Source: Halanaeroarchaeum sulfurireducens (GTDB taxonomy: Archaea; Halobacteriota; Halobacteria; Halobacteriales; Halobacteriaceae). Taken from it: a DNA stretch of 64,000 bases. The position numbers and the translations under genes are program-made. Location: assembly GCF_001011115.1 (NCBI RefSeq), contig NZ_CP008874.1:310001-374000 (forward strand), written 5' to 3'. Numbering within the stretch: position 1 is the first letter of the stretch; each line of letters begins with the position of its first letter. The notes below the pieces were generated by a model, which saw only the letters and a program-made list of their open reading frames with translations, was not told where the DNA came from and searched no databases. This document shows, in pieces, positions 1 through 64,000 of the stretch.

Positions 1-445
1 CGCGGCGCTCGCCTCGGACTGAGTCGCGTTAGCAGGAACACACCGCGCCGATCGGCTCTTGATAGGCACCACGACGAGCGCGACGACCGAGGCCCCGCCG
101 GCCAGATCAACGCGCCCCGCCGCAAGCGCGAACTGAGGGACGCGTGGTCGACGAACTGCTACTCGTCCCTGTACAGACGGACAGTAGTAATCGGACGTTC
201 AGCCCCTCTGGAATTGCTATGGAAACCAAAATCTGCTGATATTCGTTGCCGAATCGAGACGATCTATTCAGCTGGCAGATATCGATTCCTGAGCTATTGG
301 GGACCCGATAACGGGTTTGAAACGATCGCCACGATCACCCGTTCGTTTGCTCGGAGAAGTAGAACCCTCGTGCCCGGTCGTCGATTCCCTGGAATCCCGA
401 TATCACATCTGTAGAATTATGTGTAAGGGTGTCGAAACTCTCGAC
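1..445. other. Region without a convincing gene (window edge)
   Basis: Frame 2 of the + strand could be the last codons of an upstream gene ending in Ala-Ser-Asp with a TGA at 20-22, but six codons are too few to judge. The rest has lower GC than the flanking core genes and shows no ORF with haloarchaeal codon bias. An open reading stretch to about 414 has an arginine- and serine-rich, non-acidic translation and is not accepted. An AT-rich patch at about 411-421 may contain the promoter of the next gene. Confidence 0.4.
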
Positions 446-1483
446 ATGGACGGCCGACCCGACCCGCCAGGGTGGCTTGTCAGGCAACCCGGACTGACCG
501 CACTCGCGCTGCTGTGGGGTCTCCTCGCGCTATTCGTTTTTCTGCCGTATCTTCAGTTCGTCCTGTTCGGCGTGATTCTCGCATATATATTTTTTCCCGT
601 CCAGCAACGGGCCGAGCGGTACGCCAGGCCCACGGTCGCGGCGATCGTCGTTGTCGTGGCTGTGTTACTCGTCATACTGATTCCACTCATCTACCTCCTC
701 ACGATTGCCGTCCAACAGTCACTCAGGGTTGCGAGCGCCATCAGGAGCGGACAACTCGATGCCGCAATGATCGAAGAATTAATTGAAACTGCTGGGCTCT
801 CTGTCGATCTCGTTTATGTGTACGAATCGAACCAGGTGCGGATCGCCTCCGCCGTTCAGGAGATCACGTCAGGAGCGATCGATCTCGTCGGAAGTTTGCC
901 AGCGCTGTTCATCGGACTGAGCATCACGCTGTTCGTTCTCTTTGCCCTGTTGCGCGACGGAGAAGAGTTTGTCGGGTGGGTCCAGTGGGTGCTGCCGATT
1001 GACGAGGAGATTCTGGACGAACTCCGCGAGGGACTCGATCGACTCATGTGGGTCTCAATCGTCGGAAACGTCGCTGTCGCGGCTATTCAGGCGATGTTGC
1101 TCGTCGTCGGATTGGCGATTGCCGGTCTCCCCGCCCTGATTTTTCTCACCGTCGCCACGTTCGTGCTGACACTGCTTCCGTTCGTCGGCGCGTTCGGAGT
1201 CTGGGTTCCGGCGACAGTCTATCTCCTTGCAGTCCAGCGGCCGATCGCAGGGGCTGCGATGGCCGTGTACGGCCTGTTCGTCACCCTTTCAGATACGTAC
1301 CTCCGGCCAGCGCTAATCGGTCGAAGCGGCGCACTCAACAACGCCATCATCGTCATCGGCATCTTCGGCGGGGTCGTGGTGTTCGGTGCCGTCGGCCTGT
1401 TCATTGGCCCTGTCGTTCTCGGCGGCGCGAAACTCGTGTCCGATTGCTTTGGGCGGGAACACAACGGAGAGTCGACTACCTGA
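446..1483 (+). CDS. AI-2E family transporter (PerM/YdiK-type permease)
   Basis: A 345-residue polytopic membrane protein. Hydrophobic segments fall near residues 17-35 and 50-75, then after a soluble middle part (about 80-155) come five or six more, the usual arrangement of the AI-2E exporter family (Pfam AI-2E_transport). The family name comes from bacterial TqsA; the substrate in archaea is unknown and quorum signalling should not be inferred. The middle part, with a coiled-coil-like stretch, and the C-terminal helices rich in Gly, Ile and Val fit. Two start codons are possible: ATG 419 and ATG 446. I chose 446 because an AT-rich patch lies about 28 nt before it and the protein then begins directly before the first helix. 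The gene ends 72 bp before the right end of the tnpB element. Confidence 0.85.
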   Translation: MDGRPDPPGWLVRQPGLTALALLWGLLALFVFLPYLQFVLFGVILAYIFFPVQQRAERYARPTVAAIVVVVAVLLVILIPLIYLLTIAVQQSLRVASAIRSGQLDAAMIEELIETAGLSVDLVYVYESNQVRIASAVQEITSGAIDLVGSLPALFIGLSITLFVLFALLRDGEEFVGWVQWVLPIDEEILDELREGLDRLMWVSIVGNVAVAAIQAMLLVVGLAIAGLPALIFLTVATFVLTLLPFVGAFGVWVPATVYLLAVQRPIAGAAMAVYGLFVTLSDTYLRPALIGRSGALNNAIIVIGIFGGVVVFGAVGLFIGPVVLGGAKLVSDCFGREHNGESTT

Positions 1484-1554
1484 GCCACCCCTCACGAATA
1501 CAGGGGTGGATTTATGCTCAGTGGGTGCAGCACAGATGGTGCCGACCGATGTAG

Positions 1555-1720
1555 TTGACATCCTCCCCGCCCTAAAGGGCGAGGATTCCCGAGTCAAGCG
1601 AATCAAAGATTCGCGTACGTCGCGAACCTCTGGTTCGCTCAGCGTTGGGATATTACGGTTTGCAACCAACCTGTTCGCTCGGTGCGAAACGCCCCGAGGT
1701 TTGATTGAACAGGTGGACTG
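1555..1720 (-). ncRNA. Candidate omega RNA (reRNA/sotRNA) of the tnpB element
   Basis: The 3' end of tnpB and the following right end should be transcribed as the TnpB guide scaffold; sense-overlapping transcripts of this kind are described for haloarchaeal IS1341-type genes. Between the tnpB stop and the terminal hairpin are two near-perfect hairpins with 3-nt loops: 1598-1614 (GCGAATC/GATTCGC) and 1622-1638 (GCGAACC/GGTTCGC). They sit inside a TCCC...GGGA pair and are followed by the terminal stem at 1568-1581. The guide would be copied from host DNA just beyond 1555, towards the AI-2E gene. The 5' limit is a guess. Confidence 0.5.
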
Positions 1721-2921
1721 CTGGCCGTGCCAAACGACCGTTACTCATATCCCCCGTAGGAGGATTCTGAGTTATCTTTCTCCGAATGTTCACCGCACCA
1801 TTCACGTCTGCGTTCATCGTCGCTCCGCACGATTCACAGACGTACAGGCCACGCTCCACACGATTCGCATCGAGCTTTCGCCCACAGCACGAACATGTCT
1901 TGCTCGTGTCTCGCTCACTCGTTCGGTCTACGAGGATACCGTGTTCTTCGGCCTTGTATTCGAGCAACGTGGTGAAGCGGTCGAACTCCCAGCCGTGGAG
2001 TTTCTTGTTCCCACGCATACCCCAGTTTCGAGAGTCACCGTTCTCGTCCTCACGAATCTGGCTCAAGTCGCCAATAGCGATGCGACCGACCGCGTGGTCA
2101 ATGCACCGCTCTACGACGTGCTTGGCGAGCGCGTGCAGGAAGTGGTCTTTCCGACGTGAAAGTTTCTGTCGAGCGCGAAGGGCACGCCGTGACGGGCCGT
2201 TCTTGCCTTCAGTGTCGTACTCGTCGCGCGTGAAGTAGTGCTTGTCCTGTTTCAGCACGTTCCCCGGATACAACTCAGCGTCACCGTCGTCGTAGGCGAT
2301 GGCGAGGTAGTTTTTGATTCCGAGGTCGATACCCGCCGTGTTGTCGCCGGGTGCGTCCTCAACGGGAATTTCGACCTTGCAGACGAGGTGGAGTTCCCAA
2401 CGGTCGCCGTTCCACACGGCCCGAACTTGTTGGATGTTCTCCACGGTCACGTCTGGTCGCGTCTCGTATTCCGCGAGAATGAAGTCCGAGCGGTGCTGTT
2501 TGAGGTTGAAGCCCTTGCTCAGCCGGAGTTGGTTGTGTTTGGAATCGTGCTTGATGCCGTTCTGCTTCCACGTCACGGTGGAGCGTGGGTGGTTGTCGCC
2601 TCGTTTGCGGTAGCCGGGTGGATTCGCGTCTCTGTCACCGTTCTTGCGCTTTTTGAACCATCCGTTGAACGCCTCAGCGAGTTCTTCGAGAACGCGCTGA
2701 CTTGACTGAGAATGGAGGTCACTGTAGCGTTCGTGGTCTTTTAATTCACGCTTGAGGTCGGCTTCCGACGGAATTTCTCCAGTTTCGTCCCATTCTTGCT
2801 CGGAGTGGTAGCGGGCGACGTTCCACAGTTTCGATGCTGAGTGTCCGCACTCATCGAGGTCGTCACTCACTTGGGGGTGGTTGACGATTTTTGCTCGATA
2901 GGTGCGAGTTGTCTCCAGCAT
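1653..2921 (-). CDS. tnpB: RNA-guided endonuclease TnpB (IS605 OrfB family)
   Basis: A 422-residue, apparently complete TnpB. The N-terminal REC/wedge part spans about 1-185. RuvC-I is at GIDLGIKN with Asp199. The RuvC-II region reads IGDLSQIRED (284-292). A zinc ribbon has CSCC at 343-346 and CESC at 362-365, followed by RuvC-III with Asp372 in NADVNGAVN. TnpB proteins are omega-RNA-guided DNA nucleases that help retain their IS605-type element; the guide RNA comes from the 3' end of the gene and the right end of the element. Here the usual Glu of an EDL-type RuvC-II motif is replaced by Gly (GDL), with Glu291 five residues later as a possible substitute. No frameshift or stop is seen. ATG 2921 gives the usual N-terminus starting with an aromatic/basic strand. 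Confidence 0.93.
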   Translation of the reverse strand: MLETTRTYRAKIVNHPQVSDDLDECGHSASKLWNVARYHSEQEWDETGEIPSEADLKRELKDHERYSDLHSQSSQRVLEELAEAFNGWFKKRKNGDRDANPPGYRKRGDNHPRSTVTWKQNGIKHDSKHNQLRLSKGFNLKQHRSDFILAEYETRPDVTVENIQQVRAVWNGDRWELHLVCKVEIPVEDAPGDNTAGIDLGIKNYLAIAYDDGDAELYPGNVLKQDKHYFTRDEYDTEGKNGPSRRALRARQKLSRRKDHFLHALAKHVVERCIDHAVGRIAIGDLSQIREDENGDSRNWGMRGNKKLHGWEFDRFTTLLEYKAEEHGILVDRTSERDTSKTCSCCGRKLDANRVERGLYVCESCGATMNADVNGAVNIRRKITQNPPTGDMSNGRLARPAVHLFNQTSGRFAPSEQVGCKP

Positions 2922-2930
2922 CTGACTGTA

Positions 2931-2948
2931 TCCATAAGTGCTTATGGA
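2931..2948. repeat. Left-end palindrome of the tnpB element
   Basis: Perfect inverted repeat TCCATAAG/CTTATGGA with a 2-nt centre, 10 nt upstream of the tnpB ATG. It may be the TnpA-recognised left-end hairpin, and it overlaps the A/T-rich tnpB promoter region (2940-2975). Confidence 0.6.
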
Positions 2949-3030
2949 GTATTTAGCAGTAAAGATATTGATTGGACGTGGAATATCCAGCCGTGCAGTA
3001 TTCGGTGGAAGGTGTCATCCTGTGACGGCG

Positions 3031-3115
3031 CGTATCCCCGTCCCCAGAACGCTTCGCGTTCTGGTGTGCGAACGAGACGCTTTGCGTCTCGTCAACGCCG
3101 TAAACGGCGAGGTTT
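3031..3115 (-). repeat. Double-hairpin repeat, subfamily I, copy 1
   Basis: Three palindromes in a row: 3044-3064 (CCAGAACGC-ttc-GCGTTCTGG), 3073-3091 (CGAGACGC-ttt-GCGTCTCG) and 3096-3109 (CGCCG-taaa-CGGCG). The order and linkers match, in inverse orientation, the copy at 40761-40850, with only a few differences, mostly in the loops. It lies between the tnpB left end and a solo right end, in the 327-bp gene-free gap 2922-3248, so it probably belongs to a nested or decayed IS605-type unit. Confidence 0.75.
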
Positions 3116-3217
3116 TGCGCCTGTTCATCCCATAATTGGAGTGGAGGGTCAGTCAACCGTTCTGGTGCCGAGTCCGGTACCGAGTACGGTACAGAGCTAC
3201 TTACGGAATATCAAGGA

Positions 3218-3252
3218 GAAAGCCTCGCGCTTCAGCGCGGGGAGGAAGTCAA
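3218..3252 (+). mobile_element. Solo IS605-type right end
   Basis: Sequence running from a CTCGCGC-ttca-GCGCGGGG hairpin into GAGGAAGTCAA. It is the + strand counterpart of the right end of the tnpB element (hairpin followed by GAGGATGTCAA) but has no tnpB in front of it. It ends inside the stop codon region of the acidic secreted protein at 3249, so the insertion happened at or into the 3' end of that gene. Confidence 0.6.
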
Positions 3253-4313
3253 TTGTCGGATTCCTCATCATCTTCGTCGTCATCGTCCGCTTTTTCGTCT
3301 CCTTCGTCGTCATAATCGCCGTCCTCGTCGTCGCTATCGTGTTCGTCCTCCGCGTCCTCGAAGTCGACCGTCAACTCTGCGTCCCGATCCTCGTGAGTGA
3401 CTTCGATCTCGAGTTCGTCGTCATCGGGAATTTCCACGGTCAGCGTCCCGTCTACGCCGGTCTCACCGAGGGTTTCGTCGTTGACGGACACCGTGGCGTT
3501 GCTGATGGGGTTACCGTCGGCGTCCAGCGCGGTGACGGACAGGTTCTCACCTGGCTCGAGTGTGCCTTCGACGATCAGGTCGATCTGCCCCTCGTCGTCC
3601 GCGTCGTCGCCATCATCTTCTTCGTCCGATTCGAGCGGGATCTCGAGCTCACCTTCCACCTCGTATTCGACTTCGACCTCGAACTCCTCGGCATCGGGGA
3701 TAGTTACCATGATGGTCCCGTTGGAATCGGTCTCACCGACGTACTCGCCGTTGAGGGACACAGCTGCGCCAGCGACCGGGTATTCCGCGTGGGTGGCGGT
3801 GATCGTCACGTTCTCATCGGCGCTGACGGTTCCATCGACGCTAAGGTCGAGTGACTCGTCCTCGTCACCTGCTTCCGTTTCCACGTCGTCATCATCTACG
3901 GTCGCTTCCTCGTCTTCGTCATCCTCGAGGGAAATCTCGAGCTCGCCTTCCCGTTCGGCTTCGACCTCGACCTCGAATTCATCGTCGTCTGGGACCGTGG
4001 CGACGACTGATCCGTTCTCGTCTGTCTCGTACGCGTCCTCACCGTTGACACTCACTTCGGCGAACCGAACTGGTTCGCCGTCCAGGAGGGCGGTGATTGT
4101 CACGTTCTCACCGGGCGTGACGGTACCGTCGACGGTGATGTTGACCGCGCCGTCTGTTTCGATCTCGTCCGCGTTTAACTGTTCGCCGTCAGCCATCTGT
4201 CCGAGCGGTCCCGAGCCCTGTGTCGCCATGGCGGCTGTCGCGCCAGAGGCTATCACGAGGGTTGAAACCACGAGGGCGGCTACTGTTCCGAAATTCATTG
4301 GTATCCGGACCAT
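3249..4313 (-). CDS. Secreted acidic protein with three Ig-like repeats
   Basis: A 354-residue exported protein of unknown function. Residues 1-31 look like a Sec signal peptide (basic start, hydrophobic core, ATAAMA before the likely cleavage site). Three related units of roughly 80-90 residues follow. Each runs (V/E)GT-x-x-P/ADEN-(V/L)-(T/S), a Gly/Asn-rich 'SVNGE' turn, ETD-x-(N/D)G(S/T), then an acidic beta strand, like bacterial Ig-like or carboxypeptidase-regulatory beta sandwiches. They are separated by Asp/Glu linkers, and the protein ends in a tail of almost only Asp, Glu and Ser. Several N-x-S/T sequons suggest N-glycosylation. There is no C-terminal membrane anchor or PGF signal, so it may be released or held by charge. 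An alternative start is Met6 (4298). The stop codon lies in the solo right end 3218-3252, so the original C-terminus may have been different. Confidence 0.75.
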   Translation of the reverse strand: MVRIPMNFGTVAALVVSTLVIASGATAAMATQGSGPLGQMADGEQLNADEIETDGAVNITVDGTVTPGENVTITALLDGEPVRFAEVSVNGEDAYETDENGSVVATVPDDDEFEVEVEAEREGELEISLEDDEDEEATVDDDDVETEAGDEDESLDLSVDGTVSADENVTITATHAEYPVAGAAVSLNGEYVGETDSNGTIMVTIPDAEEFEVEVEYEVEGELEIPLESDEEDDGDDADDEGQIDLIVEGTLEPGENLSVTALDADGNPISNATVSVNDETLGETGVDGTLTVEIPDDDELEIEVTHEDRDAELTVDFEDAEDEHDSDDEDGDYDDEGDEKADDDDEDDEESDN

Positions 4314-4507
4314 GGGTTTGTCCGTGAATTCAGTAGGGTTGCTAGACGTATTAACCCGGAAGATGGCACAGCCGAATTAGGCCCAATTCAGCCGTGTTAA
4401 ACCGTCTCGCCCCCGATTCGGTTCGATCACGGTCCGCCAGTATGGCCCACCCACCCCCGTCTAACGGAAACGATCGACCGCTTTTCTACAGGCTGAGCAG
4501 GCCGAGT

Positions 4508-4583
4508 GCCTCGGGTCGTACGGAAGACAACGTCTTCCCTGATGACGAGACGCTTTGGGTCTCGGACCACTTGACCCCGAGGC
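4508..4583. repeat. Cloverleaf-like double-hairpin repeat, subfamily II, copy 1
   Basis: An outer pair GCCTCGGGTC (4508-4517) / GACCCCGAGGC (4573-4583) encloses two hairpins: 4522-4538 (GGAAGAC-aac-GTCTTCC) and 4546-4564 (CGAGAC...GTCTCG, with one mismatch near the loop). The linker between the hairpins (CTGATGA) and the 3' flank (ACCACTTGACCCCGAGGCGGT) are nearly identical to the copy at 20620-20700, while stem bases differ in a compensating way. Confidence 0.75.
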
Positions 4584-4636
4584 GGTTCACCATTGTTCCC
4601 GGTCGGGAATGGGTTTGCTTCGTCGAATTGGCCCAA

Positions 4637-4670
4637 TTGACATCCTCCACCGCCTGACGGCGGAGGAAAA
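4637..4670 (-). mobile_element. Solo IS605-type right end
   Basis: TTGACATCCTCC followed by a CCGCC-tgac-GGCGG hairpin, the same TTGACATCCTCC start as the right end of the intact tnpB element at 1555. No tnpB remains beside it. It is 28 bp from the stop codon of the metallophosphatase gene. Confidence 0.65.
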
Positions 4671-4697
4671 TAGCAACTACTGTCAGGGTTTGGGGGG

Positions 4698-6002
4698 TTA
4701 GGTTTCGTCCTCGACGACTGCCCGGTCGGGCAACTCCGGATTCGGTTCCCGACCCAAGGTCACGAGCCGCTCGGTGAGGGTGAGCTCGTCTCGGATCGGG
4801 TTCGGTTTCTCAATCGTCTCGTACTCGACTGCCACACCGTTCGATTCGGCGGCAATTCGAACAGCGCTCAGCTGGTAGGATGGGTAGAAAACCGGTGGCA
4901 GGATTCCGATGATGCCGTCGCGACGATGCAGGCGCTTCAGCCATGTCCCGGTGTTGACAAGCAACCCCTCGTCGATCTCACGCACCGATGGGCGATGGGT
5001 GTGACCATAACAGAAGATTGCTGTCTCTGGTCGGTCGGCGAAGACCTCGCGAGCGGCCTCCTCGTAGGGTGTCTCGGTGTCAACGGTGAGCGCCGTTTCG
5101 AAGATGCCGAAACGCTGGATCGTTATGCGAACGTCTCGACGGATAAAATATAACGGAATCCCGACCAACACCAGCAGTCCCGCGACGGCCACATTGACCG
5201 CAAGAACGAACCAGAGTGCGGTGCCCACCCTGCCGAATTGGTCGAGAAACGCCACGGTCCACATGACCGGAAATGACCAAATATCGGCCAGTTGAAGTCC
5301 CGTGACGACCGCAAGAACGGCGCTAATATTGAAAAGCAACAGAAACGGCACCAGGGCGTACCGCAAGAGGGGGTTCATCTCGCGGTAGAAGTACTTCGAG
5401 AGGAGCCAGACCGGCATCCGTTCGGTGGGCGTGACCGCCTGGACATCCTTGAGCCAGTTGTACCGACCCCGCTCGCTCAGCTGGCCCGCCTGGCTCGTCA
5501 CATGTGTATTATAGAAGTAACCGAGCGGGGTCGCGTACGGGTTCCCCCAATCCTCGATTCTGTTGTTTGGATCCTGCTGGTGGCCATGCTCGAAATGAAC
5601 CGATCGGGTGCCGACCGATCGAGTGATCGACTCGTCCTGGACGAGGGTGACGTTGTACTTGGCGAACCGTTCGATGTACTCGTCGTACGCTGCCAGTTCA
5701 TGATCGTGATTGCCCGGCACGAGGGTAATCTGGATATTCTCGCCGGTCGCGCGGAGTTGCTCGAACAGTTCCGGATACCTCCTCAGCAGATAATCGAACT
5801 TCTCGGGTCCCTCAACACTGGTGATTTCCCAGAGTCCGAACGCGTCACCGTTGATGATCAACTCGGCGTTCTCGTCGGTCGTCGCCAGTCGTTTCAGGAA
5901 ACCAAGCAACTCCTCGAGGGATTCGGCCTCCTCGAGTTGCTCGTCGCCGCCAATATGGAGGTCACTGATCACATAAATGACCGCATCATCGGCGGCTACC
6001 AT
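4698..6002 (-). CDS. Membrane-anchored calcineurin-like metallophosphatase
   Basis: A 434-residue protein with all landmarks of the calcineurin-like phosphoesterase fold: DLH (Asp14, His16), NGDAFG (Asp53), GNHDHE (Asn98, His99), HGH (139-141) and GHTHRP (His334, His336). These ligate a two-metal centre that hydrolyses phosphomono- or diesters; the substrate is unknown. Two hydrophobic helices (about 215-240 and 262-287) are inserted between the HGH and GHTH motifs, so the N- and C-terminal halves of the catalytic domain meet on the same side of the membrane while a hairpin anchors the protein. The layout recalls LpxH-like phosphatases, but archaea make no lipid A, so a role on an archaeal phospholipid or nucleotide intermediate is more likely. 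ATG 6002 has no competing start. Confidence 0.88.
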   Translation of the reverse strand: MVAADDAVIYVISDLHIGGDEQLEEAESLEELLGFLKRLATTDENAELIINGDAFGLWEITSVEGPEKFDYLLRRYPELFEQLRATGENIQITLVPGNHDHELAAYDEYIERFAKYNVTLVQDESITRSVGTRSVHFEHGHQQDPNNRIEDWGNPYATPLGYFYNTHVTSQAGQLSERGRYNWLKDVQAVTPTERMPVWLLSKYFYREMNPLLRYALVPFLLLFNISAVLAVVTGLQLADIWSFPVMWTVAFLDQFGRVGTALWFVLAVNVAVAGLLVLVGIPLYFIRRDVRITIQRFGIFETALTVDTETPYEEAAREVFADRPETAIFCYGHTHRPSVREIDEGLLVNTGTWLKRLHRRDGIIGILPPVFYPSYQLSAVRIAAESNGVAVEYETIEKPNPIRDELTLTERLVTLGREPNPELPDRAVVEDET

Positions 6003-6180
6003 TGTGTCTCCAATGTAATCCGGCCACCATTAATCCCACCACCAAACGAACGCACGAAATTCAACAAACCTCGAAATTACACTATGGTGCTGATCACCCC
6101 GAAAACCCTTCCGGCAGCTAATCCGATCGCGTACCGGGCGCTTGCAGCACAACCCGTTCTGGGCCGACGCTCTCGACCGA

Positions 6181-6405
6181 TCAGTCGGTAACGAGTTCCT
6201 CGCTTCGCCCGTCGCTCGTCTCCAGGACGCCCTCCGCGAGCGCGGTCGTGATCTCCCCTTCGTCCCAGGTGGTCGTCCGCTGATCCGTGTCACCGACGTC
6301 GATTTCGAGCGTAACGCTCCCGTCCTCGTGGACGTCCATGATGGTGTAGGTGGCGTTGGTCCTGTCGAACAGTTCGTCGCCGGCAGTGAGCTGATGGTCG
6401 ACCAT
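6181..6405 (-). CDS. Small acidic haloarchaeal protein of unknown function
   Basis: A 74-residue protein with strongly acidic composition (many Asp, Glu and Thr) and no Cys, signal peptide or membrane helix. The sequence alternates short predicted beta strands (YTIMDV, SVTLEIDV) with turns and ends in a helix (EITTALAEGVLE). The codon bias (G or C in third positions) and acidity fit a genuine haloarchaeal gene. It stands alone between the metallophosphatase and the MBL hydrolase, 178 bp from both. I do not recognise a named family. Confidence 0.65.
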   Translation of the reverse strand: MVDHQLTAGDELFDRTNATYTIMDVHEDGSVTLEIDVGDTDQRTTTWDEGEITTALAEGVLETSDGRSEELVTD

Positions 6406-6583
6406 ACCTGACCGTACGGGCTCCTCTCACATACCCGTTGTCGCCCTCGCGGTTCTCGCCCGTTCTCCGCCGCTTTCTCCTTCGAGCCCGTTTCGCGTCG
6501 TCGAATGGCGTCTGGTCCCACCGACCACGGCGGCCACGACGGACATTCGGTTCTCACCAGTTCTGGCGGCCTCGACTGGCGTC

Positions 6584-7228
6584 TCAGGCCCGGTCCGCGA
6601 TGGCGTCGACGAGCAGGTCGATCTCCTCGTCGGCGTTCTCGTGGACGTTGCGGCCGTGCGCAGTCACGACGGTCTCCACGTCGTATTCGCACAGGACCGA
6701 GGTGCTCTCGAGGGCCCGTTCCGTGTCGTCGTTGAACGCGTCCCCCAGCGGCGCCAGGGCCCCGGGCCACTCGCCCTCCATCGCGAAGGCGGAGTCGCTG
6801 CCGGCGACGGCGTCGCCCGCCAGCAGGACGTCCTCGTAGCGGAAGGCCATATTTCCGGGCGTGTGCCCTGGGACCCCGATCGTTTCGACGCCCCAGTACG
6901 TCGCCCCCGGGTCGAGTTCCACGTCGTAGGGAACGCCGGCCTCGTCGAGAAAACCGGTGTCGGCGGCCGGGATCGCGATCGTCGGGTCCAGTTCGTCTCG
7001 CAGGGCGGGAATCCCGCCGTAGTGATCGCCGTCGCCATGTTCGGCGATGGCGACGTCCACACCGTTTTCCCGGGCGACCGGAAGGAGATCCGCTGCCGTC
7101 GTTTCGTCTCCGGTGCCGACGAGGACCGTGGCCTCGTCCGTCTCGACGACGGCGACCGTCAACGGTTCCTCGACGTCACCCCAGGACCAGGGCAGATCGT
7201 AGATGAACACGTCTTCGTGGCTGGCCAT
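6584..7228 (-). CDS. MBL-fold metallo-hydrolase
   Basis: A 214-residue protein with the metallo-beta-lactamase fold. The main metal motif is HGDGDHYGG (HxxxDH type) near residue 65-75, followed by GVPGHTPGNMAF (His of the GHTPG motif), LLAGDAV (bridging Asp) and a C-terminal VVTAHGRN His. The family includes glyoxalase II-like thioesterases, lactonases and other hydrolases, and the sequence alone does not give the substrate. ATG 7228 is preferred over 7237 because a TATA-like element (GATAAAC on the minus strand, about 7249-7257) lies about 25 nt before it, giving a leaderless mRNA. That promoter overlaps the 3' end of the Orc1/Cdc6-like gene. Confidence 0.82.
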   Translation of the reverse strand: MASHEDVFIYDLPWSWGDVEEPLTVAVVETDEATVLVGTGDETTAADLLPVARENGVDVAIAEHGDGDHYGGIPALRDELDPTIAIPAADTGFLDEAGVPYDVELDPGATYWGVETIGVPGHTPGNMAFRYEDVLLAGDAVAGSDSAFAMEGEWPGALAPLGDAFNDDTERALESTSVLCEYDVETVVTAHGRNVHENADEEIDLLVDAIADRA

Positions 7229-7255
7229 ACAGCGCATCGTCGACGCGGGAGTTTA

Positions 7256-8302
7256 TCATGATCGGTCGTCGGGACCGGGGTCACCGGTCCGGTATTGCCG
7301 CCCCTGTGCCGCCCCCTCGGCGACGACGAGGGAGTACTGCTCCATCTTCTTCAGGTACGAGCGCAGGGTTCGCTTCGTCCGCGGTTCCTCGACCGCTCTC
7401 TCGTACGCCTCGTACAGCGTCCCCGGGCCGATGGGTTCCTCCGCCGCGATGAGATCGTAGAGGACGCGCTGGTGATCGTTGAGCTTCTCCAGAAGGGTCC
7501 GGCGCACGCGCGTTCGGGCGTCGCTCACCGCGTCGTCGACGACGGCATCGGTGATCGCCTCCTCGTCGCGACTCTCGGCCAGTTGGGCCGCCGACCGGAG
7601 GACGGCGATGGCGTCACGGGCGTTTCCGTTGGCCGCCCTGGCGATGGACTCGAGCTCGGACCGGCCGACGACGCCGGGCTGGAGCCCCGTCTGCACCCGT
7701 TGATCGAGAATCGAGACGAGCGCGTCGGTTCCGTAGCGGTCGAAGCTGACCCGGGTCGCGGTCCGGAGCCGGCTGTGCAGCCTGTCGTCGATCCCGGCGA
7801 GTACCTCGGCCTCCCCGTTCGCGATCAGGATCATCTCGACGTGGGGGAGTTCGTAGAGGTCGTAGAGGACCGTCGGCTCCGCGAGCTGGTCGACCTCGTC
7901 GAGGATGACGACGACGGGAGTGTCGGTTGCGCGGAGGCGTTCGAGCAGGTCGCTCGCCGAGGAGTGGTTGCGGATGGCCTCCGCGCTGTCGATCCCGTCG
8001 AGAATCCGGAAGAGCACGCGATATCGCGTGTAGTCCGACCAGCAGTTGACGTACTGGGTGTCGACGTCGAGGACGCGCTCGCGGAGCTTTCCGAGGAGGA
8101 ACTTCGCGCTGCAGGTCTTGCCCGTCCCGCTCGGGCCCGTGAGGAGCAATTCGTTGCCCGGCTCTCCCGCCACGACCGGCTCGAGCGCCGAGGCCATCAG
8201 GTTGAGCTCGGCGTCCCGGTGGCGCATGTCGCCAGGCACCCAGTCCTCCTGAAAGACGCGCGCGTCCGCAATGACGGCGCCCCTGTTTCCGTCCCCGATC
8301 AC
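7256..8302 (-). CDS. Orc1/Cdc6-family AAA+ ATPase
   Basis: A 348-residue AAA+ protein. Walker A is GPSGTGKT (residues 55-62 approximately), Walker B VVVILDEVD, then a sensor I strand (MILIANGE) and sensor II GNARDAI, followed by a winged-helix C-terminal domain (about 260-348). This is the domain order of archaeal Orc1/Cdc6 initiators. At 348 residues it is shorter than typical haloarchaeal origin-linked Orc1 (about 400 or more), and I found no ORB-like repeats or A/T-rich unwinding stretch around it, so this is probably one of the many haloarchaeal paralogues rather than the main initiator. The gene stands alone, 26 bp before the MBL hydrolase start. An earlier or later start cannot be ruled out. 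Confidence 0.88.
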   Translation of the reverse strand: MIGDGNRGAVIADARVFQEDWVPGDMRHRDAELNLMASALEPVVAGEPGNELLLTGPSGTGKTCSAKFLLGKLRERVLDVDTQYVNCWSDYTRYRVLFRILDGIDSAEAIRNHSSASDLLERLRATDTPVVVILDEVDQLAEPTVLYDLYELPHVEMILIANGEAEVLAGIDDRLHSRLRTATRVSFDRYGTDALVSILDQRVQTGLQPGVVGRSELESIARAANGNARDAIAVLRSAAQLAESRDEEAITDAVVDDAVSDARTRVRRTLLEKLNDHQRVLYDLIAAEEPIGPGTLYEAYERAVEEPRTKRTLRSYLKKMEQYSLVVAEGAAQGRQYRTGDPGPDDRS

Positions 8303-8369
8303 GCCCGCGCTTGGGGCCGAACGAAGAAAGCGATTGTGGCGACCGAGCGCTCAGGGGCCGACCCAGTGA

Positions 8370-8624
8370 TCAGGATTCGATCCAGGCGAGCGTGTCGCCA
8401 GGTCCACAGACCTGTTCTTCGTGGAGTACGATTTCGGCGAGCGTTCCCCCGACGGGTGCGGGGACGTCGATATCGACCTTTTCCACCTGGATCGTGCAGA
8501 GGGTCTCGCCGTCCTCGACGCTCGCGCCTTCGGAGACGTACCAGTCGACGACCACTCCCTCCTCATCGTCAGTGTCCTCGGGCCAGATGTCGTCGACCGC
8601 GACTGGCGTTCGGTCACCGCTCAT
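8370..8624 (-). CDS. Stand-alone lipoyl-domain protein of the dehydrogenase complex
   Basis: Only 84 residues long and made of a single biotinyl/lipoyl domain. The modified lysine is Lys49 in QVEKVDIDVPAP, in a beta turn flanked by EDGETLCTI and GGTLAEIVLHE as in E2 lipoyl domains; the hydrophobic-Glu-Lys-hydrophobic context differs from the common DKA turn. Its ATG overlaps the end of the E1beta gene by 4 nt (ATGA), so it is translated with the E1 subunits and should carry the acyl group made by them. A normal E2 would continue with a subunit-binding and a catalytic acyltransferase domain; both are missing and no E2 or E3 gene follows. The stop codon and the next gene are well separated, so this is not an obvious frameshift. 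Confidence 0.85.
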   Translation of the reverse strand: MSGDRTPVAVDDIWPEDTDDEEGVVVDWYVSEGASVEDGETLCTIQVEKVDIDVPAPVGGTLAEIVLHEEQVCGPGDTLAWIES

Positions 8625-9622
8625 GGCGACAGCGATCGCACCGCGTCGATCACGTCCTGTGCCTCCGGGAGCACCTCGTTTTCGAGCGGCCGGGCGTAGG
8701 GGATCGGCACGTCGGGAAGCGCGACCCGCTCGACGCCGGACAGGTCGTCCAGGGCGGATTCCGCGACGCGGGCCGTGATTTCGCCGGTGACGCCGTACGA
8801 TCGGTAGTCCTCGTCGACGACGACCAGGTTGCCGGTCTTTCGGACCGACTCGACCACCGTCTCCGTGTCGAGGGGCACCAGCGTCCGGAGGTCGATGACT
8901 TCCACGTCCACGTCACCGGCCAGTTCCTCGGCGGCCTCCAGTGCCCGGTGAACGTGCAGTCCGAGGGTGACGACCGTCACGTCCGCTCCCTCGCGTTTCA
9001 CGTCCGCACTGCCGAACGGGATCGTGTAGTCGTCCGCGGGTACCGCCGTCTTGGGCCCGTCCGGGGCGGGCATCCATCCGAGTCCCATGAGCCGCTTGTG
9101 GAACATGTAGACGACCGGGTCGTCGTCGCGGATCGCTTTGTGCATCAGGCCCTTGGCGTCGTAGGCCGTGCTCGGGACCACGACCTTCATGCCGGGCAGG
9201 TGGGCGAAGGTGCCATAGAGGGTCTGGGAGTGCTGAGCGGCGTCGTTGTAGGTCCCCCCGACCGCGGTCATGAGCGTCATCGGGACGGAGACGTTCCCGT
9301 CGCTCATGTAGGTGTTCTTCGCCATGTTGTTGTAGATCTGGTCCATCGCGACGCCGAAGAAGTCGGTGAACATCAACTCGACGATCGGGCGCATGCCGGC
9401 CTGAGCCGCCCCGACGCCGGCACCGATGAAGGCCGTCTCCGAGATGGGGGTGTCCATGACGCGGTCGTAGCCGAATTCCTCGCGGAGACCGGTCGTGCTG
9501 TCGAAGATGCCCTCGTAGTCGGCGACGTCCTCACCCATCACGAAGACCTCCTCGTCCTCGCGCATCTCGTGTGCGATGGCGTCGACCATCGCGCGACTCA
9601 TCGTGAGCTGGCGGTCGCTCAT
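8621..9622 (-). CDS. 2-oxoacid/acetoin dehydrogenase E1 component, beta subunit
   Basis: A 333-residue transketolase-like beta subunit of a TPP-dependent dehydrogenase. It starts with a GEDVADYEGIF segment, carries the Gly-rich TAVGGTYNDAAQHSQ motif (in place of the usual GG...QHSQ of AcoB/PDHB) and ends with a transketolase C-terminal domain (VVTLGLHVHRALEAAEEL, VIDLRTLVPLD, VVVDEDYRSYG). With the alpha subunit it forms an alpha2-beta2 E1 that decarboxylates a 2-oxoacid, or cleaves acetoin, and passes the acyl group to a lipoyl lysine. The gene overlaps the alpha gene by one nucleotide and the lipoyl gene by four. The sequence resembles AcoB/PdhB, but substrate choice cannot be read with certainty. 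Confidence 0.9.
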   Translation of the reverse strand: MSDRQLTMSRAMVDAIAHEMREDEEVFVMGEDVADYEGIFDSTTGLREEFGYDRVMDTPISETAFIGAGVGAAQAGMRPIVELMFTDFFGVAMDQIYNNMAKNTYMSDGNVSVPMTLMTAVGGTYNDAAQHSQTLYGTFAHLPGMKVVVPSTAYDAKGLMHKAIRDDDPVVYMFHKRLMGLGWMPAPDGPKTAVPADDYTIPFGSADVKREGADVTVVTLGLHVHRALEAAEELAGDVDVEVIDLRTLVPLDTETVVESVRKTGNLVVVDEDYRSYGVTGEITARVAESALDDLSGVERVALPDVPIPYARPLENEVLPEAQDVIDAVRSLSP

Positions 9623-10656
9623 CAGCGCTCACCCCCGTCGGTCGCGGGTTCGGTGTCGGCGACCCCGGCAGGCGGATTCACGAATTCGTTCTCGTACGCC
9701 GCCGACGGGTCCGGTTCGGGCTGGTCTTTCGCCCACGATATCGCTTCGTCGACTCTGGCCTCCGCGTCGGCACGGATCGCATCGCGGTCGTCGGCCGCGA
9801 CCCCGGCGTTCTCCAGGGCGTCTTCCATTCGCTCGATCGAATCGCGCATCTGGGCTGCCGCCTTGTCTTCCTCGGGTCGATACGCCTCCGCGTCGCCCAT
9901 GAAGTGCCCCATCCGGCGGTGGACCTGCACTTCGAGGACCGTCGGACCGTTGTCGTCGCGCGCCCGCCCGACAGCCTCGCGGGCCGCGTCGAACACCTGG
10001 ACCGCGTCGTCCTGGGGGACGCGGTCATGGGGAATGTTGTGCCCTGCCCCTCGCTTGGATCCATCCGCGACGTCGGTGACTCGTTCTTTGGGCATACTGA
10101 TCGCCCAGTCGTTGTCCTCAATCACGAAGACGACCGGGAGCTCCTGGACCTTCGCCAGGTTGAGCGACTCGAGGAAGGCCCCCTGATCGATCGCGCCCTC
10201 GCCCAGGAACGCCACGGCCACGTTGTCCGTGTTCCGTTTTTTCTCGGCGAGCGCAGCGCCTACGGCGGGCGGGACCCCCTGGCCGATGATCCCGCTACAG
10301 GCGAAGTTGACGTCGGGATCGAACAGGTGCATGTGCCCGCCCTTCCCGCTACCGAGCCCGGTCTCCCGACCGAATATCTCGGCGGTCATGCGCTTCAGGT
10401 CGACCCCTTTCGCGATGGCGATGTGGTGTGGCCGGTGTGGCGCGGTCACGGTGTCCTCCGCTCTGAGATGCGAGACGACCCCCGCCGCCGAGGACTCGTG
10501 GCCGGCCGCGAGGTGTAATTCCCCCGGGATCGGTCCGGCCGAAATGTCGAATGCCGGCTCCTTTCCCTCCATGTACTCCTCCTGAAGGCGTTCTTCGTAG
10601 TATCTCGCCGTTACCATCCACTCGTACATCTGCCTGAGTTGCTTGTCACTTGGCAT
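9622..10656 (-). CDS. 2-oxoacid/acetoin dehydrogenase E1 component, alpha subunit
   Basis: A 344-residue TPP-binding alpha subunit. GSGKGGHMHLFD, GEGAIDQGAF...EDNDWA (the TPP/Mg motif) and the loop containing GHNIPHD and RRMGHFMGDAEAYR match AcoA/PdhA. The HMHLFD and MGHFMGD motifs are closest to acetoin dehydrogenase-type E1 alpha, but haloarchaea also use such operons for branched-chain 2-oxoacids. ATG 10656 is chosen because the longer reading frame extends back into a transposon right end, and a TATA-like GGTTTAAGG lies about 30 nt upstream of 10656. This is the first gene of the E1alpha-E1beta-lipoyl operon. The solo transposon end begins only 58 bp upstream of the start. Confidence 0.9.
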   Translation of the reverse strand: MPSDKQLRQMYEWMVTARYYEERLQEEYMEGKEPAFDISAGPIPGELHLAAGHESSAAGVVSHLRAEDTVTAPHRPHHIAIAKGVDLKRMTAEIFGRETGLGSGKGGHMHLFDPDVNFACSGIIGQGVPPAVGAALAEKKRNTDNVAVAFLGEGAIDQGAFLESLNLAKVQELPVVFVIEDNDWAISMPKERVTDVADGSKRGAGHNIPHDRVPQDDAVQVFDAAREAVGRARDDNGPTVLEVQVHRRMGHFMGDAEAYRPEEDKAAAQMRDSIERMEDALENAGVAADDRDAIRADAEARVDEAISWAKDQPEPDPSAAYENEFVNPPAGVADTEPATDGGER

Positions 10657-10713
10657 CGTTGCCCACGAATGGCAATACCAATTCTGACACCTTAAACCTA
10701 TCAACACGTCTAC

Positions 10714-10745
10714 TTGACATCCCCCCCGCGCGTGAACACGCGGGA
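10714..10745 (-). mobile_element. Right end of the decayed tnpB element
   Basis: TTGACATCCCCCCC followed by a CCCGCG...CGCGGG-type hairpin, equivalent to 1555-1590. The bases that follow (TTGGGATATTAGGGTTTGCA at about 10770-10789) match those following the intact element, but the two 7-bp hairpins present there are missing here. It lies next to the promoter of the E1alpha operon. Confidence 0.65.
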
Positions 10746-10778
10746 ATCCCACGGCACCGCACCGCTTAGGTTGGGATA

Positions 10779-11210
10779 TTAGGGTTTGCAGTCCACCACT
10801 TGTTCCTGCGGTTGGAATCCGCTGGACAAGTCGTATAGGTAGACTCCAGGCTGTGCCAACCAGCCGGTACTCCTATCCCCGTCCAAACTGGCCGAAGACT
10901 CGGAGTTACTTTCGTTGATGTTGAGGCGGATGTTCTCCGCCCCGTTCACGTCTGCGTTGAACGCCCAATCACACTCCTCGCACACGTACAACCCGCGTTC
11001 AACACGCTGACTGTCCTCTTTCCGACCACACACGGAACACGTCTTGCTCGTGTCGCTCTCGTCCACTTCCACGACTTCGATACCCTCGACTTTCGCTTTG
11101 TACGTGAGAACCTTGGTGAAGCGGTCGAACGCCCACCCGTGCAGGTCGAGGTTTCCGTGCCGACCCCAGTTCTTCGCCTCGCCGTTGTCGTCCTCGCGGA
11201 CGTCGACCGT
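10779..11210 (-). pseudogene. tnpB: 5'-truncated tnpB remnant
   Basis: The last 140 or so residues of a TnpB are intact: a VDVREDDNGEAKNWG segment (equivalent to QIREDENGDSRNWG of the complete copy), the zinc ribbon CSVCGRK...CEEC, and RuvC-III (NADVNGAENI) with its Asp, down to a C-terminus EQVVDCKP like the complete copy's EQVGCKP. The N-terminal ~280 residues, including RuvC-I, are gone; upstream the frame runs into the 3' end of the thi4-like gene, so no functional nuclease can be made. The remnant and the intact copy at 1653 differ at many sites, so they are separate insertions. Confidence 0.85.
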
Positions 11211-11235
11211 TTCTCGTCGGGGATGTCGCGGGCTC

Positions 11236-12180
11236 TCAGTCGTCCGCGAGCGCCGGGGATGCCGACTCGGGAATCTCCTCGACCGGGTCCGCGTCGACGT
11301 CGAGTTCCCGCAACGCCACGCGGGCCGCACGCTTCCCCGAGACGAGCATCGCGCCGAACGTCGGGCCCATGCGCGGGAGGCCGAACACCGTTCCCACGGC
11401 CATCCCGGTCACGATCAGTCCGTCGTGGATCGTGTCCGTGTGCTCGACCACGGCGTCCTCGGATTCGTTGATCCACATCGATCCGTGGGTGCTCGCGTCG
11501 TGGCCCGGGAGACGGCGATCGATCGCCTCGGCGTCGGGGTCGGTTTCCACCTCGGGGCCGTTGTCGGTGGCCGCCGTGTCCAGCGGGAGGTCGAGGGCAC
11601 CACGCTGGGCCAGTTTGGCGGCGACCACGGCGTCGTGTCCGGACGCGTCGATGACGACGTCGGCCGTGATCGGGACCGGGTCGATCGGCGGATCGTTCGG
11701 GAGCGATCCGACGGGTGTCCAGTTGATCACGGCACCCGTGACCCGGTACCCATCGCGGATCACCACGTCGGTAAACTCCGTCATCGTGTGGATCGTCGCG
11801 CCGGCCGCACCTGCGGCGGCCGCCGTCGCAGCGGTCGCGTGGGGCGCGTTCGCCACGAACAGTCCCGGCTGGTCCTTGACCGACTCGTATCGGACGTCGA
11901 GTTCGTCGAGGATGTGCTGGGAGGGGTCCCGGAAGGTCACCGTGTTCATCAGGTAGCCACCTTGCCAGAACCCGCCGCCGAGATAGTTCTCTCGCTCCAG
12001 GACGACCACGTCCAGGTCGCGTTCGGCGAGCTCTTTTGCCGCGATGGAACCGGACGGGCCACCGCCCACGATGAGGACGTCGCTCTCGATGCTCTCTCTG
12101 AACCCTTCCCCCCAGTGATCGCTGATCGCCCTGGTCACCGCCGCCTCGTCGACCGCCGCGAAGGAATCGAACTCGGCCAT
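11236..12180 (-). CDS. Thi4-family FAD/NAD-binding protein (thiazole synthase-like)
   Basis: A 314-residue homologue of Thi4, the enzyme that makes the ADP-thiazole precursor of thiamine from NAD and glycine. The dinucleotide fold GGGPSG (39-44), LERENYLGGGFWQGG (about 61-75), the NTVTF/ILDELDVRYE region, VVIDASGHDA (175-184) and the C-terminal GMAVGTVFGLPRMGPTFGAM block match. The protein has no cysteine at all, so it cannot donate the backbone sulfur as yeast-type suicide Thi4 does. The residue two before the conserved DP (Asp167-Pro168) is Pro165, where sulfide-using archaeal forms have His. ATG 12180 is preferred to an upstream start at 12300 because a TATA-like A/T stretch sits about 28 nt upstream. 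The 3' end borders the tnpB remnant. Confidence 0.85.
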   Translation of the reverse strand: MAEFDSFAAVDEAAVTRAISDHWGEGFRESIESDVLIVGGGPSGSIAAKELAERDLDVVVLERENYLGGGFWQGGYLMNTVTFRDPSQHILDELDVRYESVKDQPGLFVANAPHATAATAAAAGAAGATIHTMTEFTDVVIRDGYRVTGAVINWTPVGSLPNDPPIDPVPITADVVIDASGHDAVVAAKLAQRGALDLPLDTAATDNGPEVETDPDAEAIDRRLPGHDASTHGSMWINESEDAVVEHTDTIHDGLIVTGMAVGTVFGLPRMGPTFGAMLVSGKRAARVALRELDVDADPVEEIPESASPALADD

Positions 12181-12447
12181 ACCACTTGCTACTACAACCT
12201 CCTTATAATTATATGTTCCCCAGTACTCCGGCTCTTCGTCGCCTCCTTTCGTGATGCTCGTTACCGTATCTCTCGGCGGTCGCGAGGCGAACTCCCTCAC
12301 GGTACACTCACTGCCGATATCTCGGGCCAGGAAACGACCGGTGTGTCTGTAAGCGGAGGTGTGTCTGTCAGGGGGGGGGGGATGGTTGTTCGACGCGACG
12401 AAAAGTGGTTGATCAGGCGGGCGAGAGACAGGTGGCTGATTTGAGAT
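12181..12447. other. Gene-free gap with a G11 tract
   Basis: The right part follows the response regulator's 3' end and the left part is the promoter region of thi4. It contains an imperfect direct repeat GGTGTGTCTGTMA (at about 12340 and 12359) leading into a run of eleven G at 12371-12381. No ORF is accepted. Confidence 0.5.
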
Positions 12448-13002
12448 CTAGAGGTCCTGGAACGCGGAAACGAAGTCTTCCTCCCCGGACAACTTCCCGT
12501 CGAGGTCCGTTTCGATCTCGTCGAGTTTCTCAAGGAGTTCGTCGTACTCCTCGCTTTCGACCAGTTCGGCCGCGGGCTTCGAGGACTCGAGGGCCGCCCT
12601 TTTCGCGGCCAGCGAGTAGTACTCCTGCATTTCCTCGGCGTAGTGTTTGCGGGACTCCAGCGCGTCGACGAGGTCCTCGAGGTCCTCTCGCGAGACGGGC
12701 TTGGTGAGGTAGTCGTCGAAACCCATCTCCAGGACGTCGAAGTCGGGATCGATCGCGGTCACCATGGCAACACGAACGTCGAGGTCGCGATCGCGGATCT
12801 CCTCCAGGAGTTCGTCGCCAGAGATGCCGGGCATCCGCCGGTCGAGGAGAGCCACGTCGATCGATTCGTCGATCTGCTCGAGGGCCTCGCTACCGGAGTT
12901 CGCCGTGCGCACGGCGTACTCACCATCGAGCCACGCGTCGAACAGCGTGGTGATGTTCGTCTCGTCGTCGACGACCAGCACGGTGGCCGGTTCGTCAGTC
13001 AT
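12448..13002 (-). CDS. Response regulator with REC and HalX domains
   Basis: A 184-residue protein. An N-terminal receiver domain (1-115) has the acidic pocket DD at 12-13, the phosphoacceptor Asp54 in ALLDRRMPG, Thr82 and Lys101. The C-terminal HalX domain (about 118-184, KHYAEEMQEYYSLAAKRAALE...) is the helical domain typical of haloarchaeal response regulators. There is no recognisable DNA-binding domain, so the output is likely protein-protein contact. No histidine kinase gene is adjacent, so the partner is encoded elsewhere. The start at ATG 13002 gives a normal REC beginning. Confidence 0.92.
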   Translation of the reverse strand: MTDEPATVLVVDDETNITTLFDAWLDGEYAVRTANSGSEALEQIDESIDVALLDRRMPGISGDELLEEIRDRDLDVRVAMVTAIDPDFDVLEMGFDDYLTKPVSREDLEDLVDALESRKHYAEEMQEYYSLAAKRAALESSKPAAELVESEEYDELLEKLDEIETDLDGKLSGEEDFVSAFQDL

Positions 13003-13116
13003 TTCGGTTCCCCCTTCGATATGCGACCCCTTCGCACCATCTGCTGTCCGTTGCTTTCTGTGTATCCCTTATAAATTCTTCTGCGTGGGAACCGGGACAG
13101 CGATTCCGACGCCGAA

Positions 13117-13124
13117 GGCTTATA
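13117..13124 (+). promoter_or_regulatory. TATA box of the ACT-hom operon
   Basis: GGCTTATAGC about 25 nt upstream of ATG 13143, the position expected for a leaderless haloarchaeal transcript. Confidence 0.6.
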
Positions 13125-13142
13125 GCGCCGCGACCACCGACG

Positions 13143-13679
13143 ATGGATATGGACGACGATCCCGGTGGGCCACGACAGGCCCACACCGTCCGGCTCGAAC
13201 TGAACGACGAGCCGGGGGAACTCTTGGGCGCACTCGAACCGATCGCGGACCGGGGTGGTAACCTGCTCAGTATCTTTCACGAGCGGGGATCGGTGACGCC
13301 ACGGGGGCGGATTCCGGTCGAGATCGACCTCGAGGCCACCGCGTCTCAGTTCGACGCGATCATCGACGCCCTGCGTGGACGGGGGGTCAACATCATCCAG
13401 GCAGGCACCGAACACTACGGTGAGGAGGTGACGCTGTTGCTCGTGGGACACCTCATCGACACGGACCTCTCCGACACCGTCGAGCGACTCGATGGGGACT
13501 CCCACGCGTCCGTGATCGACATCTCGTTGGCGGGAGAAGTGGGCACAGATAACGTCGCGACGGCCCGGATTCGGCTCGCCGCCGAGGCCGGACGCATCGA
13601 CGACGCGATCGCTACCGTCCGCGGAGTCGCCGACGAGAAGGACCTTCGCGTCGTCGAACCGCTCGTGGGGGAGGCCTGA
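13143..13679 (+). CDS. ACT-domain amino-acid-binding protein
   Basis: A 178-residue protein with an N-terminal ACT domain (about 14-80: TVRLELNDEPGELLGALEPIADRGGNLLSI, with the Gly of the DEPGEL ligand loop) and a second ACT-like region at about 95-170. ACT domains bind small ligands, usually amino acids, and regulate enzymes. The stop is 2 nt before the ATG of homoserine dehydrogenase, so the two genes form an operon. That gene lacks its own ACT domain, so this protein is a likely feedback-control subunit, for example by threonine; that is inference from context. Confidence 0.88.
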   Translation: MDMDDDPGGPRQAHTVRLELNDEPGELLGALEPIADRGGNLLSIFHERGSVTPRGRIPVEIDLEATASQFDAIIDALRGRGVNIIQAGTEHYGEEVTLLLVGHLIDTDLSDTVERLDGDSHASVIDISLAGEVGTDNVATARIRLAAEAGRIDDAIATVRGVADEKDLRVVEPLVGEA

Positions 13680-13681
13680 CA

Positions 13682-14623
13682 ATGCGGCTCGCGATCATGG
13701 GCGCGGGCGCGGTCGGTCGGTCCGTGGCCGAACTCGCGCCCGAGTACGGCCACGACGTCGTGGCCATCGCCGATTCGTCCGGTGCCGTCGTCGACGCCGA
13801 CGGCGTCGCCGTCGAGGACGCTCTCGAGCGGAAAGCCGACACCGGGACTGTCGGGTCGGCCGATCCGGACGATGTACTCGGGGCGTCGTACGACGTTCTC
13901 GTGGAAGCGACGCCGACAACCCTGGGCGACGCCGAACCCGGATTCGGCAACCTCGCCGCTGCGCTCGAACGGGATCGGCACGTCGTCCTCGCCAACAAGG
14001 GGCCCGTTGCGGAACGGTACGACGACGTGATGGCCCTGGTCGCGGATTCGGACGGCGAGGTCCGCTTCGAGGCGACGGTCGGCGCGGCCATTCCCGCCAT
14101 CGCTACCATCGAGGGCGTGGGACCCTCGCGCGTCACGGCGGTCCGGGGCGTGCTCAACGGGACGGCGAACTTCGTCCTCACGCGGATGGCCAAGGAGGGA
14201 CTCTCCTACGAGCACGTCCTCGCGGAGGCCCAGGACCTCGGCGTTGCCGAAGCCGATCCCTCCTTCGATGTCGAGGGGACGGACGCGGCGCTCAAGGGGA
14301 CCATCGTGGCGAACGTCCTCGACGGGGGCGGTCACACGCTCGGGGACGCGTCCGTGGAGGGCATCACGGTACTACCGACGAGCGCGTTGGATCTGGCGGC
14401 CGAAGACGGTCGAACGGTCCGGCTGATCGTGGAGGTGACGAGATCGGGCGTCCACGTCGCACCGCGCCTCGTGCCCGAACACGACACGCTCGCGGTCTCA
14501 GGGACGATGAACATCGTTCAATTCGAGACCGAACACGCCGATCGCCTCAATATCAGCGGGCGGGGCGCGGGCGGCCCCGAGACGGCGAGCGCCGTCCTCG
14601 CCGACGTCGACCGTCTGGACTGA
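13682..14623 (+). CDS. hom: Homoserine dehydrogenase
   Basis: A 313-residue NAD(P)-dependent enzyme that reduces aspartate semialdehyde to homoserine for threonine and methionine synthesis. The Rossmann motif GAGAVG (6-11) is at the N-terminus. VLANKGPVA matches the substrate/cofactor region of homoserine dehydrogenases, and the catalytic domain contains RGVLNGTANFVLTRM, EAQDLGVAEADPSFDVEGTDAALKG with conserved acidic and lysine residues. It ends without an ACT domain, unlike many bacterial Hom proteins, and is coupled to the ACT protein just upstream. Confidence 0.93.
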   Translation: MRLAIMGAGAVGRSVAELAPEYGHDVVAIADSSGAVVDADGVAVEDALERKADTGTVGSADPDDVLGASYDVLVEATPTTLGDAEPGFGNLAAALERDRHVVLANKGPVAERYDDVMALVADSDGEVRFEATVGAAIPAIATIEGVGPSRVTAVRGVLNGTANFVLTRMAKEGLSYEHVLAEAQDLGVAEADPSFDVEGTDAALKGTIVANVLDGGGHTLGDASVEGITVLPTSALDLAAEDGRTVRLIVEVTRSGVHVAPRLVPEHDTLAVSGTMNIVQFETEHADRLNISGRGAGGPETASAVLADVDRLD

Positions 14624-14699
14624 CCGGCGGTAGCGGTCACCGTTCCGTACGCGTCGCTGTACCAAACCGCAAGACGGCGTGGTGTTGGCTCTCAGCGGC

Positions 14700-14716
14700 T
14701 TTCGAAATGGTTTTAA
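14700..14716 (+). promoter_or_regulatory. BRE/TATA element of the aEF1A-S10 operon
   Basis: TTTCGAAATGGTTTTAAT: a CGAAA BRE-like stretch followed by TTTTAA. It is about 55-60 nt before the aEF1A ATG, so the transcript should carry a leader of roughly 30 nt. Confidence 0.6.
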
Positions 14717-14770
14717 TGCGAACCGGCGAAGGAAACCCACAGAGCGCGTCTACAGCGCGAATATCACACC

Positions 14771-16036
14771 ATGAGCGACAAACCGCACCAGAACTTGGCC
14801 ATTATCGGCCACGTCGACCACGGAAAGAGTACGCTCGTGGGTCGACTCCTCTTCGAGACGGGGAGTGTCCCCGAGCACGTCATCGAACAGTACCGCGAGG
14901 AAGCCGAGGAGAAGGGCAAAGGCGGCTTCGAGTTCGCCTACGTCATGGACAACCTCGCAGAAGAGCGCGAGCGCGGTGTCACCATCGACATCGCCCATCA
15001 GGAGTTCGAGACGGACACCTACTACTTCACGATCGTCGACACGCCGGGTCACCGCGACTTCGTGAAGAACATGATCACCGGCGCGTCCCAGGCGGACAAC
15101 GCCGTACTGGTCGTCGCGGCCGACGACGGCGTCCAGCCCCAGACCCGCGAGCACGTCTTCCTCGCTCGCACCCTGGGCATCGAGGAACTCATCATCGGCG
15201 TCAACAAGATGGACCTCGTCGACTACGAGCAGAACACCTACGACGAGGTCGTCGAGGAGGTCAAGGGCCTCCTCAAACAGGTCCAGTTCGGCACCGAGGA
15301 CGCCAGTTTCATCCCCATCTCCGCGTTCGAGGGCGACAACGTCGCCGAAACGTCCGAAAACACGCCCTGGTACGACGGCCCGACCGTCCTGGAGTCCCTC
15401 AACGACCTGAAGGAAGTCGCACCGCCGACCGACGCCCCGCTGCGTCTTCCGATCCAGGACGTCTACACCATCTCCGGCATCGGGACGGTCCCGGTCGGAC
15501 GCGTCGAGACCGGCATGATGCACCCGGGTGACATGGTCTCCTTCCAGCCCTCCGACGTGGGTGGCGAGGTCAAGACCATCGAGATGCACCACGAAGAAGT
15601 CGACGAGGCCGGCCCCGGCGACAACGTCGGCTTCAACGTGCGCGGCATCGGCAAGGACGACATCCGCCGCGGCGACGTCGTCGGTCCCTCCGACGACCCG
15701 CCCTCGGTTGCCGATACCTTCCAGGCACAGATGGTCGTCATGCAGCACCCGTCGGTCATCACCGCGGGCTACACGCCGGTCTTCCACGCCCACACGGCGC
15801 AGGTCGCGTGTACCATCGAATCCCTCGACCAGAAGATCAACCCGTCCACCGGTGAGGTCGAGGAGGAGAACCCCGACTTCATCCAGTCCGGCGACGCGGC
15901 GGTCGTGACCGTCCGCCCGCAGAAGCCGCTGTCCATCGAGCCCTCCTCGGAGATCCCCGAGCTTGGCTCCTTCGCGGTGCGCGACATGGGTCAGACCATC
16001 GCTGCCGGGAAGGTCCTCAGCGTGGACGAAGCCTAA
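14771..16036 (+). CDS. tef1A: Translation elongation factor 1-alpha (aEF1A)
   Basis: A 421-residue GTPase that delivers aminoacyl-tRNA to the ribosome. G1 is GHVDHGKST (14-22), G2 contains RGVTID, G3 DTPGH, G4 NKMD and G5 a SAF-type loop (ISAFEG). Two beta-barrel domains follow, domain II starting near LRLPIQDVY and domain III with [11 protein letters not shown]. Near full length of archaeal EF1A. The next gene, rpsJ, starts 3 nt after the stop, the usual archaeal tuf-rpsJ pairing. Codon use is the most biased of the window, as expected for a highly expressed protein. The antisense frames are open only because of this bias. Confidence 0.98.
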
Positions 16037-16039
16037 TCC

Positions 16040-16348
16040 ATGCAGCAAGCACGTGTTCGGCTCGCCGGCGTGAGCCCCGGAGACCTCGACGACATCACCT
16101 CGGACGTCCGGGAGATCGCCGAGAAGACGGGCGTCAACATGAGCGGCCCGGTCCCGCTCCCGACGAAGACACTCGAGGTCCCGGCACGCAAGTCGCCGGA
16201 CGGCGAAGGGACTGCGACGTGGGAACACTGGGAGATGCGCGTTCACAAGCGTCTCATCGACCTCGACGCCGACGAACGCGCCCTTCGACAGCTCATGCGG
16301 ATTCAGGTCCCGAACGACGTCTCCATCGAGATCGTCCTCGAGGACTGA
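16040..16348 (+). CDS. rpsJ: Ribosomal protein S10 (uS10)
   Basis: A 102-residue small-subunit protein of the standard archaeal length. [41 protein letters not shown] and [23 protein letters not shown] are the conserved S10 segments, including the loop that binds 16S rRNA in the head. It is co-transcribed with aEF1A (3-nt gap) and followed 79 nt later by the tRNA-Ala gene, which may be read through from the same promoter. Confidence 0.97.
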
Positions 16349-16427
16349 GGATACGCGCGCTCGACGCTCCCCGTCTTTCGACGAAACAGAACACACAAAT
16401 ACGACAAACCGATAGCACCGACTGCGC

Positions 16428-16498
16428 GGGCTCGTAGATCAGTGGCAGATCGCTTCCTTCGCAAGGAAGAGGCCCTGGGTTCAAATCCCAGCGAGTCC
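16428..16498 (+). tRNA. tRNA-Ala (anticodon CGC)
   Basis: A complete cloverleaf can be folded: acceptor stem 16428-16434/16492-16498 with the G3-U70 wobble that identifies alanine tRNAs, D arm with GATC stems, anticodon stem CTTCC/GGAAG around loop TTCGCAA (anticodon CGC, reading GCG), short variable loop, and T arm CTGGG-TTCAAAT-CCCAG. The discriminator base is A (16499 begins the genomic A). CCA is not encoded. It follows rpsJ, and fragments of its 3' end recur downstream at 16615-16629 and 16729-16742. Confidence 0.95.
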
Positions 16499-16614
16499 AT
16501 CGGAGCGACCGAGTTTTACGAGGGAGCGAGAATGGACGAGCTGAGCGTTCGCGCAGCGAACGCGTGGATTTGAAGCCCTACCAGACGCGCGCAGCGTAGC
16601 GAGCACGTCTGGTT

Positions 16615-16629
16615 CTGGGTTCAAATCCC
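16615..16629 (+). repeat. tRNA-Ala T-arm fragment (possible att remnant)
   Basis: 15-nt exact copy of the tRNA T arm 16475-16489, followed by a GTCGGGC...GCCCGAC hairpin (16628-16644). Confidence 0.6.
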
Positions 16630-16728
16630 GTCGGGCGGAGCCCGACGTAGTCCCCCTCCCTCGTTCGGCTCACGGCTTCGCCGTTCGCCTATCCGGCAGC
16701 CCTTCAGGCTCCCCATCGCTCGCGGGAC

Positions 16729-16742
16729 TCCCAGCGAGTCCA
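16729..16742 (+). repeat. tRNA-Ala 3'-end fragment (possible att site)
   Basis: 14-nt exact copy of the last bases of tRNA-Ala and its discriminator (16486-16499). The 243 bp between the two copies would be a short excisable or residual segment. Confidence 0.6.
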
Positions 16743-17185
16743 CTCGCACCTTTTTGTTCGTCGGGTTTCCTCGCGCCTTCGGCGCTGCGGGAACCCTCCT
16801 CACAAAAATCTGCACCAAAAACACGCAGCCGCGAGCCTCCGGCTCGCGGAACGCGAATCGTGGACCGACCGCTGCGTTGTACTCCGCTGTGAGTCCATGG
16901 AAATTGCCGCTCAGATAACGAATGGCAGATGGGGTGCCCTGGCTATTCGGCCAAGTGCGTAGGCAGTTGCAAGGGTCCGACCTTCAGCCGGTGGTCTATC
17001 GTGGAAGACATTGATTGTAGCAATTTTCAGACTCCATTCCAAACGGTCCTCTCAAAGATCTGATGAATACATGTGTGCTGGATACAATGCGCAAGTCTTG
17101 CACAGAATATCTCCCAATTTGATCAGATCAGATCGGTCAGTACGGCGGGCGCATTTATTGGTGCAGGCTGTGTACTATCTCTTGT

Positions 17186-17473
17186 ATGCCTGAAGAAGTT
17201 CTGTTCAAATCAGAGAGCGACCAGAGTCGAGAAGAGATTGCATCGTACCTTCGGAAAGTTGCAGATAATCTCGACAGCGGAAACGATATCAGCCTGAAAG
17301 CAGGCTCCGAGTCTGTAACACTGAATCCACCTGCCCGACCGACATTCGAGGTCAAAGTTGAACGTGAAGGGCCGGCTGGCAATATGACTGAGTTAAGTAT
17401 GGAGTTCGAACTCGAATGGGACGAGAATGCCAGTGAGGAGAGCAGCGGAATTGGCCAGTTGGAAATCGAGTAG
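17186..17473 (+). CDS. amphi-Trp domain-containing protein
   Basis: A 95-residue acidic protein that matches the small haloarchaeal amphi-Trp family (start MPEEVLFKSESDQSREEIASYL, then a Gly/Ser stretch with alternating charges, and a final strand ELSMEFELEWDE with the Trp). The function is unknown; the alternating hydrophobic/acidic strand suggests a small amphipathic beta-structure. No signal peptide or Cys. A TATA-like element (TTATTGG, about 17150-17160) lies about 27 nt upstream. It lies in the low-GC island behind tRNA-Ala and has less biased codons than core genes. Confidence 0.8.
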   Translation: MPEEVLFKSESDQSREEIASYLRKVADNLDSGNDISLKAGSESVTLNPPARPTFEVKVEREGPAGNMTELSMEFELEWDENASEESSGIGQLEIE

Positions 17474-17674
17474 TCACGCCGCAGGCACATCCTTTCGGGT
17501 AATTCAGAATTCATTTGGAGATAATAACGAAGCTCTTTTGCTGACTACATCATCTGAGTTCAGCAGCCAGGTATTGGCAGCATTTGAATAGATACACCCG
17601 ATGCTTGCTGCATACAGGGAGCATATCGGTCACAGAGTGAGCTGTCCCAATCATCCTCAGCTAAGGTTACGAGA

Positions 17675-18016
17675 CTATGAGGAGATGTAGTCGATCACCT
17701 GGTTCACCACATCCTCGGTGCGGTCGTCGACGAGCGATGTCAGGAAGCGGTCCACGTCGGCAGCACTGTTGAGCGTCGCAAGCGACCACGGGAGAACATG
17801 ACTTCGTTCTCCCAGTGGGTCGCCCTCGTAGTCGCCGTCTCTGAGAGTGAGTGCCGCTTCGTGATAGGGCTTCGTGGAAATCAGGACCGTAATCAGTTGC
17901 ACGCCGTGAGTCGGGAATCGGGGTGCCCCCAGTACGAGCATCGGGCGACCTTTTTCCGAAAGCGGGTCACTCGCCCAGACGATCTCACCGCGTTCCAGCT
18001 CTTCGAACGCAGTCAC
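17675..18016 (-). CDS. PemK/MazF-like toxin
   Basis: A 113-residue protein with the SH3-like barrel layout of PemK/MazF mRNA endoribonucleases: N-terminal ERGEIVWASDPLSEKGRPMLVLG strands (the GRPMLVL segment takes the place of the RPALVL motif), then LITVLISTKPYHEAALTL and HVLPWSLATLNSAADVDRFLTSLV. The usual second-strand Thr/Ser pattern (VLIST) is present. The upstream gene overlaps it by 4 nt, and the pair forms a two-gene operon. Pairing with a winged-helix protein rather than a classical MazE or PemI is a recurring haloarchaeal arrangement. Toxicity is inferred from family and context. Confidence 0.75.
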   Translation of the reverse strand: MTAFEELERGEIVWASDPLSEKGRPMLVLGAPRFPTHGVQLITVLISTKPYHEAALTLRDGDYEGDPLGERSHVLPWSLATLNSAADVDRFLTSLVDDRTEDVVNQVIDYISS

Positions 18017-18399
18017 TGTACCTCTTCCGTGTCCTCAGTTCGGAGGTCTTCGAGACGCTCTGCTCCGTACTGGTCGTCTGCCGTTTTATGATGTCGATGG
18101 ATCCGGTAGGCCGACTGGAGCCGCTCTTTGTCGTCCGTGATTGCCCAGTAGGGGCGCTTATGCCGGACGAGATCACGCTCTTTCAATCGGGAGAGGATTG
18201 CGCTGACAGCGTCCGTTTCCAGCCCGAGTCGTTCGGCAATCGTCGCCGCCTTCCACGCCCGGCCGTCATTTCTGTCGAGGAACGAAACGATTCTCTCGGT
18301 GTCGTTCCGTTCCTCAAATTCGTCGGCGTCAGCATTTTCGAACTCGTCGATATCGATAGTACCGCTCGACATAGACAGGAGTTGGGTCTGTTGGGACAT
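18013..18399 (-). CDS. Winged-helix regulator/antitoxin partner of the PemK-like toxin
   Basis: A 128-residue protein with a MarR-type winged helix at about 35-85: RIVSFLDRNDGRAWKAATIAERLGLETDAVSAILSRLKERDLVRHKRPYWAI. The ends are highly charged, a shape common to antitoxins that bind DNA with one part and mask the toxin with the other. Its 3' end overlaps the toxin gene by 4 nt. There are two nearby starts: ATG 18399, or Met10 at 18372, which would drop a short Gln/Ser tail. By analogy it should repress its own promoter in the AT-rich gap above 18400. Confidence 0.75.
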   Translation of the reverse strand: MSQQTQLLSMSSGTIDIDEFENADADEFEERNDTERIVSFLDRNDGRAWKAATIAERLGLETDAVSAILSRLKERDLVRHKRPYWAITDDKERLQSAYRIHRHHKTADDQYGAERLEDLRTEDTEEVQ

Positions 18400-18540
18400 A
18401 GTTGTTTGGTATGTTTGCTTTGTGGAAATGTTGATTTTGACTCACTGCTACATTTACCGTCTGAGTTCAGCAGCGAGGTTTAGCCATTATCAGTTCTCAC
18501 ATCAATTTCTGATTACACAAAAAGTCTAAAGGAGAGACAG

Positions 18541-18929
18541 CGCGAGTTCCCCGCCCCACCGTGGGCGGGGGTGAAGCGCGTGCGCTCGGCCGCGCCCCGT
18601 TTTTAAGTATCGGGACGCCGTACATCGGATTGGAACCCACGTTATCGGCCTCGCAAAACCCGCGCACCCACTTCGGGGTAAGACGCGGTGCGCCGGGCCT
18701 GTGTCGCGCCCCCGTGAAGGGGCGGACGCCCACGGACACACCCGCCACGGCAGCAACAGACGACCTCTGTTGCGGTGGGACTCTCGGTGTGTTCGGGTGT
18801 TACTGGTTCCACGCGAGTCCCTGCCGGGGACGAGCGCGGGCGGAATTAAATTCGCCACCGGTCGTTCCGCTGGCCTCGTGCCAGAGACCACGGCGAAGCC
18901 ACGGGCCACCCGCGCCCGTGGTACTTCAC
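18541..18929 (+). repeat. Structured non-coding element A (IS605-related, about 390 nt)
   Basis: A GC-rich stretch full of hairpins, with no convincing ORF on either strand. It starts with a CCCCGCCC/GGGCGGGG palindrome (18549-18570) and ends with a CACGGGC...GCCCGTGG hairpin followed by GTACTTCAC (about 18897-18929). The ending parallels the end of element B (41256-41290: CCCGCCC...GGGCGGG followed by CGTAGCTTAC). Internal blocks are shared in order: a GGGGCG-GACGCC stem, a GCAACAGA...TCTGTTGC stem (GCCAC-GTCTT-GTGGC in B) and a GAATTAAA segment (18840s; 41070 in B). It fills most of the gap 18400-18997. The function is unknown. Confidence 0.55.
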
Positions 18930-18997
18930 CTAGTAATGTCCTTCCCTATAGACTTCGAAAATCGACGATCAAGAGGGGACGCCCTCGATTTTCCGCG

Positions 18998-20242
18998 TTA
19001 CGCGTGCCAGTAACCTCTCATGGCCTCGAGTTCGGCCGGGATCTCGACCGACTCTGTGACCCGGTACGCTGCGAGAGCGAAAAACAGTAGCACGCCCCAG
19101 AGCGCGGGCTGAAGGAGCGGATACACGAAGTCGGGAGCGTCGCCCACCAGATTGGTTAGGACCCCTCCGAGGAATCGGAGCCCATACGCGTGAATTTGGA
19201 GAAGGAAGAATACGACGACCGGGATCGTGGGGTAGCCGTCCCGATCGAACTCCACGGCCAGCAGTGCGAGCAGCGCGGGAAGTGCGGCGACGAAGTAGTA
19301 GACGTAGGGGAGCGGCGTGATCAACAGGAATGTGGCGACGCCCAGCGCGAACACCGAACGGTCGGCGTCTGTAGCGAGCAACGACCCTGCCGACACGCCG
19401 GCCGCGATCGCAAGCCGAACGTACATCTCGCCCGGCAACCAGTGGAATTGTCTGTAATACGGAGCCAACCAGAGGCTCGGTTTCGGCACACGACTATTGG
19501 CACCACGTTCGACACCCCAGCGAAGCACGTCGAGGTACGCCAGATTCTCCCCGATGCCGAAGAGCAGAATCGACAATACCACCAGGGCTAGCGTGCCCAG
19601 AATCGCGCCGAAAAACCGCCGCCGATATGCCAGTAGATGGGCTCCCACTGGTGCGTATGCGAACTTGAAAACACCGACGAAGGCCGTTAACCCACCGCTA
19701 AGAAGACCGCTACCCCTACGGTCGGAGCCGAGGAACACCAGCGAAAACGTCAGCACAGCCCCGATAAAACCCGCGGTCTGGCCGAGTTTGACCGAGAGCA
19801 ACAGCGGGTGAAAGCCCACCAGCAGCCACACCCCCAGCAGTCGTTCCCACCAGGCAAGCCGCACGCCAAGCCGAGAGACGAGCAGTTGTAACGCGATCCA
19901 GAGGAGACCAACGGACAGTATTCCCCAGGCCCGTCCCGCCGCGTAATGGCCCAGGTCCGCGAACGGTCTGAATAGCACCAGGAAGACCGGCGGGTAGAGG
20001 TACTGTCCCCAGAACCCTCCATCATCGTTCGGGACGTAGATCGGCTCCCCGGCCTGCCAATCCGCGACCGCCCTGGCGTACGCAGTGAAGTCCTGATAGT
20101 TCCACGGCTGGGCAAGTTCGATCGATCGCATCCAGGATTCGACACCGGGGTACACGAAGAGGACCGCAAGGGCCAGCAACGAAACCACGACGAACACTGG
20201 TCGATCGTCCCGGAGATCGACCAGGTCCGAGAGAGCACCCAT
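18998..20242 (-). CDS. GT87-family polyprenyl-phosphate-type glycosyltransferase
   Basis: A 414-residue membrane protein with about ten hydrophobic segments, a short cytosolic N-terminus and the GT-C layout: a first extracytosolic loop after helix 1 contains WNYQDFTAYARAVADWQAGEPIY, the region in GT87 (DUF2029) enzymes that holds the catalytic acidic residues. LYPPVFLVLFRPFADL and a FKFAYAPVGAHLL stretch also match. The family includes mannosyltransferases that use polyprenyl-phosphate sugars. ATG 20242 is preferred to a start at 20380 because TATATA at about 20264-20270 lies 25-28 nt upstream and the longer form adds a basic, non-acidic tail. There are no clustered glycosylation genes around it. 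Confidence 0.82.
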   Translation of the reverse strand: MGALSDLVDLRDDRPVFVVVSLLALAVLFVYPGVESWMRSIELAQPWNYQDFTAYARAVADWQAGEPIYVPNDDGGFWGQYLYPPVFLVLFRPFADLGHYAAGRAWGILSVGLLWIALQLLVSRLGVRLAWWERLLGVWLLVGFHPLLLSVKLGQTAGFIGAVLTFSLVFLGSDRRGSGLLSGGLTAFVGVFKFAYAPVGAHLLAYRRRFFGAILGTLALVVLSILLFGIGENLAYLDVLRWGVERGANSRVPKPSLWLAPYYRQFHWLPGEMYVRLAIAAGVSAGSLLATDADRSVFALGVATFLLITPLPYVYYFVAALPALLALLAVEFDRDGYPTIPVVVFFLLQIHAYGLRFLGGVLTNLVGDAPDFVYPLLQPALWGVLLFFALAAYRVTESVEIPAELEAMRGYWHA

Positions 20243-20735
20243 GACCCAATCTGTTTCGCTTTCGCGTATATATCTTGTCGTGAAACGAGAATATCTCCGG
20301 TGGTCCAGCAAGCACGGCTCGAATTCCTCGACGGACACCGCCTGAGCCGAACGCTTACTCCTCTTCTCCGTGCCGCCCACCGCTACCCACGACGCCGAAG
20401 AGGGCCCCAGTTTTCGTCATCCCCGGATTCCGGTAGCCGATCGCGAAGTTCCTGGAAGTCCTGGGTGGGACGATCGATTTCACGAGATCCACGACCATCC
20501 GGGCGCGAGACGCTACATCTGCGGGCCCCGCTCCATCGATCCCACTCATCCGATCCACAACCGTCGACCAGTCAGAGCGCTGACCGTGTTACCCGGCTAG
20601 AACGGGAGTCCACTGACAAGCCTCGGGGTCGTCCGAGACGGCAAGGCCGTCTCGTGATGACGAGAGAGCTTTGCGCTCTCGAACCACTTGACCCCGAGGC
20701 GGTGGACCTGAGTCGATCTGATCGCTGTCACGCTA
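20243..20735. other. Gene-free gap with a cloverleaf-like repeat
   Basis: Contains the GT87 promoter (TATA at about 20264-20270) and the repeat at 20620-20700. No ORF is accepted on either strand. Confidence 0.6.
20620..20700. repeat. Cloverleaf-like double-hairpin repeat, subfamily II, copy 2
   Basis: A perfect 11-bp outer stem, GCCTCGGGGTC (20620-20630) / GACCCCGAGGC (20690-20700), encloses hairpins 20634-20654 (CGAGACGGC-aag-GCCGTCTCG) and 20661-20681 (CGAGAG...CTCTCG, one mismatch). The 3' side (GAACCACTTGACCCCGAGGCGGT) is the same as in copy 1 at 4508-4583 except for one base, while stem sequences differ and remain paired, which suggests conservation of structure. Confidence 0.8.
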
Positions 20736-21971
20736 CTACCGCTGCCACCGCCGAATCCCGTAGATCACCGCGAGCAGCGCCAGTCCGATGATCACCAGCG
20801 GAACGTACTCCCCTGGGATGTCGGGGATTGTGGGGGCGGGGGACCCGGTCGTGGTGGTCGTAGGTGTCGCGGTGGTCGTCTCCGGTCGTTCGGTGGTCGA
20901 ACCGTCGGCCGCGATGCCGGTCACGGTGATCGGTGGCGAGGTGATTCCCCCCTTGGTGACGACAATCTCGCGATCGCCACCTCTCTCGATCGCGACCGAG
21001 GCAATCCCGTCGTCGTTCGTCCGAGCGACGGCCTCGCCGTCCGTTCGCACCTGCGCATCGGTCACCGGATCCTCGTACTCGTCGGTGACCGTCACCCGCA
21101 CCTGCTCGCCGACGACCACACGCTCATTCGCGGCTTCGACGGTGAGCGCGTCCGTTCGGTCGACGTCAACGTCGAGGGTCCGATCGGATTCCTCGACGGT
21201 CACCGTTCGCTCGACGGAATCGTACCCCTCTTTCGAGACGGTGACGGTCATTTCGGTGTTGACCGGAACGCTGATGCGCTGTGTGCCATCGGATTGGGTG
21301 ATGACGCTTCCGCTCCCTTCCACGTCGACCGTCGCGCCGGAGACGGCTCGTGGTGGATCGAAGTAGTCGTCGGTCACGTTCACCGTGAGTCCGACGGTGC
21401 CGCGTTCGATCTCGACCGTCGTCTCGGTCTCGTTGCTCACGGCGAGATCGCCCTCGATGGTGTGGTAGCCCGGCTTCGAAACGCGCACGTCGTAGCTCCC
21501 CGCTTCGATGGCGCCCGTCTCGACGGTGCCATCGGTCGTCCGTTCGTCGATCACGGTATGGCCGTCGTGGTCGAGGACGACCCGAGCGTCGTCCACGGTC
21601 CCTTCGTCGTCCTCGACGGTGACGACGGCGCTCGCCGTCGGCGCGACGGTGATGGCGACGTCCCTTTCGCTAGCGTCGGTCACCTCGTAGGGGTGATTCC
21701 GGACGTAGTCGGGGTGCGAGACTGCGATGGAAACGTTTGCTCCGGCGGGAACGTCCACGAACGCCTTGCCGTTCGATTTGGTCTCCTCGGTCGTCGAGCC
21801 GTTCTCCCAGGAGGCAGAGAGAATCGCCGCGTCGACTGCGGTTCCGTCGTCACTGGCGACCGAGACGGTGAGCGTCACCGTCTCGGTCTGAGCGCTCGCG
21901 ACGCCCGGCCCACCGACAGCCAGCAGGCTCGTGGCGACGACGAGTGCGAGAAGGGGCGCGAGATGTTTCAT
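20736..21971 (-). CDS. Cell-surface protein with carboxypeptidase-regulatory-like repeats
   Basis: A 411-residue exported protein. A signal peptide (MKHLAPLLALVVATSLLAVGGPGVASAQ) is followed by four to five beta-sandwich units of the carboxypeptidase regulatory/PEGA type with ExxGY or KPGYHTIEG-like ends (about 30-330), a Thr/Glu/Pro-rich linker (ETTTATPTTTTTGSP) and a C-terminal helix PLVIIGLALLAVIYGIRRWQR. The Thr-rich stalk and final TM with basic residues indicate attachment to the membrane outside the cell. ATG 21971 has a TATA-like CTAAGTAT about 25 nt upstream; longer starts are not needed. Ligand or partner unknown. Confidence 0.8.
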   Translation of the reverse strand: MKHLAPLLALVVATSLLAVGGPGVASAQTETVTLTVSVASDDGTAVDAAILSASWENGSTTEETKSNGKAFVDVPAGANVSIAVSHPDYVRNHPYEVTDASERDVAITVAPTASAVVTVEDDEGTVDDARVVLDHDGHTVIDERTTDGTVETGAIEAGSYDVRVSKPGYHTIEGDLAVSNETETTVEIERGTVGLTVNVTDDYFDPPRAVSGATVDVEGSGSVITQSDGTQRISVPVNTEMTVTVSKEGYDSVERTVTVEESDRTLDVDVDRTDALTVEAANERVVVGEQVRVTVTDEYEDPVTDAQVRTDGEAVARTNDDGIASVAIERGGDREIVVTKGGITSPPITVTGIAADGSTTERPETTTATPTTTTTGSPAPTIPDIPGEYVPLVIIGLALLAVIYGIRRWQR

Positions 21972-22401
21972 ATGCTCCGGTTGGGCTGGTCGATACTTAG
22001 GGATTCGTACCGTCCGTCGATCGGTGTTTGGGGGACGCGGTTGTCGTTGCCCATCCCTGCGCTCGGTGCCCCGTCTCATTCGCTCGATGTCCTTTTCCCA
22101 GCGTCACACATGCGTGTCAGTAGAAACGAGTGTGGTGAAGAGAGTACCGCGAGGCTCTCGCCCGGTGGAGCCTCCCGGCACCCGAGGACGGCCGAAGGGA
22201 ATAGGGGGAGGGAGGGCAAATCAGCCCTTCGAACCGACCTCAGTTGATATCTGTCATTTAACTATATAGTCCTTCCGTCTGATGTGAAGGAAACGGTATA
22301 TACTGGTGGTATAACTCACTTCCAAAAATCTGGTTGGCGATCCCGTCCAGGGCCAATTACGAAAAAAGCGAGGCGAAAACATAGCTCGAGCGGTGGGCCG
22401 C
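21972..22401. other. Gene-free gap between two surface-protein genes
   Basis: Only A/T-rich elements (ACTATATAGT near 22260 and GGTATATAC near 22290) that could be promoters or terminators are seen. No ORF with haloarchaeal bias is accepted. Confidence 0.45.
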
Positions 22402-23490
22402 TCACAGGGGAACGGTCGTGTCGATGGCTCGCGTGCCGTTGACGAACAGCAGGAACGACGTGCTCCCCTCGATCTCCCGAAGTGACCGGGGCGGATCGTC
22501 GAAACGCACCACCAGCTCGCCGGCCTCGTCCAGACCGACGTACATCGTATCCCCGTCGGCGAGCGCCTTCTGGGTACCTCCAGCGGCGTGAAATTCGGGC
22601 CCAGCCCGCACATTCACATGGAGAGTGGAGTGCAGCGCTTCCTGACCGCCGGTCACGTCGACCTGAATCGCCGGAACACCGTCCGGCGCAGGCGTGACGG
22701 CAAACTCGGGTGCCACCTCTCGGGCCCGATCCACCCAGTCGGGTTCTGCAACTGAGGTTTCGCCGACCTCCTCGATGGTGTACCGCCATTCGATCGCACC
22801 CGCTTTTCCCCGGTGGTCGGTAACCTCCCAGGCGGCCTCCAGCTCGACGATCTCACCGTCTGAAGTGAACGACAGCGTCCCCTCGTAGGCATCGATCGAC
22901 TCGTACCTCCCTCTTCCATCGTCGTCCCAGTCGGCCGCGTCGGCCTCGGCGACGATCAGCGTCCGGTCACCCCTCGTGGTGACCGACGTGGGCTGGAAGT
23001 TCGCCGCCCCGAGATGAGCCTCGAGTTCGTAGTGGTTGGCCAGTTCGGAGTGGTCCACGTCGCGGATGAGGTCGGTATAGGCTTTCCCGCCGTTGACGCG
23101 AACGTACCCATCCCCGCCCTCGTTCCAGACGTCACGTGTGGGACCCAGCGACGTCTGTTCCTGGACGTAGCGGTTCCGACCGAGACGCAGCGTCGTCTCC
23201 GTGAGTTGGCCGTCCTCGATCCACTCCTCGGTGACGGTATAGGCGGTGTCCGCGAGAACGCGCTGATGTGACACGAGCAGTGTGGCCGTCACGCCCGCTT
23301 TGGAGACGCCCGGCGGCAGCGAGAGCTCCTCCAACTGCGGGCCGGAACCCGTCGTCCGTTCGGTTGTCGGTTGGACGGTCGACTGTGGTGGGTCGTCCGA
23401 GCCGCTGCATCCCGCGAGGGCGGCCAGCCCCACGGCTGTACTTCCGAGAAACGCCCGACGCCGCGTCCGGATCGCATTCGCGTCACTCAT
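22402..23490 (-). CDS. Tat-exported lipoprotein of unknown function
   Basis: A 362-residue protein beginning MSDANAIRTRRRAFLGSTAVGLAALAGCSG: a twin-arginine motif (RRRAFLG), hydrophobic core and LAGC lipobox with Cys about residue 28, the usual signal of haloarchaeal Tat lipoproteins. The mature part is an acidic beta-rich domain with repeated YVRVNGGKAYTDL-like strands and a second domain after residue 240, without a family I recognise. A TATA-like TTTATTTATT (about 23508-23520) lies about 25 nt before ATG 23490. The protein is probably anchored outside the cytoplasmic membrane. Confidence 0.8.
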   Translation of the reverse strand: MSDANAIRTRRRAFLGSTAVGLAALAGCSGSDDPPQSTVQPTTERTTGSGPQLEELSLPPGVSKAGVTATLLVSHQRVLADTAYTVTEEWIEDGQLTETTLRLGRNRYVQEQTSLGPTRDVWNEGGDGYVRVNGGKAYTDLIRDVDHSELANHYELEAHLGAANFQPTSVTTRGDRTLIVAEADAADWDDDGRGRYESIDAYEGTLSFTSDGEIVELEAAWEVTDHRGKAGAIEWRYTIEEVGETSVAEPDWVDRAREVAPEFAVTPAPDGVPAIQVDVTGGQEALHSTLHVNVRAGPEFHAAGGTQKALADGDTMYVGLDEAGELVVRFDDPPRSLREIEGSTSFLLFVNGTRAIDTTVPL

Positions 23491-23730
23491 TGATATTTTC
23501 GAAGTTAGAACCAATAAATAAAACAGTTGCCATCCGCTCGGGGCCGACGACCCGACTCGCGAAGCGATCGGTCGCACAACTCTCGGGTCGGGAGTTGCAG
23601 TTGCCTCGAACCGATCCAAGTCCCGTATGTTCGCGGATGAGCGGGTGGCCGACGACGGGGCAGTGGTAGTGAGTGTCGGGGACATCGGCAGGTATAAATA
23701 ACGAACGCGGTCGCTTTGGAGACGACGCGA

Positions 23731-24027
23731 ATGAAGCTCGCCAGGCCGACTGACATCGAGATCCTCGAGGAACTCGCCGACGGACGGCGGAACACGGCGG
23801 CGAATCTGTCTTACCACCTGGAAAAAGACCGGTCGTACATCAACACGCGCCTGCCGGTGTTGGCGGATTACGGTCTCCTCGAGCGGGTTGGCCCGTCTCC
23901 CAACAGCGGGCTCTACGAGATCACGGCGAAGGGCCGTCTCGTTTGCGAGCACGCGGAGCGTATGGATGACGAGGGCCTCGATTTCGACGCGTTCATCGAG
24001 GAGAAGGTGGCCGAAACCGAGTCCTGA
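23731..24027 (+). CDS. Winged-helix DNA-binding regulator
   Basis: A 98-residue protein with one winged helix: [55 protein letters not shown], resembling PhiH1-repressor-like/MarR HTH proteins of haloarchaea. The wing ([15 protein letters not shown]) is followed by a helix for dimerisation. A TTG start at 23716 is possible but ATG 23731 gives the natural N-terminus; TATAAATA at 23693-23700 is 31 nt upstream of 23731. It is divergent from the lipoprotein gene and upstream of uL16. Target genes unknown. Confidence 0.82.
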
Positions 24028-24067
24028 CAGCGACCACCGATCGGTCGTGGGACCGGGCCTTCGAAGG

Positions 24068-24076
24068 TCTTATACC
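24068..24076 (+). promoter_or_regulatory. Promoter of the uL16/L10e gene
   Basis: CGAAGGTCTTATAC (24061-24074): BRE-like CGAAG and TTATAC about 33 nt upstream of ATG 24107. Confidence 0.55.
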
Positions 24077-24106
24077 CGTTTGCTCCCTGAGCAGACAGTA
24101 GTAACC

Positions 24107-24637
24107 ATGTCCGATAATCCGGCCTCAATGTATCGGGATATCGATAAGCCCAGCTATACCCGGCGGGACTACGTCACGGGCATTCCGGGCTCGAAGATCG
24201 CCCAGCACAATATGGGCGACCTCGATTCCGACCCCGATGACTGGCCCGTCCAGATCACCCTTCTCCCCGAGGAGTCCGTCCAGTTGCGCCACGACGCGCT
24301 CGAGGCCGCGCGTCTGTCGGCCAACCGCCATCTCATCAAGGAACTCGGCGAGGGCACATACAAGATGATCCTGCGCAAGTTCCCCCACCAGATCCTCCGG
24401 GAGAACAAGCAGGCGACCGGCGCTGGCGCGGACCGCGTCTCCGACGGGATGCGCCAGTCCTTCGGCGTCCCGGTCGGTACCGCCGCGCGGGTCCAGGCCG
24501 GAGACCCGCTGTTCACCGCGTACTGTACGGTCGAACAGGCGCCCGTGGTCAAGGACGCCCTCCGCCGTGCCTACAACAAGCTGACCCCGCCGTGCCGGAT
24601 CGACGTCGAGCGCGGCGCGGAACTGCTCACGAAGTAA
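24107..24637 (+). CDS. rpl10e: Ribosomal protein L10e (uL16)
   Basis: A 176-residue large-subunit protein of the expected archaeal length. [28 protein letters not shown], the [16 protein letters not shown] helix, [29 protein letters not shown] loop near the peptidyl-transferase centre and VLFTAYCT-like strand ([22 protein letters not shown]) are the conserved segments. ATG 24107 gives [15 protein letters not shown]. The next gene starts 9 nt later and may be co-transcribed. Confidence 0.96.
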
Positions 24638-24646
24638 GGCCTCCCG

Positions 24647-25501
24647 ATGGTACGTCTGGCGGTCGCCTCCCGGTCTGAAACCTACGAACGGATTCGAGGG
24701 CCGCTCGGCGACCGCGGGATCGAGGTCGGATCCGTCGCCCCAGGCGGGCGCACGATTTCTCTGTCCGAATCACCGTTCGACAGCTACGACGTCGGTTTCG
24801 TCTTCCCCGGTCGGCTCATGGAAGGGGGCGTTCTCGACGCGCTCCTGTCGATACCCTGGGTCAACGACCGCGAGAGCGTCCTGCGCTCCCGGAACAAGGC
24901 CGAGACCATTGCCCGTCTGCAGGAGGCCGACGTCCCCGTCCCCGAGACCGTTCTCGTCTCGAATCCCGTCGACGAACCGACGACTGCGGCGGCCTTCGAC
25001 CGGTTCGACGGTCAGGCTGTCGTCAAGCCCAACTCTGCGACCCGCGGTCGTGGCGTCGTCAGGGTGGACGACCGGGACTCGTTTCGCGGCGTCGTCGACT
25101 ATCTCGAGTTGCTCCACGACAATCCAGCCGTGGGCGACCGCTCGTACCTCATTCAGGAGTTCATTCCGGGCGCGACCGATTATCGCGTGATGGTCGTCGG
25201 CGGAACCGCAGCCGGTGCGGTCGAGCGCTCGGTCCCCGATCGAACGGACGGGCGGTGGAAACACAACGTTCACCGGGGAGCGACTGCCGAGGGGGTCGAC
25301 CTGCCCGCCAAGCTGCTGGCGGTGGCCGAGCGTGCGGCGCAAGCCCTGGAGGTCGCCCTGCTCGGCGTCGATCTCCTCGTCACGGACGACCGCGTGGTGG
25401 TCAGCGAAACGAACGCTCGACCCACGGTCGACGACGCAGAAAAGTACGATTCGGACTTCTACGATCGACTGGCACAACTCGTTCGTGGGACGGCAGAGTA
25501 A
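24647..25501 (+). CDS. RimK-like ATP-grasp ligase
   Basis: A 284-residue ATP-grasp protein. The central part contains SRNKAETIARLQEADVPVPETVLV, the ATP-binding Lys in AVVKPNSATRGRGVV and a Gly-rich loop, YLIQEFIPGATDYRVMVVGG, and the acidic metal site LLGVDLLV...VVSETNARPTVDDAEK. These features match RimK/LysX-type enzymes that add amino acids to a carboxylate of a protein or metabolite. The substrate (for example glutamate on a ribosomal protein or a cofactor tail) cannot be told. It sits 9 nt after uL16 and its last codon abuts the stop of the convergent Hsp20 gene. Confidence 0.82.
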   Translation: MVRLAVASRSETYERIRGPLGDRGIEVGSVAPGGRTISLSESPFDSYDVGFVFPGRLMEGGVLDALLSIPWVNDRESVLRSRNKAETIARLQEADVPVPETVLVSNPVDEPTTAAAFDRFDGQAVVKPNSATRGRGVVRVDDRDSFRGVVDYLELLHDNPAVGDRSYLIQEFIPGATDYRVMVVGGTAAGAVERSVPDRTDGRWKHNVHRGATAEGVDLPAKLLAVAERAAQALEVALLGVDLLVTDDRVVVSETNARPTVDDAEKYDSDFYDRLAQLVRGTAE

Positions 25502-25918
25502 TCACTCGACGTCAATGTCGGTCGAGCGTGCGGCTCGATCGAAGACGACCTCGAGTACTCCGTTGTTGTAGGTTGCCGTCCCCGTATCGGGGTCGACGGG
25601 CGCCGGGAGGGTGATGCGCTCGTCGTACTCGCGGACGTCGCTGGCCGCACTCACCGTGAGGTGATCGCCATCGCACTGGAGCGAGATATCGGATTTTGCG
25701 ACCCCTGGCAGATCCGCGACGACCCGGATGTCGTCGTCGGTTTCCTGGACATCGACGTGCGTGTCGCTCCCGAACCCGGCCGGTTCCTGCTCGAAGCCGA
25801 CATTGCCGCGAGCGTCACCCTGCATCATCTCGTCCATCATGCGTTCGATCTCGCGGAAGATGTCGTCGAAGGGATCGTCGCGGTCGTCACGTCTCATGTC
25901 CCGACGTTCGTCGAGCAC
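25502..25918 (-). CDS. hsp20: Small heat shock protein (Hsp20/alpha-crystallin)
   Basis: A 138-residue chaperone. The alpha-crystallin domain spans about 50-138: DTHVDVQETDDDIRVVADLPGVAKSDISLQCDGDHLTV, YDERITLPAPVDPDTGTATYNNGVLEVVF with the family's A-x-x-x-N-G-V-L motif. The acidic N-terminal region (DDRDDPFDDIFREIERMMDEMM) is a helix for oligomerisation. There is no IxI C-terminal extension, so the usual interlocking tail is lacking. A shorter start at Met8 (25897) is possible. It ends on the base next to the stop of the RimK-like gene (convergent). Confidence 0.92.
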   Translation of the reverse strand: MLDERRDMRRDDRDDPFDDIFREIERMMDEMMQGDARGNVGFEQEPAGFGSDTHVDVQETDDDIRVVADLPGVAKSDISLQCDGDHLTVSAASDVREYDERITLPAPVDPDTGTATYNNGVLEVVFDRAARSTDIDVE

Positions 25919-26047
25919 GCGGAAAAGGATTCTGTTGGCGCCAATCCGACGATTCTTCGTGTGCCCGATCGAATCGCAACTCCCCGATGACTCGGCGCAG
26001 TCTCATCGACCCGCAGGTACCCGATCGATTCACCGCTGTCTGATCGA

Positions 26048-27058
26048 CTAGTCGAGACCGAGCGCCTCGTCGGTCGTGGCCATACTCTCCTCGGCCGTCG
26101 ACGTCTCGAGAACGGCGCGGATGGCATCGACGTTCTCGGGGACGACGTCGGACTCCTGGTGGATGGCCTGGAAGAGATAGAGGTCGGAGCCCTCCACGGT
26201 GATCGATTCGCTCCAGATGCCGTTCTCCCAGAGGTCGCCACGCGGCCGACCCATATCCAGGGCGTACTCTTTGAGCGCGCCGGTGCCATCGATGTCGAGG
26301 TCGGCGTCGATGAGCAGGAGTCGCGACTCGCCGGCGAGCGTCTCGCGCACGTCGTCGGCCGTCGGCGTGGAGTCGAGGGTGACGTTGATCGAGTGCATGT
26401 GCATCAGCGTCGCGGGGACCTTCAGCCCCAGCGTGTCGATGTCCAGGTCGGGGAAGATCGTGTTGACGTCCGGTCCGTGATGGGATGGGAGGGAGACGGG
26501 ATTCGGGAGGATGTCGTTGATCGGTCCTCGACCGCTCTGGGCGGGGTCGCCCCCTCGACGGACCAGTGTTGCCCGCACCTTCTCGATGCCGAACTCTTCC
26601 TCGAGCGGGGCGACGAGACGTGACAGCCCGGTCGTGTTGCAGGAGACGACGCGGACGAAATCGGCGTCCGCCGCCTCGTCGAAATTCGACCGGGCATTGA
26701 AGGAGACGTCGACGATGTCCTCGGATTCGCCGCCCTGAAAGAGTGCGGGCGTGTCGTACTCCTCGTAGAGCGCTTTGTTCTGTTCGCCGATCCCCGACGG
26801 TGTGGCGTCGACGACGACGTCGGCGGTCGCGACGAGGTCCTCGACCAGCCCGGCGGTCTCCAGTCCGGCGTCTGCGAACTGGTCGAGACGGTCCTCGATG
26901 GCTGGATACAGGTCGTACCCCCGACGCCGGGCCTGTTCGGCCTCGAAGTTCGGTCGCGTCTTCGCGACGCCGACGACCGACATGTCCGGTTGAGCGCTCA
27001 CCGCGTCGGCAACTCGCTTTCCGATGGTTCCGTAGCCGTTGATCCCGACCCGAATCAT
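26048..27058 (-). CDS. gapII: Type II (archaeal) glyceraldehyde-3-phosphate dehydrogenase
   Basis: A 336-residue archaeal GAPDH (NAD(P)-dependent, phosphorylating, with a catalytic Cys), used mainly in the gluconeogenic direction in haloarchaea. Rossmann motif [15 protein letters not shown] (7-21), TPSGIGEQN, catalytic Cys in [49 protein letters not shown] and the C-terminal [18 protein letters not shown] motif are characteristic of the archaeal form and differ from bacterial GapA. ATG 27058 is the natural start. Confidence 0.95.
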
Positions 27059-27127
27059 GCCAGAGAATCCGCCTGCCTGCGGGTTAACGGTTTCGAGGGA
27101 CGCCGATCCGACGGCCGTCCGAACCGA

Positions 27128-27610
27128 TCAGCCCAATCCCGGTAGCCACACGAGGTGCGACGTGGTGACGACGAGGTGGACCACCAGTAGTTCGACGGCG
27201 GTCACTGCCAGAGTGACGACCGTCGCCCATCTGCTGTCGACGGTGACGCCGACGGGGACGTCGTACTCCTCGGGCCAGGGGTACAGAAGCGCCATGCCGC
27301 GAACGTTCCCCAGCAGGTCGAGGACGTAGTGGGTCAGGACACCGATCCACACGAAGTGAAGGTTATCGAAGACGAACGGGAACGCGACGAAGACGCCCAG
27401 AGTGGCCAGATTGTGGAGGGTTTTCCGGTGCGAGCCGATGCTCGTGTCGATATCGGGGACCATCGCGCCCAGCACGATCGGCACGCCCACCATCCCGACC
27501 GTTCCGAGGGCCGTCCAGTCGAGATCGGGGGCAACGATCACGCCCGTTCCGATGGCCAGCACCACGGCGTTGAGAACGTGGTCTCGTTTGTTCACGGTCG
27601 ACGGGAGCAT
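27128..27610 (-). CDS. Integral-membrane metal-dependent hydrolase (DUF457-like)
   Basis: A 160-residue protein with four hydrophobic segments and a signature GAMVPDIDTSIGSHRKTLHNLATL in the first part, like the LexA-binding/metal-dependent hydrolase family (DUF457). The conserved Asp-Ile-Asp and His-Arg residues near the membrane face are probable metal ligands, as also HFVWIGVLTHYVLDLLG (His-Tyr-x-x-Asp). The biological substrate is unknown. ATG 27610 is chosen; a longer frame adds basic, unnatural residues. Divergent from the aminopeptidase gene with 82 bp between starts. Confidence 0.75.
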   Translation of the reverse strand: MLPSTVNKRDHVLNAVVLAIGTGVIVAPDLDWTALGTVGMVGVPIVLGAMVPDIDTSIGSHRKTLHNLATLGVFVAFPFVFDNLHFVWIGVLTHYVLDLLGNVRGMALLYPWPEEYDVPVGVTVDSRWATVVTLAVTAVELLVVHLVVTTSHLVWLPGLG

Positions 27611-27692
27611 CCTGGGAACTATGAACCGTTCGCCATCCGGGCGGAGAGCGCCGAACGAAAACGCTAACGGCGGGCCGCCACCGAGGACGACC

Positions 27693-28640
27693 ATGAGCCG
27701 ACGTGACGCCGCGGAGACGGCGATCCACCAGTGTCTCGACCTCCAATCGGACGAGCGCTGCCTGATCGTGACGGACGACGACAGGCGGCCCATCGGCCAG
27801 ATCCTTTACGAGGTCGCCGCCGACGTGACCGACGAGGCGGTCATCGTCCAGTACCCGCCCGGCGATCAGCACGGCGCGGAGCCCCCGGCACCGATCGCCG
27901 CCGCGTTGCTGGAGGTTGACGCCTACCTCGCACCCACGACGAAGAGTCTGAGCCACACGCGAGCGCGCAGCGAGGCGAGCGACGCGGGTGTGCGCGGCGC
28001 CACGCTCCCGGGCATCACCGAGGACGTGTTCACGACGGGCCTCGACGCGGATTACGAGGCGATCAGCCGGCACTGCGTGGACGTCCTCGACCAGGTCAGG
28101 GGTGCCGATGAAATCCGGGTCACGGCCCCGAACGGTACCGACATCACCGTCCGCCCCGGGGACCGCGACTGGCGTGACGACACTGGCATGGTCGACGAAC
28201 CGGGCGCGTTCTCGAACCTGCCAGCGGGAGAGGTCTTCGTCAGCCCCGCGACGGCCGAGGGTACCTACGTCGTCGATGGCACCATGATGCCCTACGGCCG
28301 TCTCGAACCCGAGCAGTCCCTCAGTTTCGCGGTCGAGGACGGTCGGGTCACCGACATCGGGGACGACGAGATCCGGGCGCAGGTCGAGGCCGCGGCCGAG
28401 ACGGTTGGGGAGGACGCCTACAATCTCGCCGAGCTGGGCATCGGTACAAACGTCGCCGTGGCCGATCTCGTGGGATCGGTGCTCCTCGACGAGAAGGCCG
28501 CCGGGACGGTCCACTTCGCGATCGGCGACGACGCGGGTATCGGCGGCGACGTGAGCGCCCCGTTGCACCTCGACGGCATCGTCACCGACCCGACCGTGTA
28601 CGCGGACGGCGAGGAACTCTCGCTCCCACGGCCGGAATGA
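27693..28640 (+). CDS. M29-family (thermophilic) aminopeptidase-like protein
   Basis: A 315-residue protein with the AmpS-like segments ALLEVDAYLAPTTKSLSHTRAR, VTAPNGTDITVRPG, NLPAGEVFVSPATAEGTYVVDG and NLAELGIGTNVAVADLVGSVLLDEKAAGTVHFAIGDDAGIGGD. The ELGIGTN motif and the final HLDGI...PTVYADGE are typical of the M29/DUF2172-like metallo-aminopeptidases. It is shorter than the ~400-residue bacterial enzymes, as are other haloarchaeal members. Substrate range unknown. ATG 27693 is chosen over a longer basic extension. Confidence 0.82.
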   Translation: MSRRDAAETAIHQCLDLQSDERCLIVTDDDRRPIGQILYEVAADVTDEAVIVQYPPGDQHGAEPPAPIAAALLEVDAYLAPTTKSLSHTRARSEASDAGVRGATLPGITEDVFTTGLDADYEAISRHCVDVLDQVRGADEIRVTAPNGTDITVRPGDRDWRDDTGMVDEPGAFSNLPAGEVFVSPATAEGTYVVDGTMMPYGRLEPEQSLSFAVEDGRVTDIGDDEIRAQVEAAAETVGEDAYNLAELGIGTNVAVADLVGSVLLDEKAAGTVHFAIGDDAGIGGDVSAPLHLDGIVTDPTVYADGEELSLPRPE

Positions 28641-28667
28641 GCCCACCGAGAGAAATCAACGCAGCGG

Positions 28668-28674
28668 GTTTTTA
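28668..28674 (+). promoter_or_regulatory. TATA box of the HVO_0476-like gene
   Basis: GTTTTTACGC about 25-30 nt upstream of ATG 28699, consistent with a leaderless transcript. Confidence 0.5.
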
Positions 28675-28698
28675 CGCCTCGGCCGGCTATTCACCGCC

Positions 28699-29355
28699 AT
28701 GAGCCAACAGCAGGACCGGGTCGGGATTCCCTGCCCCGCGTGTTCGCCCGATCTGGAGACGGTCCACGAAGTCCTCTCCACGGGCGGGGGCCGGGCGACG
28801 GTCCGGTGTACGGAGTGCGATCACGTCCACAAGGTCGCCATCGACGAGGAGACGACCGTCGAGCGCGACGTCATCATTTCACAGGACGGCGAATCGCTCA
28901 CGACCACCGTCGACGTCCCCGCCGACGAGCGGCTCCGTGTCGGCGAGGAGTTCATCGTCGATACCGACGATGCCATCATGCAGGTCCGCATCACCGACAT
29001 CGAGGTCGGCCCCGAGCAGCGAACCTCGTCGGCTATGGGCGAGTCGGTGGCGACGATCTGGACGCGCGCCGTCGACAACGTGAGCGTCGACATCACGCTG
29101 CATCCGCGGGACGGCGATCGGGAGGCGACGCGCTCTATCACTGTCTACGTCCCCGGCGATTACGAGTTCGTGATCGGGGAGACGATGACCCTCGAGGACG
29201 AGGAGTTCACCGTCACGGCCATCCACGTGCGCGAAACCGCCCACGAGCGCTACCCCTTCCCCAAACTGGGCGAGGACGGCGACACGGTCGAGGCCAAGGA
29301 CGTAAAGCGAGTTTACGGGTACGACGAGTCCAGCGACGCCTGGTCGGCCTGGTGA
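28699..29355 (+). CDS. HVO_0476-family zinc-finger protein
   Basis: A 218-residue protein with an N-terminal zinc ribbon, CPAC (12-15) and CTEC (37-40), followed by an acidic beta-rich domain (about 60-215) with several Asp/Glu turns and a C-terminal AERYPFPKLGEDGDTV-like segment. The family is a conserved haloarchaeal group named after the Haloferax member; its function is unknown, but the single ribbon and beta barrel suggest RNA or protein binding. It is 37 bp upstream of pcm on the same strand and may form an operon with it. Confidence 0.82.
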   Translation: MSQQQDRVGIPCPACSPDLETVHEVLSTGGGRATVRCTECDHVHKVAIDEETTVERDVIISQDGESLTTTVDVPADERLRVGEEFIVDTDDAIMQVRITDIEVGPEQRTSSAMGESVATIWTRAVDNVSVDITLHPRDGDREATRSITVYVPGDYEFVIGETMTLEDEEFTVTAIHVRETAHERYPFPKLGEDGDTVEAKDVKRVYGYDESSDAWSAW

Positions 29356-29392
29356 GCGGTCGATTCAAGGCGATCGAACGTCTCTTTTCCAC

Positions 29393-30136
29393 ATGGATTT
29401 CGCCGCGCTCCGCGATTCGATGGTCGCGAGCCTCCAGCACGATACCAAGGGGGTCGTGGAGGCGGAGCCGGTCGGCCGTGCGATGCGGTCGGTCCCTCGG
29501 CACGCATTCCTCGACGAAGGGCACCGCTCGTACATGGACCAGGCCTTCGAACACCGTGGGACCACCGTGCTCGCCCCGTCGATGGCGGGGCGACTACTCG
29601 AGTCGCTGGCCATCGAGTCCGACGACTCGGTCCTGGTGGTCGGTGCGGGCGTCGGCTACACGGTCGCGGTCCTCGCCGAAATCGTCGGCCCGAAACGGGT
29701 CCACGCGGTCGACATCACACGATCGCTCGTCATCGACGCGCGGCGGAACCTCCACAATGCGGGCTACGACGCCGTACTGGTGGACTGCCGGGATGGCGCG
29801 TCGGGGCTGCCGGAGTACGCCCCGTACGATCGCATCCTCGTCGAGGCGGCGGCCGTCCGGCCACCCGACGCGCTCGTCCGCCAGCTAGCACCGGGGGGAC
29901 GCCTTGTCATGCCGACCGGGACTGGTGATCAGCGGCTCCTCGCATTCGAGGCCGGTCGAGCGGTCCGGGACTTCGGCGACGTCGGCTTCGCACCGCTCCT
30001 CGTCGAGGGCGAGCAGGCCGACGCGATCGAACGCAACCGAACCCGTCGAGAGGACGTCGAACGGGCGTCGAAGGCGGCCGAACGACGCCGTGGCTGGGAA
30101 CGCGAGTGGATCGACTGGGAGTCCCAGGACTACTAA
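29393..30136 (+). CDS. pcm: Protein-L-isoaspartate O-methyltransferase
   Basis: A 247-residue SAM-dependent methyltransferase that repairs isoaspartyl residues in damaged proteins. MRSVPRHAFLDEGHRSYMDQAF, TVLAPSMAGRLLESL, the SAM motif VLVVGAGVGYTVAVLAEI and VLVDCRDGASGLPEYAPYDRILVEAA match Pcm. The motif GxGxGY is typical. It carries a C-terminal helical extension (RREDVERASKAAERRRGWEREW) beyond many bacterial forms. The stop overlaps the 3' end of the convergent gene by 4 nt. Confidence 0.9.
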   Translation: MDFAALRDSMVASLQHDTKGVVEAEPVGRAMRSVPRHAFLDEGHRSYMDQAFEHRGTTVLAPSMAGRLLESLAIESDDSVLVVGAGVGYTVAVLAEIVGPKRVHAVDITRSLVIDARRNLHNAGYDAVLVDCRDGASGLPEYAPYDRILVEAAAVRPPDALVRQLAPGGRLVMPTGTGDQRLLAFEAGRAVRDFGDVGFAPLLVEGEQADAIERNRTRREDVERASKAAERRRGWEREWIDWESQDY

Positions 30137-30579
30137 TCGCGAATCACCAGTATCTCCGAGTTCTCTCGGCGGTCCATATACTGGGACCCCGCCGGTGGTT
30201 TCACCTCGATCGTGAGCGTTCCCTCCGCCTGGTTCGGCCCCAATCGCGGTTCGATCCGGACGGACGCGACGCCATTCGGCCCGGTCTTCTCGACGGCCGG
30301 CGAGTCGAGTTGCGCACTGCCGCGTTTCACGAGGACGGTCGCGTCTGCCACGGGTGCGCCCTCGGGGTCGATGGCGGTGATGGAGACGGTCTGGGATTCG
30401 GGCTGGACCACTTCCGGCGATGGCTTTGCGTCGAGTTCGGAAACGCCGAAGGACTGGACCCCCGAGATCATCGAGAGCATCACGCTGAGCGTCGCAACGC
30501 CGACCACGAACGCGATGACCAGTCGGACCGGCAATCCCTCGATGGCGCGTTCGTCCTGGCGGAAGTCTGTAAACGACAT
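30133..30579 (-). CDS. Small membrane-anchored protein with an Ig-like domain
   Basis: A 148-residue protein with one N-terminal membrane helix (IEGLPVRLVIAFVVGVATLSVMLSMIS) preceded by DFRQDERA, then a beta-sandwich domain on the outside: VSITAIDPEGAPVADATVLVKRGSAQLDSPAVEKTGPNGVASVRI with the usual PEG-type turn, and a final strand AEGTLTIEVKPPAGS. The positive-outside helix with acidic N-terminus resembles the type III pilin-like signal, though no pilin motif is proven. Start ATG 30579 is the only one giving this helix. Function unknown. The 3' end overlaps pcm by 4 nt. Confidence 0.7.
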   Translation of the reverse strand: MSFTDFRQDERAIEGLPVRLVIAFVVGVATLSVMLSMISGVQSFGVSELDAKPSPEVVQPESQTVSITAIDPEGAPVADATVLVKRGSAQLDSPAVEKTGPNGVASVRIEPRLGPNQAEGTLTIEVKPPAGSQYMDRRENSEILVIRD

Positions 30580-30654
30580 GGGACGGGATGGCCCTCCGTT
30601 CGATGATAAACTCTCGGGCAACGGTTTAGATACGAGCGCGAACGACGGGGGTGT

Positions 30655-31758
30655 ATGACTTTCGTCCTGGGCCGGTCGGCCGACACCGGACAGACGGGCT
30701 CTATCGGCCACTTTCTCGCCACCGACGGCAGTCGCGGTGCCCCGGTGGCTCTCGACCTGGAACACCCCCACGTCGGCCTCGTCGTGGGGAAGCGTGGTTC
30801 CGGAAAGTCGTACACGCTTGGGGTACTCGCCGAGGAGATCGGCGCGACGCCAGGGCTCTCGGGCGTCGTCGTGGACCCGATGGGCGCGTTCACCGGACTG
30901 GCGAGTGCGTCCAACGCCCGCGTCGTTTCCGAACCCACGATCCGCGCGGACGCCATCCCGCCAGCGGGCTGGTGTCAGCTCCTCGATCTGGACCCCGCGA
31001 CCGGGGCGGGCGCACTGCTCTGGCGAGCGGTCGCGACCGCGTCGACGCTCCCGGAAATGCGCTCTGCCGTCGACAGTCCCGGCGTGCCAGCCGAGACCCG
31101 CCGAGCGGTCCTGAACCATCTCGAACTGGCGGCCGGCTGGGAGACGTTTGATCCGTCCGGACTGACCGCGGCCGACCTCCAGTCCGACGGTGTCACCGTC
31201 CTCGACACCGCCGGCACACCCACTGCGGCCCAGGCGGCCGTCGTCTTCGCCGTCGCTCGCGGGCTGTACGACCGGGCGCTCCAGTCCGACTCGGATCCAC
31301 TGCCCTGGCTTTTAGTCGACGAAGCCCACGCCGTCGCCGACACGGTGGCCAGTCGCGCCCTCCGGACGCTCCTGACGCGTGGCCGTCATCCCGGCGTGAG
31401 TCTCGTCCTCGCGACACAGCGCCCTGCAGCTCTGCCACCCGTCGCCATCTCCCAGGCTGACCTCGTGATCAGCCACCGGCTCACGGCGGGACCGGACGTG
31501 GACGCCCTCGCCCGGACGAACCCCACGTACCTCGACACCGACCTACGAACGCGACTCCCGAACGGCGTCGGTGACGCTCTCGTGGTGGACGACGCGACGG
31601 AATCGGCGGTCACCATCACCGTCCGCGAGCGCCGGACGCCCCACGGCGGGGAGACACCACGGGCCTCGGATCGCTGCTCCGATCAGGGTGGACGTGGGGC
31701 GGGGGACGGGTCCGCCACCCCTCCCGAACACGCGGCGGCCGCACATCGCAGTCCGTAG
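30655..31758 (+). CDS. HerA-like P-loop ATPase
   Basis: A 367-residue P-loop protein. Walker A GKRGSGKSY (47-55), Walker B LLVDEAHAV (about 216-224), and a C-terminal arginine region near TRGRHPGVSLVLATQRPAALPP. This is the DUF87/HerA-type ATPase core that pumps DNA in archaeal repair with NurA; NurA is not next to it, and the protein lacks the HAS barrel expected at the N-terminus of HerA, so it could be one of the haloarchaeal HerA-like branch proteins. The N-terminal 40 residues are a degenerate barrel-like segment. A small membrane protein follows 31 bp later. The disordered tail (GGETPRASDRCSDQ...) is not conserved-looking. Confidence 0.8.
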   Translation: MTFVLGRSADTGQTGSIGHFLATDGSRGAPVALDLEHPHVGLVVGKRGSGKSYTLGVLAEEIGATPGLSGVVVDPMGAFTGLASASNARVVSEPTIRADAIPPAGWCQLLDLDPATGAGALLWRAVATASTLPEMRSAVDSPGVPAETRRAVLNHLELAAGWETFDPSGLTAADLQSDGVTVLDTAGTPTAAQAAVVFAVARGLYDRALQSDSDPLPWLLVDEAHAVADTVASRALRTLLTRGRHPGVSLVLATQRPAALPPVAISQADLVISHRLTAGPDVDALARTNPTYLDTDLRTRLPNGVGDALVVDDATESAVTITVRERRTPHGGETPRASDRCSDQGGRGAGDGSATPPEHAAAAHRSP

Positions 31759-31789
31759 CTTTTTGTCCGCCAGCGTCCTGAGCGGAGAT

Positions 31790-31969
31790 ATGACATCGGG
31801 CGACATTCGTGTTCTCCTCGTTCTCGATATCATCCTCTCGGCCATCTACGCGACGATCGTCGTCTGGGGGCTCGAACTGGTGGACATGGCGGCGTTCACT
31901 CTCGAAAACGTCGCCATCGGAACGGTGATTATCGCCACGCTAACCTACATTCTCATCCTTCGGCAGTGA
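31790..31969 (+). CDS. 59-residue membrane protein
   Basis: A small protein with two hydrophobic helices (VLLVLDIILSAIYATIVVWGLEL and FTLENVAIGTVIIATLTYILILRQ) with a short loop and no charged residues in the second, so it should sit in the membrane as a hairpin. ATG 31790 lies 31 bp after the HerA-like ATPase, on the same strand. GC content is like core genes. Function unknown; it may attach the ATPase to the membrane. Confidence 0.6.
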   Translation: MTSGDIRVLLVLDIILSAIYATIVVWGLELVDMAAFTLENVAIGTVIIATLTYILILRQ

Positions 31970-32274
31970 CCGGCCGAGGGCAGGAAGGGGTCGGACGGTT
32001 CCACTGAACTGTTACGCCGCACTACAGACCCAAACAGGGGGGAGCGTCGATTTCGAATTTCCATCGGGAGTTGCCGATGCTACCCGTCCGTTTCGGGAGC
32101 CGATTCGGAGAAAAACGGGCATCGCCGACATGCATATTTTAAGTACAATTCGATAGATGAATTTATTGTATTGATATTTAATTGTAGTCTGTGTGTGAAA
32201 CAAAAGCAAAACAGACGATACGGTATCGTGGCATAGAACGTGGCAGTGACTGGATTCGGGTGTCGCGATAACCG
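31970..32274. promoter_or_regulatory. AT-rich upstream region of the giant surface-protein gene
   Basis: From 32130 the sequence becomes very A/T-rich (ATGAATTTATTGTATTGATATTTAATTG) in contrast to the GC-rich ATPase gene. TATA-like stretches at about 32160-32200 precede the ATG at 32275, but an exact promoter cannot be picked. The same base composition continues in the first third of the gene. Confidence 0.45.
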
Positions 32275-35200
32275 ATGGCGGGTCGTGGCCGGAGCGTAGC
32301 GATCGCTCTGTTAGTGATTGCGCTGGTCGTTAGCACGTCCGGGTCATTTGCCGGTGTTGCCGATGGGACATCCGTAACCACAGCGAACGAGTCAGAAACG
32401 AGGGTGGTTTACCCCGGACAGACGGCGACCGTGCTTAGCGTGGGGGTAGGGAGTGACGATGGGCAGGAATATTCAGCTCAAGTCGAGTTTGGTTCGAATA
32501 TAGTCCCCTTTGGGGCCCTTGATGAGTATGCATATATCAACAACGGAACAGATGATGGGCAATATGATTTAGAGGACGATGTTGTAAAGATCCATAGTAG
32601 AAGTGAATTGGGAGAAGAAGATGAGATTATGATTAACAAATTCAACAGCTCCATAATATATGTTGACGACCCCAATGAAACAAACGAGAACAATTATAAT
32701 ATTTATGATGTATCGGACGACATATATTCAGTAGTGGTTATTTCAGGAGACCCATATATTTCAGATACAGGTGCAACGTACACTACTTTTGAAAATTCAG
32801 AAACGTTTTTATCACCAACAACTCCGGAGGTAAATTACAATCAAAAATTTCCCATTCTTTCTACAGAAGAATCTGTATTAAAATCTAGCAATTCGATATT
32901 GAAAAGCGGGACTGTGGGAATTCTTAAAGAAATCCCACAAAAATATGAATACCACAATGATCAATTTGGATCGTATGGCTATGATTCTGAAATGGATAAA
33001 ACACATGGAGAACCCATCTATAAATCAGGGGGTGATGGCGTTGTTAATTCATCTGAAGACAGAAGAATAACGCCCATTAGTGTTTTCTCTGGAAAAGATG
33101 ACGATAATATCAGCACAGTCAATCTTAATCAACAAATAAAAGCTAAGGTGGATGATAATGATGCCGAGGTAGGAGTTCCCTTATCAGAATTTGAATTCAC
33201 ACCCACAGTAAATGAAATCGATCCAGACGGGGATACACAATCAGCGGAGGGAGTTTTTGGATCAGAAGATCAAATAATAATTGATACAGATAAAGATGCA
33301 TACTATGATAAATCAGAGGATATTGTTATTCAGGGAAATCCTACAGATGGCACCCAATACACCACATCAAATATAAAGGGTGGTTGGGAGTCCGGATACG
33401 ATTTAGCTGGTAATTCATTGATTGTTTTTGATAAAGGGTATAATGGAGGTGCAAATAGTGATGACATAATTATACAAAATGGAGTGGTTGAGATAGGAAC
33501 TGCGGCGGAATATACCGATGAATATACCCCAGTGGAATATTGGGATTCGAGCCTGACTGGGGATTTTAATGCGAACACGGAATCAGCTTATTTTAATGTT
33601 ACTGACAATTCAAATACCTTAGGCGGGCTTGATACCACCGATTTCAGGATTTCAAATTTTGTGGTCAGCTATGACGAAAATACAACAGTTTCGCCCGATG
33701 ATGTAGATGCTGGCGTGACCCTTGATCAATTTTCATCCTCGGAAAAAATCCTCGACGACAACGGTGACGGGAAGTTAAACCTCAGTGAACCCATCATCAT
33801 GAGCGATGATGACAATCTAGACGCGGATAATTCAATTATTGTAGGTGGTACAATTAAAAATAAATCCAACCAATTCCAAATTGAAGGCAATCAAATCACT
33901 CTCCACTATGGCAGTGGCGAGTTTCTCGGCTACGAGCCGATAATTTCAATCAATAATATGTATCCTAATTCGAGTGGTAGCTATAATACAAATGAACTTG
34001 GTTATGGTGAAACGATTGAGCTGAATGAATTTTCTTCAAGTGGCTCTATTGTGGAAGGGTTTTCGTCTACGGAAAGTGAGTTTAAAGACCAAGATGAAAC
34101 ACTTCGTCTGGAGTGGTTTCTAGAAACAAGTGAAACACAAATCGATACTAAGTTACTAGATAGTTGGAGTTTGAATAAATTCTCTCCTCATATAAAATAT
34201 TCACAATCTGCAAACGGTTACCAAGATGGCGGTGCGATTATTGAAGAAAATGATTCCAAAAGTGAATGGAGTTTATACGGCGATCGATTGACAGCCGTCA
34301 CGCTTCACAACAACGGGACGCTCCCCGCGACGGCGGTCGAATCCGTGACCCTTCAGGCCGACGGCGAACAGATCGCATCGTCCTCGACGGACGACGACGG
34401 CGTCTGGACGCTCGAACCGACCGATGGCGGAACAATCGCCACGGGTGAAGCGGCGACGAATCTGTCGGTCTCCGCGACCATCGCCCCCGACGCTCCCTCC
34501 AACGAGACCGTCGACTTCGAGATTTCGTCAGTAGATGACGGTGGGCAGTCGGGTGCGTTCGACGACGGTGACCGGGGCCTGTTCTTCGCCGACGGACCGC
34601 CGGTCGGCGAGATCGCCTCCGGCCCATCGTACCAGGTCGCCGACGCGAGCGCCATCACTGCCGAGGCCACTGCCTATCGCGACCCCGCTTTGAACAACGG
34701 AACCGCCATCGAACTCGCGTTTACGGACGACGTGGATCCGACCACGACGACCCCGAGAGATTTCGCCGTCGAGACGACCGATTCGGCCGCGGCGAATATC
34801 ACGCACCTTGTAGACGACGATGGCGACGGACGACTCGCCCTCACGCTCGAGGAAGATGTCGCACCGTCGACCGTCGAGTCAGTCGCGCTCGCGAACGAGA
34901 GTATGGCGGTCTCGTCGGGAGTACCGATCCCAGGCCAGACGATCGCCGTGGAACCGACCAGCGTGACCATCGACGAGGCGGGCGACACTGCACCTGTCGC
35001 GTACCGGGGCGAACGGGTCGCCGTACTCGCGAACGCGGGGGGAAACGGTACTGCAAACCTCGACGAGGAAATTCGCATCGATCAGGACACGACCGGCGAC
35101 GGGGACGTAAACGAACGACGACTGCTGGGGTCGACCGGCGAGTCGAGCCTCGTTACGGTTTTGGACACCGGGGAATCGAACGCCACGAAGTATCGGGTCA

Positions 35201-37446
35201 CCTTCCAGAGCGAGGACGGCAACGTGGGCGAGGTCGCCTCGTTCCCGGTCGAACCCATCGCGCTCACCGTCACGGCCAACCGGACCAATCTGACGGACGA
35301 TGCAGGCTCGATTTCGGCGATGGTGGGGGCTGCAGATGGGAACCGATCGATCGAGGGCGCGCTGATCGACGCCAAGAACGAAACCGTCCTGGCAACCGAT
35401 GGGGGGACTCTCGACGGCGATGGTGAAGGCGTGGTAACGTTTCCAGTCCACGTGGGCACCCTCGCGATCGACGTAACGGATCTGCGGACTGGTGGTAGGA
35501 ATCGGACGGACACTATCACGGTTCGAAACGAAACGTCCGATGGAACGGTCGAGGACGAAGGCGATACGACTGACACGACTGACACGGGAGACGAAGATGG
35601 CACGACTGATTCGGATAACACGACCGATTCGGATGACACGACTGACTCGGATGACACGACTGACTCGGATGACACGGGGTATGTGAGCGGCACGGGGGAC
35701 ACGAGCGATGGGAGCGGAACGAGCACCACGAGCAATGCGAGCGCTACGAGCGATATGAACCGCACGGAGAACATCACCGTTATGGAGGGAAATGTCACTG
35801 CGACCTTTGCTAGCGAGACATTCGTCGCGCAGCGGGGCGGGCTCACCGAGATCGGGATCCGCCTCAACGGGACGGAGACGGCCACACTGACCGTCGGCGG
35901 GAAGCGCGTCTCGTACCGCGAGGAGATCACCGTCGAGGACGAAAACGGAGACGGCCATGTGGATGTCGAGTTGAACACGCATCGCGCGGGGCGGGGTGCG
36001 GCCGGGGCGGGCGTCGAACTCGCGCCGGGAGAGAACGGGTCGGCATCGGAGGACGAGCTGGTCGCCGTGAATCGCACGGTTCCCAGGACCGGCGGACTCA
36101 CAGCCCCGCTGGGTGGCGGTACCTATCCGCTCGAACTCTCCGTCGCCGGAGAGCTGACCGATATCTCCCAGTTTTCGGTGCGCGGTCGGTCGACGGACGG
36201 TGCGACGACGCTGGTCGCGCCGACGGCCGCCGACCTCGAGTCGGTAGCTGACGTCGAGAACTGGACGACGCCTCGGGAGACCGTAGCCGTGGGTGATCAA
36301 ACTGTGTTCGCGATTGCAGCCTCCGGCCTCGGTGGGTTCCTGACCGAGCGGACGGACCTCAGTCGCGGCTCCCCCGACGCGAGGCGGACCGGGGCGTATC
36401 TCGACCTACACGGGAACGATTCCCAACCGGGTCGCGCGCCCCGGCGGTTGAACGTCTCGAACGCCTCGTCGATTCTCGACGCGAGCGGCGACGCGCTGTA
36501 CGTTCTGGTCCCCTCCGCCGGCGACCCGTCCGTCATCGATGCAGGTGAGGAGTTCGAGGCCACGTTCGTGTTGAACGAGACCTCCCCGTACGTCGACGAC
36601 GAGGATCGCGAATCCGCAGAAACGACGGTCGCGTTCGAACAACCGACGGGGCAGTTTGCCAACCTGAGCGATACCGAAACCCTGGACCTGCCGGCGGTCG
36701 AGACCGCGACCGTATCGGGGGAGACGAATGTCGCCCCCGGAACGATGGTCACGATCACGGTTCGATCGACCGAGGGCGACGACACCTTCGATGGGACGGC
36801 CACGGAAACGGTCTCTGAGGACGACACCTTCGAGGAGATGGCAGCGGGGACGGTCACCGAGGACGACACCTTCGAGGAGATGGCAGCGGGGACGGTCACC
36901 GAGGACGACACCTTCGATGGGACGGCTACGGAAACGGTCTCTGAGGACGACACCTTCGAGGAGACGGCCACGGGGACGGTGACGAAGAACGGAACTTTCG
37001 AGGGGACCATCGACCTCGAGAACTATTCGGCGGGGACCGAATACACGGTGGTCGCGACGGCGAACGGGGGCGAACTCACGGCGGTTCGCACCGGGAGCGT
37101 CACGGAATCGGCCATCGAGCCGGACGCCGCCCAGGCCGTCGGTGGCTCCGCAGCCGGCTCCGGGGGAGCGGCTGGGGGCGGGGCGGCAAGTGGGGGCGGA
37201 GCGAGCGGGGGCGGCAACGAGAATCACGAACCCGACAGTCAGTCGACGACTGAGACGACCACGGAGACAACTGCTGAGACGAGGGAGGGAACCGGACGAC
37301 CGGAATCGGTCGGCGAACGAGCGGCTTCGTTCGTGACGCGGGACGTTCCGGAGTTCATCAGGACCGAGGAAACGAACGTCGTCATCGGCCTCGGCATCGT
37401 GGCGGTGGCCTACGGCCTCATCGGGCTCCGGCGGTTGGCACGGTAG
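32275..37446 (+). CDS. Giant S-layer/adhesin-like surface protein (composite gene)
   Basis: A 1723-residue secreted protein. Residues 1-28 form a signal peptide (MAGRGRSVAIALLVIALVVSTSGSFAG). The region 60-670 is Ser/Asn/Asp/Tyr-rich with little Ala or Val and is encoded by AT-rich DNA (about 32465-34290). It changes sharply to GC-rich sequence with Ig-like units (about 675-1100), a (TDSDDT)-type acidic linker, further beta domains, five 14-residue DDTF repeats, a Gly/Ala/Ser stretch and a final TM helix (NVVIGLGIVAVAYGLIGLRRLAR). Many N-x-S/T sites suggest N-glycosylation. The layout fits an S-layer-associated adhesin of haloarchaea, with a possibly horizontally acquired N-terminal binding domain. 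No PGF motif precedes the TM. ArtA lies 50 bp downstream. Confidence 0.8.
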   Translation: MAGRGRSVAIALLVIALVVSTSGSFAGVADGTSVTTANESETRVVYPGQTATVLSVGVGSDDGQEYSAQVEFGSNIVPFGALDEYAYINNGTDDGQYDLEDDVVKIHSRSELGEEDEIMINKFNSSIIYVDDPNETNENNYNIYDVSDDIYSVVVISGDPYISDTGATYTTFENSETFLSPTTPEVNYNQKFPILSTEESVLKSSNSILKSGTVGILKEIPQKYEYHNDQFGSYGYDSEMDKTHGEPIYKSGGDGVVNSSEDRRITPISVFSGKDDDNISTVNLNQQIKAKVDDNDAEVGVPLSEFEFTPTVNEIDPDGDTQSAEGVFGSEDQIIIDTDKDAYYDKSEDIVIQGNPTDGTQYTTSNIKGGWESGYDLAGNSLIVFDKGYNGGANSDDIIIQNGVVEIGTAAEYTDEYTPVEYWDSSLTGDFNANTESAYFNVTDNSNTLGGLDTTDFRISNFVVSYDENTTVSPDDVDAGVTLDQFSSSEKILDDNGDGKLNLSEPIIMSDDDNLDADNSIIVGGTIKNKSNQFQIEGNQITLHYGSGEFLGYEPIISINNMYPNSSGSYNTNELGYGETIELNEFSSSGSIVEGFSSTESEFKDQDETLRLEWFLETSETQIDTKLLDSWSLNKFSPHIKYSQSANGYQDGGAIIEENDSKSEWSLYGDRLTAVTLHNNGTLPATAVESVTLQADGEQIASSSTDDDGVWTLEPTDGGTIATGEAATNLSVSATIAPDAPSNETVDFEISSVDDGGQSGAFDDGDRGLFFADGPPVGEIASGPSYQVADASAITAEATAYRDPALNNGTAIELAFTDDVDPTTTTPRDFAVETTDSAAANITHLVDDDGDGRLALTLEEDVAPSTVESVALANESMAVSSGVPIPGQTIAVEPTSVTIDEAGDTAPVAYRGERVAVLANAGGNGTANLDEEIRIDQDTTGDGDVNERRLLGSTGESSLVTVLDTGESNATKYRVTFQSEDGNVGEVASFPVEPIALTVTANRTNLTDDAGSISAMVGAADGNRSIEGALIDAKNETVLATDGGTLDGDGEGVVTFPVHVGTLAIDVTDLRTGGRNRTDTITVRNETSDGTVEDEGDTTDTTDTGDEDGTTDSDNTTDSDDTTDSDDTTDSDDTGYVSGTGDTSDGSGTSTTSNASATSDMNRTENITVMEGNVTATFASETFVAQRGGLTEIGIRLNGTETATLTVGGKRVSYREEITVEDENGDGHVDVELNTHRAGRGAAGAGVELAPGENGSASEDELVAVNRTVPRTGGLTAPLGGGTYPLELSVAGELTDISQFSVRGRSTDGATTLVAPTAADLESVADVENWTTPRETVAVGDQTVFAIAASGLGGFLTERTDLSRGSPDARRTGAYLDLHGNDSQPGRAPRRLNVSNASSILDASGDALYVLVPSAGDPSVIDAGEEFEATFVLNETSPYVDDEDRESAETTVAFEQPTGQFANLSDTETLDLPAVETATVSGETNVAPGTMVTITVRSTEGDDTFDGTATETVSEDDTFEEMAAGTVTEDDTFEEMAAGTVTEDDTFDGTATETVSEDDTFEETATGTVTKNGTFEGTIDLENYSAGTEYTVVATANGGELTAVRTGSVTESAIEPDAAQAVGGSAAGSGGAAGGGAASGGGASGGGNENHEPDSQSTTETTTETTAETREGTGRPESVGERAASFVTRDVPEFIRTEETNVVIGLGIVAVAYGLIGLRRLAR
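35569..35684 (+). repeat. Asp/Ser/Thr tandem repeat in the surface-protein gene
   Basis: Codon repeats encoding TDSDDT units (ACTGACTCGGATGACACG-type 18-nt unit) inside the gene; they form a flexible acidic linker between the two main halves of the protein. Confidence 0.7.
36778..36987 (+). repeat. Five 42-nt tandem repeats in the surface-protein gene
   Basis: Five in-frame units of 14 residues: DDTFDGTATETVSE, DDTFEEMAAGTVTE (twice), DDTFDGTATETVSE and DDTFEETATGTVTK. Units 2 and 3 are identical, and 1 and 4 are nearly so, as expected for recent duplications. Copy number may vary between strains. Confidence 0.85.
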
Positions 37447-37496
37447 TGTCCGGGACCGACACCCCTAATTGATGGAGGGACTGAGTGAGTGATGGA

Positions 37497-38372
37497 ATGT
37501 CGGCACTGACTGACGTGCTTGCCTGGGTCGTCGTCGCCGGGTTCATCTCGAGTGCGTTCTTCCAGCGACAGGAGGGACAGCGGGACGTGGGTCGGTTGCT
37601 GGCGAGTGGATCCTGGGTCACGTTTGGCGTCTTCTGGGCGTTGCTGGTCCCGCATTTCGCGTTCGTCCAGATGAGCCCGATCGAAGGGGTACTCAGTGCC
37701 ATCGCCGTGCCGGCGTCGCTGTACGTGGCGTACCTGATCTGGAGCGGTCGCCGCGACTTCGCGACATTGACGCGGGCCATCGCCATCATGGGGATCATCT
37801 ATCTCCCCTTCGAGATGAGTGCGGTTCTCCAGCGGACGGCCATCGAGATGGTGACGACACATACCGAGATGTTGATGACCACAGTGGGCTACGATCCCAC
37901 GGTCATCCAGGGACCGGACGGTCACCGGAGCACGTTCGAGTTCGTCGGCGACGGGCATATCTTCGTGACGACCGTCGTCCTCGCGTGTACTGGGATCGGG
38001 AGCAGCGCGACCGTCAGCGGCCTCGTTCTCGCTCTCGACGCGCCGATCCGTCGCCGCCTGCTCGGTGTGGCCATCGCGGTCCCCGTCATCTACGGATTGA
38101 ACGTGATCCGTGTGGGGTTCATCGCGCTCGCACACGGCCACCAGTGGTTCGCGGACTTCCAGCGTCCCGTCTTCTTCCTGTTCGGCACCGACAACCCGTA
38201 CATGGTCTCCTATCTGATTGCCGACCGGGTCCTGGCCCAGTCGCTGTCGGTGGTCGCGCTCGTCGGGTTGACGCTCGCGCTCTTGCGGCTCCTCCCCGAA
38301 CTCGCGACGATCGTCGAGGACGTACTGTTCTTGGTGACCGGCAAGTCCTACGACATTCGGTCGCTCTTGTAA
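37497..38372 (+). CDS. artA: Archaeosortase A
   Basis: A 291-residue membrane peptidase/transpeptidase-like enzyme that processes PGF-CTERM surface proteins, removing the C-terminal helix and enabling lipid attachment. About eight membrane helices; the catalytic Cys is in VLACTGIGSSAT and the conserved Arg in YGLNVIRVGFIALAHG, with a second Arg/His near HGHQWFADFQRPVFFL. These match archaeosortase/exosortase motifs. An ATG at 37497 is preferred over the GTG at 37485, which adds only MSDG. It begins 50 bp after the giant surface-protein gene, which could be a substrate. Confidence 0.9.
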   Translation: MSALTDVLAWVVVAGFISSAFFQRQEGQRDVGRLLASGSWVTFGVFWALLVPHFAFVQMSPIEGVLSAIAVPASLYVAYLIWSGRRDFATLTRAIAIMGIIYLPFEMSAVLQRTAIEMVTTHTEMLMTTVGYDPTVIQGPDGHRSTFEFVGDGHIFVTTVVLACTGIGSSATVSGLVLALDAPIRRRLLGVAIAVPVIYGLNVIRVGFIALAHGHQWFADFQRPVFFLFGTDNPYMVSYLIADRVLAQSLSVVALVGLTLALLRLLPELATIVEDVLFLVTGKSYDIRSLL

Positions 38373-38453
38373 CGGGGCATCGCTTCGCCGTCGAAGAAGA
38401 CGGTCGCGACGCGAACCCGGGACGTTCTTGCATTCGGCCCCCGAGGTCCGCAC

Positions 38454-39134
38454 GTGAACCGCCAGGAATCGTTCCTCGCTGGAGTTCGCGACGTGGCACC
38501 GGCGCTGATCGGTAACGTGCCCTTCGGCGTCATCGTCGGCGTCACGGCGGTGAGCGTCGGCTTCGACCCCTTCGAGGCCGTCGCGATGTCGGGGCTGATG
38601 TTCGCCGGCGCCGCCCAGCTCGCGATGATCGACCTGCTGGGCGAGGCCGCACCCCTCGCCATCGTCGTGCTCACCGGACTCGTCGTAAACCTCCGATACG
38701 TGATGTACAGTGCCTCTATCAGCCGATACTTCGCGGAGTACGGTCCCCGCTGGCGTGCCGTTCTGCCGGCGTTGCTCATCGACATCACCTTCGCGATGAC
38801 GGTGACGAAAGCGGACGACGATCCCGACGTCGATACGGCGGCCTACTACCTCGGCGTCGGGATGCCGCTCTGGGTCGTGTGGGTCACCGCGACCGCCGCG
38901 GGCGCGGTCCTGGGGGCCGGCGTCCCGGCGTCCTGGAACCTGGAGTTCGCCGTTCCCCTGGTATTTCTGGCGCTGCTCGCACCCGCAATCAAGGATCGAT
39001 CGACCGCCGTCGCTGGGGGCGTCGGCGGCGTCGTCGCCGTTGCCCTGGCTGGTGTCGCGTTCAACGCGGGCCTGCTCGTCGCGGCTGTCGCCGGCGTCTC
39101 TGCCGGCGCAATCGCGGGACGGTGGGAACGATGA
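38454..39134 (+). CDS. azlC: AzlC-family branched-chain amino acid exporter, large subunit
   Basis: A 226-residue inner-membrane protein with about five helices and the AzlC signature FEAVAMSGLMFAGAAQLAMIDLL and LVVNLRYVMYSASISRYF. With the small AzlD subunit it forms a transporter that exports leucine-type amino acids or analogues in bacteria. The start is GTG 38454, preceded by a short spacer after artA. The stop overlaps the ATG of the azlD gene by 4 nt, so the two are co-translated. Confidence 0.9.
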   Translation: MNRQESFLAGVRDVAPALIGNVPFGVIVGVTAVSVGFDPFEAVAMSGLMFAGAAQLAMIDLLGEAAPLAIVVLTGLVVNLRYVMYSASISRYFAEYGPRWRAVLPALLIDITFAMTVTKADDDPDVDTAAYYLGVGMPLWVVWVTATAAGAVLGAGVPASWNLEFAVPLVFLALLAPAIKDRSTAVAGGVGGVVAVALAGVAFNAGLLVAAVAGVSAGAIAGRWER

Positions 39135-39469
39135 CGAGTACCCTCTCGACCACCACGATCTGGGTCGTCATTATCGCGGCCAGCGTGGGCACCTATCTGT
39201 TGCGGGTGTCCGTCGTGGCGATACTCGGCCGGGCCGACTCCGTCCCCGCCCGCTTCAAATACGTGCTCGGATTCGTCCCCGCGGCAGTCCTCGCCGCCCT
39301 CGTCGTGCCGCCGGTGCTGGCGCCCGACGGAACGCTCGCCATCTCGGCAAGCAACCACCGGCTCTTTGCCGGGGGCGTCGCTGCCCTGGTCGCCTGGCGC
39401 ACCGAGAACATGCTGGCGACCATCGCGGTCGGAATGGGTGTCCTCTGGGCGCTTACCTGGCTGATCTAG
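39131..39469 (+). CDS. azlD: AzlD-family transporter subunit
   Basis: A 112-residue membrane protein with three to four helices, RYLPF-like N-terminus replaced by TYLLRVSVVAILGRADSVP, and FVPAAVLAALVVPPVL, NHRLFAGGVAALVAW characteristic of AzlD. It overlaps azlC by 4 nt. The C-terminal Ile codon overlaps by a few bases the 3' end of the convergent RNase R-like gene (both ends at 39466-39469). Confidence 0.88.
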   Translation: MTSTLSTTTIWVVIIAASVGTYLLRVSVVAILGRADSVPARFKYVLGFVPAAVLAALVVPPVLAPDGTLAISASNHRLFAGGVAALVAWRTENMLATIAVGMGVLWALTWLI

Positions 39470-40743
39470 TCCTCGACGATCTCGATGCCTCGGTTGTTGA
39501 CCGCGTCCGGGTCGAGGCCCACCTCTTCGAGGAAGTTCCGATACTCGCGTTCGGCCTGTTCTCCGGCTTTCTGTCGCTCGCTCGCCCGATCGCAGAGTTC
39601 GATGAGGTTCTCCGGGACGTCGTTCTGGTAGACGATCCAGTGGTTGATGAGATCGGACATGCGCCGGATCGGGCTGGTGAAGTGGCCGTAGATCTCGAAG
39701 TTGAGGGCGTGGTGGCCGCCGAAGGGGTCGTTCATGTACTTCGCGCGCGGCATCACCTTCATCACGGCCCACTGGATCTTGCCCAGCTGGCGTTCGGGCG
39801 CCTGCTCGAGGGTCGCGTTGACCGCCTTGCGCGGGTCGTCCCACGAGTCGCCCGGGATGGAGACTCCCTCGAGGTCCTGGATCTCCCTGAGTGCCTCGTC
39901 CCACTCGTCGGGAGTTGGCTGGGGGTGCACCCGATAGACGGCCTCGACGCCGCGGGACCACATGAGTTCGTGCGTGACCGCCTTGTTGGCTTTGAGCATC
40001 GACTCCTCGATGATGGTGTGGGCGCGGTCGCGGCGAGGATTGAGCACGAGCGACCCGTCCTCCTTGCGGATCTCGTGCATTCGGTCGGCGAGTTGCCAGA
40101 CGAGTTCGATATCGTCGTGCAGGGGGGCCTCCGGATCGTCCAGGCGCTCTTCGGCCTGGGAGTAGGTCAGCCGCTCGTCGCTTTCGATGACCGACTTGTA
40201 GATGTCGATGGTGTCGAACGAGAGCGTCTCTTTATCGAGGTGCATCTCGACGGTGTGGGCCAGTCGGTCCTCCGCCGGCACGAGCGAACAGACCGTCTCC
40301 GCCAGCTCCGGCGGGAGCATGTGGATGGTGTATCCGGGCAGGTAGACAGTGTTGCCCCGGCGGATCGCCTCGTCCCACATCGCGGTCTCGGGCGTGACGT
40401 AGTGGGTGACGTCGGCGATATGTACCCAGAGGACGAATTCGTCCTCGCGCTCCTCGATGGAGATGGCGTCGTCGAAGTCCTGGGCGTCGACTGGGTCGGT
40501 CGTCCAGGTCGTCATCTCGCGGAGGTCGGCCCGTTCGTCCACCTCAGCCTGAATGTCGCCCGCGACGTCACCGGTCGCCTCATCGGCCTCCTCGAGGACC
40601 TCGGCGGGAAATGCGTCGCTTATCTCGAACTTCTCGAAGAGGTCCTCCCGTTTGTTCTCCAGTTGCCTGGCGAGGTCCTCGGGGACCTCGACCGGTCCCT
40701 GGGCCTCGGCAGTCCCGGCTTCCGCCTGGGCGTCGTTGGTCAT
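39466..40743 (-). CDS. rnr: RNB-domain exoribonuclease (RNase R-like)
   Basis: A 425-residue RNB protein. The central catalytic motif DDAISIEEREDEFVLWVHIADVTHYV contains the conserved Asp pair of the RNase II/R active site; APEVRRGNTVYLPGYTIHMLPPELAETVCSLVPAEDR-like segments follow (QTAMWDEAIRRGNTVYLPGYTIHMLP). It degrades RNA from the 3' end. The protein is about half as long as bacterial RNase R because N-terminal cold-shock and C-terminal S1 domains are not visible, as is usual for haloarchaeal members. ATG 40743 is chosen because upstream residues come from a repeat. Cut at the 3' end by the neighbouring azlD (convergent). Confidence 0.9.
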   Translation of the reverse strand: MTNDAQAEAGTAEAQGPVEVPEDLARQLENKREDLFEKFEISDAFPAEVLEEADEATGDVAGDIQAEVDERADLREMTTWTTDPVDAQDFDDAISIEEREDEFVLWVHIADVTHYVTPETAMWDEAIRRGNTVYLPGYTIHMLPPELAETVCSLVPAEDRLAHTVEMHLDKETLSFDTIDIYKSVIESDERLTYSQAEERLDDPEAPLHDDIELVWQLADRMHEIRKEDGSLVLNPRRDRAHTIIEESMLKANKAVTHELMWSRGVEAVYRVHPQPTPDEWDEALREIQDLEGVSIPGDSWDDPRKAVNATLEQAPERQLGKIQWAVMKVMPRAKYMNDPFGGHHALNFEIYGHFTSPIRRMSDLINHWIVYQNDVPENLIELCDRASERQKAGEQAEREYRNFLEEVGLDPDAVNNRGIEIVED

Positions 40744-40760
40744 CTTTCCTCCGAGGCGGA

Positions 40761-40850
40761 AACCCCGCAGTTTACGGCGTTGACGAGACGCTTCGCGTCT
40801 CGTTCGCACACCAGAACGCTTCGCGTTCTGGGGACGGGGAGGAAGCCGAC
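40761..40850 (+). repeat. Double-hairpin repeat, subfamily I, copy 2
   Basis: Reverse-complement relative of 3031-3115: hairpins 40783-40803 (ACGAGACGC-ttc-GCGTCTCGT) and 40811-40831 (CCAGAACGC-ttc-GCGTTCTGG), preceded by GCAGTTTACGGCG and followed by GGGACGGGGAGGAAGCCGAC, which resembles the last bases of the IS605-type right end (GCGGGGAGGAAGTCAA). It borders the start codon of the RNase R-like gene. Confidence 0.75.
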
Positions 40851-40879
40851 ACGGTCCTGTGCAACTGCCGGAATCGGCA

Positions 40880-41290
40880 GGGCTGGTTTCCCTACCGATG
40901 CGTAATTGTTAGGTGGCATGGGTGTGTATGACGTGATACACTCCGAAGCGGCCAAAACGGACGCTTCGGAGGGGCGTCCGTAGGCACGCCCCGAACTCGG
41001 GGCCGGATGACGCGCCGCCGCTCCTGCCACGTCTTGTGGCGGTGACGCGACGGGAGGCCACCGAGAATTAAAGCGGTGTGAGTCAGCCGGTCGGACGCTC
41101 TGCGTCCGAACGTGCCTCTCCATAGGCCAGCGCCTCGCCGGATAAAGCCCGGCGAGAGTACCCGAGTGGGCACAGAACAGTCCCCGCTCGGAGAACGCTG
41201 TGCGTGCAACCCGCGTCCGCCGTCGGTCAAGGGTGGTGTGGAACCCCATCATGGGTGAAAGCCCCGCCCTTTAGGGCGGGCGTAGCTTAC
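40880..41290 (+). repeat. Structured non-coding element B (IS605-related, about 400 nt)
   Basis: A GC-rich hairpin-rich sequence that shares the order of stems and an internal GAATTAAA block (about 41070) with element A at 18541-18929. It ends in GGGTGAAAGCCCCGCCCTTTAGGGCGGGCGTAGCTTAC: a CCCGCCC/GGGCGGG hairpin and a variant of the IS605-type end. No protein-coding frame is convincing and no RNase P or SRP RNA core motifs are seen. Confidence 0.55.
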
Positions 41291-41330
41291 ACCGGTCCGT
41301 ACTGTGGTGACCCAGTTAGGCGTATCGGCG

Positions 41331-41612
41331 TCAATCGCAGTCGGTGTCCCCTCGCTCGACCCGTTTTGCGAACCGACCCAGGAATACGTCGTCTGGGACG
41401 CGACCGGCGCCCGACTGTTCGAGGAGGGTTTCGAGCCCGTCGCGCGGTTGCTTCGTCAGGTCGCGATGACAGTCCTTGCAGAAGTACTCGAAGGATTTGC
41501 CCTCCCGGTTCCACCGATCACCGTGCTTGTCGTACTCGCGTGCCACCGACCGCGGCACCCGTTCGCCACAGGCGATGCAGGTGACGGGCCGATCGGAGAG
41601 GCCGATACCCAT
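41331..41612 (-). CDS. Haloarchaeal zinc-finger protein (DUF7562-like)
   Basis: A 93-residue protein with CIACGERV and CKDCHRDL (a four-Cys plus His-rich finger) separated by about 35 residues that include a Tyr/Lys-rich stretch (YDKHGDRWNREGKSFEYF). It ends after a helix rich in acidic residues (DVFLGRFAKRVERGDTDCD). Such small zinc proteins are common in haloarchaea; nucleic-acid or protein binding is only inferred. ATG 41612 is the chosen start; its promoter (minus strand, TTAAGTG near 41635) lies about 25 nt before it and is divergent to the PUA gene. Confidence 0.65.
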   Translation of the reverse strand: MGIGLSDRPVTCIACGERVPRSVAREYDKHGDRWNREGKSFEYFCKDCHRDLTKQPRDGLETLLEQSGAGRVPDDVFLGRFAKRVERGDTDCD

Positions 41613-41699
41613 CGTCCGATGATTCGTGTCGGTGCACTTAACCGTTGGCCGTACTCGGGGAACGGTCGTTTTAAGCGCCGAGCCGTCGTCGTGTCTACC

Positions 41700-42179
41700 A
41701 TGCACATCGCGAATCGCCATCACCTCCGGAGCGATCAGGTGGCAGACCTCCACGAGATGCTCGCGAGCGACCTCGGAGTCGAACTCGATGCCGACACCTA
41801 CGAACTCGTGGAGTTCGCGGACGAGGACTTCGACGTGGTGCTGGTCGATGGCGAGCCCCTGATCTGGTATCCGGACGGCGAGCCCTTCGTGACGGTCAAC
41901 GGCGCGAATCACGCCGAACCGGAGCGACACGTCGTGACCGTCGACGCCGGCGCCATCTCGTTCGTCAGCGACGGCGCCGACGTGATGCGCCCCGGCATCG
42001 TCGAGGCCGATGAGGACATCGTGGAGGGCGATCTGGTCGTAATCAGCGAGGAGACCCACGGGAAGGCGCTCGCCATCGGCCGGGCCCTGACCGATGGCGA
42101 GGACATGGTGGGCGAGCAGGGGAAGGTCGTCGCGTCGCTGCACCACGTCGGCGACGATCTGTTCGACTTCGAGGCCTGA
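41700..42179 (+). CDS. PUA-domain RNA-binding protein
   Basis: A 159-residue protein: an N-terminal part (1-75) with SDQVADLHEMLASDLGV, then a PUA domain from about 80: HVVTVDAGAISFVSDGADVMRPGIVEADEDIVEGDLVVISEETHGKALAIGRAL, the fold of archaeosine tRNA-guanine transglycosylase partners and other tRNA or rRNA-modifying proteins. No catalytic domain, so it is likely an RNA-binding accessory protein. A TTTTAAG box at 41669-41675 is 25 nt before ATG 41700, giving a leaderless mRNA. SepF follows 68 bp later. Confidence 0.82.
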   Translation: MHIANRHHLRSDQVADLHEMLASDLGVELDADTYELVEFADEDFDVVLVDGEPLIWYPDGEPFVTVNGANHAEPERHVVTVDAGAISFVSDGADVMRPGIVEADEDIVEGDLVVISEETHGKALAIGRALTDGEDMVGEQGKVVASLHHVGDDLFDFEA

Positions 42180-42247
42180 TTCGGACCTGTCTGAGGAGGG
42201 CCCCGAAGGGGCAAGAACTATGATTGCTGCGGGGTGTGTTGTCCCCT

Positions 42248-42598
42248 ATGGGATTCATGGATCGTATCCTCGGGGGGAAATCCCAGACGACCGAGGACTA
42301 CGTGGAACTCGACCTGGACGACGTGGGTACGGGGACCGACGCGCGTCTCCAGGTTCACATCGCAGAGATCGACGGACAGGAAGACGTCATCGCCATCAAG
42401 GATGCCGTCTACGACGGTGACATCGTCATCGCCGACATCACCCGCCTTCGCACCCAGGACCGGACGACCGAGCACGTCATCGACGAACTTCGACAGACGG
42501 CCAAAGAAGTCGGTGGCGATATCGTCCAGAAGGGCGACGACCAGATCATCGTGACGCCCAGCGGGGTGGGCATCAGCCGAGAAAAACTCAACCGGTAG
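42248..42598 (+). CDS. sepF: Cell division protein SepF
   Basis: A 116-residue SepF. The N-terminus MGFMDRILGGKS is the membrane-targeting amphipathic helix, followed by an acidic linker and the SepF core (about 35-110: LQVHIAEIDGQEDVIAIKDAVYDGDIVIADITRLRTQDRTTEHVIDELRQTAKEVGGDIVQKGDDQIIVTPSG). In archaea SepF anchors FtsZ rings to the membrane. Start ATG 42248 is used; an upstream ATG at 42224 would place extra residues before the helix. It lies next to the PUA gene. Confidence 0.92.
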   Translation: MGFMDRILGGKSQTTEDYVELDLDDVGTGTDARLQVHIAEIDGQEDVIAIKDAVYDGDIVIADITRLRTQDRTTEHVIDELRQTAKEVGGDIVQKGDDQIIVTPSGVGISREKLNR

Positions 42599-42611
42599 GA
42601 CGGCGCCCGCT

Positions 42612-43001
42612 TCAGACGTTATCCGGAGTCTCGTCGTCCTCGACGTCCCGTTTCATCGATTCACGACGCGACTTGGCGTCCCGACCGGTGACTTCGAGCA
42701 GGAACTCGTTTTTCAGATCGACCGCCTCCGCGGCCGCGTCGGCGTTGCCCTCCTCGATGACCTGTTCGGCGGGTTTCTCTTCGAAGTGCACCGCCAGTCT
42801 GTCCTTCTTGGAGCTGAACGAAACCACACCGACGTAGACGCGGTCGAAGACCGGGTTGTCGGGCTCCCCGACGACGAACATCTCGACCCCTTCGAATTCT
42901 TCGGTCCCCGAGATGGGGCCGAAGAACTCTTCGACCGTTTCCTCGAGGTCGGGGACGCGCTCTTCGAGGTATTCCCCGCGACGCATCTTGTACTGCTTCA
43001 T
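42612..43001 (-). CDS. DUF5611-family protein
   Basis: A 129-residue protein whose MKQYKMRRGEYLEERVPDLEETVEEFFGPISGTEEFEGVEMFVVGEPDNPVFDRVYVGVVSFSSKKDRLAVHFEEKPAEQVIEEGN pattern matches the haloarchaeal DUF5611 family. Function unknown; a compact mixed alpha/beta domain followed by a charged C-terminal helix (KSRRESMKRDVEDDE). Start ATG 43001. It is convergent with sepF (13 bp between stops). Confidence 0.8.
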   Translation of the reverse strand: MKQYKMRRGEYLEERVPDLEETVEEFFGPISGTEEFEGVEMFVVGEPDNPVFDRVYVGVVSFSSKKDRLAVHFEEKPAEQVIEEGNADAAAEAVDLKNEFLLEVTGRDAKSRRESMKRDVEDDETPDNV

Positions 43002-43059
43002 GCTCCGGGAAAACAGGGGGAAGGGTATAACCCCTTCGTCAGCTTTTCGCCGGTCGCGG

Positions 43060-44289
43060 TCACCGCTCTTCCGCCAGATAGCCGGCGTGGCACTCCGGAC
43101 AGATATCGCCCGCCCGATTCGAGGTCCGTGCGATCGGGACCGAGAATCCACAGGCAGGACAGTGGAGGACGCCGTCGAGAGTGCCGTCGGAGGGGCCAGT
43201 CATGTCGATCGGGCCGGCGCTGGCGATGCCGGAGGACGGGTCGGCCGACCCCTCGGCTCCCTCGTCTGCGTCCCGGCTCGTTTCCCCGAACCGAAACGAC
43301 GATTCGAGTTCCTCCCGAGACGATTCCGCTGTGTCGTTCGGTTCATCCCCGTCAGCATCCTGTGGGGGATCGGTCGGCCACTTGGTCCCGCCCTGGGTGC
43401 TGTCCGCCGATTCCGTGTCTTCTTGTAACGGGTCTGCCGGTCGGTCGGTCGGCGGGCCGTCGTCCGTCTCGGGCCGCTGTTCGTTCGCAGCGATATCGGG
43501 GCGCCCGTCGCGACCGCCGATCGACGTCTCAGACTCGTCGCGGACGGTATCGTCTGTATTGTCGGTATCGTCGATATCGTGAGTCTCCTCGGTCTCGCCG
43601 GTCGCGTCCGCATCGATCGTGTCGTCGACCGATTCGGGCTCCGTCGAGGAGGACGCCGTCGACTCGGGCTCCGTCGAGGGGGACGCTGCCGATTGGGACG
43701 TCGAGTCACCATCCCCGGTCTCGACCGTGGCGTCCGGTTCCGTCTCGGCAGGGTCGCTTTCGGCCTCGGATTCTCCCCCAGTCTCGTCAACAGCCGTCTC
43801 GGTGGCTGGTTCGTCCGAAATCTCCTCGGCGTCACTCGAATCGTCGAGGATGATCGCGCCGTCGTCCTGCTCGGTCTCGTCTTCCACGGCTTCGGCCGCC
43901 TCGATCAGCGACTCCGCCTCGTCGGTCTCGGCGGGCGGTTCGTCGTCCGTCGCGTCGGCCGTGGCGGTTCCGTGGTCTGGTCCAGCAGTCCTATTTCCGG
44001 CCGTTTCGGTCTTATCGTCGGCCGTAGCGTTTCCATCGTCGGCCGCAGCGTTCCCATCCTCGTCCGTAGCGGTTCTGTCCTCGGCCGCAGCGGTTCCGTC
44101 GTTGGCACCGTCATCCGGGCGACGGCGACGAACCTCCGTGTTCTCGGTGACGACGGATTCGGCGCCACACCGACGGCACTCCCGCAGTTCGCGTTCGATC
44201 ACGACGATCTCCTCGCCCCGTTCTTCCCGCTCGCGTTCGACCACGACGTCCCCGAAATCGTGTCCCAGCAGAGAGCACCTCAGACCCAT
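43060..44289 (-). CDS. Acidic protein with terminal zinc fingers (DUF7093-like)
   Basis: A 409-residue protein with a short N-terminal domain (MGLRCSLLGHDFGDVVVEREREERGEEIVVIERELRECRRCGAE, with Cys5, His10, Cys38 and Cys41) and a C-terminal finger (HCPACGFSVPIARTSNRAGDICPECHAGY, CPAC/CPEC). They are joined by about 280 residues composed mostly of Asp, Glu, Thr, Ala and Ser, with short repeats such as ADDGNATADD, typical of disordered haloarchaeal linkers. Function unknown, perhaps a nucleic-acid or ribosome-binding hub. Start ATG 44289. Confidence 0.72.
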   Translation of the reverse strand: MGLRCSLLGHDFGDVVVEREREERGEEIVVIERELRECRRCGAESVVTENTEVRRRRPDDGANDGTAAAEDRTATDEDGNAAADDGNATADDKTETAGNRTAGPDHGTATADATDDEPPAETDEAESLIEAAEAVEDETEQDDGAIILDDSSDAEEISDEPATETAVDETGGESEAESDPAETEPDATVETGDGDSTSQSAASPSTEPESTASSSTEPESVDDTIDADATGETEETHDIDDTDNTDDTVRDESETSIGGRDGRPDIAANEQRPETDDGPPTDRPADPLQEDTESADSTQGGTKWPTDPPQDADGDEPNDTAESSREELESSFRFGETSRDADEGAEGSADPSSGIASAGPIDMTGPSDGTLDGVLHCPACGFSVPIARTSNRAGDICPECHAGYLAEER

Positions 44290-44371
44290 TCACACGGGAT
44301 TTTCAGGTGCACCCGCAAAAGACTACCGCTCGGGGGTACCGATAAAACCCCTCGCGTCCATACGACACCGT

Positions 44372-44665
44372 ATGAGTATTCGCCGGGAGTTACGCCAGCG
44401 CGACGACGTCGAGGTCACGATACTCGACGCGCTGGCCGACCGGCGCGAGGAGGGAATGACGGTCTTCGAGTTGCGCTCGCACGTCGACGTTGACATCGAC
44501 GAATTGGAACGGGGGCTCGCGAACCTGAAATCGGACGGCCTCGTCGACGCCGAGTCGAACGGTCACCGGACGGTCATCCTCGTGGACGACCGGGCGATCC
44601 CGGACGAACCGGTGACGGAGGACGCATCGATCCTCGATGCGATTCTCGAGCGACTCGGACTGTGA
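44372..44665 (+). CDS. Small winged-helix protein (DUF6432-like)
   Basis: A 97-residue protein: MSIRRELRQRDDVEVTILDALADRREEGMTVFELRSHVDVDIDELERGLANLKSDGLVDAESNG, a winged-helix shape like haloarchaeal DUF6432 proteins, followed by an acidic tail. It probably binds DNA or a protein partner; no ligand site. A TATA-like GATAAAAC at 44341-44348 lies about 27 nt upstream of ATG 44372. The gene is next to, and convergent with, geranylgeranyl reductase (stops adjacent). Confidence 0.72.
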   Translation: MSIRRELRQRDDVEVTILDALADRREEGMTVFELRSHVDVDIDELERGLANLKSDGLVDAESNGHRTVILVDDRAIPDEPVTEDASILDAILERLGL

Positions 44666-45745
44666 TCAGCGAAACAGGGCCCTGAGTTGCTCGAGGGAGA
44701 ACAGCGAGGATGGCTCGTCCATGTGGACGGCGATCTCGCCCTCGAACAGTGCGAGGCCGGCCCGCTGGATCGGGCGCGGGGCCGAGTAACCGCGGCGGAC
44801 GAGCCCACCGAGTGCGATCTCCCGCCCGAGGTCGTCCCGCCAGGCGCGCTCGTAGTCCGCCAACGACCCTGGATCGTCGGGGTCGACCGTCTGGGCCGCG
44901 GCGTCGGCCGCGCGGAGCCCGTAGAGGATGCCGCCGCCCGTGAAGGGTTTGGTCTGCCCAGCGGCGTCGCCCAGGAGAAACGCCCGCTCGCCTGTCACCC
45001 GGTCGGGCGGGCCGATCGGAATCAGGCCGGCGTACCGCTCGGCGATGTCGGCGCCGTAGTCCGCCACGAACGATTCGAACGCGGACCGCACTTCGACGCT
45101 CCGAGGTGCGGCGAGTCCGTACTCGACGCCTGCCTCGCCCCGTGGGATGCGCCAGGCGAAGAAGGTGGGCACCGTGAGGTGGACGTCGACGTAGTCGCCG
45201 TCGTCCGGTTCGGGATCGAACCCGAGGACGCCCCGGAGGTACTCGTCCGGTTCGGGCAGGTCGAGAGACCGCCGGACCCGGGATCGAGGACCGTCCGCGC
45301 CGACGACCATCTTCCCCCGGACGGTGTCGGTGCCTCCTGACGTCCGGACGCTGAGCGAGACGGAACCGGGATTCTCGTCCACCTCGACGACATGGTGGTT
45401 CGTCCGGACGTCTGCCCCGGCCTCGCGCGCGAGGTCGGCCAGCCGCCGATCGAGTTCCACCCTGTCGATGACGTTGGAGACCGGCTTTTGTTTGTAGAAG
45501 CGGTATGGCCTCGCCTCCGGCCCGCCGAGTCGGAAGCGAGCTCCGTACACCTCGTTCTGGAGCAGGTCGTCGCGAGCGCCCGAGGGCAGATACGACCAGA
45601 GGTCGCGGCTGACGTGGCCCGAGCAGGCGAGCGGACGTCCGATCTCTCCCCGTTCGAGGGCCAGGACGTCGTGGCCGTTCGCCGCCGCGCGGCGTGCGAA
45701 CCGCGCGCCTGCCGGTCCGACGCCGACCACGACGAAGTCGTACAT
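44666..45745 (-). CDS. Geranylgeranyl reductase family protein
   Basis: A 359-residue FAD-dependent reductase. The GVGPAGARFARRAAANG nucleotide motif (7-23), ERGEIGRPLACSGHVS (with Cys of the GR motif), RFYKQKPVSNVIDRVELDRRLADLA, VVGADGPRSRVRRSLDL and GDAAGQTKPFTGGGILYGLRAAD match the geranylgeranyl reductase family that saturates isoprenoid chains of archaeal membrane lipids. Not all paralogues do this, so the exact substrate is not proven. ATG 45745 gives MYDFVVVGVGPAG. A downstream RNA ligase gene follows on the same strand. Confidence 0.88.
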   Translation of the reverse strand: MYDFVVVGVGPAGARFARRAAANGHDVLALERGEIGRPLACSGHVSRDLWSYLPSGARDDLLQNEVYGARFRLGGPEARPYRFYKQKPVSNVIDRVELDRRLADLAREAGADVRTNHHVVEVDENPGSVSLSVRTSGGTDTVRGKMVVGADGPRSRVRRSLDLPEPDEYLRGVLGFDPEPDDGDYVDVHLTVPTFFAWRIPRGEAGVEYGLAAPRSVEVRSAFESFVADYGADIAERYAGLIPIGPPDRVTGERAFLLGDAAGQTKPFTGGGILYGLRAADAAAQTVDPDDPGSLADYERAWRDDLGREIALGGLVRRGYSAPRPIQRAGLALFEGEIAVHMDEPSSLFSLEQLRALFR

Positions 45746-45786
45746 TGGCGGGCGGTAGGTGGCGACCCCGCAAACCGGTTGCGCTC

Positions 45787-46893
45787 TCACTCGTCGATCG
45801 TGCCGCCCTCGAGGTAGTACTCGATGGAATCTCGGGTCTTGTCGGTGACCTTCACGAACTCGACGACGCGCTGGTCGTCGATCGTCCGATCCGACTCGAT
45901 CTCGAGCCTGATGCCCTGATCACGGAGGTGGTCGAGGGTCGCCGCGACCGTCTCGGGACTGGCGCGGACGGTGTGTCGCTCGCCGACCGTGGCGCCCGCC
46001 CGGACGTCGCGGATCGTCTCCACCATCGGGAACAAAAGCGACTCGCCGATCCGGTGAGCGCGCTCGCGCAGTTCCGCGTCGCTCTCCTCGAACTCGACGG
46101 CCTGGAACCCCTCTCGAATGAGCCGCGAAAAGATGAAGTCCCGGCCGTAGTCGAAGGGAAGCGAGAACGCGAAGGCCAGGTCGTCCGCGTGCTGGGTGCC
46201 CGTCGTATACTTGAGGAGATCCCGACCGTCAGTCGATTGCATCACGACTCCCTCCCGGCCGCGGTCGTCGAGGTCGTCGATCACGTCCCGAACCACCGCG
46301 ACAGCTCGGTCCGGTTCGGGGATCCCGAACAGTTCCGGCTGGGGGAACCCGTACTCGGAGAGCAGGTCGCGGCGCTCGCGGACTGGCAAGGGTCGCCCCG
46401 TCACCCGGTCGCGGACGTCGAAGACGCGCACGCCGAGCGAGGAGACCTCGGGATACTCGTGGGCCGTATAGGGGTTTTCCGGCCCGATGAATTCCGCGCT
46501 CAGCATTTTCTCGGGGTGATCCGCGAAGAAGGCCTCGAGGTCCAGCAACTCCCGGGCCTTCGGCGTGGTGAACGGACAGACGATGCCGCCCCGGCTGAAC
46601 GCCAGCGGCTCGCCCACGTTCGCGATGCGGACGTTGTATCCGTTGAGTTTCTCCTCGACCGCCAGCGGCCCCGAGAAAAACGTCGGTATCCCGGTTTCGA
46701 GCACGAGCGCCCGCGGAATGGAGGGGAACCCCCGGACGGCCGTGTCGTCGATGAGGACCGTCCCGCGCTCGACGCCGTGTCGCGCGTCCGGGAGCCGCCG
46801 GTACGTTCGACCCTCGACGGTCTCGCGCTCGAAGTGTTCGAGCACCGTCTCGACCTCGTCGGGGGAAACGTCGAGGAGGTTCGCCTCGTCCAT
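45787..46893 (-). CDS. ATP-dependent RNA ligase (Rnl3 family)
   Basis: A 368-residue ligase that seals RNA with 5'-phosphate and 3'-OH ends. Motif I is KLNGYNVR (Lys about 99, adenylated), and a nearby EEKLNGYN glutamate fits motif I surroundings. Other conserved stretches are [13 protein letters not shown] (motif III-like), [12 protein letters not shown] (motif IIIa), GREGVVMQS (motif IV), and DLLKYTTG (motif V). The archaeal Rnl3 family usually sits with a partner protein, here transcribed divergently 59 bp away. Length (about 370) is normal for Rnl3. Confidence 0.92.
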
Positions 46894-46922
46894 GGCGTTC
46901 GAGTCGGGCCGACAGGTGTAAA

Positions 46923-46930
46923 TCTTTATG
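46923..46930 (+). promoter_or_regulatory. TATA element of the RNA ligase partner gene
   Basis: TCTTTATGC about 25-30 nt upstream of ATG 46953, facing away from the ligase gene. A promoter on the other strand for the ligase must lie in the same 59 bp. Confidence 0.5.
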
Positions 46931-46952
46931 CCGGGGCGTCGAAGGGCGAGAT

Positions 46953-47639
46953 ATGGCCGCGTCGGAACACCCGCTCAAACAGCGATTCGTCCTGGACACG
47001 TCGGTGTTCATCACGGAGGAGATCAGACGCGAGGACGAGGGCATCGAGGCCGCCATCCTGCGGTTGCTCGACCGCATCGCCGACGCGAAACTCCAGTTGG
47101 GCATCTCCTGTTACATGCCCCCATCGATTCACGGTGAGTTGACGGGGATGCTCGACGATCGGAACGTCTCCGATGAGGTCTACGAGAAACTCAACACGTG
47201 GATCATCCGGAAGAACCCGGCCCACTTCGAGGTCATGATCCCGGCGGACGTGGTCTACGAGTTCGTCAACGACATGTCCGACCGGGTGAACCGCGGCCTC
47301 CGACTCTCCGAGCGGGCGGTTCGGGAGGCCGAGGAACTCGAGAACACGACCCTCGAGGAACACGAGTACAAGACGAAGGTCGACGAACTGGTCGGCAGAC
47401 TGCGGGACAAGTACCGGCGGACGCTCCGGCAGGGTATCCTCGATTCGAAGGAGGACTTCGACCTGCTCGTGCTGGCGCGCGAACTGGAGGCCGGCGTCGT
47501 GACCGAGGATCAGGGCATCATCAACTGGGCCGAGGACTTCGGCCTGCGATACATGTACGGCCGGGAGTTCCCCACGCTCCTGGAGGCGTATCTCGACGCG
47601 GATCAGCGCAACGCCTACTACCCGGCAGACGAGGAGTAG
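46953..47639 (+). CDS. RNA ligase partner protein (PIN-like)
   Basis: A 228-residue protein. The start [17 protein letters not shown] holds the PIN-type Asp, followed by [12 protein letters not shown] (Glu), a helical middle ([50 protein letters not shown]) and [32 protein letters not shown] with further acidic residues. This is the RNA ligase partner family found beside archaeal Rnl3; PIN fold RNases cleave RNA, so a cut-and-seal repair or splicing pair is possible. The catalytic acids are D, E, D and D-like. Function not established. Confidence 0.9.
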
Positions 47640-47657
47640 CCCGATTCCCTCGAGAAC

Positions 47658-48809
47658 TCAGAGATCGAAGAACTCCGCCGCCTGTTCCATGTCCTTGTCG
47701 CCGCGTCCGGAGAGGTTCACGAGGAGCGTGTCGTACTCGCCCGTCGCGGCGAGTTGTTTGGTCAGGGCGATGGCGTGACTCGACTCCAGCGCGGGGATGA
47801 TGCCCTCGGCCTCGCTGAGTTCGCGGAAGGCGTCGAGGGCCTCCTCGTCGGTGATCGCGGTGTATTCCGCGCGCCCGAGTTCCCGGAACCTGGCGTGTTC
47901 GGGGCCGACGCCGGGATAGTCGAGGCCAGCCGAGACGGAGTGGACCTCCACCTCCTCGCCGATGACCCTGGTCTTCATGCCGTGGAGCACGTCGTCCTCG
48001 CCGGCGGCGAGGGGCGCGGCGTGGCGCTCCGTGTCGCCACCTTCGCCGCCGCCCTCGGCGCCGTGGAAGTCGACCGCCTCGTCATCGCGGAAGGCGTGAA
48101 AGAGCCCCATCGCGTTCGATCCACCGCCGACGCAGGCGACCGCCGCGTCGGGGAGCTCGCCCGTCCGCTCCTGGAACTGCTGGCGCGCCTCGGTCCCGAT
48201 GACGCTCTGGAAGTCACGGACCATTCGGGGGAACGGGTCGGGGCCGACGACGCTACCCACGAGATAGTGGGTGTCGTCGATGTTCGCCGCCATGTCCTCG
48301 AGTGCGACGTCCACCGCGTCGGCCAGGCCCTCGTCGCCCTGCGTGACCTCGGTGACCGTCGCGCCCATCAGGCGCATCCGGAAGACGTTCATCATCTGGC
48401 GTTCGACGTCCTTTTTTCCCATGTAGACCTCCGTGTCGAGGTCGAGGAGGGCACCGACCATCGCGGTGGCCACGCCGTGTTGCCCAGCGCCGGTCTCGGC
48501 GATGAGCCGTTCCTTGCCGGCTTTCTTCGCGAGGAGGGCCTGGCCGAGCGTGTTGTTGACCTTGTGTGCGCCCCCGTGGAGGAGGTCCTCTCGCTTGAGG
48601 TAGATATCGGCGCCGTAGGCGTCGCTCAGGCTCTCCGCGTAATACAGTGGTGTCGGCCGCCCGGCGTAGTCCTCGAGGAGTGCGTGGAACTCCTCGACGA
48701 ACTCGTCGGTGCCCGCGACGTCGTCGTACGCGTTCGCGAGCTGTTCCAGTGCGTCTTCGAGCTGATCGGGCACGTGTCGCCCGCCGTAGGAACCGAACTC
48801 TCCGCTCAT
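47658..48809 (-). CDS. trpB: Tryptophan synthase beta chain
   Basis: A 383-residue PLP enzyme that joins indole and serine. [27 protein letters not shown] contains the PLP-binding Lys (HGGAHKVNN), [12 protein letters not shown] and [11 protein letters not shown] bind the cofactor phosphate, and [14 protein letters not shown] the aminoacrylate environment. Start ATG 48809 gives the standard length; longer reading begins with arginine-rich residues. trpA and the other trp genes are not in this window, so trpB stands alone. It follows the RNA ligase partner gene (convergent, 18 bp between stops). Confidence 0.96.
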
Positions 48810-48888
48810 ACTCACCCCGCGGGGCCGAAGATGCATAAGGGTAGTCTTCGGTCGCCAACGTTGTCCCCTACCGACCGACCTTCGTCAC

Positions 48889-51834
48889 TCAGTCGCCGCT
48901 CGCCTGTGCGGCGTCACGGTTCTCGCGCGGCCCGTCGACGTCCACCGCCGGGAGCTTGTCGCGGAGATAGCGCCCGGTATGGGACGCCTCGACCCGAGCG
49001 ACCGCCTCGGGCGTGCCAGTCGCCACGATCCGCCCGCCGCGTTCGCCGCCCTCTGGACCCAGGTCGACGATGTGGTCGGCGTTCTTGACGAGGTCCAGTT
49101 CGTGCTCGATGACCGCGATCGTGTTGCCGCGATCGGTGAGTCGCTGGAGGACGTCGATGAGTTTGCGCTCGTCGGCCTTGTGCAGACCCGTCGTTGGCTC
49201 GTCGAGCAGGTAGAGCGTGTCGCCGGAGTCCCGCTTGCCGAGTTCCTCGGCGAGTTTCACGCGCTGGGCCTCGCCCCCGGAGAGTGTCGTGGAGGGCTGA
49301 CCGAGTTTCATGTAGCCCAGGCCGACGTCTTTGAGGAGCTCGAGACGCCGGCGGATGCGCCCGTCGGACTGGAAGAACTCGAAGGCCTCCTCGACGGTCA
49401 TTTCGAGTACGTCGGCGATGGTCTTGCCCTTCAGCGTCACGTCGAGGGTCTCGTCGTTGTAGCGGTCGCCGCCACACTCCTCGCAGGGGACGTGGACGTC
49501 GGAGAGGAAGTTCATCTCGATCGTGACTCTGCCCTGCCCGCCACAGGCCTCACAGCGCCCGCCCTTGACGTTGAACGAAAAGCGCCCCTTGTCGTACCCG
49601 CGCTGGTTGGCGAGTTTCGTCTCGGCGAAGCGCTCGCGGACGTAATCGAAGACGCCCGTGTAGGTTGCCGGGTTGGACCGCGGCGTGCGCCCGATGGGCG
49701 ACTGGTCGATGAGGCGCACGGACTCGATCGCGTCGACGCCCTCGATGCCGTCGTGCTCGCCCGGATCGACGGAGGTGTTGTCGTTCATCTCGCGAGCGAG
49801 GGCCTTGTAGAGGATGTCGTGCATCAGCGTCGACTTCCCCGAGCCCGAAACGCCAGTGATGGCGGTGAACGCGCCCACGGGGATGTCGACGTCGACGTCG
49901 TCGAGGTTGTGCTGGCGGGCCCCCCGGACGGTGATGGTCTCCGTCCAGTCGCGGCGGTCGGCGGGGACGGGGATCTCCTCGCGCCCGGCGAGGTAATCGC
50001 CGGTCACCGAGTCCTCGGCCGCGACGATCTCCTCGACGGGTCCCTGGGCGACGACCTCCCCGCCGTGTCGGCCCGGTCCTGGACCGAGGTCCACGACCTC
50101 GTCGGCCCGACGCATCGTCTCCTCGTCGTGTTCGACGACGATGAGGGTGTTCCCCAGATCGCGAAGCTCCTCGAGGGTGTTCAACAGCCGATCGTTGTCG
50201 CGCTGGTGGAGGCCGATCGAGGGTTCGTCGAGGACGTACAGCACGCCCACCAGCCCGGAGCCGATCTGGGTGGCGAGGCGGATGCGCTGGCTTTCGCCTC
50301 CCGAGAGCGTCGACGCCTCGCGATCCAGCGTGAGGTAGTCGAGGCCGACCTCGACCATGAAGCCGAGGCGGGCGCGGATTTCCTTTAAGATCTCCGTTGC
50401 GATCGTCCGGTCGCGCTCGGAGAGACGCTCTTCCATCCCCTCGAAATGGTCCAGAGCGTCGGCGATGCTCATCTGGTTGACCGCCGTGATCGAGGTGCCG
50501 TCGACGAGGACGGCCCGGCTCTCGGCGTTCAGCCGTGTCCCCTCACAGACCGGGCAGGTCGTGACGGACATGTAGTCCTCGATGTGATCGCGCACGCGAT
50601 CCGAGTCCGTCTCGCCGTAGCGCCGCTCCAGGTTGGGAATGACCCCCTCGAAGGGCTCGGTCTTGTGACGAACCCCGTTTTTGGTCTGTTTCTCGAAGTG
50701 GACCGCCTCGTCGGTTCCCCAGAGGAACGCCTCCCGGACGGCTTCGTCGAGATCCTCGAAGGGCGTCTCGACGCTCACGTCGAAGTGCTCGGCCACGTTG
50801 TCGAGCTGGGTCCGGTAGTACGACCGATTGTAGCTCCAGGGCTCGAAGACGTCCTTGAGCGGCTTCGACGGGTCCTCGACGACCAGCTCCTCGCTGACCT
50901 CCTTGGTCTCGCCGATGCCCTCGCACTCGGGGCAGGCGCCGTGCGGGCTGTTGAACGAAAAGGAGCGGGTCTCGATCTCGGGCAGGTCGATGCCGCAGTG
51001 GACGCAGGCGAGCTCCTCGGAAAACTCGACGGCGAGCGCCTCGGCGCCCTCGTCGTCGGCGAGGTCGCCGGTCGAGCGCGCCTCCGACCCGAGTTCGACG
51101 TCCTCGGGGGGATCGGGGAGGATGACCTTGAGCACGCCGTCGGCCTCCTCGAGGGCCGTCTCGACGCTGTCGGTGATGCGCGATCGGGCGTCCTCGGAGA
51201 CACGAACCCGGTCGACGATCACGTCGATCGTGTGATCGTAGTTTTCGTCCAGATCGGGCTGGTCGTAGGCCAGATCGTAGGACTCGCCGTCGACGGACAC
51301 GCGCGAGTACCCCTCACTCACGAGGTCATCGAAGGTATCCTCGAAGGCGCCCTTCTGGTCACGGACCACGGGCGCGGCGATCTTGGCCTTCGTCCCCTCG
51401 GGGAGTTCGAGGATACGACGCACCATCTGCTGGGCGGACTGTTCGCCGACCTCCCGTCCGCACTCCGGACAGTGTGGGGTCCCGACCCGGGCGTACAGCA
51501 GACGGAGATAGTCGTGCAGTTCCGTCACCGTGCCGACGGTCGACCGCGGGTTGTTGGCCGCGTTCTTCTGGTCGATGGAGATGGCTGGCGAGAGCCCCTC
51601 GACGGACTCCACCTGTGGCTTGTCCATCTGACCGAGGAAGTTGCGGGCGTACGCCGACAGCGACTCGATGTACCGACGCTGGCCCTCGGCGTAGATGGTC
51701 TCGAACGCGAGCGACGACTTGCCGGACCCGGAGAGTCCGGTCACCACGGTAAGCGATTCCCGCGGGATGGTGACGTCGAGGTCCTTGAGGTTGTGTTCCT
51801 CGGCGCCGATGACCTCGATGACGTCCTCGCTCAT
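48889..51834 (-). CDS. uvrA: Excinuclease ABC subunit A
   Basis: A 981-residue nucleotide-excision-repair ATPase that scans DNA for damage and loads UvrB. The first ABC half has Walker A GLSGSGKSSLAF (about 30-41) and a signature DREASTLSGGESQRIRLATQ near 480-500; the second half has GVSGSGKSTLM and TTLSGGEAQRVKLAEELG. Zinc modules are CPECGRE (about 118) and CVHCGID, HGACPEC, and CEACGGQ...CEECGGD. The length is normal for UvrA. Starts at 51834 (MSEDVIEVIGAEEHNLK); a longer N-terminus would be unnatural. No uvrB or uvrC in the window. Confidence 0.97.
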   Translation of the reverse strand: MSEDVIEVIGAEEHNLKDLDVTIPRESLTVVTGLSGSGKSSLAFETIYAEGQRRYIESLSAYARNFLGQMDKPQVESVEGLSPAISIDQKNAANNPRSTVGTVTELHDYLRLLYARVGTPHCPECGREVGEQSAQQMVRRILELPEGTKAKIAAPVVRDQKGAFEDTFDDLVSEGYSRVSVDGESYDLAYDQPDLDENYDHTIDVIVDRVRVSEDARSRITDSVETALEEADGVLKVILPDPPEDVELGSEARSTGDLADDEGAEALAVEFSEELACVHCGIDLPEIETRSFSFNSPHGACPECEGIGETKEVSEELVVEDPSKPLKDVFEPWSYNRSYYRTQLDNVAEHFDVSVETPFEDLDEAVREAFLWGTDEAVHFEKQTKNGVRHKTEPFEGVIPNLERRYGETDSDRVRDHIEDYMSVTTCPVCEGTRLNAESRAVLVDGTSITAVNQMSIADALDHFEGMEERLSERDRTIATEILKEIRARLGFMVEVGLDYLTLDREASTLSGGESQRIRLATQIGSGLVGVLYVLDEPSIGLHQRDNDRLLNTLEELRDLGNTLIVVEHDEETMRRADEVVDLGPGPGRHGGEVVAQGPVEEIVAAEDSVTGDYLAGREEIPVPADRRDWTETITVRGARQHNLDDVDVDIPVGAFTAITGVSGSGKSTLMHDILYKALAREMNDNTSVDPGEHDGIEGVDAIESVRLIDQSPIGRTPRSNPATYTGVFDYVRERFAETKLANQRGYDKGRFSFNVKGGRCEACGGQGRVTIEMNFLSDVHVPCEECGGDRYNDETLDVTLKGKTIADVLEMTVEEAFEFFQSDGRIRRRLELLKDVGLGYMKLGQPSTTLSGGEAQRVKLAEELGKRDSGDTLYLLDEPTTGLHKADERKLIDVLQRLTDRGNTIAVIEHELDLVKNADHIVDLGPEGGERGGRIVATGTPEAVARVEASHTGRYLRDKLPAVDVDGPRENRDAAQASGD

Positions 51835-51927
51835 GTCCCACACACCCGTTCGACCGCCACGATTCCGTACCGACTCATTGTTCGGTATCAGTCGTCGCGG
51901 CCACTTACTCACGTCGGTCGGGGAAGG

Positions 51928-52257
51928 TCACGCGGACACCTGGGTGGGACGGGCCCCCGCCAACTCCCGGAGTCGCTCGGGGTCGACCGGCCACACCGAG
52001 TCGGGCGTTCCGGCAGCGGCCCAGACGGTGTCGAACTCCAGGAGCGTTTCGTCGAAGAGAACGGGGACGTCGGTCTCGTGGCAGATCGGTGGGACGCCGC
52101 CGATGCTCCAGCCGGTCGCCTCGCTCGCCTCCTCGGGCGTCGCCATGTGGACGGCGTCGGCAGCCGTTTTCGTCCCCTCGTCGAAGGACTCCACGTCCGG
52201 GGTGATCCCATGGCGTCGATCCGCCTCGGCCACGAACTCCTCCGCTCTGGGGTGCAT
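51928..52257 (-). CDS. YbaK/aminoacyl-tRNA deacylase-like protein with an internal deletion
   Basis: A 109-residue protein that starts like YbaK/ProX-type proteins (MHPRAEEFVAEADRRHGITPDVESFDEGTKTAADAV) and ends like them (GWSIGGVPPICHETDVPVLFDETLLEFDTVWAAAGTPDSVWPVDPERL). Family members of about 150 residues have a central part, with strands and the substrate-pocket Lys, between these blocks; here about 45 residues are missing and the frame remains open (AADAVHMATPEEASEATGWS). The editing pocket is therefore incomplete and free-standing deacylase activity is doubtful. A neighbour of uvrA and of the DMT exporter on the same strand. Confidence 0.75.
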   Translation of the reverse strand: MHPRAEEFVAEADRRHGITPDVESFDEGTKTAADAVHMATPEEASEATGWSIGGVPPICHETDVPVLFDETLLEFDTVWAAAGTPDSVWPVDPERLRELAGARPTQVSA

Positions 52258-52291
52258 ATCCGTCGTCCCGTATAAAACTGTATTCCGCGTC

Positions 52292-53158
52292 TCAGCCGTC
52301 CTCTGCCTGCACGATGAGGACGCCGGCGAGAACCGCCAGGCCGCCCACGACCGTCGCGGGCGTGAGCGGTTCGCCCAGGAGGGCGACCCCGAGCACGACC
52401 GTGAACACCGGTTCGAATGTGCTGACGACGCTCGTCCGACTCGCGCCGATGAGCGCGACCGCAGCGAAAAAGGACAGGATGGGAATCGCCGTGGCGAGCA
52501 GGGAGATCCCGAGGACGACGCCCCACTGGGCCGGCCCGCCCGGGAGCGCGAGCGTGCCGGCCGCCCCGCCGTACGCGAGAAAGGCCGCGGCCGCCGCCGG
52601 GATCACGTGTGCGGTCAGCGTCGCGGCGTCGATCTGGTGGAGGACGACCCGGCTGACGGAGATGTACGTGGCGTAGACGACCGCCGCGAGCAACAGGACG
52701 GCGACCCCGAGCGGATCTACGCCGCGGGGCTGTGCCCCGGAGACGAGTGCGACGCCGGCGAGGGCGACGACCACGGCGATCGCGGTCCGGGCGGTCACGC
52801 GCTCGTCGAGGAAGAGCGCCGCGAGGACCACCACGAACGCGGGATACGTGTAAAGGAGGATGCCCGCCAGCCCCGCGTTCGTGAGCGCGACGCCCCAGAG
52901 AAACAGGCCGCTCATGGCCGCGTAGCCGAACGCGCCGAGAGCGAGTGCGATGGCGAGGTGGCGACCGGCGAGCACCCGAAACCGCCCGCGCCAGACGAGA
53001 TAGCCCCACACCATGGGGATCGCGAGCGAGAAGCGGTAGGCCAGGAGCGTGGGTATCGACAGCCCTACTGCCTCGGCCAGCCGTCCAAAGATGGCCAGCG
53101 TCCCGAACCCGGCGGCCGAGAGGATCGCCAGCGCGACGCCACGACGCTCCGGGGACAT
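52292..53158 (-). CDS. EamA/DMT-family exporter
   Basis: A 288-residue protein with ten hydrophobic helices in two EamA halves (about 10-140 and 155-285), each with the usual short loops, for example LFLWGVALTNAGLAGILLYTYPAFVVVLAALFL and TFEPVFTVVLGVALLGEPLTPATVVGG. The family exports metabolites or drugs; substrate unknown. The start ATG 53158 is clear. It is followed on the same strand by the YbaK-like gene and preceded by the SDR gene, 7 bp apart, so they may be co-transcribed. Confidence 0.88.
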   Translation of the reverse strand: MSPERRGVALAILSAAGFGTLAIFGRLAEAVGLSIPTLLAYRFSLAIPMVWGYLVWRGRFRVLAGRHLAIALALGAFGYAAMSGLFLWGVALTNAGLAGILLYTYPAFVVVLAALFLDERVTARTAIAVVVALAGVALVSGAQPRGVDPLGVAVLLLAAVVYATYISVSRVVLHQIDAATLTAHVIPAAAAAFLAYGGAAGTLALPGGPAQWGVVLGISLLATAIPILSFFAAVALIGASRTSVVSTFEPVFTVVLGVALLGEPLTPATVVGGLAVLAGVLIVQAEDG

Positions 53159-53165
53159 GTCGATC

Positions 53166-53906
53166 TCAGACGTCCTCGGGGAGCCACCCGCCGTCGATCG
53201 TGAGGTTGGCGCCGCTCACGTAATCGCTACCCTCGTCGAGGAAGAATCGAACGGCCTGGGTTACGTCGTCGAACGCCGCGGCCCGGCCCCGGGGCAGGTC
53301 CGCGGGAAACTCATCGGAGTTCTCGACCACGTAGGGGCTGACGGCGTTGGCCGTGACGCCGTCGTTCTGGGTGTCGGCGGCGACCATTCTGGTAAACATC
53401 AGGACGCCTGCCTTGGCCGCGAAGTAGGGAAAATTCGTCGGGTTGACGAGCCCCCGCTCGCTCGAGGCGTAGCCCACGTTGACGATCCGCCCCCATCGCT
53501 TTTCGCGCATCGCGGGTAGGGCACGGCGTGTGCAGAGGTAGGTCCCGGTGAGGTTGGTGTCGAGCACGCGGTGCCACGTGTCCACGTCGAGGTCCTCCCA
53601 GTGGACCGGCGCGAAATCTCCGACGTTGTTGATCAGAACGTCGACCGGGGACAGAGCGTCTTCCACCCGGTCGAAGAGGGCGTCGACCGAGGCGGGGTCC
53701 GTGACGTCGCCCTGAACGGTCGTCACCGCCGGCGCACCGCGATCGGCCGCCTCCTCGGCGGTCGCGGCGGCCGCCCCCTCCGAGGAGTGGTAGTGGACGG
53801 CGACGGCCGCCCCCCGTGCCGCCAGGTCGAGCGCCAGCGCGCGGCCGACGCCCGCCGCGCTCCCGGTGACGAGCGCCGTTCGTCCGTCGAGATCGGGTGC
53901 GAGCAT
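53166..53906 (-). CDS. SDR-family oxidoreductase
   Basis: A 246-residue short-chain dehydrogenase. The NAD(P)-binding motif is TGSAAGVGRA (about 13-22, with an Ala-Ala variation in the TGxxxGxG motif), then NNVGDF, GRIVNVGYAS with a Tyr-x-x-x-Lys in YFAAKAGVLMFT (catalytic Tyr and Lys). The usual catalytic Ser position is occupied by Ser in YASSERG. It ends in GANLTIDGGWLPEDV. 3-oxoacyl reductase-like or pteridine reductase-like enzymes share this form; substrate unknown. Met10 of a longer frame (53906) is used. Next to the DMT exporter. Confidence 0.87.
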   Translation of the reverse strand: MLAPDLDGRTALVTGSAAGVGRALALDLAARGAAVAVHYHSSEGAAAATAEEAADRGAPAVTTVQGDVTDPASVDALFDRVEDALSPVDVLINNVGDFAPVHWEDLDVDTWHRVLDTNLTGTYLCTRRALPAMREKRWGRIVNVGYASSERGLVNPTNFPYFAAKAGVLMFTRMVAADTQNDGVTANAVSPYVVENSDEFPADLPRGRAAAFDDVTQAVRFFLDEGSDYVSGANLTIDGGWLPEDV

Positions 53907-54131
53907 GTCGATGCGTGCGCGAGCGAGGAGCATGAAGGTGGCGCAGTGTCCGGGGGACGAATGGCGTCGACGAGTACCGCTGAAACTGGCAGGATCAGGG
54001 CGGGCCGGACTGAGGCGGGCCGTCGGACATCCAATGTAACGGATGGTTGATGCGCCTGGGCGAAATAGTTACCTCCGCGAGAGATCGGCCGGATCGGAAC
54101 CACTACGTGACCGGAACGCCTCCACCGTGAC

Positions 54132-54800
54132 ATGCGGGTGGAGGTACGCCACGAGGATTCGCACCCGATTCTGGTGATCGGACTGGGGAGCGGCGACGCC
54201 ATCACGGCCGAGGCGGGAACGATGATGACCGTCGGGGACGGGGTGACGATGCAGCAACCGGAAGAGGGCGGCGTCCTCGACTCGATCCGGAAGCGGCTCT
54301 CGGACCGAACGCCCATTCGTGTGGCTCGCTTCGTCGCCGAGACGGCCGGCGAGGTGATGCTCTCGCCGCCCCTCCCCGGGGACATCGTTCGGGTGCCGGT
54401 CGGTGACGATCCGATCAACGTCGTCCAGGCCGGGTCGTTCGTCGCCGCACACGACAACGTCTCGCTCCGTTCGACGTCCTCCCGAGAGCACACGCTTCGC
54501 GGCGAGGAACTCTCTTTTCTGCAACTCACGGGTTCGGGATCTGCCTTCCTTGCGGGGTACGGGGCGATCGAGACGCGATCGCTCAATCGAGGAGACCGCC
54601 TCACCGCCGACGCCGGCCACGTCATCGCCTTCACCGGCGTCTCCCACGAACTGGAGACTGTCAAGGGGTTGAAGTCGGCCGTCTTCGAGGACGAGGGCGT
54701 CGTCTCGCGGTTCCGGGGCCCAGGAACGGTCTGGCTCCAGACGCGGAGCCACGACTCCCATCTGGCGTGGTTGCAACCGCAACTGGCGGAGTTGCAGTAA
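54132..54800 (+). CDS. AIM24-family protein
   Basis: A 222-residue protein with a beta-rich fold: MRVEVRHEDSHPILVIGLGSGDAITAEAGTMMTVGDGVTM, then a helix with IRKRLSDRTPIRVARF, GEVMLSPPLPGDIVRVPV, ELSFLQLTGSGSAFLAGYGAIETRSL and ITAFTGVSHELETV-like strands, as in the AIM24/TIGR00266 family related to mitochondrial biogenesis proteins. The biochemical role is unknown. No Cys clusters or signal peptide. Followed by the NifU-like gene 68 bp downstream. Confidence 0.85.
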   Translation: MRVEVRHEDSHPILVIGLGSGDAITAEAGTMMTVGDGVTMQQPEEGGVLDSIRKRLSDRTPIRVARFVAETAGEVMLSPPLPGDIVRVPVGDDPINVVQAGSFVAAHDNVSLRSTSSREHTLRGEELSFLQLTGSGSAFLAGYGAIETRSLNRGDRLTADAGHVIAFTGVSHELETVKGLKSAVFEDEGVVSRFRGPGTVWLQTRSHDSHLAWLQPQLAELQ

Positions 54801-54867
54801 CCCGGCGACAGCGGCAGTCCCCTCCCCGAGCGGAACACTTTCACAGCCGTCGATTCAACCCACTTTT

Positions 54868-55230
54868 ATGAGCACCGACGGCAGCGAGTTGCGCGAACGC
54901 ATCGAATCCTGGCTGTCCGTCCAGATGCCCATCATCCAGATGCACGGGGGGTCGAGTGCCGTCAGGTCCGTCGATCCCGAGTCGGGCCGGGTCACCGTCG
55001 AGATGGGCGGCGCCTGTGCACACTGTGGGATCAGTCCCCGAACCGCCGACCAGGTGCGGGAAAACCTCACGACGGAGTTCGACGCCGTAACCGAGGTCGA
55101 GGTCCAGTTCCTCGACGACCGCGAGGCGCTCGGCGTCGACCAGGCCGAGAGCGTCATGGGCGTGGATCGGACCCAGGGCGGTCGGGGCGGGGACGGCAAG
55201 GGCCACCTTCCTCCCGAGAACTCCTTTTAG
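54868..55230 (+). CDS. NifU-domain Fe-S scaffold protein
   Basis: A 120-residue protein with the NifU C-terminal domain: IIQMHGGSSAVRSVDPESGRVTVEMGGACAHCGISPRTADQVRENLTTEF, including Cys-x-x-Cys (CAHC) that binds a [4Fe-4S] cluster. It should donate clusters to target proteins. The C-terminal 40 residues are charged and probably flexible. The stop codon is followed directly by a run of eleven G (55230-55240). Start ATG 54868. Confidence 0.9.
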   Translation: MSTDGSELRERIESWLSVQMPIIQMHGGSSAVRSVDPESGRVTVEMGGACAHCGISPRTADQVRENLTTEFDAVTEVEVQFLDDREALGVDQAESVMGVDRTQGGRGGDGKGHLPPENSF

Positions 55231-55383
55231 GGGGGGGGGGTGACCCCGGCTACCGCCACGATATCGAGAGCGTCTGTTCCGCAAAATTCCAACGTAGCTT
55301 TTCGGTGGGGGTCCGTCATGCCAGTCCACGATCTCGCCCGTTCGGTGGTCGTCCCCGCGTACTGAGACGGGCCGCGAGTGGGC

Positions 55384-56841
55384 TTAGTCCCGGAGTGCAG
55401 CGGCGACCTGTGTGGCGACATCCATGGCCTTCTCGGCGAGCGCGGTCGAGACGGTTCCCGCCTCGACGGATGCCGCGAGTTCGTCCTCGTCGACGACCTC
55501 GACCGTCCCGTCCGAGTGCTTGATGACGTCGACGTGGAGATCCACGTATCGCACCGCGTCGGGGAAGACCTCGACTGGGGTGGAGACGTTGACGTAGGTT
55601 CCCCGTCGGTCGCCGTCCTCGCCCCGATAGACGGTGGGATACCACCACCTGCCCTCGGTGAACCGAGTCGTGGCGATGTCACCCTCGACCCGAGGGATGT
55701 CCAGAGCGTCGTAGGTTCCACCCCCGCTCATCGCCCGCTCGACCGTGACCCGGCCGTTTGCCGCGTCGACCTCGGTGACCTCGCCCCGACCCAGCTGGAC
55801 GCACCGTCCATCGGGTTTGCCGTGGCCGATGGCGATGCGATCGCCCTCTGCCGGGCCGAACGAGGCGGTGACCGCCTCGAACGGGAACTCCTCGGCGTCG
55901 ACGCCAAGGTGCTCGGCGAAATCCACCGCGCCACTGGCCCGCTCGTCGCCCGCCTTCGTCCGGTGGTGGCCCGGCATCGTGGCCGTCACGGCTTCGCGGT
56001 GGTCGTCGAGGGCGAACCGAGCGGTCCGGCCGAACCAGACCCAGGCGGTCCGAAACGGGGCGGCGAGTCGCCCTTCCTCGGCGGGGGACTCGAGGGCGGA
56101 TTCGAGGGCGTGCGCCCGGTCGACGGTGGCCGACAGCGCCGCGTCGAGTTCCGCGACGGAAAGGTCCGTCGCGCCCGGTTCCCACACGATCCCCCAGTCG
56201 TCGGGGACTGCAGTCGAGAGGAGTTCCGTCGTCCGGACCAGTTCGTGGGAGGCCGTCCCGTCGGGGGTGTCCGCCACGAGCGAATCGACGTCCGCAACCA
56301 GCGTCGCGACGTCGCCGGGGACACGCAGTTCCGTCGTCAGCACGGGGCGGCTCCGGCCCCACGGTGCGCGGGACTCGGTCACCTGCACGCGGGGTTCGTC
56401 GCCCTCCTCCACGTACTCCTCGGCGTTGCCGAACGGCAGAAATCCCTCCCGGTCCTCGGCGAGTGAGACGATGGCGCCACCCCCGGTGGTGTCCGTGACG
56501 GTTCCTCGAAACACCGCTCCCGGGGCGGCCACGTCGGACCACGAGAAGGTGTCGATGGCGACGTCGTCGAGGGCCGAGCGAACCGCTGGGACCGTCTCGG
56601 GGTCCCCGGTGATCGCGACGCCGTGGCTGTCCTGGGACGGTTCGACGGTTACGTCGGCCGGTTCCGACGGGAAGGTCCGGTCGAAGCGACGGGCGATGGG
56701 ATCCGACGCCTGAACCACCTCGAAGGCGGGCTCGGCCCCGAGGAGGTAGTTCGTGAGCGCGGTCGCGTAGATGCCCCGCACCCGGACCCGCGGTCGCGGA
56801 TTCGAGCCGGGGTCGTCCGGTTCGAGCGCCGGGGGTGACAT
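55384..56841 (-). CDS. FAU-1-like RNA-binding protein (RNase E/G-type S1 and DUF402 domains)
   Basis: A 485-residue protein. After an N-terminal segment it has an S1-like part GAVFRGTVTDTTGGGAIVSLAEDREGFLPFGNAEEYVEEGDEPRVQVTES (about 110-165) and an RNase E/G-like middle with AEFVRTTELL-type helices, then a DUF402 domain at the C-terminus (TYVNVSTPVEVFPDAVRYVDLHVDVIKHSDGTVEVVDEDEL). It matches FAU-1, an archaeal RNA-binding and RNase E/G-like protein connected with RNA processing. ATG 56841 is the start. Divergent from prsW. Confidence 0.86.
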   Translation of the reverse strand: MSPPALEPDDPGSNPRPRVRVRGIYATALTNYLLGAEPAFEVVQASDPIARRFDRTFPSEPADVTVEPSQDSHGVAITGDPETVPAVRSALDDVAIDTFSWSDVAAPGAVFRGTVTDTTGGGAIVSLAEDREGFLPFGNAEEYVEEGDEPRVQVTESRAPWGRSRPVLTTELRVPGDVATLVADVDSLVADTPDGTASHELVRTTELLSTAVPDDWGIVWEPGATDLSVAELDAALSATVDRAHALESALESPAEEGRLAAPFRTAWVWFGRTARFALDDHREAVTATMPGHHRTKAGDERASGAVDFAEHLGVDAEEFPFEAVTASFGPAEGDRIAIGHGKPDGRCVQLGRGEVTEVDAANGRVTVERAMSGGGTYDALDIPRVEGDIATTRFTEGRWWYPTVYRGEDGDRRGTYVNVSTPVEVFPDAVRYVDLHVDVIKHSDGTVEVVDEDELAASVEAGTVSTALAEKAMDVATQVAAALRD

Positions 56842-56925
56842 ACGACGGTATTGGAGCCGGGGGCTTTCACGATTGTCGGTCCCGCCCGGGAAAGGGCTTA
56901 GTCCGTCGGCTCTGAATCACGTCGT

Positions 56926-57945
56926 ATGGACGAGCGGAATCGACCCGACCCGGTCCAGTGGGCCGCCGACGCCGGCGCCGACCTCTACGACGTGGCGACC
57001 TGGGAGGAACGGACACGTCTCGACGCCCTCTCCCGATCGATGTACGGCGGCCTCGTCGCGGGCGGCCGGGCGCTGGTGATCGGGGTGGCTCTCCTCATCA
57101 TCGTCGGTCAAATCGCGCTGATCGGAACCGCGCTCCAGCGCGATCCCGTCATCTCCGCGTACATCCTCGGCTCGATCGTTCCGGCGCTCATCATCGCCCT
57201 GTACGTCTGGCGCACGGACGTGACGCGGGCCCAGCCGTTGCGGCCGCTGGTCGTCACGTTTCTGCTGGGAGTCCTCTTCGCGAGTTTCGCCGCCGTTGCC
57301 AACTCAGTCCTCGCGGGTCCGTTCGCTGCCTACGGCGTGGTCGGAATGGGGCTGTTTTTCTATCTCGTCGTGGCTCCCGTCGAGGAGGCGGTAAAGCTCC
57401 TCGCGGTCCGTATGTACAGCTATCGACAGGCATCGTTCGCAGCGGTGATCGACGGCGCGGTCTACGGCGCGGTCGCGGGTCTCGGGTTCGCCACGATCGA
57501 GAACGCGCTGTACATCGCCCAGCAGTACGTGGAGATCGCGAGCCTGGGAAATCAGCCCCCGCTCATTTTGACCCTGCAGACGGCGGCGGTTCGCACGTTC
57601 GCCGGGCCGGGGCACGTCATCTACTCCGCCATCGCGGGCTACTACCTCGGGCTCGCGAAGTTCAACCCGGAGGACGGGGGCCCGATCGTGGTCAAGGGGC
57701 TTCTCGTGGCCGCGTTCGTCCACGGGACCTACAACCTCCTCGCCTCGAACCTGGGCGCTTTCCTCCAGGCGCTCGCCCCGTTCGTCGCCGTGCCGTCGGC
57801 GGTCGGGTTCGTCGTCTTCGTCCTGGTCTTCGACAGCGTGGTGTTGCTCGCGCTCGTCGCCAAACTCCGACGATACGAACGAGCCTTCCAGAAATACGGC
57901 GGGGCCGACTTCTACGCCGACGGACCGGAGAGCGGTCCGGAGTGA
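56926..57945 (+). CDS. PrsW-family intramembrane metalloprotease
   Basis: A 339-residue protein with about eight membrane helices and the PrsW core: PVEEAVKLLAVRMYSY (EEAVK with the putative catalytic Glu pair), GLGFATIENALYIAQQY, GPGHVIYSAIAGYYLG and LLVAAFVHGTYNLLASNLG with catalytic/metal His residues. In bacteria PrsW cleaves anti-sigma factors within the membrane; in archaea the substrate is unknown. The gene starts at ATG 56926; its stop is adjacent to the stop of riboflavin synthase (convergent). Confidence 0.88.
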   Translation: MDERNRPDPVQWAADAGADLYDVATWEERTRLDALSRSMYGGLVAGGRALVIGVALLIIVGQIALIGTALQRDPVISAYILGSIVPALIIALYVWRTDVTRAQPLRPLVVTFLLGVLFASFAAVANSVLAGPFAAYGVVGMGLFFYLVVAPVEEAVKLLAVRMYSYRQASFAAVIDGAVYGAVAGLGFATIENALYIAQQYVEIASLGNQPPLILTLQTAAVRTFAGPGHVIYSAIAGYYLGLAKFNPEDGGPIVVKGLLVAAFVHGTYNLLASNLGAFLQALAPFVAVPSAVGFVVFVLVFDSVVLLALVAKLRRYERAFQKYGGADFYADGPESGPE

Positions 57946-58539
57946 TCACTCCACCTGTGTCATCCGCTCGACGTACTTCGCGATGACGTCGACCTCGACG
58001 TTGACCCTGTCGCCCGCTTTGCGCTCGCCGAGTGTCGTCTCCTCGTACGTGGTCGGAATGATCGCGACCGAGAAGGTACCCGCCTCGTCGTCGAGGTCGG
58101 CCACGGTCAGGCTGATCCCGTCGAGGGCGATCGAACCCTTCGGGGCGACGTACTGCTCGTGTTCCTCGGGGATCGCGAAGGTGAACGTCCAGTCCTCGCC
58201 GACGGACTCGATGTCCACGACCTCGGTCGTGGTGTCGACGTGGCCCTGTACGATGTGTCCGTCGAAGCTCCCGTCGGCTGGCATCGGTCGCTCGAGATTG
58301 ACGCCGTCACCCTCCCGCACGTCGTCGAGTGTCGTCTTCTCGAGAGTCTCGGTGGCGGTAAAGACGGAGAACCAGCGGTCACCTGACTCCTCGACGGTGA
58401 GACAGACCCCGCCCACGGCGACGCTATCGCCAGCGTCGAAATCGGTCATCTCCTCGGTCGCGATGCGGAGCCGTCGACCGCCCTCGTCGTCCGTGACTGA
58501 CTCGACGATGCCGGTCTCCTCCACGATGCCGGTGAACAT
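57946..58539 (-). CDS. ribE: Riboflavin synthase (lumazine-type, alpha subunit)
   Basis: A 197-residue riboflavin synthase with two homologous lumazine-binding halves: MFTGIVEETGIVESV...GGVCLTVEESGDRWFSVFTATETLEKTTL (first half) and MFDGHIVQGHVDTTTEVVDIES...GSIALDGISLTVADLDDEAGTFSVAIIPTTYEETTLGER (second half). It joins two lumazines to make riboflavin and ribityl pyrimidine. Bacterial-type RibE rather than the archaeal RibC of methanogens, which is normal for haloarchaea. ATG 58539 gives the canonical start MFTGIV. Confidence 0.96.
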   Translation of the reverse strand: MFTGIVEETGIVESVTDDEGGRRLRIATEEMTDFDAGDSVAVGGVCLTVEESGDRWFSVFTATETLEKTTLDDVREGDGVNLERPMPADGSFDGHIVQGHVDTTTEVVDIESVGEDWTFTFAIPEEHEQYVAPKGSIALDGISLTVADLDDEAGTFSVAIIPTTYEETTLGERKAGDRVNVEVDVIAKYVERMTQVE

Positions 58540-58583
58540 GCCAGGAAATACGCGTCGGCGTCGCAAAGTCGTACCGGATCGGC

Positions 58584-60425
58584 TCAGCGGACGGTGGTGA
58601 CGCCGTCCTCGCCTTCGAGGGACGCCTCGAGCGTGTTCCCGGTGGGCTGGCCGTACAGCAGCACGTCGATGGGGAGTGTCGGTGCCCCGTCGATCAGGTT
58701 CTGGAGCAAGACCAGGCGCTCGCGGGCGCGGCTCATTCCGACGTAAAAGACCCGTCGCTCGTTGTCGGTGAGCACCGGCACGGGGGAACTCTGGCGGGTG
58801 AACTCGACGCCCGCGGGCACCTCATCGTCCGTCGCGGTCGCGACCATCTGCTCGACGACCTTCTCGGTAAGGTCTGTCGCCAGGAAGACGTGATCGGCCT
58901 CGCGACCCTTGGCGCTGTGGATGGTGCCGACGCGGACGCGGTCCGGTTTGACGTGCTGGTAGTCGCCGCGGAAGTAGGCGTCGACGCTCCGACGCTGGTA
59001 CCGGGTGACCTTCCGGAGCATGTCGGCCGCCGAGGCGGGTGCCGGAACGAAGGGGACGTACTCGCGAACCGTCGCCGGCTCGAATTCGAGGTCGGTGAGG
59101 TCGGCGTCCTCGTCCAGGGCCTCCTCGCGCTCGTCGAGTTCATCGCGCAGGTCGGCGCGGTCGTTCGTCCCGAAGGCCGAGGCCTGGAGCATGTCCACGA
59201 GTCGGCGCGTCTGGAGGCCGTCGATGGGCTCGTCCCGATCGAGGGCCTCGACGGCCGCGATGTACTGCTGGAGGCGGTCGGTCCAGAGGCGCTGGTCGGT
59301 GAGCGCCTTGAAGGGGATCCCCTCCCCGATGAACTCGTCGACGAACTCGAAGAGCTGGTAGCGCGCCCGGAAGAGTACCATCACCGACTCCTCCTCGGAG
59401 TCACGGATCGTGCTCCTGACGTTGCGAACCAGGTCGAGCACGGAGGGGCTTTCGATGGCCTCGACCGCGCCACCTTCCTTGCGTGGCCGGAGGTCTTTGT
59501 CCTGTCGCTCCTCGATGTGGCCGACCTCCTGCTGGACCACGTCGAGGACGTGGGAGGGGAGACGGTAGGAGTTCTCGAGGATGACGTCCTCGTCGGCCGC
59601 TTCGTCGAGGAGCAACTTCGGATCGGCACCCTGCCAGGCGTAGACCACCTGGTCGTCGTCGCCCGCGATGAACGTCGTTTCCATGTACGGTTTCCACTCG
59701 TCGTAGACGGCGTACTGCAACTGAGTGATGTCCTGAAACTCGTCGATGACGAGGTGGTCGACGTTCGGGACCAGCGAGCGCCCCTTGACCCGTTCGAGCA
59801 TGTCCGCGAAGCCCACGAGGTCGTTATTGCCCTTGTAGGACCGCCAGGCCCTGATGGCCTCGGGAACGTCGAAGCGGTCGTCACTCGTGGGCCAGGTGGG
59901 GGTGTACTTGTTGCCGACCTGTGCGTTCTCGTCGATGTCGGGCGGGAGCCGGACCTCCTCGTCGTTCCACCGGTAGGGGACGTCGTACCAGTCCGCAACG
60001 TCGCGCTGGGTCCGCTGGAGCCACTGGCTGGTCGCGATGATCTTGTTGCCCAGCGTGGTCGAGCGGGCCGTTCGTCGGGACCCCGAGGCGTATTCGTCCT
60101 CGTAGGGAAGTCCGTACTCCTCGCAGAACTCTTCTTTGTCGCTTTCACCTACGACGTCACCCCGCGAGAGGTTGAGAAGGTCGTACGCCTTCGCGTGCAT
60201 CGTCGAGACGTTGCCGCGCAGGGCCCGGGGGTTCTTGTCGAGACGATCCGCGAGCCGCTCTCGCACCTCGGCCGCCGCTGCTCGCGTGTACGAGACCACG
60301 AGGACGTCCCTGATGTCGACGTCGTCCCTCTCGAGGAGGTCGTCGACGCGGTCCAGCAGTGCGGTTGTCTTCCCGCTTCCGGGACCACCGAAGAGGCGGG
60401 TAACAACCGGCTCCGTGTCGGTCAT
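58584..60425 (-). CDS. UvrD/REP-type DNA helicase
   Basis: A 613-residue superfamily 1 helicase. Motif I is FGGPGSGKTTALLDRV (about 12-27), Ia YTRAAAAEVRERL, motif II HLVIDEFQDITQLQ, III FIAGDDDQVVYAWQGAD (QxxYxWxGA), IV LFRARYQLFEF, V VGTIHSAKGREADHVFLATDL, and VI RRVFYVGMSRARERLVLL. It should unwind DNA 3'-5' during repair or recombination. Compared with bacterial UvrD it is short and lacks the large 2B insertion. Start ATG 60425, with a TATA-like TATAAAG (minus strand, about 60450) upstream. Confidence 0.94.
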   Translation of the reverse strand: MTDTEPVVTRLFGGPGSGKTTALLDRVDDLLERDDVDIRDVLVVSYTRAAAAEVRERLADRLDKNPRALRGNVSTMHAKAYDLLNLSRGDVVGESDKEEFCEEYGLPYEDEYASGSRRTARSTTLGNKIIATSQWLQRTQRDVADWYDVPYRWNDEEVRLPPDIDENAQVGNKYTPTWPTSDDRFDVPEAIRAWRSYKGNNDLVGFADMLERVKGRSLVPNVDHLVIDEFQDITQLQYAVYDEWKPYMETTFIAGDDDQVVYAWQGADPKLLLDEAADEDVILENSYRLPSHVLDVVQQEVGHIEERQDKDLRPRKEGGAVEAIESPSVLDLVRNVRSTIRDSEEESVMVLFRARYQLFEFVDEFIGEGIPFKALTDQRLWTDRLQQYIAAVEALDRDEPIDGLQTRRLVDMLQASAFGTNDRADLRDELDEREEALDEDADLTDLEFEPATVREYVPFVPAPASAADMLRKVTRYQRRSVDAYFRGDYQHVKPDRVRVGTIHSAKGREADHVFLATDLTEKVVEQMVATATDDEVPAGVEFTRQSSPVPVLTDNERRVFYVGMSRARERLVLLQNLIDGAPTLPIDVLLYGQPTGNTLEASLEGEDGVTTVR

Positions 60426-60503
60426 TGTCCATTGACAGGTGCCGACGCCCTATAAAGCACGTGAAACGGCAACGGACGGACTCCCCTCCCTCGTTCTCGC
60501 GGG

Positions 60504-60662
60504 TTAGGACCGACGTGTCGAACGCGCCTCCCGCACGTCTGCACCGTCGCGAATCTTGTCCTCGCAGTTCGGACACACCCGCGGCTTTGTCACCCCGTCC
60601 GGCGTGAACACCCGGACGTACGCATCGGTTACAAAAGAGCCACAGTTTTGGCACTCTGGCAT
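60504..60662 (-). CDS. DUF7563-family small zinc-finger protein
   Basis: A 52-residue protein with CQNCGSFV (Cys4, Cys7) and CPNCEDKI (Cys29/32) forming a zinc ribbon, and a C-terminal motif DGADVREARSTRRS that is typical of this haloarchaeal small-protein group. Start ATG 60662 (MPECQNCGSF); a longer frame adds residues not seen in the family. Function unknown; small zinc proteins in Haloferax have been linked to stress and swarming. Divergent from the DMT gene on its right. Confidence 0.78.
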   Translation of the reverse strand: MPECQNCGSFVTDAYVRVFTPDGVTKPRVCPNCEDKIRDGADVREARSTRRS

Positions 60663-60721
60663 ACGTTCGTACAAGGGTTTGCCATCATCCATCTTAGGTG
60701 TGCCGGATGCGTCAATCGAGA

Positions 60722-60729
60722 TGACTATA
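60722..60729 (+). promoter_or_regulatory. TATA box of the second DMT exporter
   Basis: GACTATAGG about 28 nt upstream of ATG 60754, as expected for a leaderless transcript. Confidence 0.5.
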
Positions 60730-60753
60730 GGGCGAGCCACGTACCGTGGAACC

Positions 60754-61644
60754 ATGCCGGGCACCGCGGTCTACGCGCTCGCCCTCCTCCCTGCCGTTAT
60801 CTGGGGGTTCACTCCCATCCTCTCGAAACGGGGGTTGGCCGGTGGCGGCTCCTCACTCCAGGCGTCGCTCGTCGTGGTCGTCGTCACCACGACACTGTAC
60901 GGCCTGGTGGTCGTGGTGACGGTGGGATGGGACACCTTTCTCGACCTCCCGCCAGCAGCGGTGGTCCTGTTCCTCCTCGCCGGGGTCGTAGGGGCCGCTC
61001 TCGCCCGAATGGCCAATTTCACCGGTATCGACCGCGTGGGCGCGACCATCACCACCGCCACGGTCTCGATCCGCCCCCTGTTCACGACCATCCTGGCCGT
61101 CACCCTCCTCGGCGAGCACGTCGGCCCCTTCACGGTTGTCGGTATCGTCGTGCTCGTCGGTGGGCTCGTGACGTTGACCCTCTCCCGGGGCGGCGACCTC
61201 TCCGGGTGGTCGACGCGGGATCTACTCTTTCCGCTGTCCGCCGCCGTCTTCTTCGCGGTTGGGAACGTGGCCCGGCGCTACGGGCTCGTGACCTTTCCGG
61301 ACGTGACGGTCCTCGAGGCGGTGGCGTTGAACGAGGTGGGCAGTCTCCTCGCGCTGACGGTCTACGCGGTCGCTGCCGGCCGCCACGACGTCCTGGGGGC
61401 GCCCCGCCGGACGTACGCCTACTTCGTCGGGAGCGGCGGGCTGAGTGCGGTCGCCATGCTCTCGTTGTTCGCGGCCCTCCAGGCCGAGCGGGTGGCCATC
61501 GTCGATCCGCTGTCGGCCACCGCGCCGCTGTTCGCGACGCTGTTCGCGGCGGTGTTGTTGCGTGATCTCGAACAGGTGACTCGAGGCGTCGTCGCGGGTG
61601 CCACGCTCGTGACCGTCGGTGTGGCACTCATCACGAGCGTCTAA
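60754..61644 (+). CDS. EamA/DMT-family transporter
   Basis: A 296-residue protein with ten helices in two EamA units: AVYALALLPAVIWGFTPILSKRGLAGGG (first unit) and STRDLLFPLSAAVFFAVGNVARRYGLV (second). LLGEHVGPFTVVGIVVLVGGLVTL marks the end of the first unit. Substrate unknown. It differs from the exporter at 52292 (about the same length but little similarity), so it is a separate paralogue. ATG 60754 with TATA at 60722-60729. Confidence 0.87.
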   Translation: MPGTAVYALALLPAVIWGFTPILSKRGLAGGGSSLQASLVVVVVTTTLYGLVVVVTVGWDTFLDLPPAAVVLFLLAGVVGAALARMANFTGIDRVGATITTATVSIRPLFTTILAVTLLGEHVGPFTVVGIVVLVGGLVTLTLSRGGDLSGWSTRDLLFPLSAAVFFAVGNVARRYGLVTFPDVTVLEAVALNEVGSLLALTVYAVAAGRHDVLGAPRRTYAYFVGSGGLSAVAMLSLFAALQAERVAIVDPLSATAPLFATLFAAVLLRDLEQVTRGVVAGATLVTVGVALITSV

Positions 61645-61669
61645 AAAGGAGGGGGCCGTCAGTCGTGTC

Positions 61670-61840
61670 TCAGGCCGCCCAGCCACAGACCGTACAGCTC
61701 ATCGCGTCTGGGTCGTGAATTGCTCCACACTCCGGACACTGCTTTTTGTTATAGCTTCGCTCCCACGTCGCAGTCGTGTGGCCCTTGTTCTCGAGGAACT
61801 GGTCCAGGACAGTGTCGTCCGAAGTGTCTGCGGTCGCCAT
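61670..61840 (-). CDS. Small zinc-ribbon protein (HVO_0416-like)
   Basis: A 56-residue protein with CPECGAIH and CTVCGWAA spaced by 12 residues, a zinc ribbon, preceded by an acidic/helix-forming start (MATADTSDDTVLDQFLENKGHTTATWERSYNKKQ). It resembles the HVO_0416-type zinc micro-proteins of haloarchaea, with a role not known. ATG 61840 is used; a possible longer start adds a basic tail. It ends 26 bp after the DMT exporter (convergent). Confidence 0.7.
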   Translation of the reverse strand: MATADTSDDTVLDQFLENKGHTTATWERSYNKKQCPECGAIHDPDAMSCTVCGWAA

Positions 61841-61898
61841 ACACGATATGGTATACCGTGGCACGACTTAATTGTATCGGTGTGAATGACTCCCACGG

Positions 61899-63395
61899 CT
61901 ATAGGTCGTACAGTTCGCCGTACTTCTCCGTGACGTATTCGAGGAAGTGGTCCGCCGAGTACGCCTCGCCCGTGGCCGACTCGACGAGGTCGTCGGTGGG
62001 CATGCGGGCACCGGGGCGATGGATCTCGGAACAGAGCCAGTCGGTAAGTGGGGCGAACTCGCCGGCGGCGATCCGCCCGTCGAGATCGTCGATGGCGTCC
62101 TCGGCGGCCGCGGACAGTTGTGCGGCGAGAACGCTCCCCAGCGAGTAGGTCGGGAAGTAGCCGAAGTTGCCGTGGCTCCAGTGGATGTCCTGGAGTGCGC
62201 CGTCGCGGTCGGTCTCGGGGCGAACGCCCAGATACTCCTCCATCTTGTCGTTCCAGACCTGGGGGACCTCCGCCACGTCCAGGTCGTCCGCGACGAGGTC
62301 GCGTTCGATCTCGAAGCGCAGCGCGATGTGCATGTGATAGGTGAGTTCGTCCGCCTCGACCCGGATGGTGTTGTCCGGGTCGACACGGTTCGCCGCGGCG
62401 TACATCTCCCCGGGCGTGAGGCCGTCGAGACGCGGGAAGCGCTCGATCAGCGCCGGCAGGAAGTGCTTCCAGAAGGCCCGCGACCGGCCGACGTGATTCT
62501 CCCAGAGCCGCGACTGGGACTCGTGGACGGTCATGTCCCGGGACTGCCCGAGCGGCGATCCGTACTCCTCGCGTGGCAGACCGAGGGTGTACGTGGCGTG
62601 GCCGAACTCGTGGACGGTGCTGTACAGCGAATCGAGTGGGTCCTCGGGGGAAAAGCGGGTCGTCACCCGGGCGTCGAACTGCGTTCCCGTCGAGAAGGGG
62701 TGTGTGGAGGTGTCGAGGCGGCCGTGCTCCCACTCGTAGCCCAGTGCGTCGAGGACGTCGCGTGCGAGGTCCTCCTGGGTCGCCGGATCGAACTCCCCCT
62801 CGAACGGCGACGGGAGGTCGACCTCGCTCGCCCGCACGGCGTCGATGAGTGGGGGTACTTCGTCGGCGAGCCGACCGAGCACGCGCTCGGCGGTGTCGAG
62901 GCCGAGGTACGGTTCGTAATCCTCGAAGAGGACCGCGTAGGGGTCCCGGTCGGGATCGATGTGATGTGCGTACTCCCGCTTGAGGTCGAGCAGTTCCTCG
63001 AGCGCGGGCGCGAAGGCGTCCCAGTCGTCCTCCTCGCGGGCGGACTCCCAGACCGGCAGGGCCTCGCTCGCGGCCTCGGAGATGCGCTCGACCAGTTCGC
63101 GGGGGACGCGCGTCTCGCGGCGGTACTCCCGACGGATCTCGCGGACGGCCCCGGCCTGCTCGGCGTCGAGGTCCGCGTCCTCGAGGTCGTCGAGCAACTC
63201 GCCCACCCGCTCGTCCGTCAGCAGGTCGTGGGAGAGCGAGGAGAGCGTCGACAGCTGTTTCGACCGGGCCGGCGTCCCGCCCTCGGGCATCATGACCTGT
63301 TGATCCCAGCGCAACAGCCCCTGGGCGTTGCCGACGTCGACGACGCGGGCGTACCGGTCGAGAAGTTCGTCGTAGGCAGATCCGTCCTCGGACAT
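61899..63395 (-). CDS. M32-family carboxypeptidase (thermostable carboxypeptidase 1-like)
   Basis: A 498-residue zinc metallocarboxypeptidase that removes C-terminal residues. The zinc motif is VHEFGHATY (HExxH), and the third ligand Glu is in TVHESQSRLWENH; NHVGRSRAFWKHFLPAL and HMHIALRFEIERDLV (HMHIA-like near the active site) are also typical of M32. The length is the usual ~500. The ATG at 63395 is the first good start. It lies between the small zinc-ribbon gene and the M20 peptidase, all on the same strand, so a peptide-degrading group is possible. Confidence 0.93.
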   Translation of the reverse strand: MSEDGSAYDELLDRYARVVDVGNAQGLLRWDQQVMMPEGGTPARSKQLSTLSSLSHDLLTDERVGELLDDLEDADLDAEQAGAVREIRREYRRETRVPRELVERISEAASEALPVWESAREEDDWDAFAPALEELLDLKREYAHHIDPDRDPYAVLFEDYEPYLGLDTAERVLGRLADEVPPLIDAVRASEVDLPSPFEGEFDPATQEDLARDVLDALGYEWEHGRLDTSTHPFSTGTQFDARVTTRFSPEDPLDSLYSTVHEFGHATYTLGLPREEYGSPLGQSRDMTVHESQSRLWENHVGRSRAFWKHFLPALIERFPRLDGLTPGEMYAAANRVDPDNTIRVEADELTYHMHIALRFEIERDLVADDLDVAEVPQVWNDKMEEYLGVRPETDRDGALQDIHWSHGNFGYFPTYSLGSVLAAQLSAAAEDAIDDLDGRIAAGEFAPLTDWLCSEIHRPGARMPTDDLVESATGEAYSADHFLEYVTEKYGELYDL

Positions 63396-63422
63396 GTCCC
63401 GAAACTCGGCACCCCTGCTCCA

Positions 63423-64000
63423 TCAACCCTCGCGTCCCGACCAGTTCGACGCGACCCGTTCGTAGCACCGGCGCACCCGGTCGAGCACGTCGAGTGCGAC
63501 GCTCTCGCCGGCGGTGTGGGCCTCTCCAGGTTCGGCTGCGCCGCAGACGACCGTCGTCGTCCCGGCGTCGGCCAGCCATCCGGCGTCGGTGGCGTGCGGC
63601 TTGGTGACCGGTTCGGCCACCCCGGACTGCACTGCGTCCGCGGCCTCGACCACCCGGGACGCGAAGCCCTCGTCGTCACAGCGCATGGGGGGCAGGTCCT
63701 GATCGACCCGCCACTCGACGCCCGGCACGTCCTCGGTACGTTCCAGCGACGCCCGTTCGCCGGGGACGGTTCGCTCGTCGATCGTCACCTCGCAGGCGTC
63801 GGGGATGACGTTCCAGGCCGTGCCGCCCTCGATGCCGGTCACCGCCAGACTCCCGGCCATCGTTGACCCCATGACGGTCGTCTCGGGAACGGCCAGGTCG
63901 CGGACGACGTCCACGGCGTCAGACGCCCTGTACACGGCGTTCTCGCCCTTCTCCGGCTCACTCGCGTGGGCCGACTCGCCGGTCGCCAGCAGCGTACTCC
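63423..64000 (-). CDS. M20-family amidohydrolase/peptidase (N-terminus outside the window)
   Basis: The C-terminal part of an ArgE/DapE/CPG2-like (M20) peptidase. The visible sequence begins with the dimerisation region SAHASEPEKGENAVYRASDAV (a variant of the SAHAxxPExGxNAI motif) and continues with GGTAWNVIPDACEVTIDERTVPGE, then the catalytic domain's end with ATDAGWLADAGTTTVVCGAAEPGEAHTAGESVALDVLDRV, where His and Glu of the AHTAGE motif bind metal. Runs off the window at 64000, so start and first half are unknown. 27 bp upstream of the M32 gene on the same strand. Confidence 0.88.
   Translation of the reverse strand, partial: STLLATGESAHASEPEKGENAVYRASDAVDVVRDLAVPETTVMGSTMAGSLAVTGIEGGTAWNVIPDACEVTIDERTVPGERASLERTEDVPGVEWRVDQDLPPMRCDDEGFASRVVEAADAVQSGVAEPVTKPHATDAGWLADAGTTTVVCGAAEPGEAHTAGESVALDVLDRVRRCYERVASNWSGREG

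Follow-up and report, generated by a model that had tools for sequence, protein, structure and literature searches.

Two-hairpin modules, probably mobile, nested in tnpB-type transposon remnants of Halanaeroarchaeum sulfurireducens

The inner hairpins of two cloverleaf-like repeats, located at 20620–20700 and 4508–4583 in a 64,000-nucleotide stretch of Halanaeroarchaeum sulfurireducens DNA (hereafter the window; NZ_CP008874.1, positions 310,001 to 374,000), were identified as copies of a small two-hairpin module. Judging from sequence comparison, this module is probably a mobile element that has been moved in trans and is nested here in remnants of tnpB-type transposons. A first-pass annotation had described both repeats, and their sequences, coordinates and folds were reproduced, with stems that covary over many copies. 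RNA folding gave z = −7.4 for 20610–20710 (0 of 200 shuffles equally good) and z = −2.2 for 4495–4595 (7 of 200), and folding as single-stranded DNA gave z-values of −6.9 and −7.3 for the two strands of the 20620 copy and of −3.2 and −2.9 for those of the 4508 copy. Both copies thus paired better than shuffled sequence; pairing no better than in shuffles, together with a covariance search without matches elsewhere, was what the annotation had named as grounds for abandoning the structure. The 4508 copy was partly decayed, its outer stem being 1 base shorter, the first pair of hairpin 1 being lost (C versus C), and hairpin 2 containing mismatches. The outer stem and the inner hairpins had been taken as one unit; they are separate, as the inner part is an insert within the outer palindrome. 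The components are located in the window as follows:

20589–20619 (+): what is left of a tnpB 3′ end with its stop codon (TTACCCGGCTAGAACGGGAGTCCACTGACAA), alignable to the ends and stop codons of tnpB in L028, L116 and L032
20620–20628 (+): near-terminal palindrome, 5′ arm (GCCTCGGGG), which is also present at both the left and the right ends of tnpB elements
20629–20686 (+): two-hairpin module insert, 58 nt, with borders set by filled and empty sites in relatives
20634–20654, 20655–20660 and 20661–20681 (+): hairpin B, linker and hairpin C of this module
20690–20700 (+): 3′ arm of the near-terminal palindrome, GACCCCGAGGC, which pairs with 20620–20628 and adjacent bases
20701–20707 (+): decayed right-end tail, GGTGGAC (GGTTCAC or GGTTGAC in relatives)
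4486–4507 (+): left end of an IS1341/IS605-type element (CTACAGGCTGAGCAGGCCGAGT), a 94–100% match to tnpB-element left ends in G010 and G022
4508–4515 (+): 5′ arm of the near-terminal palindrome, GCCTCGGG, the point of fusion of the left and right ends
4516–4569 (+): two-hairpin module insert, 54 nt, with hairpin B at 4522–4538 and hairpin C at 4546–4564, placed against empty left ends
4570–4590 (+): right end CTTGACCCCGAGGCGGTTCAC (3′ arm and tail); the same tail occurs in tnpB-element right ends and in the terminal-only copy L091

When the window was searched with covariance model R1, matches were obtained at 20628–20687 (72.2 bits, E = 6.9e-21) and 4515–4570 (59.9 bits, E = 6.8e-17). Both window copies are most likely relics without activity, because the right end is decayed at 20701 and pairs are lost at 4508.

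A haloarchaeal IS200/IS605 (IS1341, tnpB-type) element is the source of the outer stem GCCTCGGGG...CCCCGAGGC, which is its near-terminal palindrome. This palindrome was found near the ends of tnpB elements in relatives as GCCTCGGGG-CTTGA-CCCCGAGG, and it is common to the left and right ends of TnpB-encoding elements. Left ends of the relatives' tnpB elements start with CTACAGGC.GA.CAGGCCGAGT, and those of L079, L080 and L081 contain no inner hairpins. The stretch 4486–4590 is a terminal-only remnant, in which the left end is joined directly to the right end. The stretch 20589–20707 is a 3′ remnant of a tnpB element with the tnpB stop codon retained, because the 31 bases preceding the 20620 copy align with the tnpB 3′ end and stop of the three loci listed above; no tnpB was found within 1.5 kb of the 20589–20619 remnant. 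The H. sulfurireducens genome has a third close copy, which lies at a tnpB 3′ end. The IS605-type origin proposed by the annotation accordingly holds for these TnpB-associated terminal-only and 3′-end remnants, but not for the covarying part, which is a separate module. The tetranucleotide CTAC recurs at the left border of the host, where synteny is lost in relatives and no empty site for the host element itself was found. Orthology between the 4508 copy and a copy in G020, both of which lie upstream of the same gene, was considered and set aside, as synteny breaks at the element and the flanks differ, a pattern that fits shared ancestry as well as independent insertion. Elsewhere in the window, a TnpB gene with PF07282 and PF01385 occupies 1653–2921 (−), and the PF01385 match has a genome counterpart at 888128–888466 in an equally long open frame. 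A sub-threshold match to Rfam sot0042, a haloarchaeal sense overlapping transcript RNA, was also observed at 10724–10911 (−) (57.5 bits versus a gathering threshold of 88), just upstream of which lies a sequence resembling a tnpB C-terminus.

The module has the layout TCGTTC-hairpin-GTGATGAC-hairpin-GAACCA, is 54–60 nt long, and is transposase-free. Its conserved parts are GTCGTTC, the linker GTGATGAC and GAACCAC, and the two stems differ in sequence while their pairing is kept. The insertion point is G^C, without target duplication; the G before and the C after the module were found in 69 of 75 distinct contexts, and the base preceding the G varies. These borders were obtained by comparing filled and empty sites. 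A filled left end (L088) and an empty one (L079) have matching flanks, giving the junction GCCTCGGGG^CTTGACCCC. Right ends of tnpA/tnpB elements provided two filled sites (Natrarchaeobaculum sulfurireducens AArc-Mg and Halovenus salina) and four empty ones (Halalkaliarchaeum sp. AArc-CO, Natrialbaceae archaeon AArc-T1-2, Halostagnicola larsenii and Haloarcula sinaiiensis), in which the junction CAAAGAGG^CCCCATCC is exact and there is no duplication. Within the genome of H. sulfurireducens itself, one tnpB has 18 residues inserted in frame that its nearest paralogue lacks, and the model places a module at this point. An orthologous Haloarcula locus with conserved flanks contains the module in two species and lacks it in one, where the left border is inexact because ~10 further bases to the left of the module are also absent from the empty copy. 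In principle, empty sites could be precise deletions. The IS1341 palindrome constitutes 16 of the 75 distinct contexts by a simple rule, and many others are different repeats. Outside this palindrome, the complementarity of insertion flanks did not exceed that of mismatched flanks (p = 0.755), so that insertion into palindrome loops is unsupported there and was rejected as a general rule. The element in L026, which already has a module in its right-end palindrome, carries another at 1340–1395 across the tnpB stop codon.

In the mechanism we propose for the window copies, the non-autonomous module would enter the loop of the host's near-terminal palindrome between G and C without target duplication. 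It would be mobilised in trans by a putative enzyme, the likeliest substrate being DNA folded as a single strand or a cruciform, and after insertion it would also be carried along with the spreading host repeat. Transcription within tnpB elements would include it in the omega-RNA region. Counting against mobility, neither a mobilising enzyme nor a transposition event in near-identical strains was observed. A Y1 TnpA of the usual type is disfavoured as the enzyme because no 4–5 nt target precedes the insert, the flanking G and C alone being shared in place of the fixed target that normally flanks the left end. A broader proposal can be advanced only tentatively, namely that haloarchaea as a whole may carry ~60-nt transposase-free mobile modules recognised by structure, including at least one further two-hairpin family, which a putative enzyme would insert as folded DNA at G^C without duplication and which would repeatedly colonise TnpB guide-RNA regions.

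Alternatively, the double hairpin may belong to the omega-RNA scaffold of TnpB as an integral component under selection, so that the window copies would be relict or stand-alone omega-RNAs. The module is indeed located directly 3′ of tnpB in sense orientation in L002, L026, L027, L028 and L032, and haloarchaeal omega-RNAs contain a right-end hairpin (PMC12558985). It can also occupy the region of tnpB elements that corresponds to the omega-RNA or sotRNA of haloarchaeal TnpB (Rfam sot0042, PMC12558985), but it is missing from close relatives of a host element and was found away from tnpB. An omega-RNA part is expected at the 3′ tnpB end, on the sense strand and in all members, whereas the module has left-end, reversed and non-tnpB copies, occurs inside a tnpB frame, and runs antisense to tnpB in the L156/L172 right-end family; by the simple rule, the IS1341 palindrome also covers only 16 of the 75 contexts. 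We regard this alternative as unlikely. The annotation's relict omega RNA survives to the extent that the remnants overlap the omega-RNA position, but the covarying hairpins are a separate module with many non-IS605 contexts.

The annotation had recognised two copies. The H. sulfurireducens genome has six confident copies (E ≤ 1.4e-11), located on contig 1 at 330628, 314515, 1147265, 961839, 983822 and 1487186. The covariance search that the annotation had proposed gave matches in 358 of 392 genomes of the order at a threshold of E ≤ 0.01, and among the matches listed most were far below this value. A phylum-wide sample of 197 genomes yielded matches in 33 members of the order and in one (E = 1.5e-5) of the ~160 genomes outside it. 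All of the genome-contig matches listed were haloarchaeal, and so was every named genus among 34 plasmid records with the module, in which most annotated copies were intergenic. No module match was detected in phage records, or in viral contigs with one exact sequence pattern. The annotation had suggested that matches restricted to TnpA/TnpB ends would support a mobile element; this restriction was not observed, as many contexts are non-IS605. Haloquadratum walsbyi C23 contains at least 10 copies within one family of palindrome-associated transposable elements (PATEs), as a fixed inner part outside its terminal palindrome, and Halorubrum copies have hundreds of flanking bases in common, which indicates that part of the copy number reflects the spread of host repeats. 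The host repeats of Halorubrum and Haloarcula (GGGACTNAAAGGGGC..arms..GGGGCTTT; L123–L142, L191, L201, L204 and L222) have outer arms that vary between copies and stay complementary, with TATA-like boxes beside them, and tandem units occur at times.

Covariation of the stems was evaluated on two alignments. In 24 copies, 95.8% of the cells were paired with 63 both-side changes (shuffled mean of 17, 0 of 500 as high), and in 129 distinct rows, 97.8% were paired with 355 both-side changes (shuffled mean of 101). The former figure is the cleaner one, because the 129-row alignment was fitted to the model and holds both strands of some places. Over the full arms, 1438 cells comprised 1398 Watson–Crick pairs, 17 G-T, 9 A-C and 14 other combinations, and G-T was not significantly more frequent than A-C (17 versus 9, p = 0.08). 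Hairpins B and C share one small set of stem sequences, and the orthologous pair L191/L201 exhibited three uncompensated changes in hairpin B. The covariation is hence real, and the stems stay paired despite base changes, as had been claimed in support of selection on RNA or single-strand DNA structure. It does not by itself demonstrate RNA selection, because G-T and A-C are about equally rare and the changes in the orthologous copy are uncompensated; recognition of a DNA structure, or correction of the arms by template switching, would fit as well. One could suppose that the module is not mobile and that its hairpins grew and changed in place, through gene conversion among repeats combined with template switching; concerted changes in both arms would be accounted for in this way. 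The nearly complete Watson–Crick pairing, the few G-T and A-C cells, and the single small set of stem sequences serving both hairpins are in line with such an origin, but dozens of unrelated sites have the same conserved ends and linker, with borders that are exact and with empty counterparts, making it improbable, more so than the omega-RNA scaffold. Once a mobile module has been inserted, its arms may still be shaped by template switching. Least probable of all is a selected RNA, either an independent structured small RNA or an RNA regulatory element, for which the strong covariation and the intergenic position of most annotated plasmid copies could be quoted, but in which one would not expect two strands that fold about equally well, G-U not clearly favoured over A-C, uncompensated hairpin B changes in L191/L201, and variable presence at homologous sites. 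Neither window copy matched an Rfam family. A box C/D sRNA reading of TGATGA was also rejected, as sequence inspection revealed no suitably placed D box.

Several known systems resemble the mobile module in part. The REP elements of bacteria, associated with RAYT (TnpA_REP) transposases, are short hairpin repeats that probably depend on a transposase acting in trans on their single-stranded DNA. The module would differ from them in consisting of two hairpins with a fixed linker and in being restricted to haloarchaea, and neither a RAYT partner nor a fixed tetranucleotide was identified for it. The PATEs and terminal-only IS605-type elements of Haloquadratum have near-terminal palindromes and no target duplication, and their cores are deleted by recombination between the two palindromes to give fused ends (PMC3119063). 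This fused-end form corresponds to the host of the 4508 copy, with the difference that the described forms are 52 bp and that here the module sits inside the palindrome. The SMR-A repeats of Haloquadratum (HqIRS42, 43 and 55) are transposase-free, ~110 bp in length, have prominent inverted repeats and no target duplication, and occupy near-terminal palindromes in PATEs and IS605-type elements as inserts; their mobilisation was termed enigmatic in 2011 (PMC3119063). The module is likewise a transposase-free insert without target duplication. By the simple rule, 16 of its 75 contexts are at such a palindrome, and many others are different repeats. It was not assigned to SMR-A because its length of 54–66 bp differs, being about half of ~110 bp, in a comparison made by description. 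Among open-licence papers, PMC3119063 was the only one found on small mobile repeats in haloarchaea, and novelty is thus not proven. Exact borders, a target dinucleotide, filled and empty pairs in named strains, and a covariance model are now in hand for the module, so that the question of its mobilisation becomes testable. Covarying hairpins beside tnpB genes are not necessarily guide-RNA structure, and the module can confound omega-RNA annotation.

Other two-hairpin repeats were also observed. A second family, GTCCCCAGAACGC..GCGTTCTGGTGTGCGAACGAGACGC..GCGTCTCGTCAACGCCGTAAAC, is present in the window at 3040–3105 (+) and 40775–40840 (−), with relatives in L022/L151 and L156. The related module in L156 is inserted relative to the empty L172 (CAGCATCG^GTGTGG) with no evident duplication. 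Yet another type of two-hairpin insert, the third (TTCTTGGAAATC..GATTTCCAATGGTCGAAAAATC..), lies at ~1150–1205 of L172 in this transposon right end and is missing in relatives.
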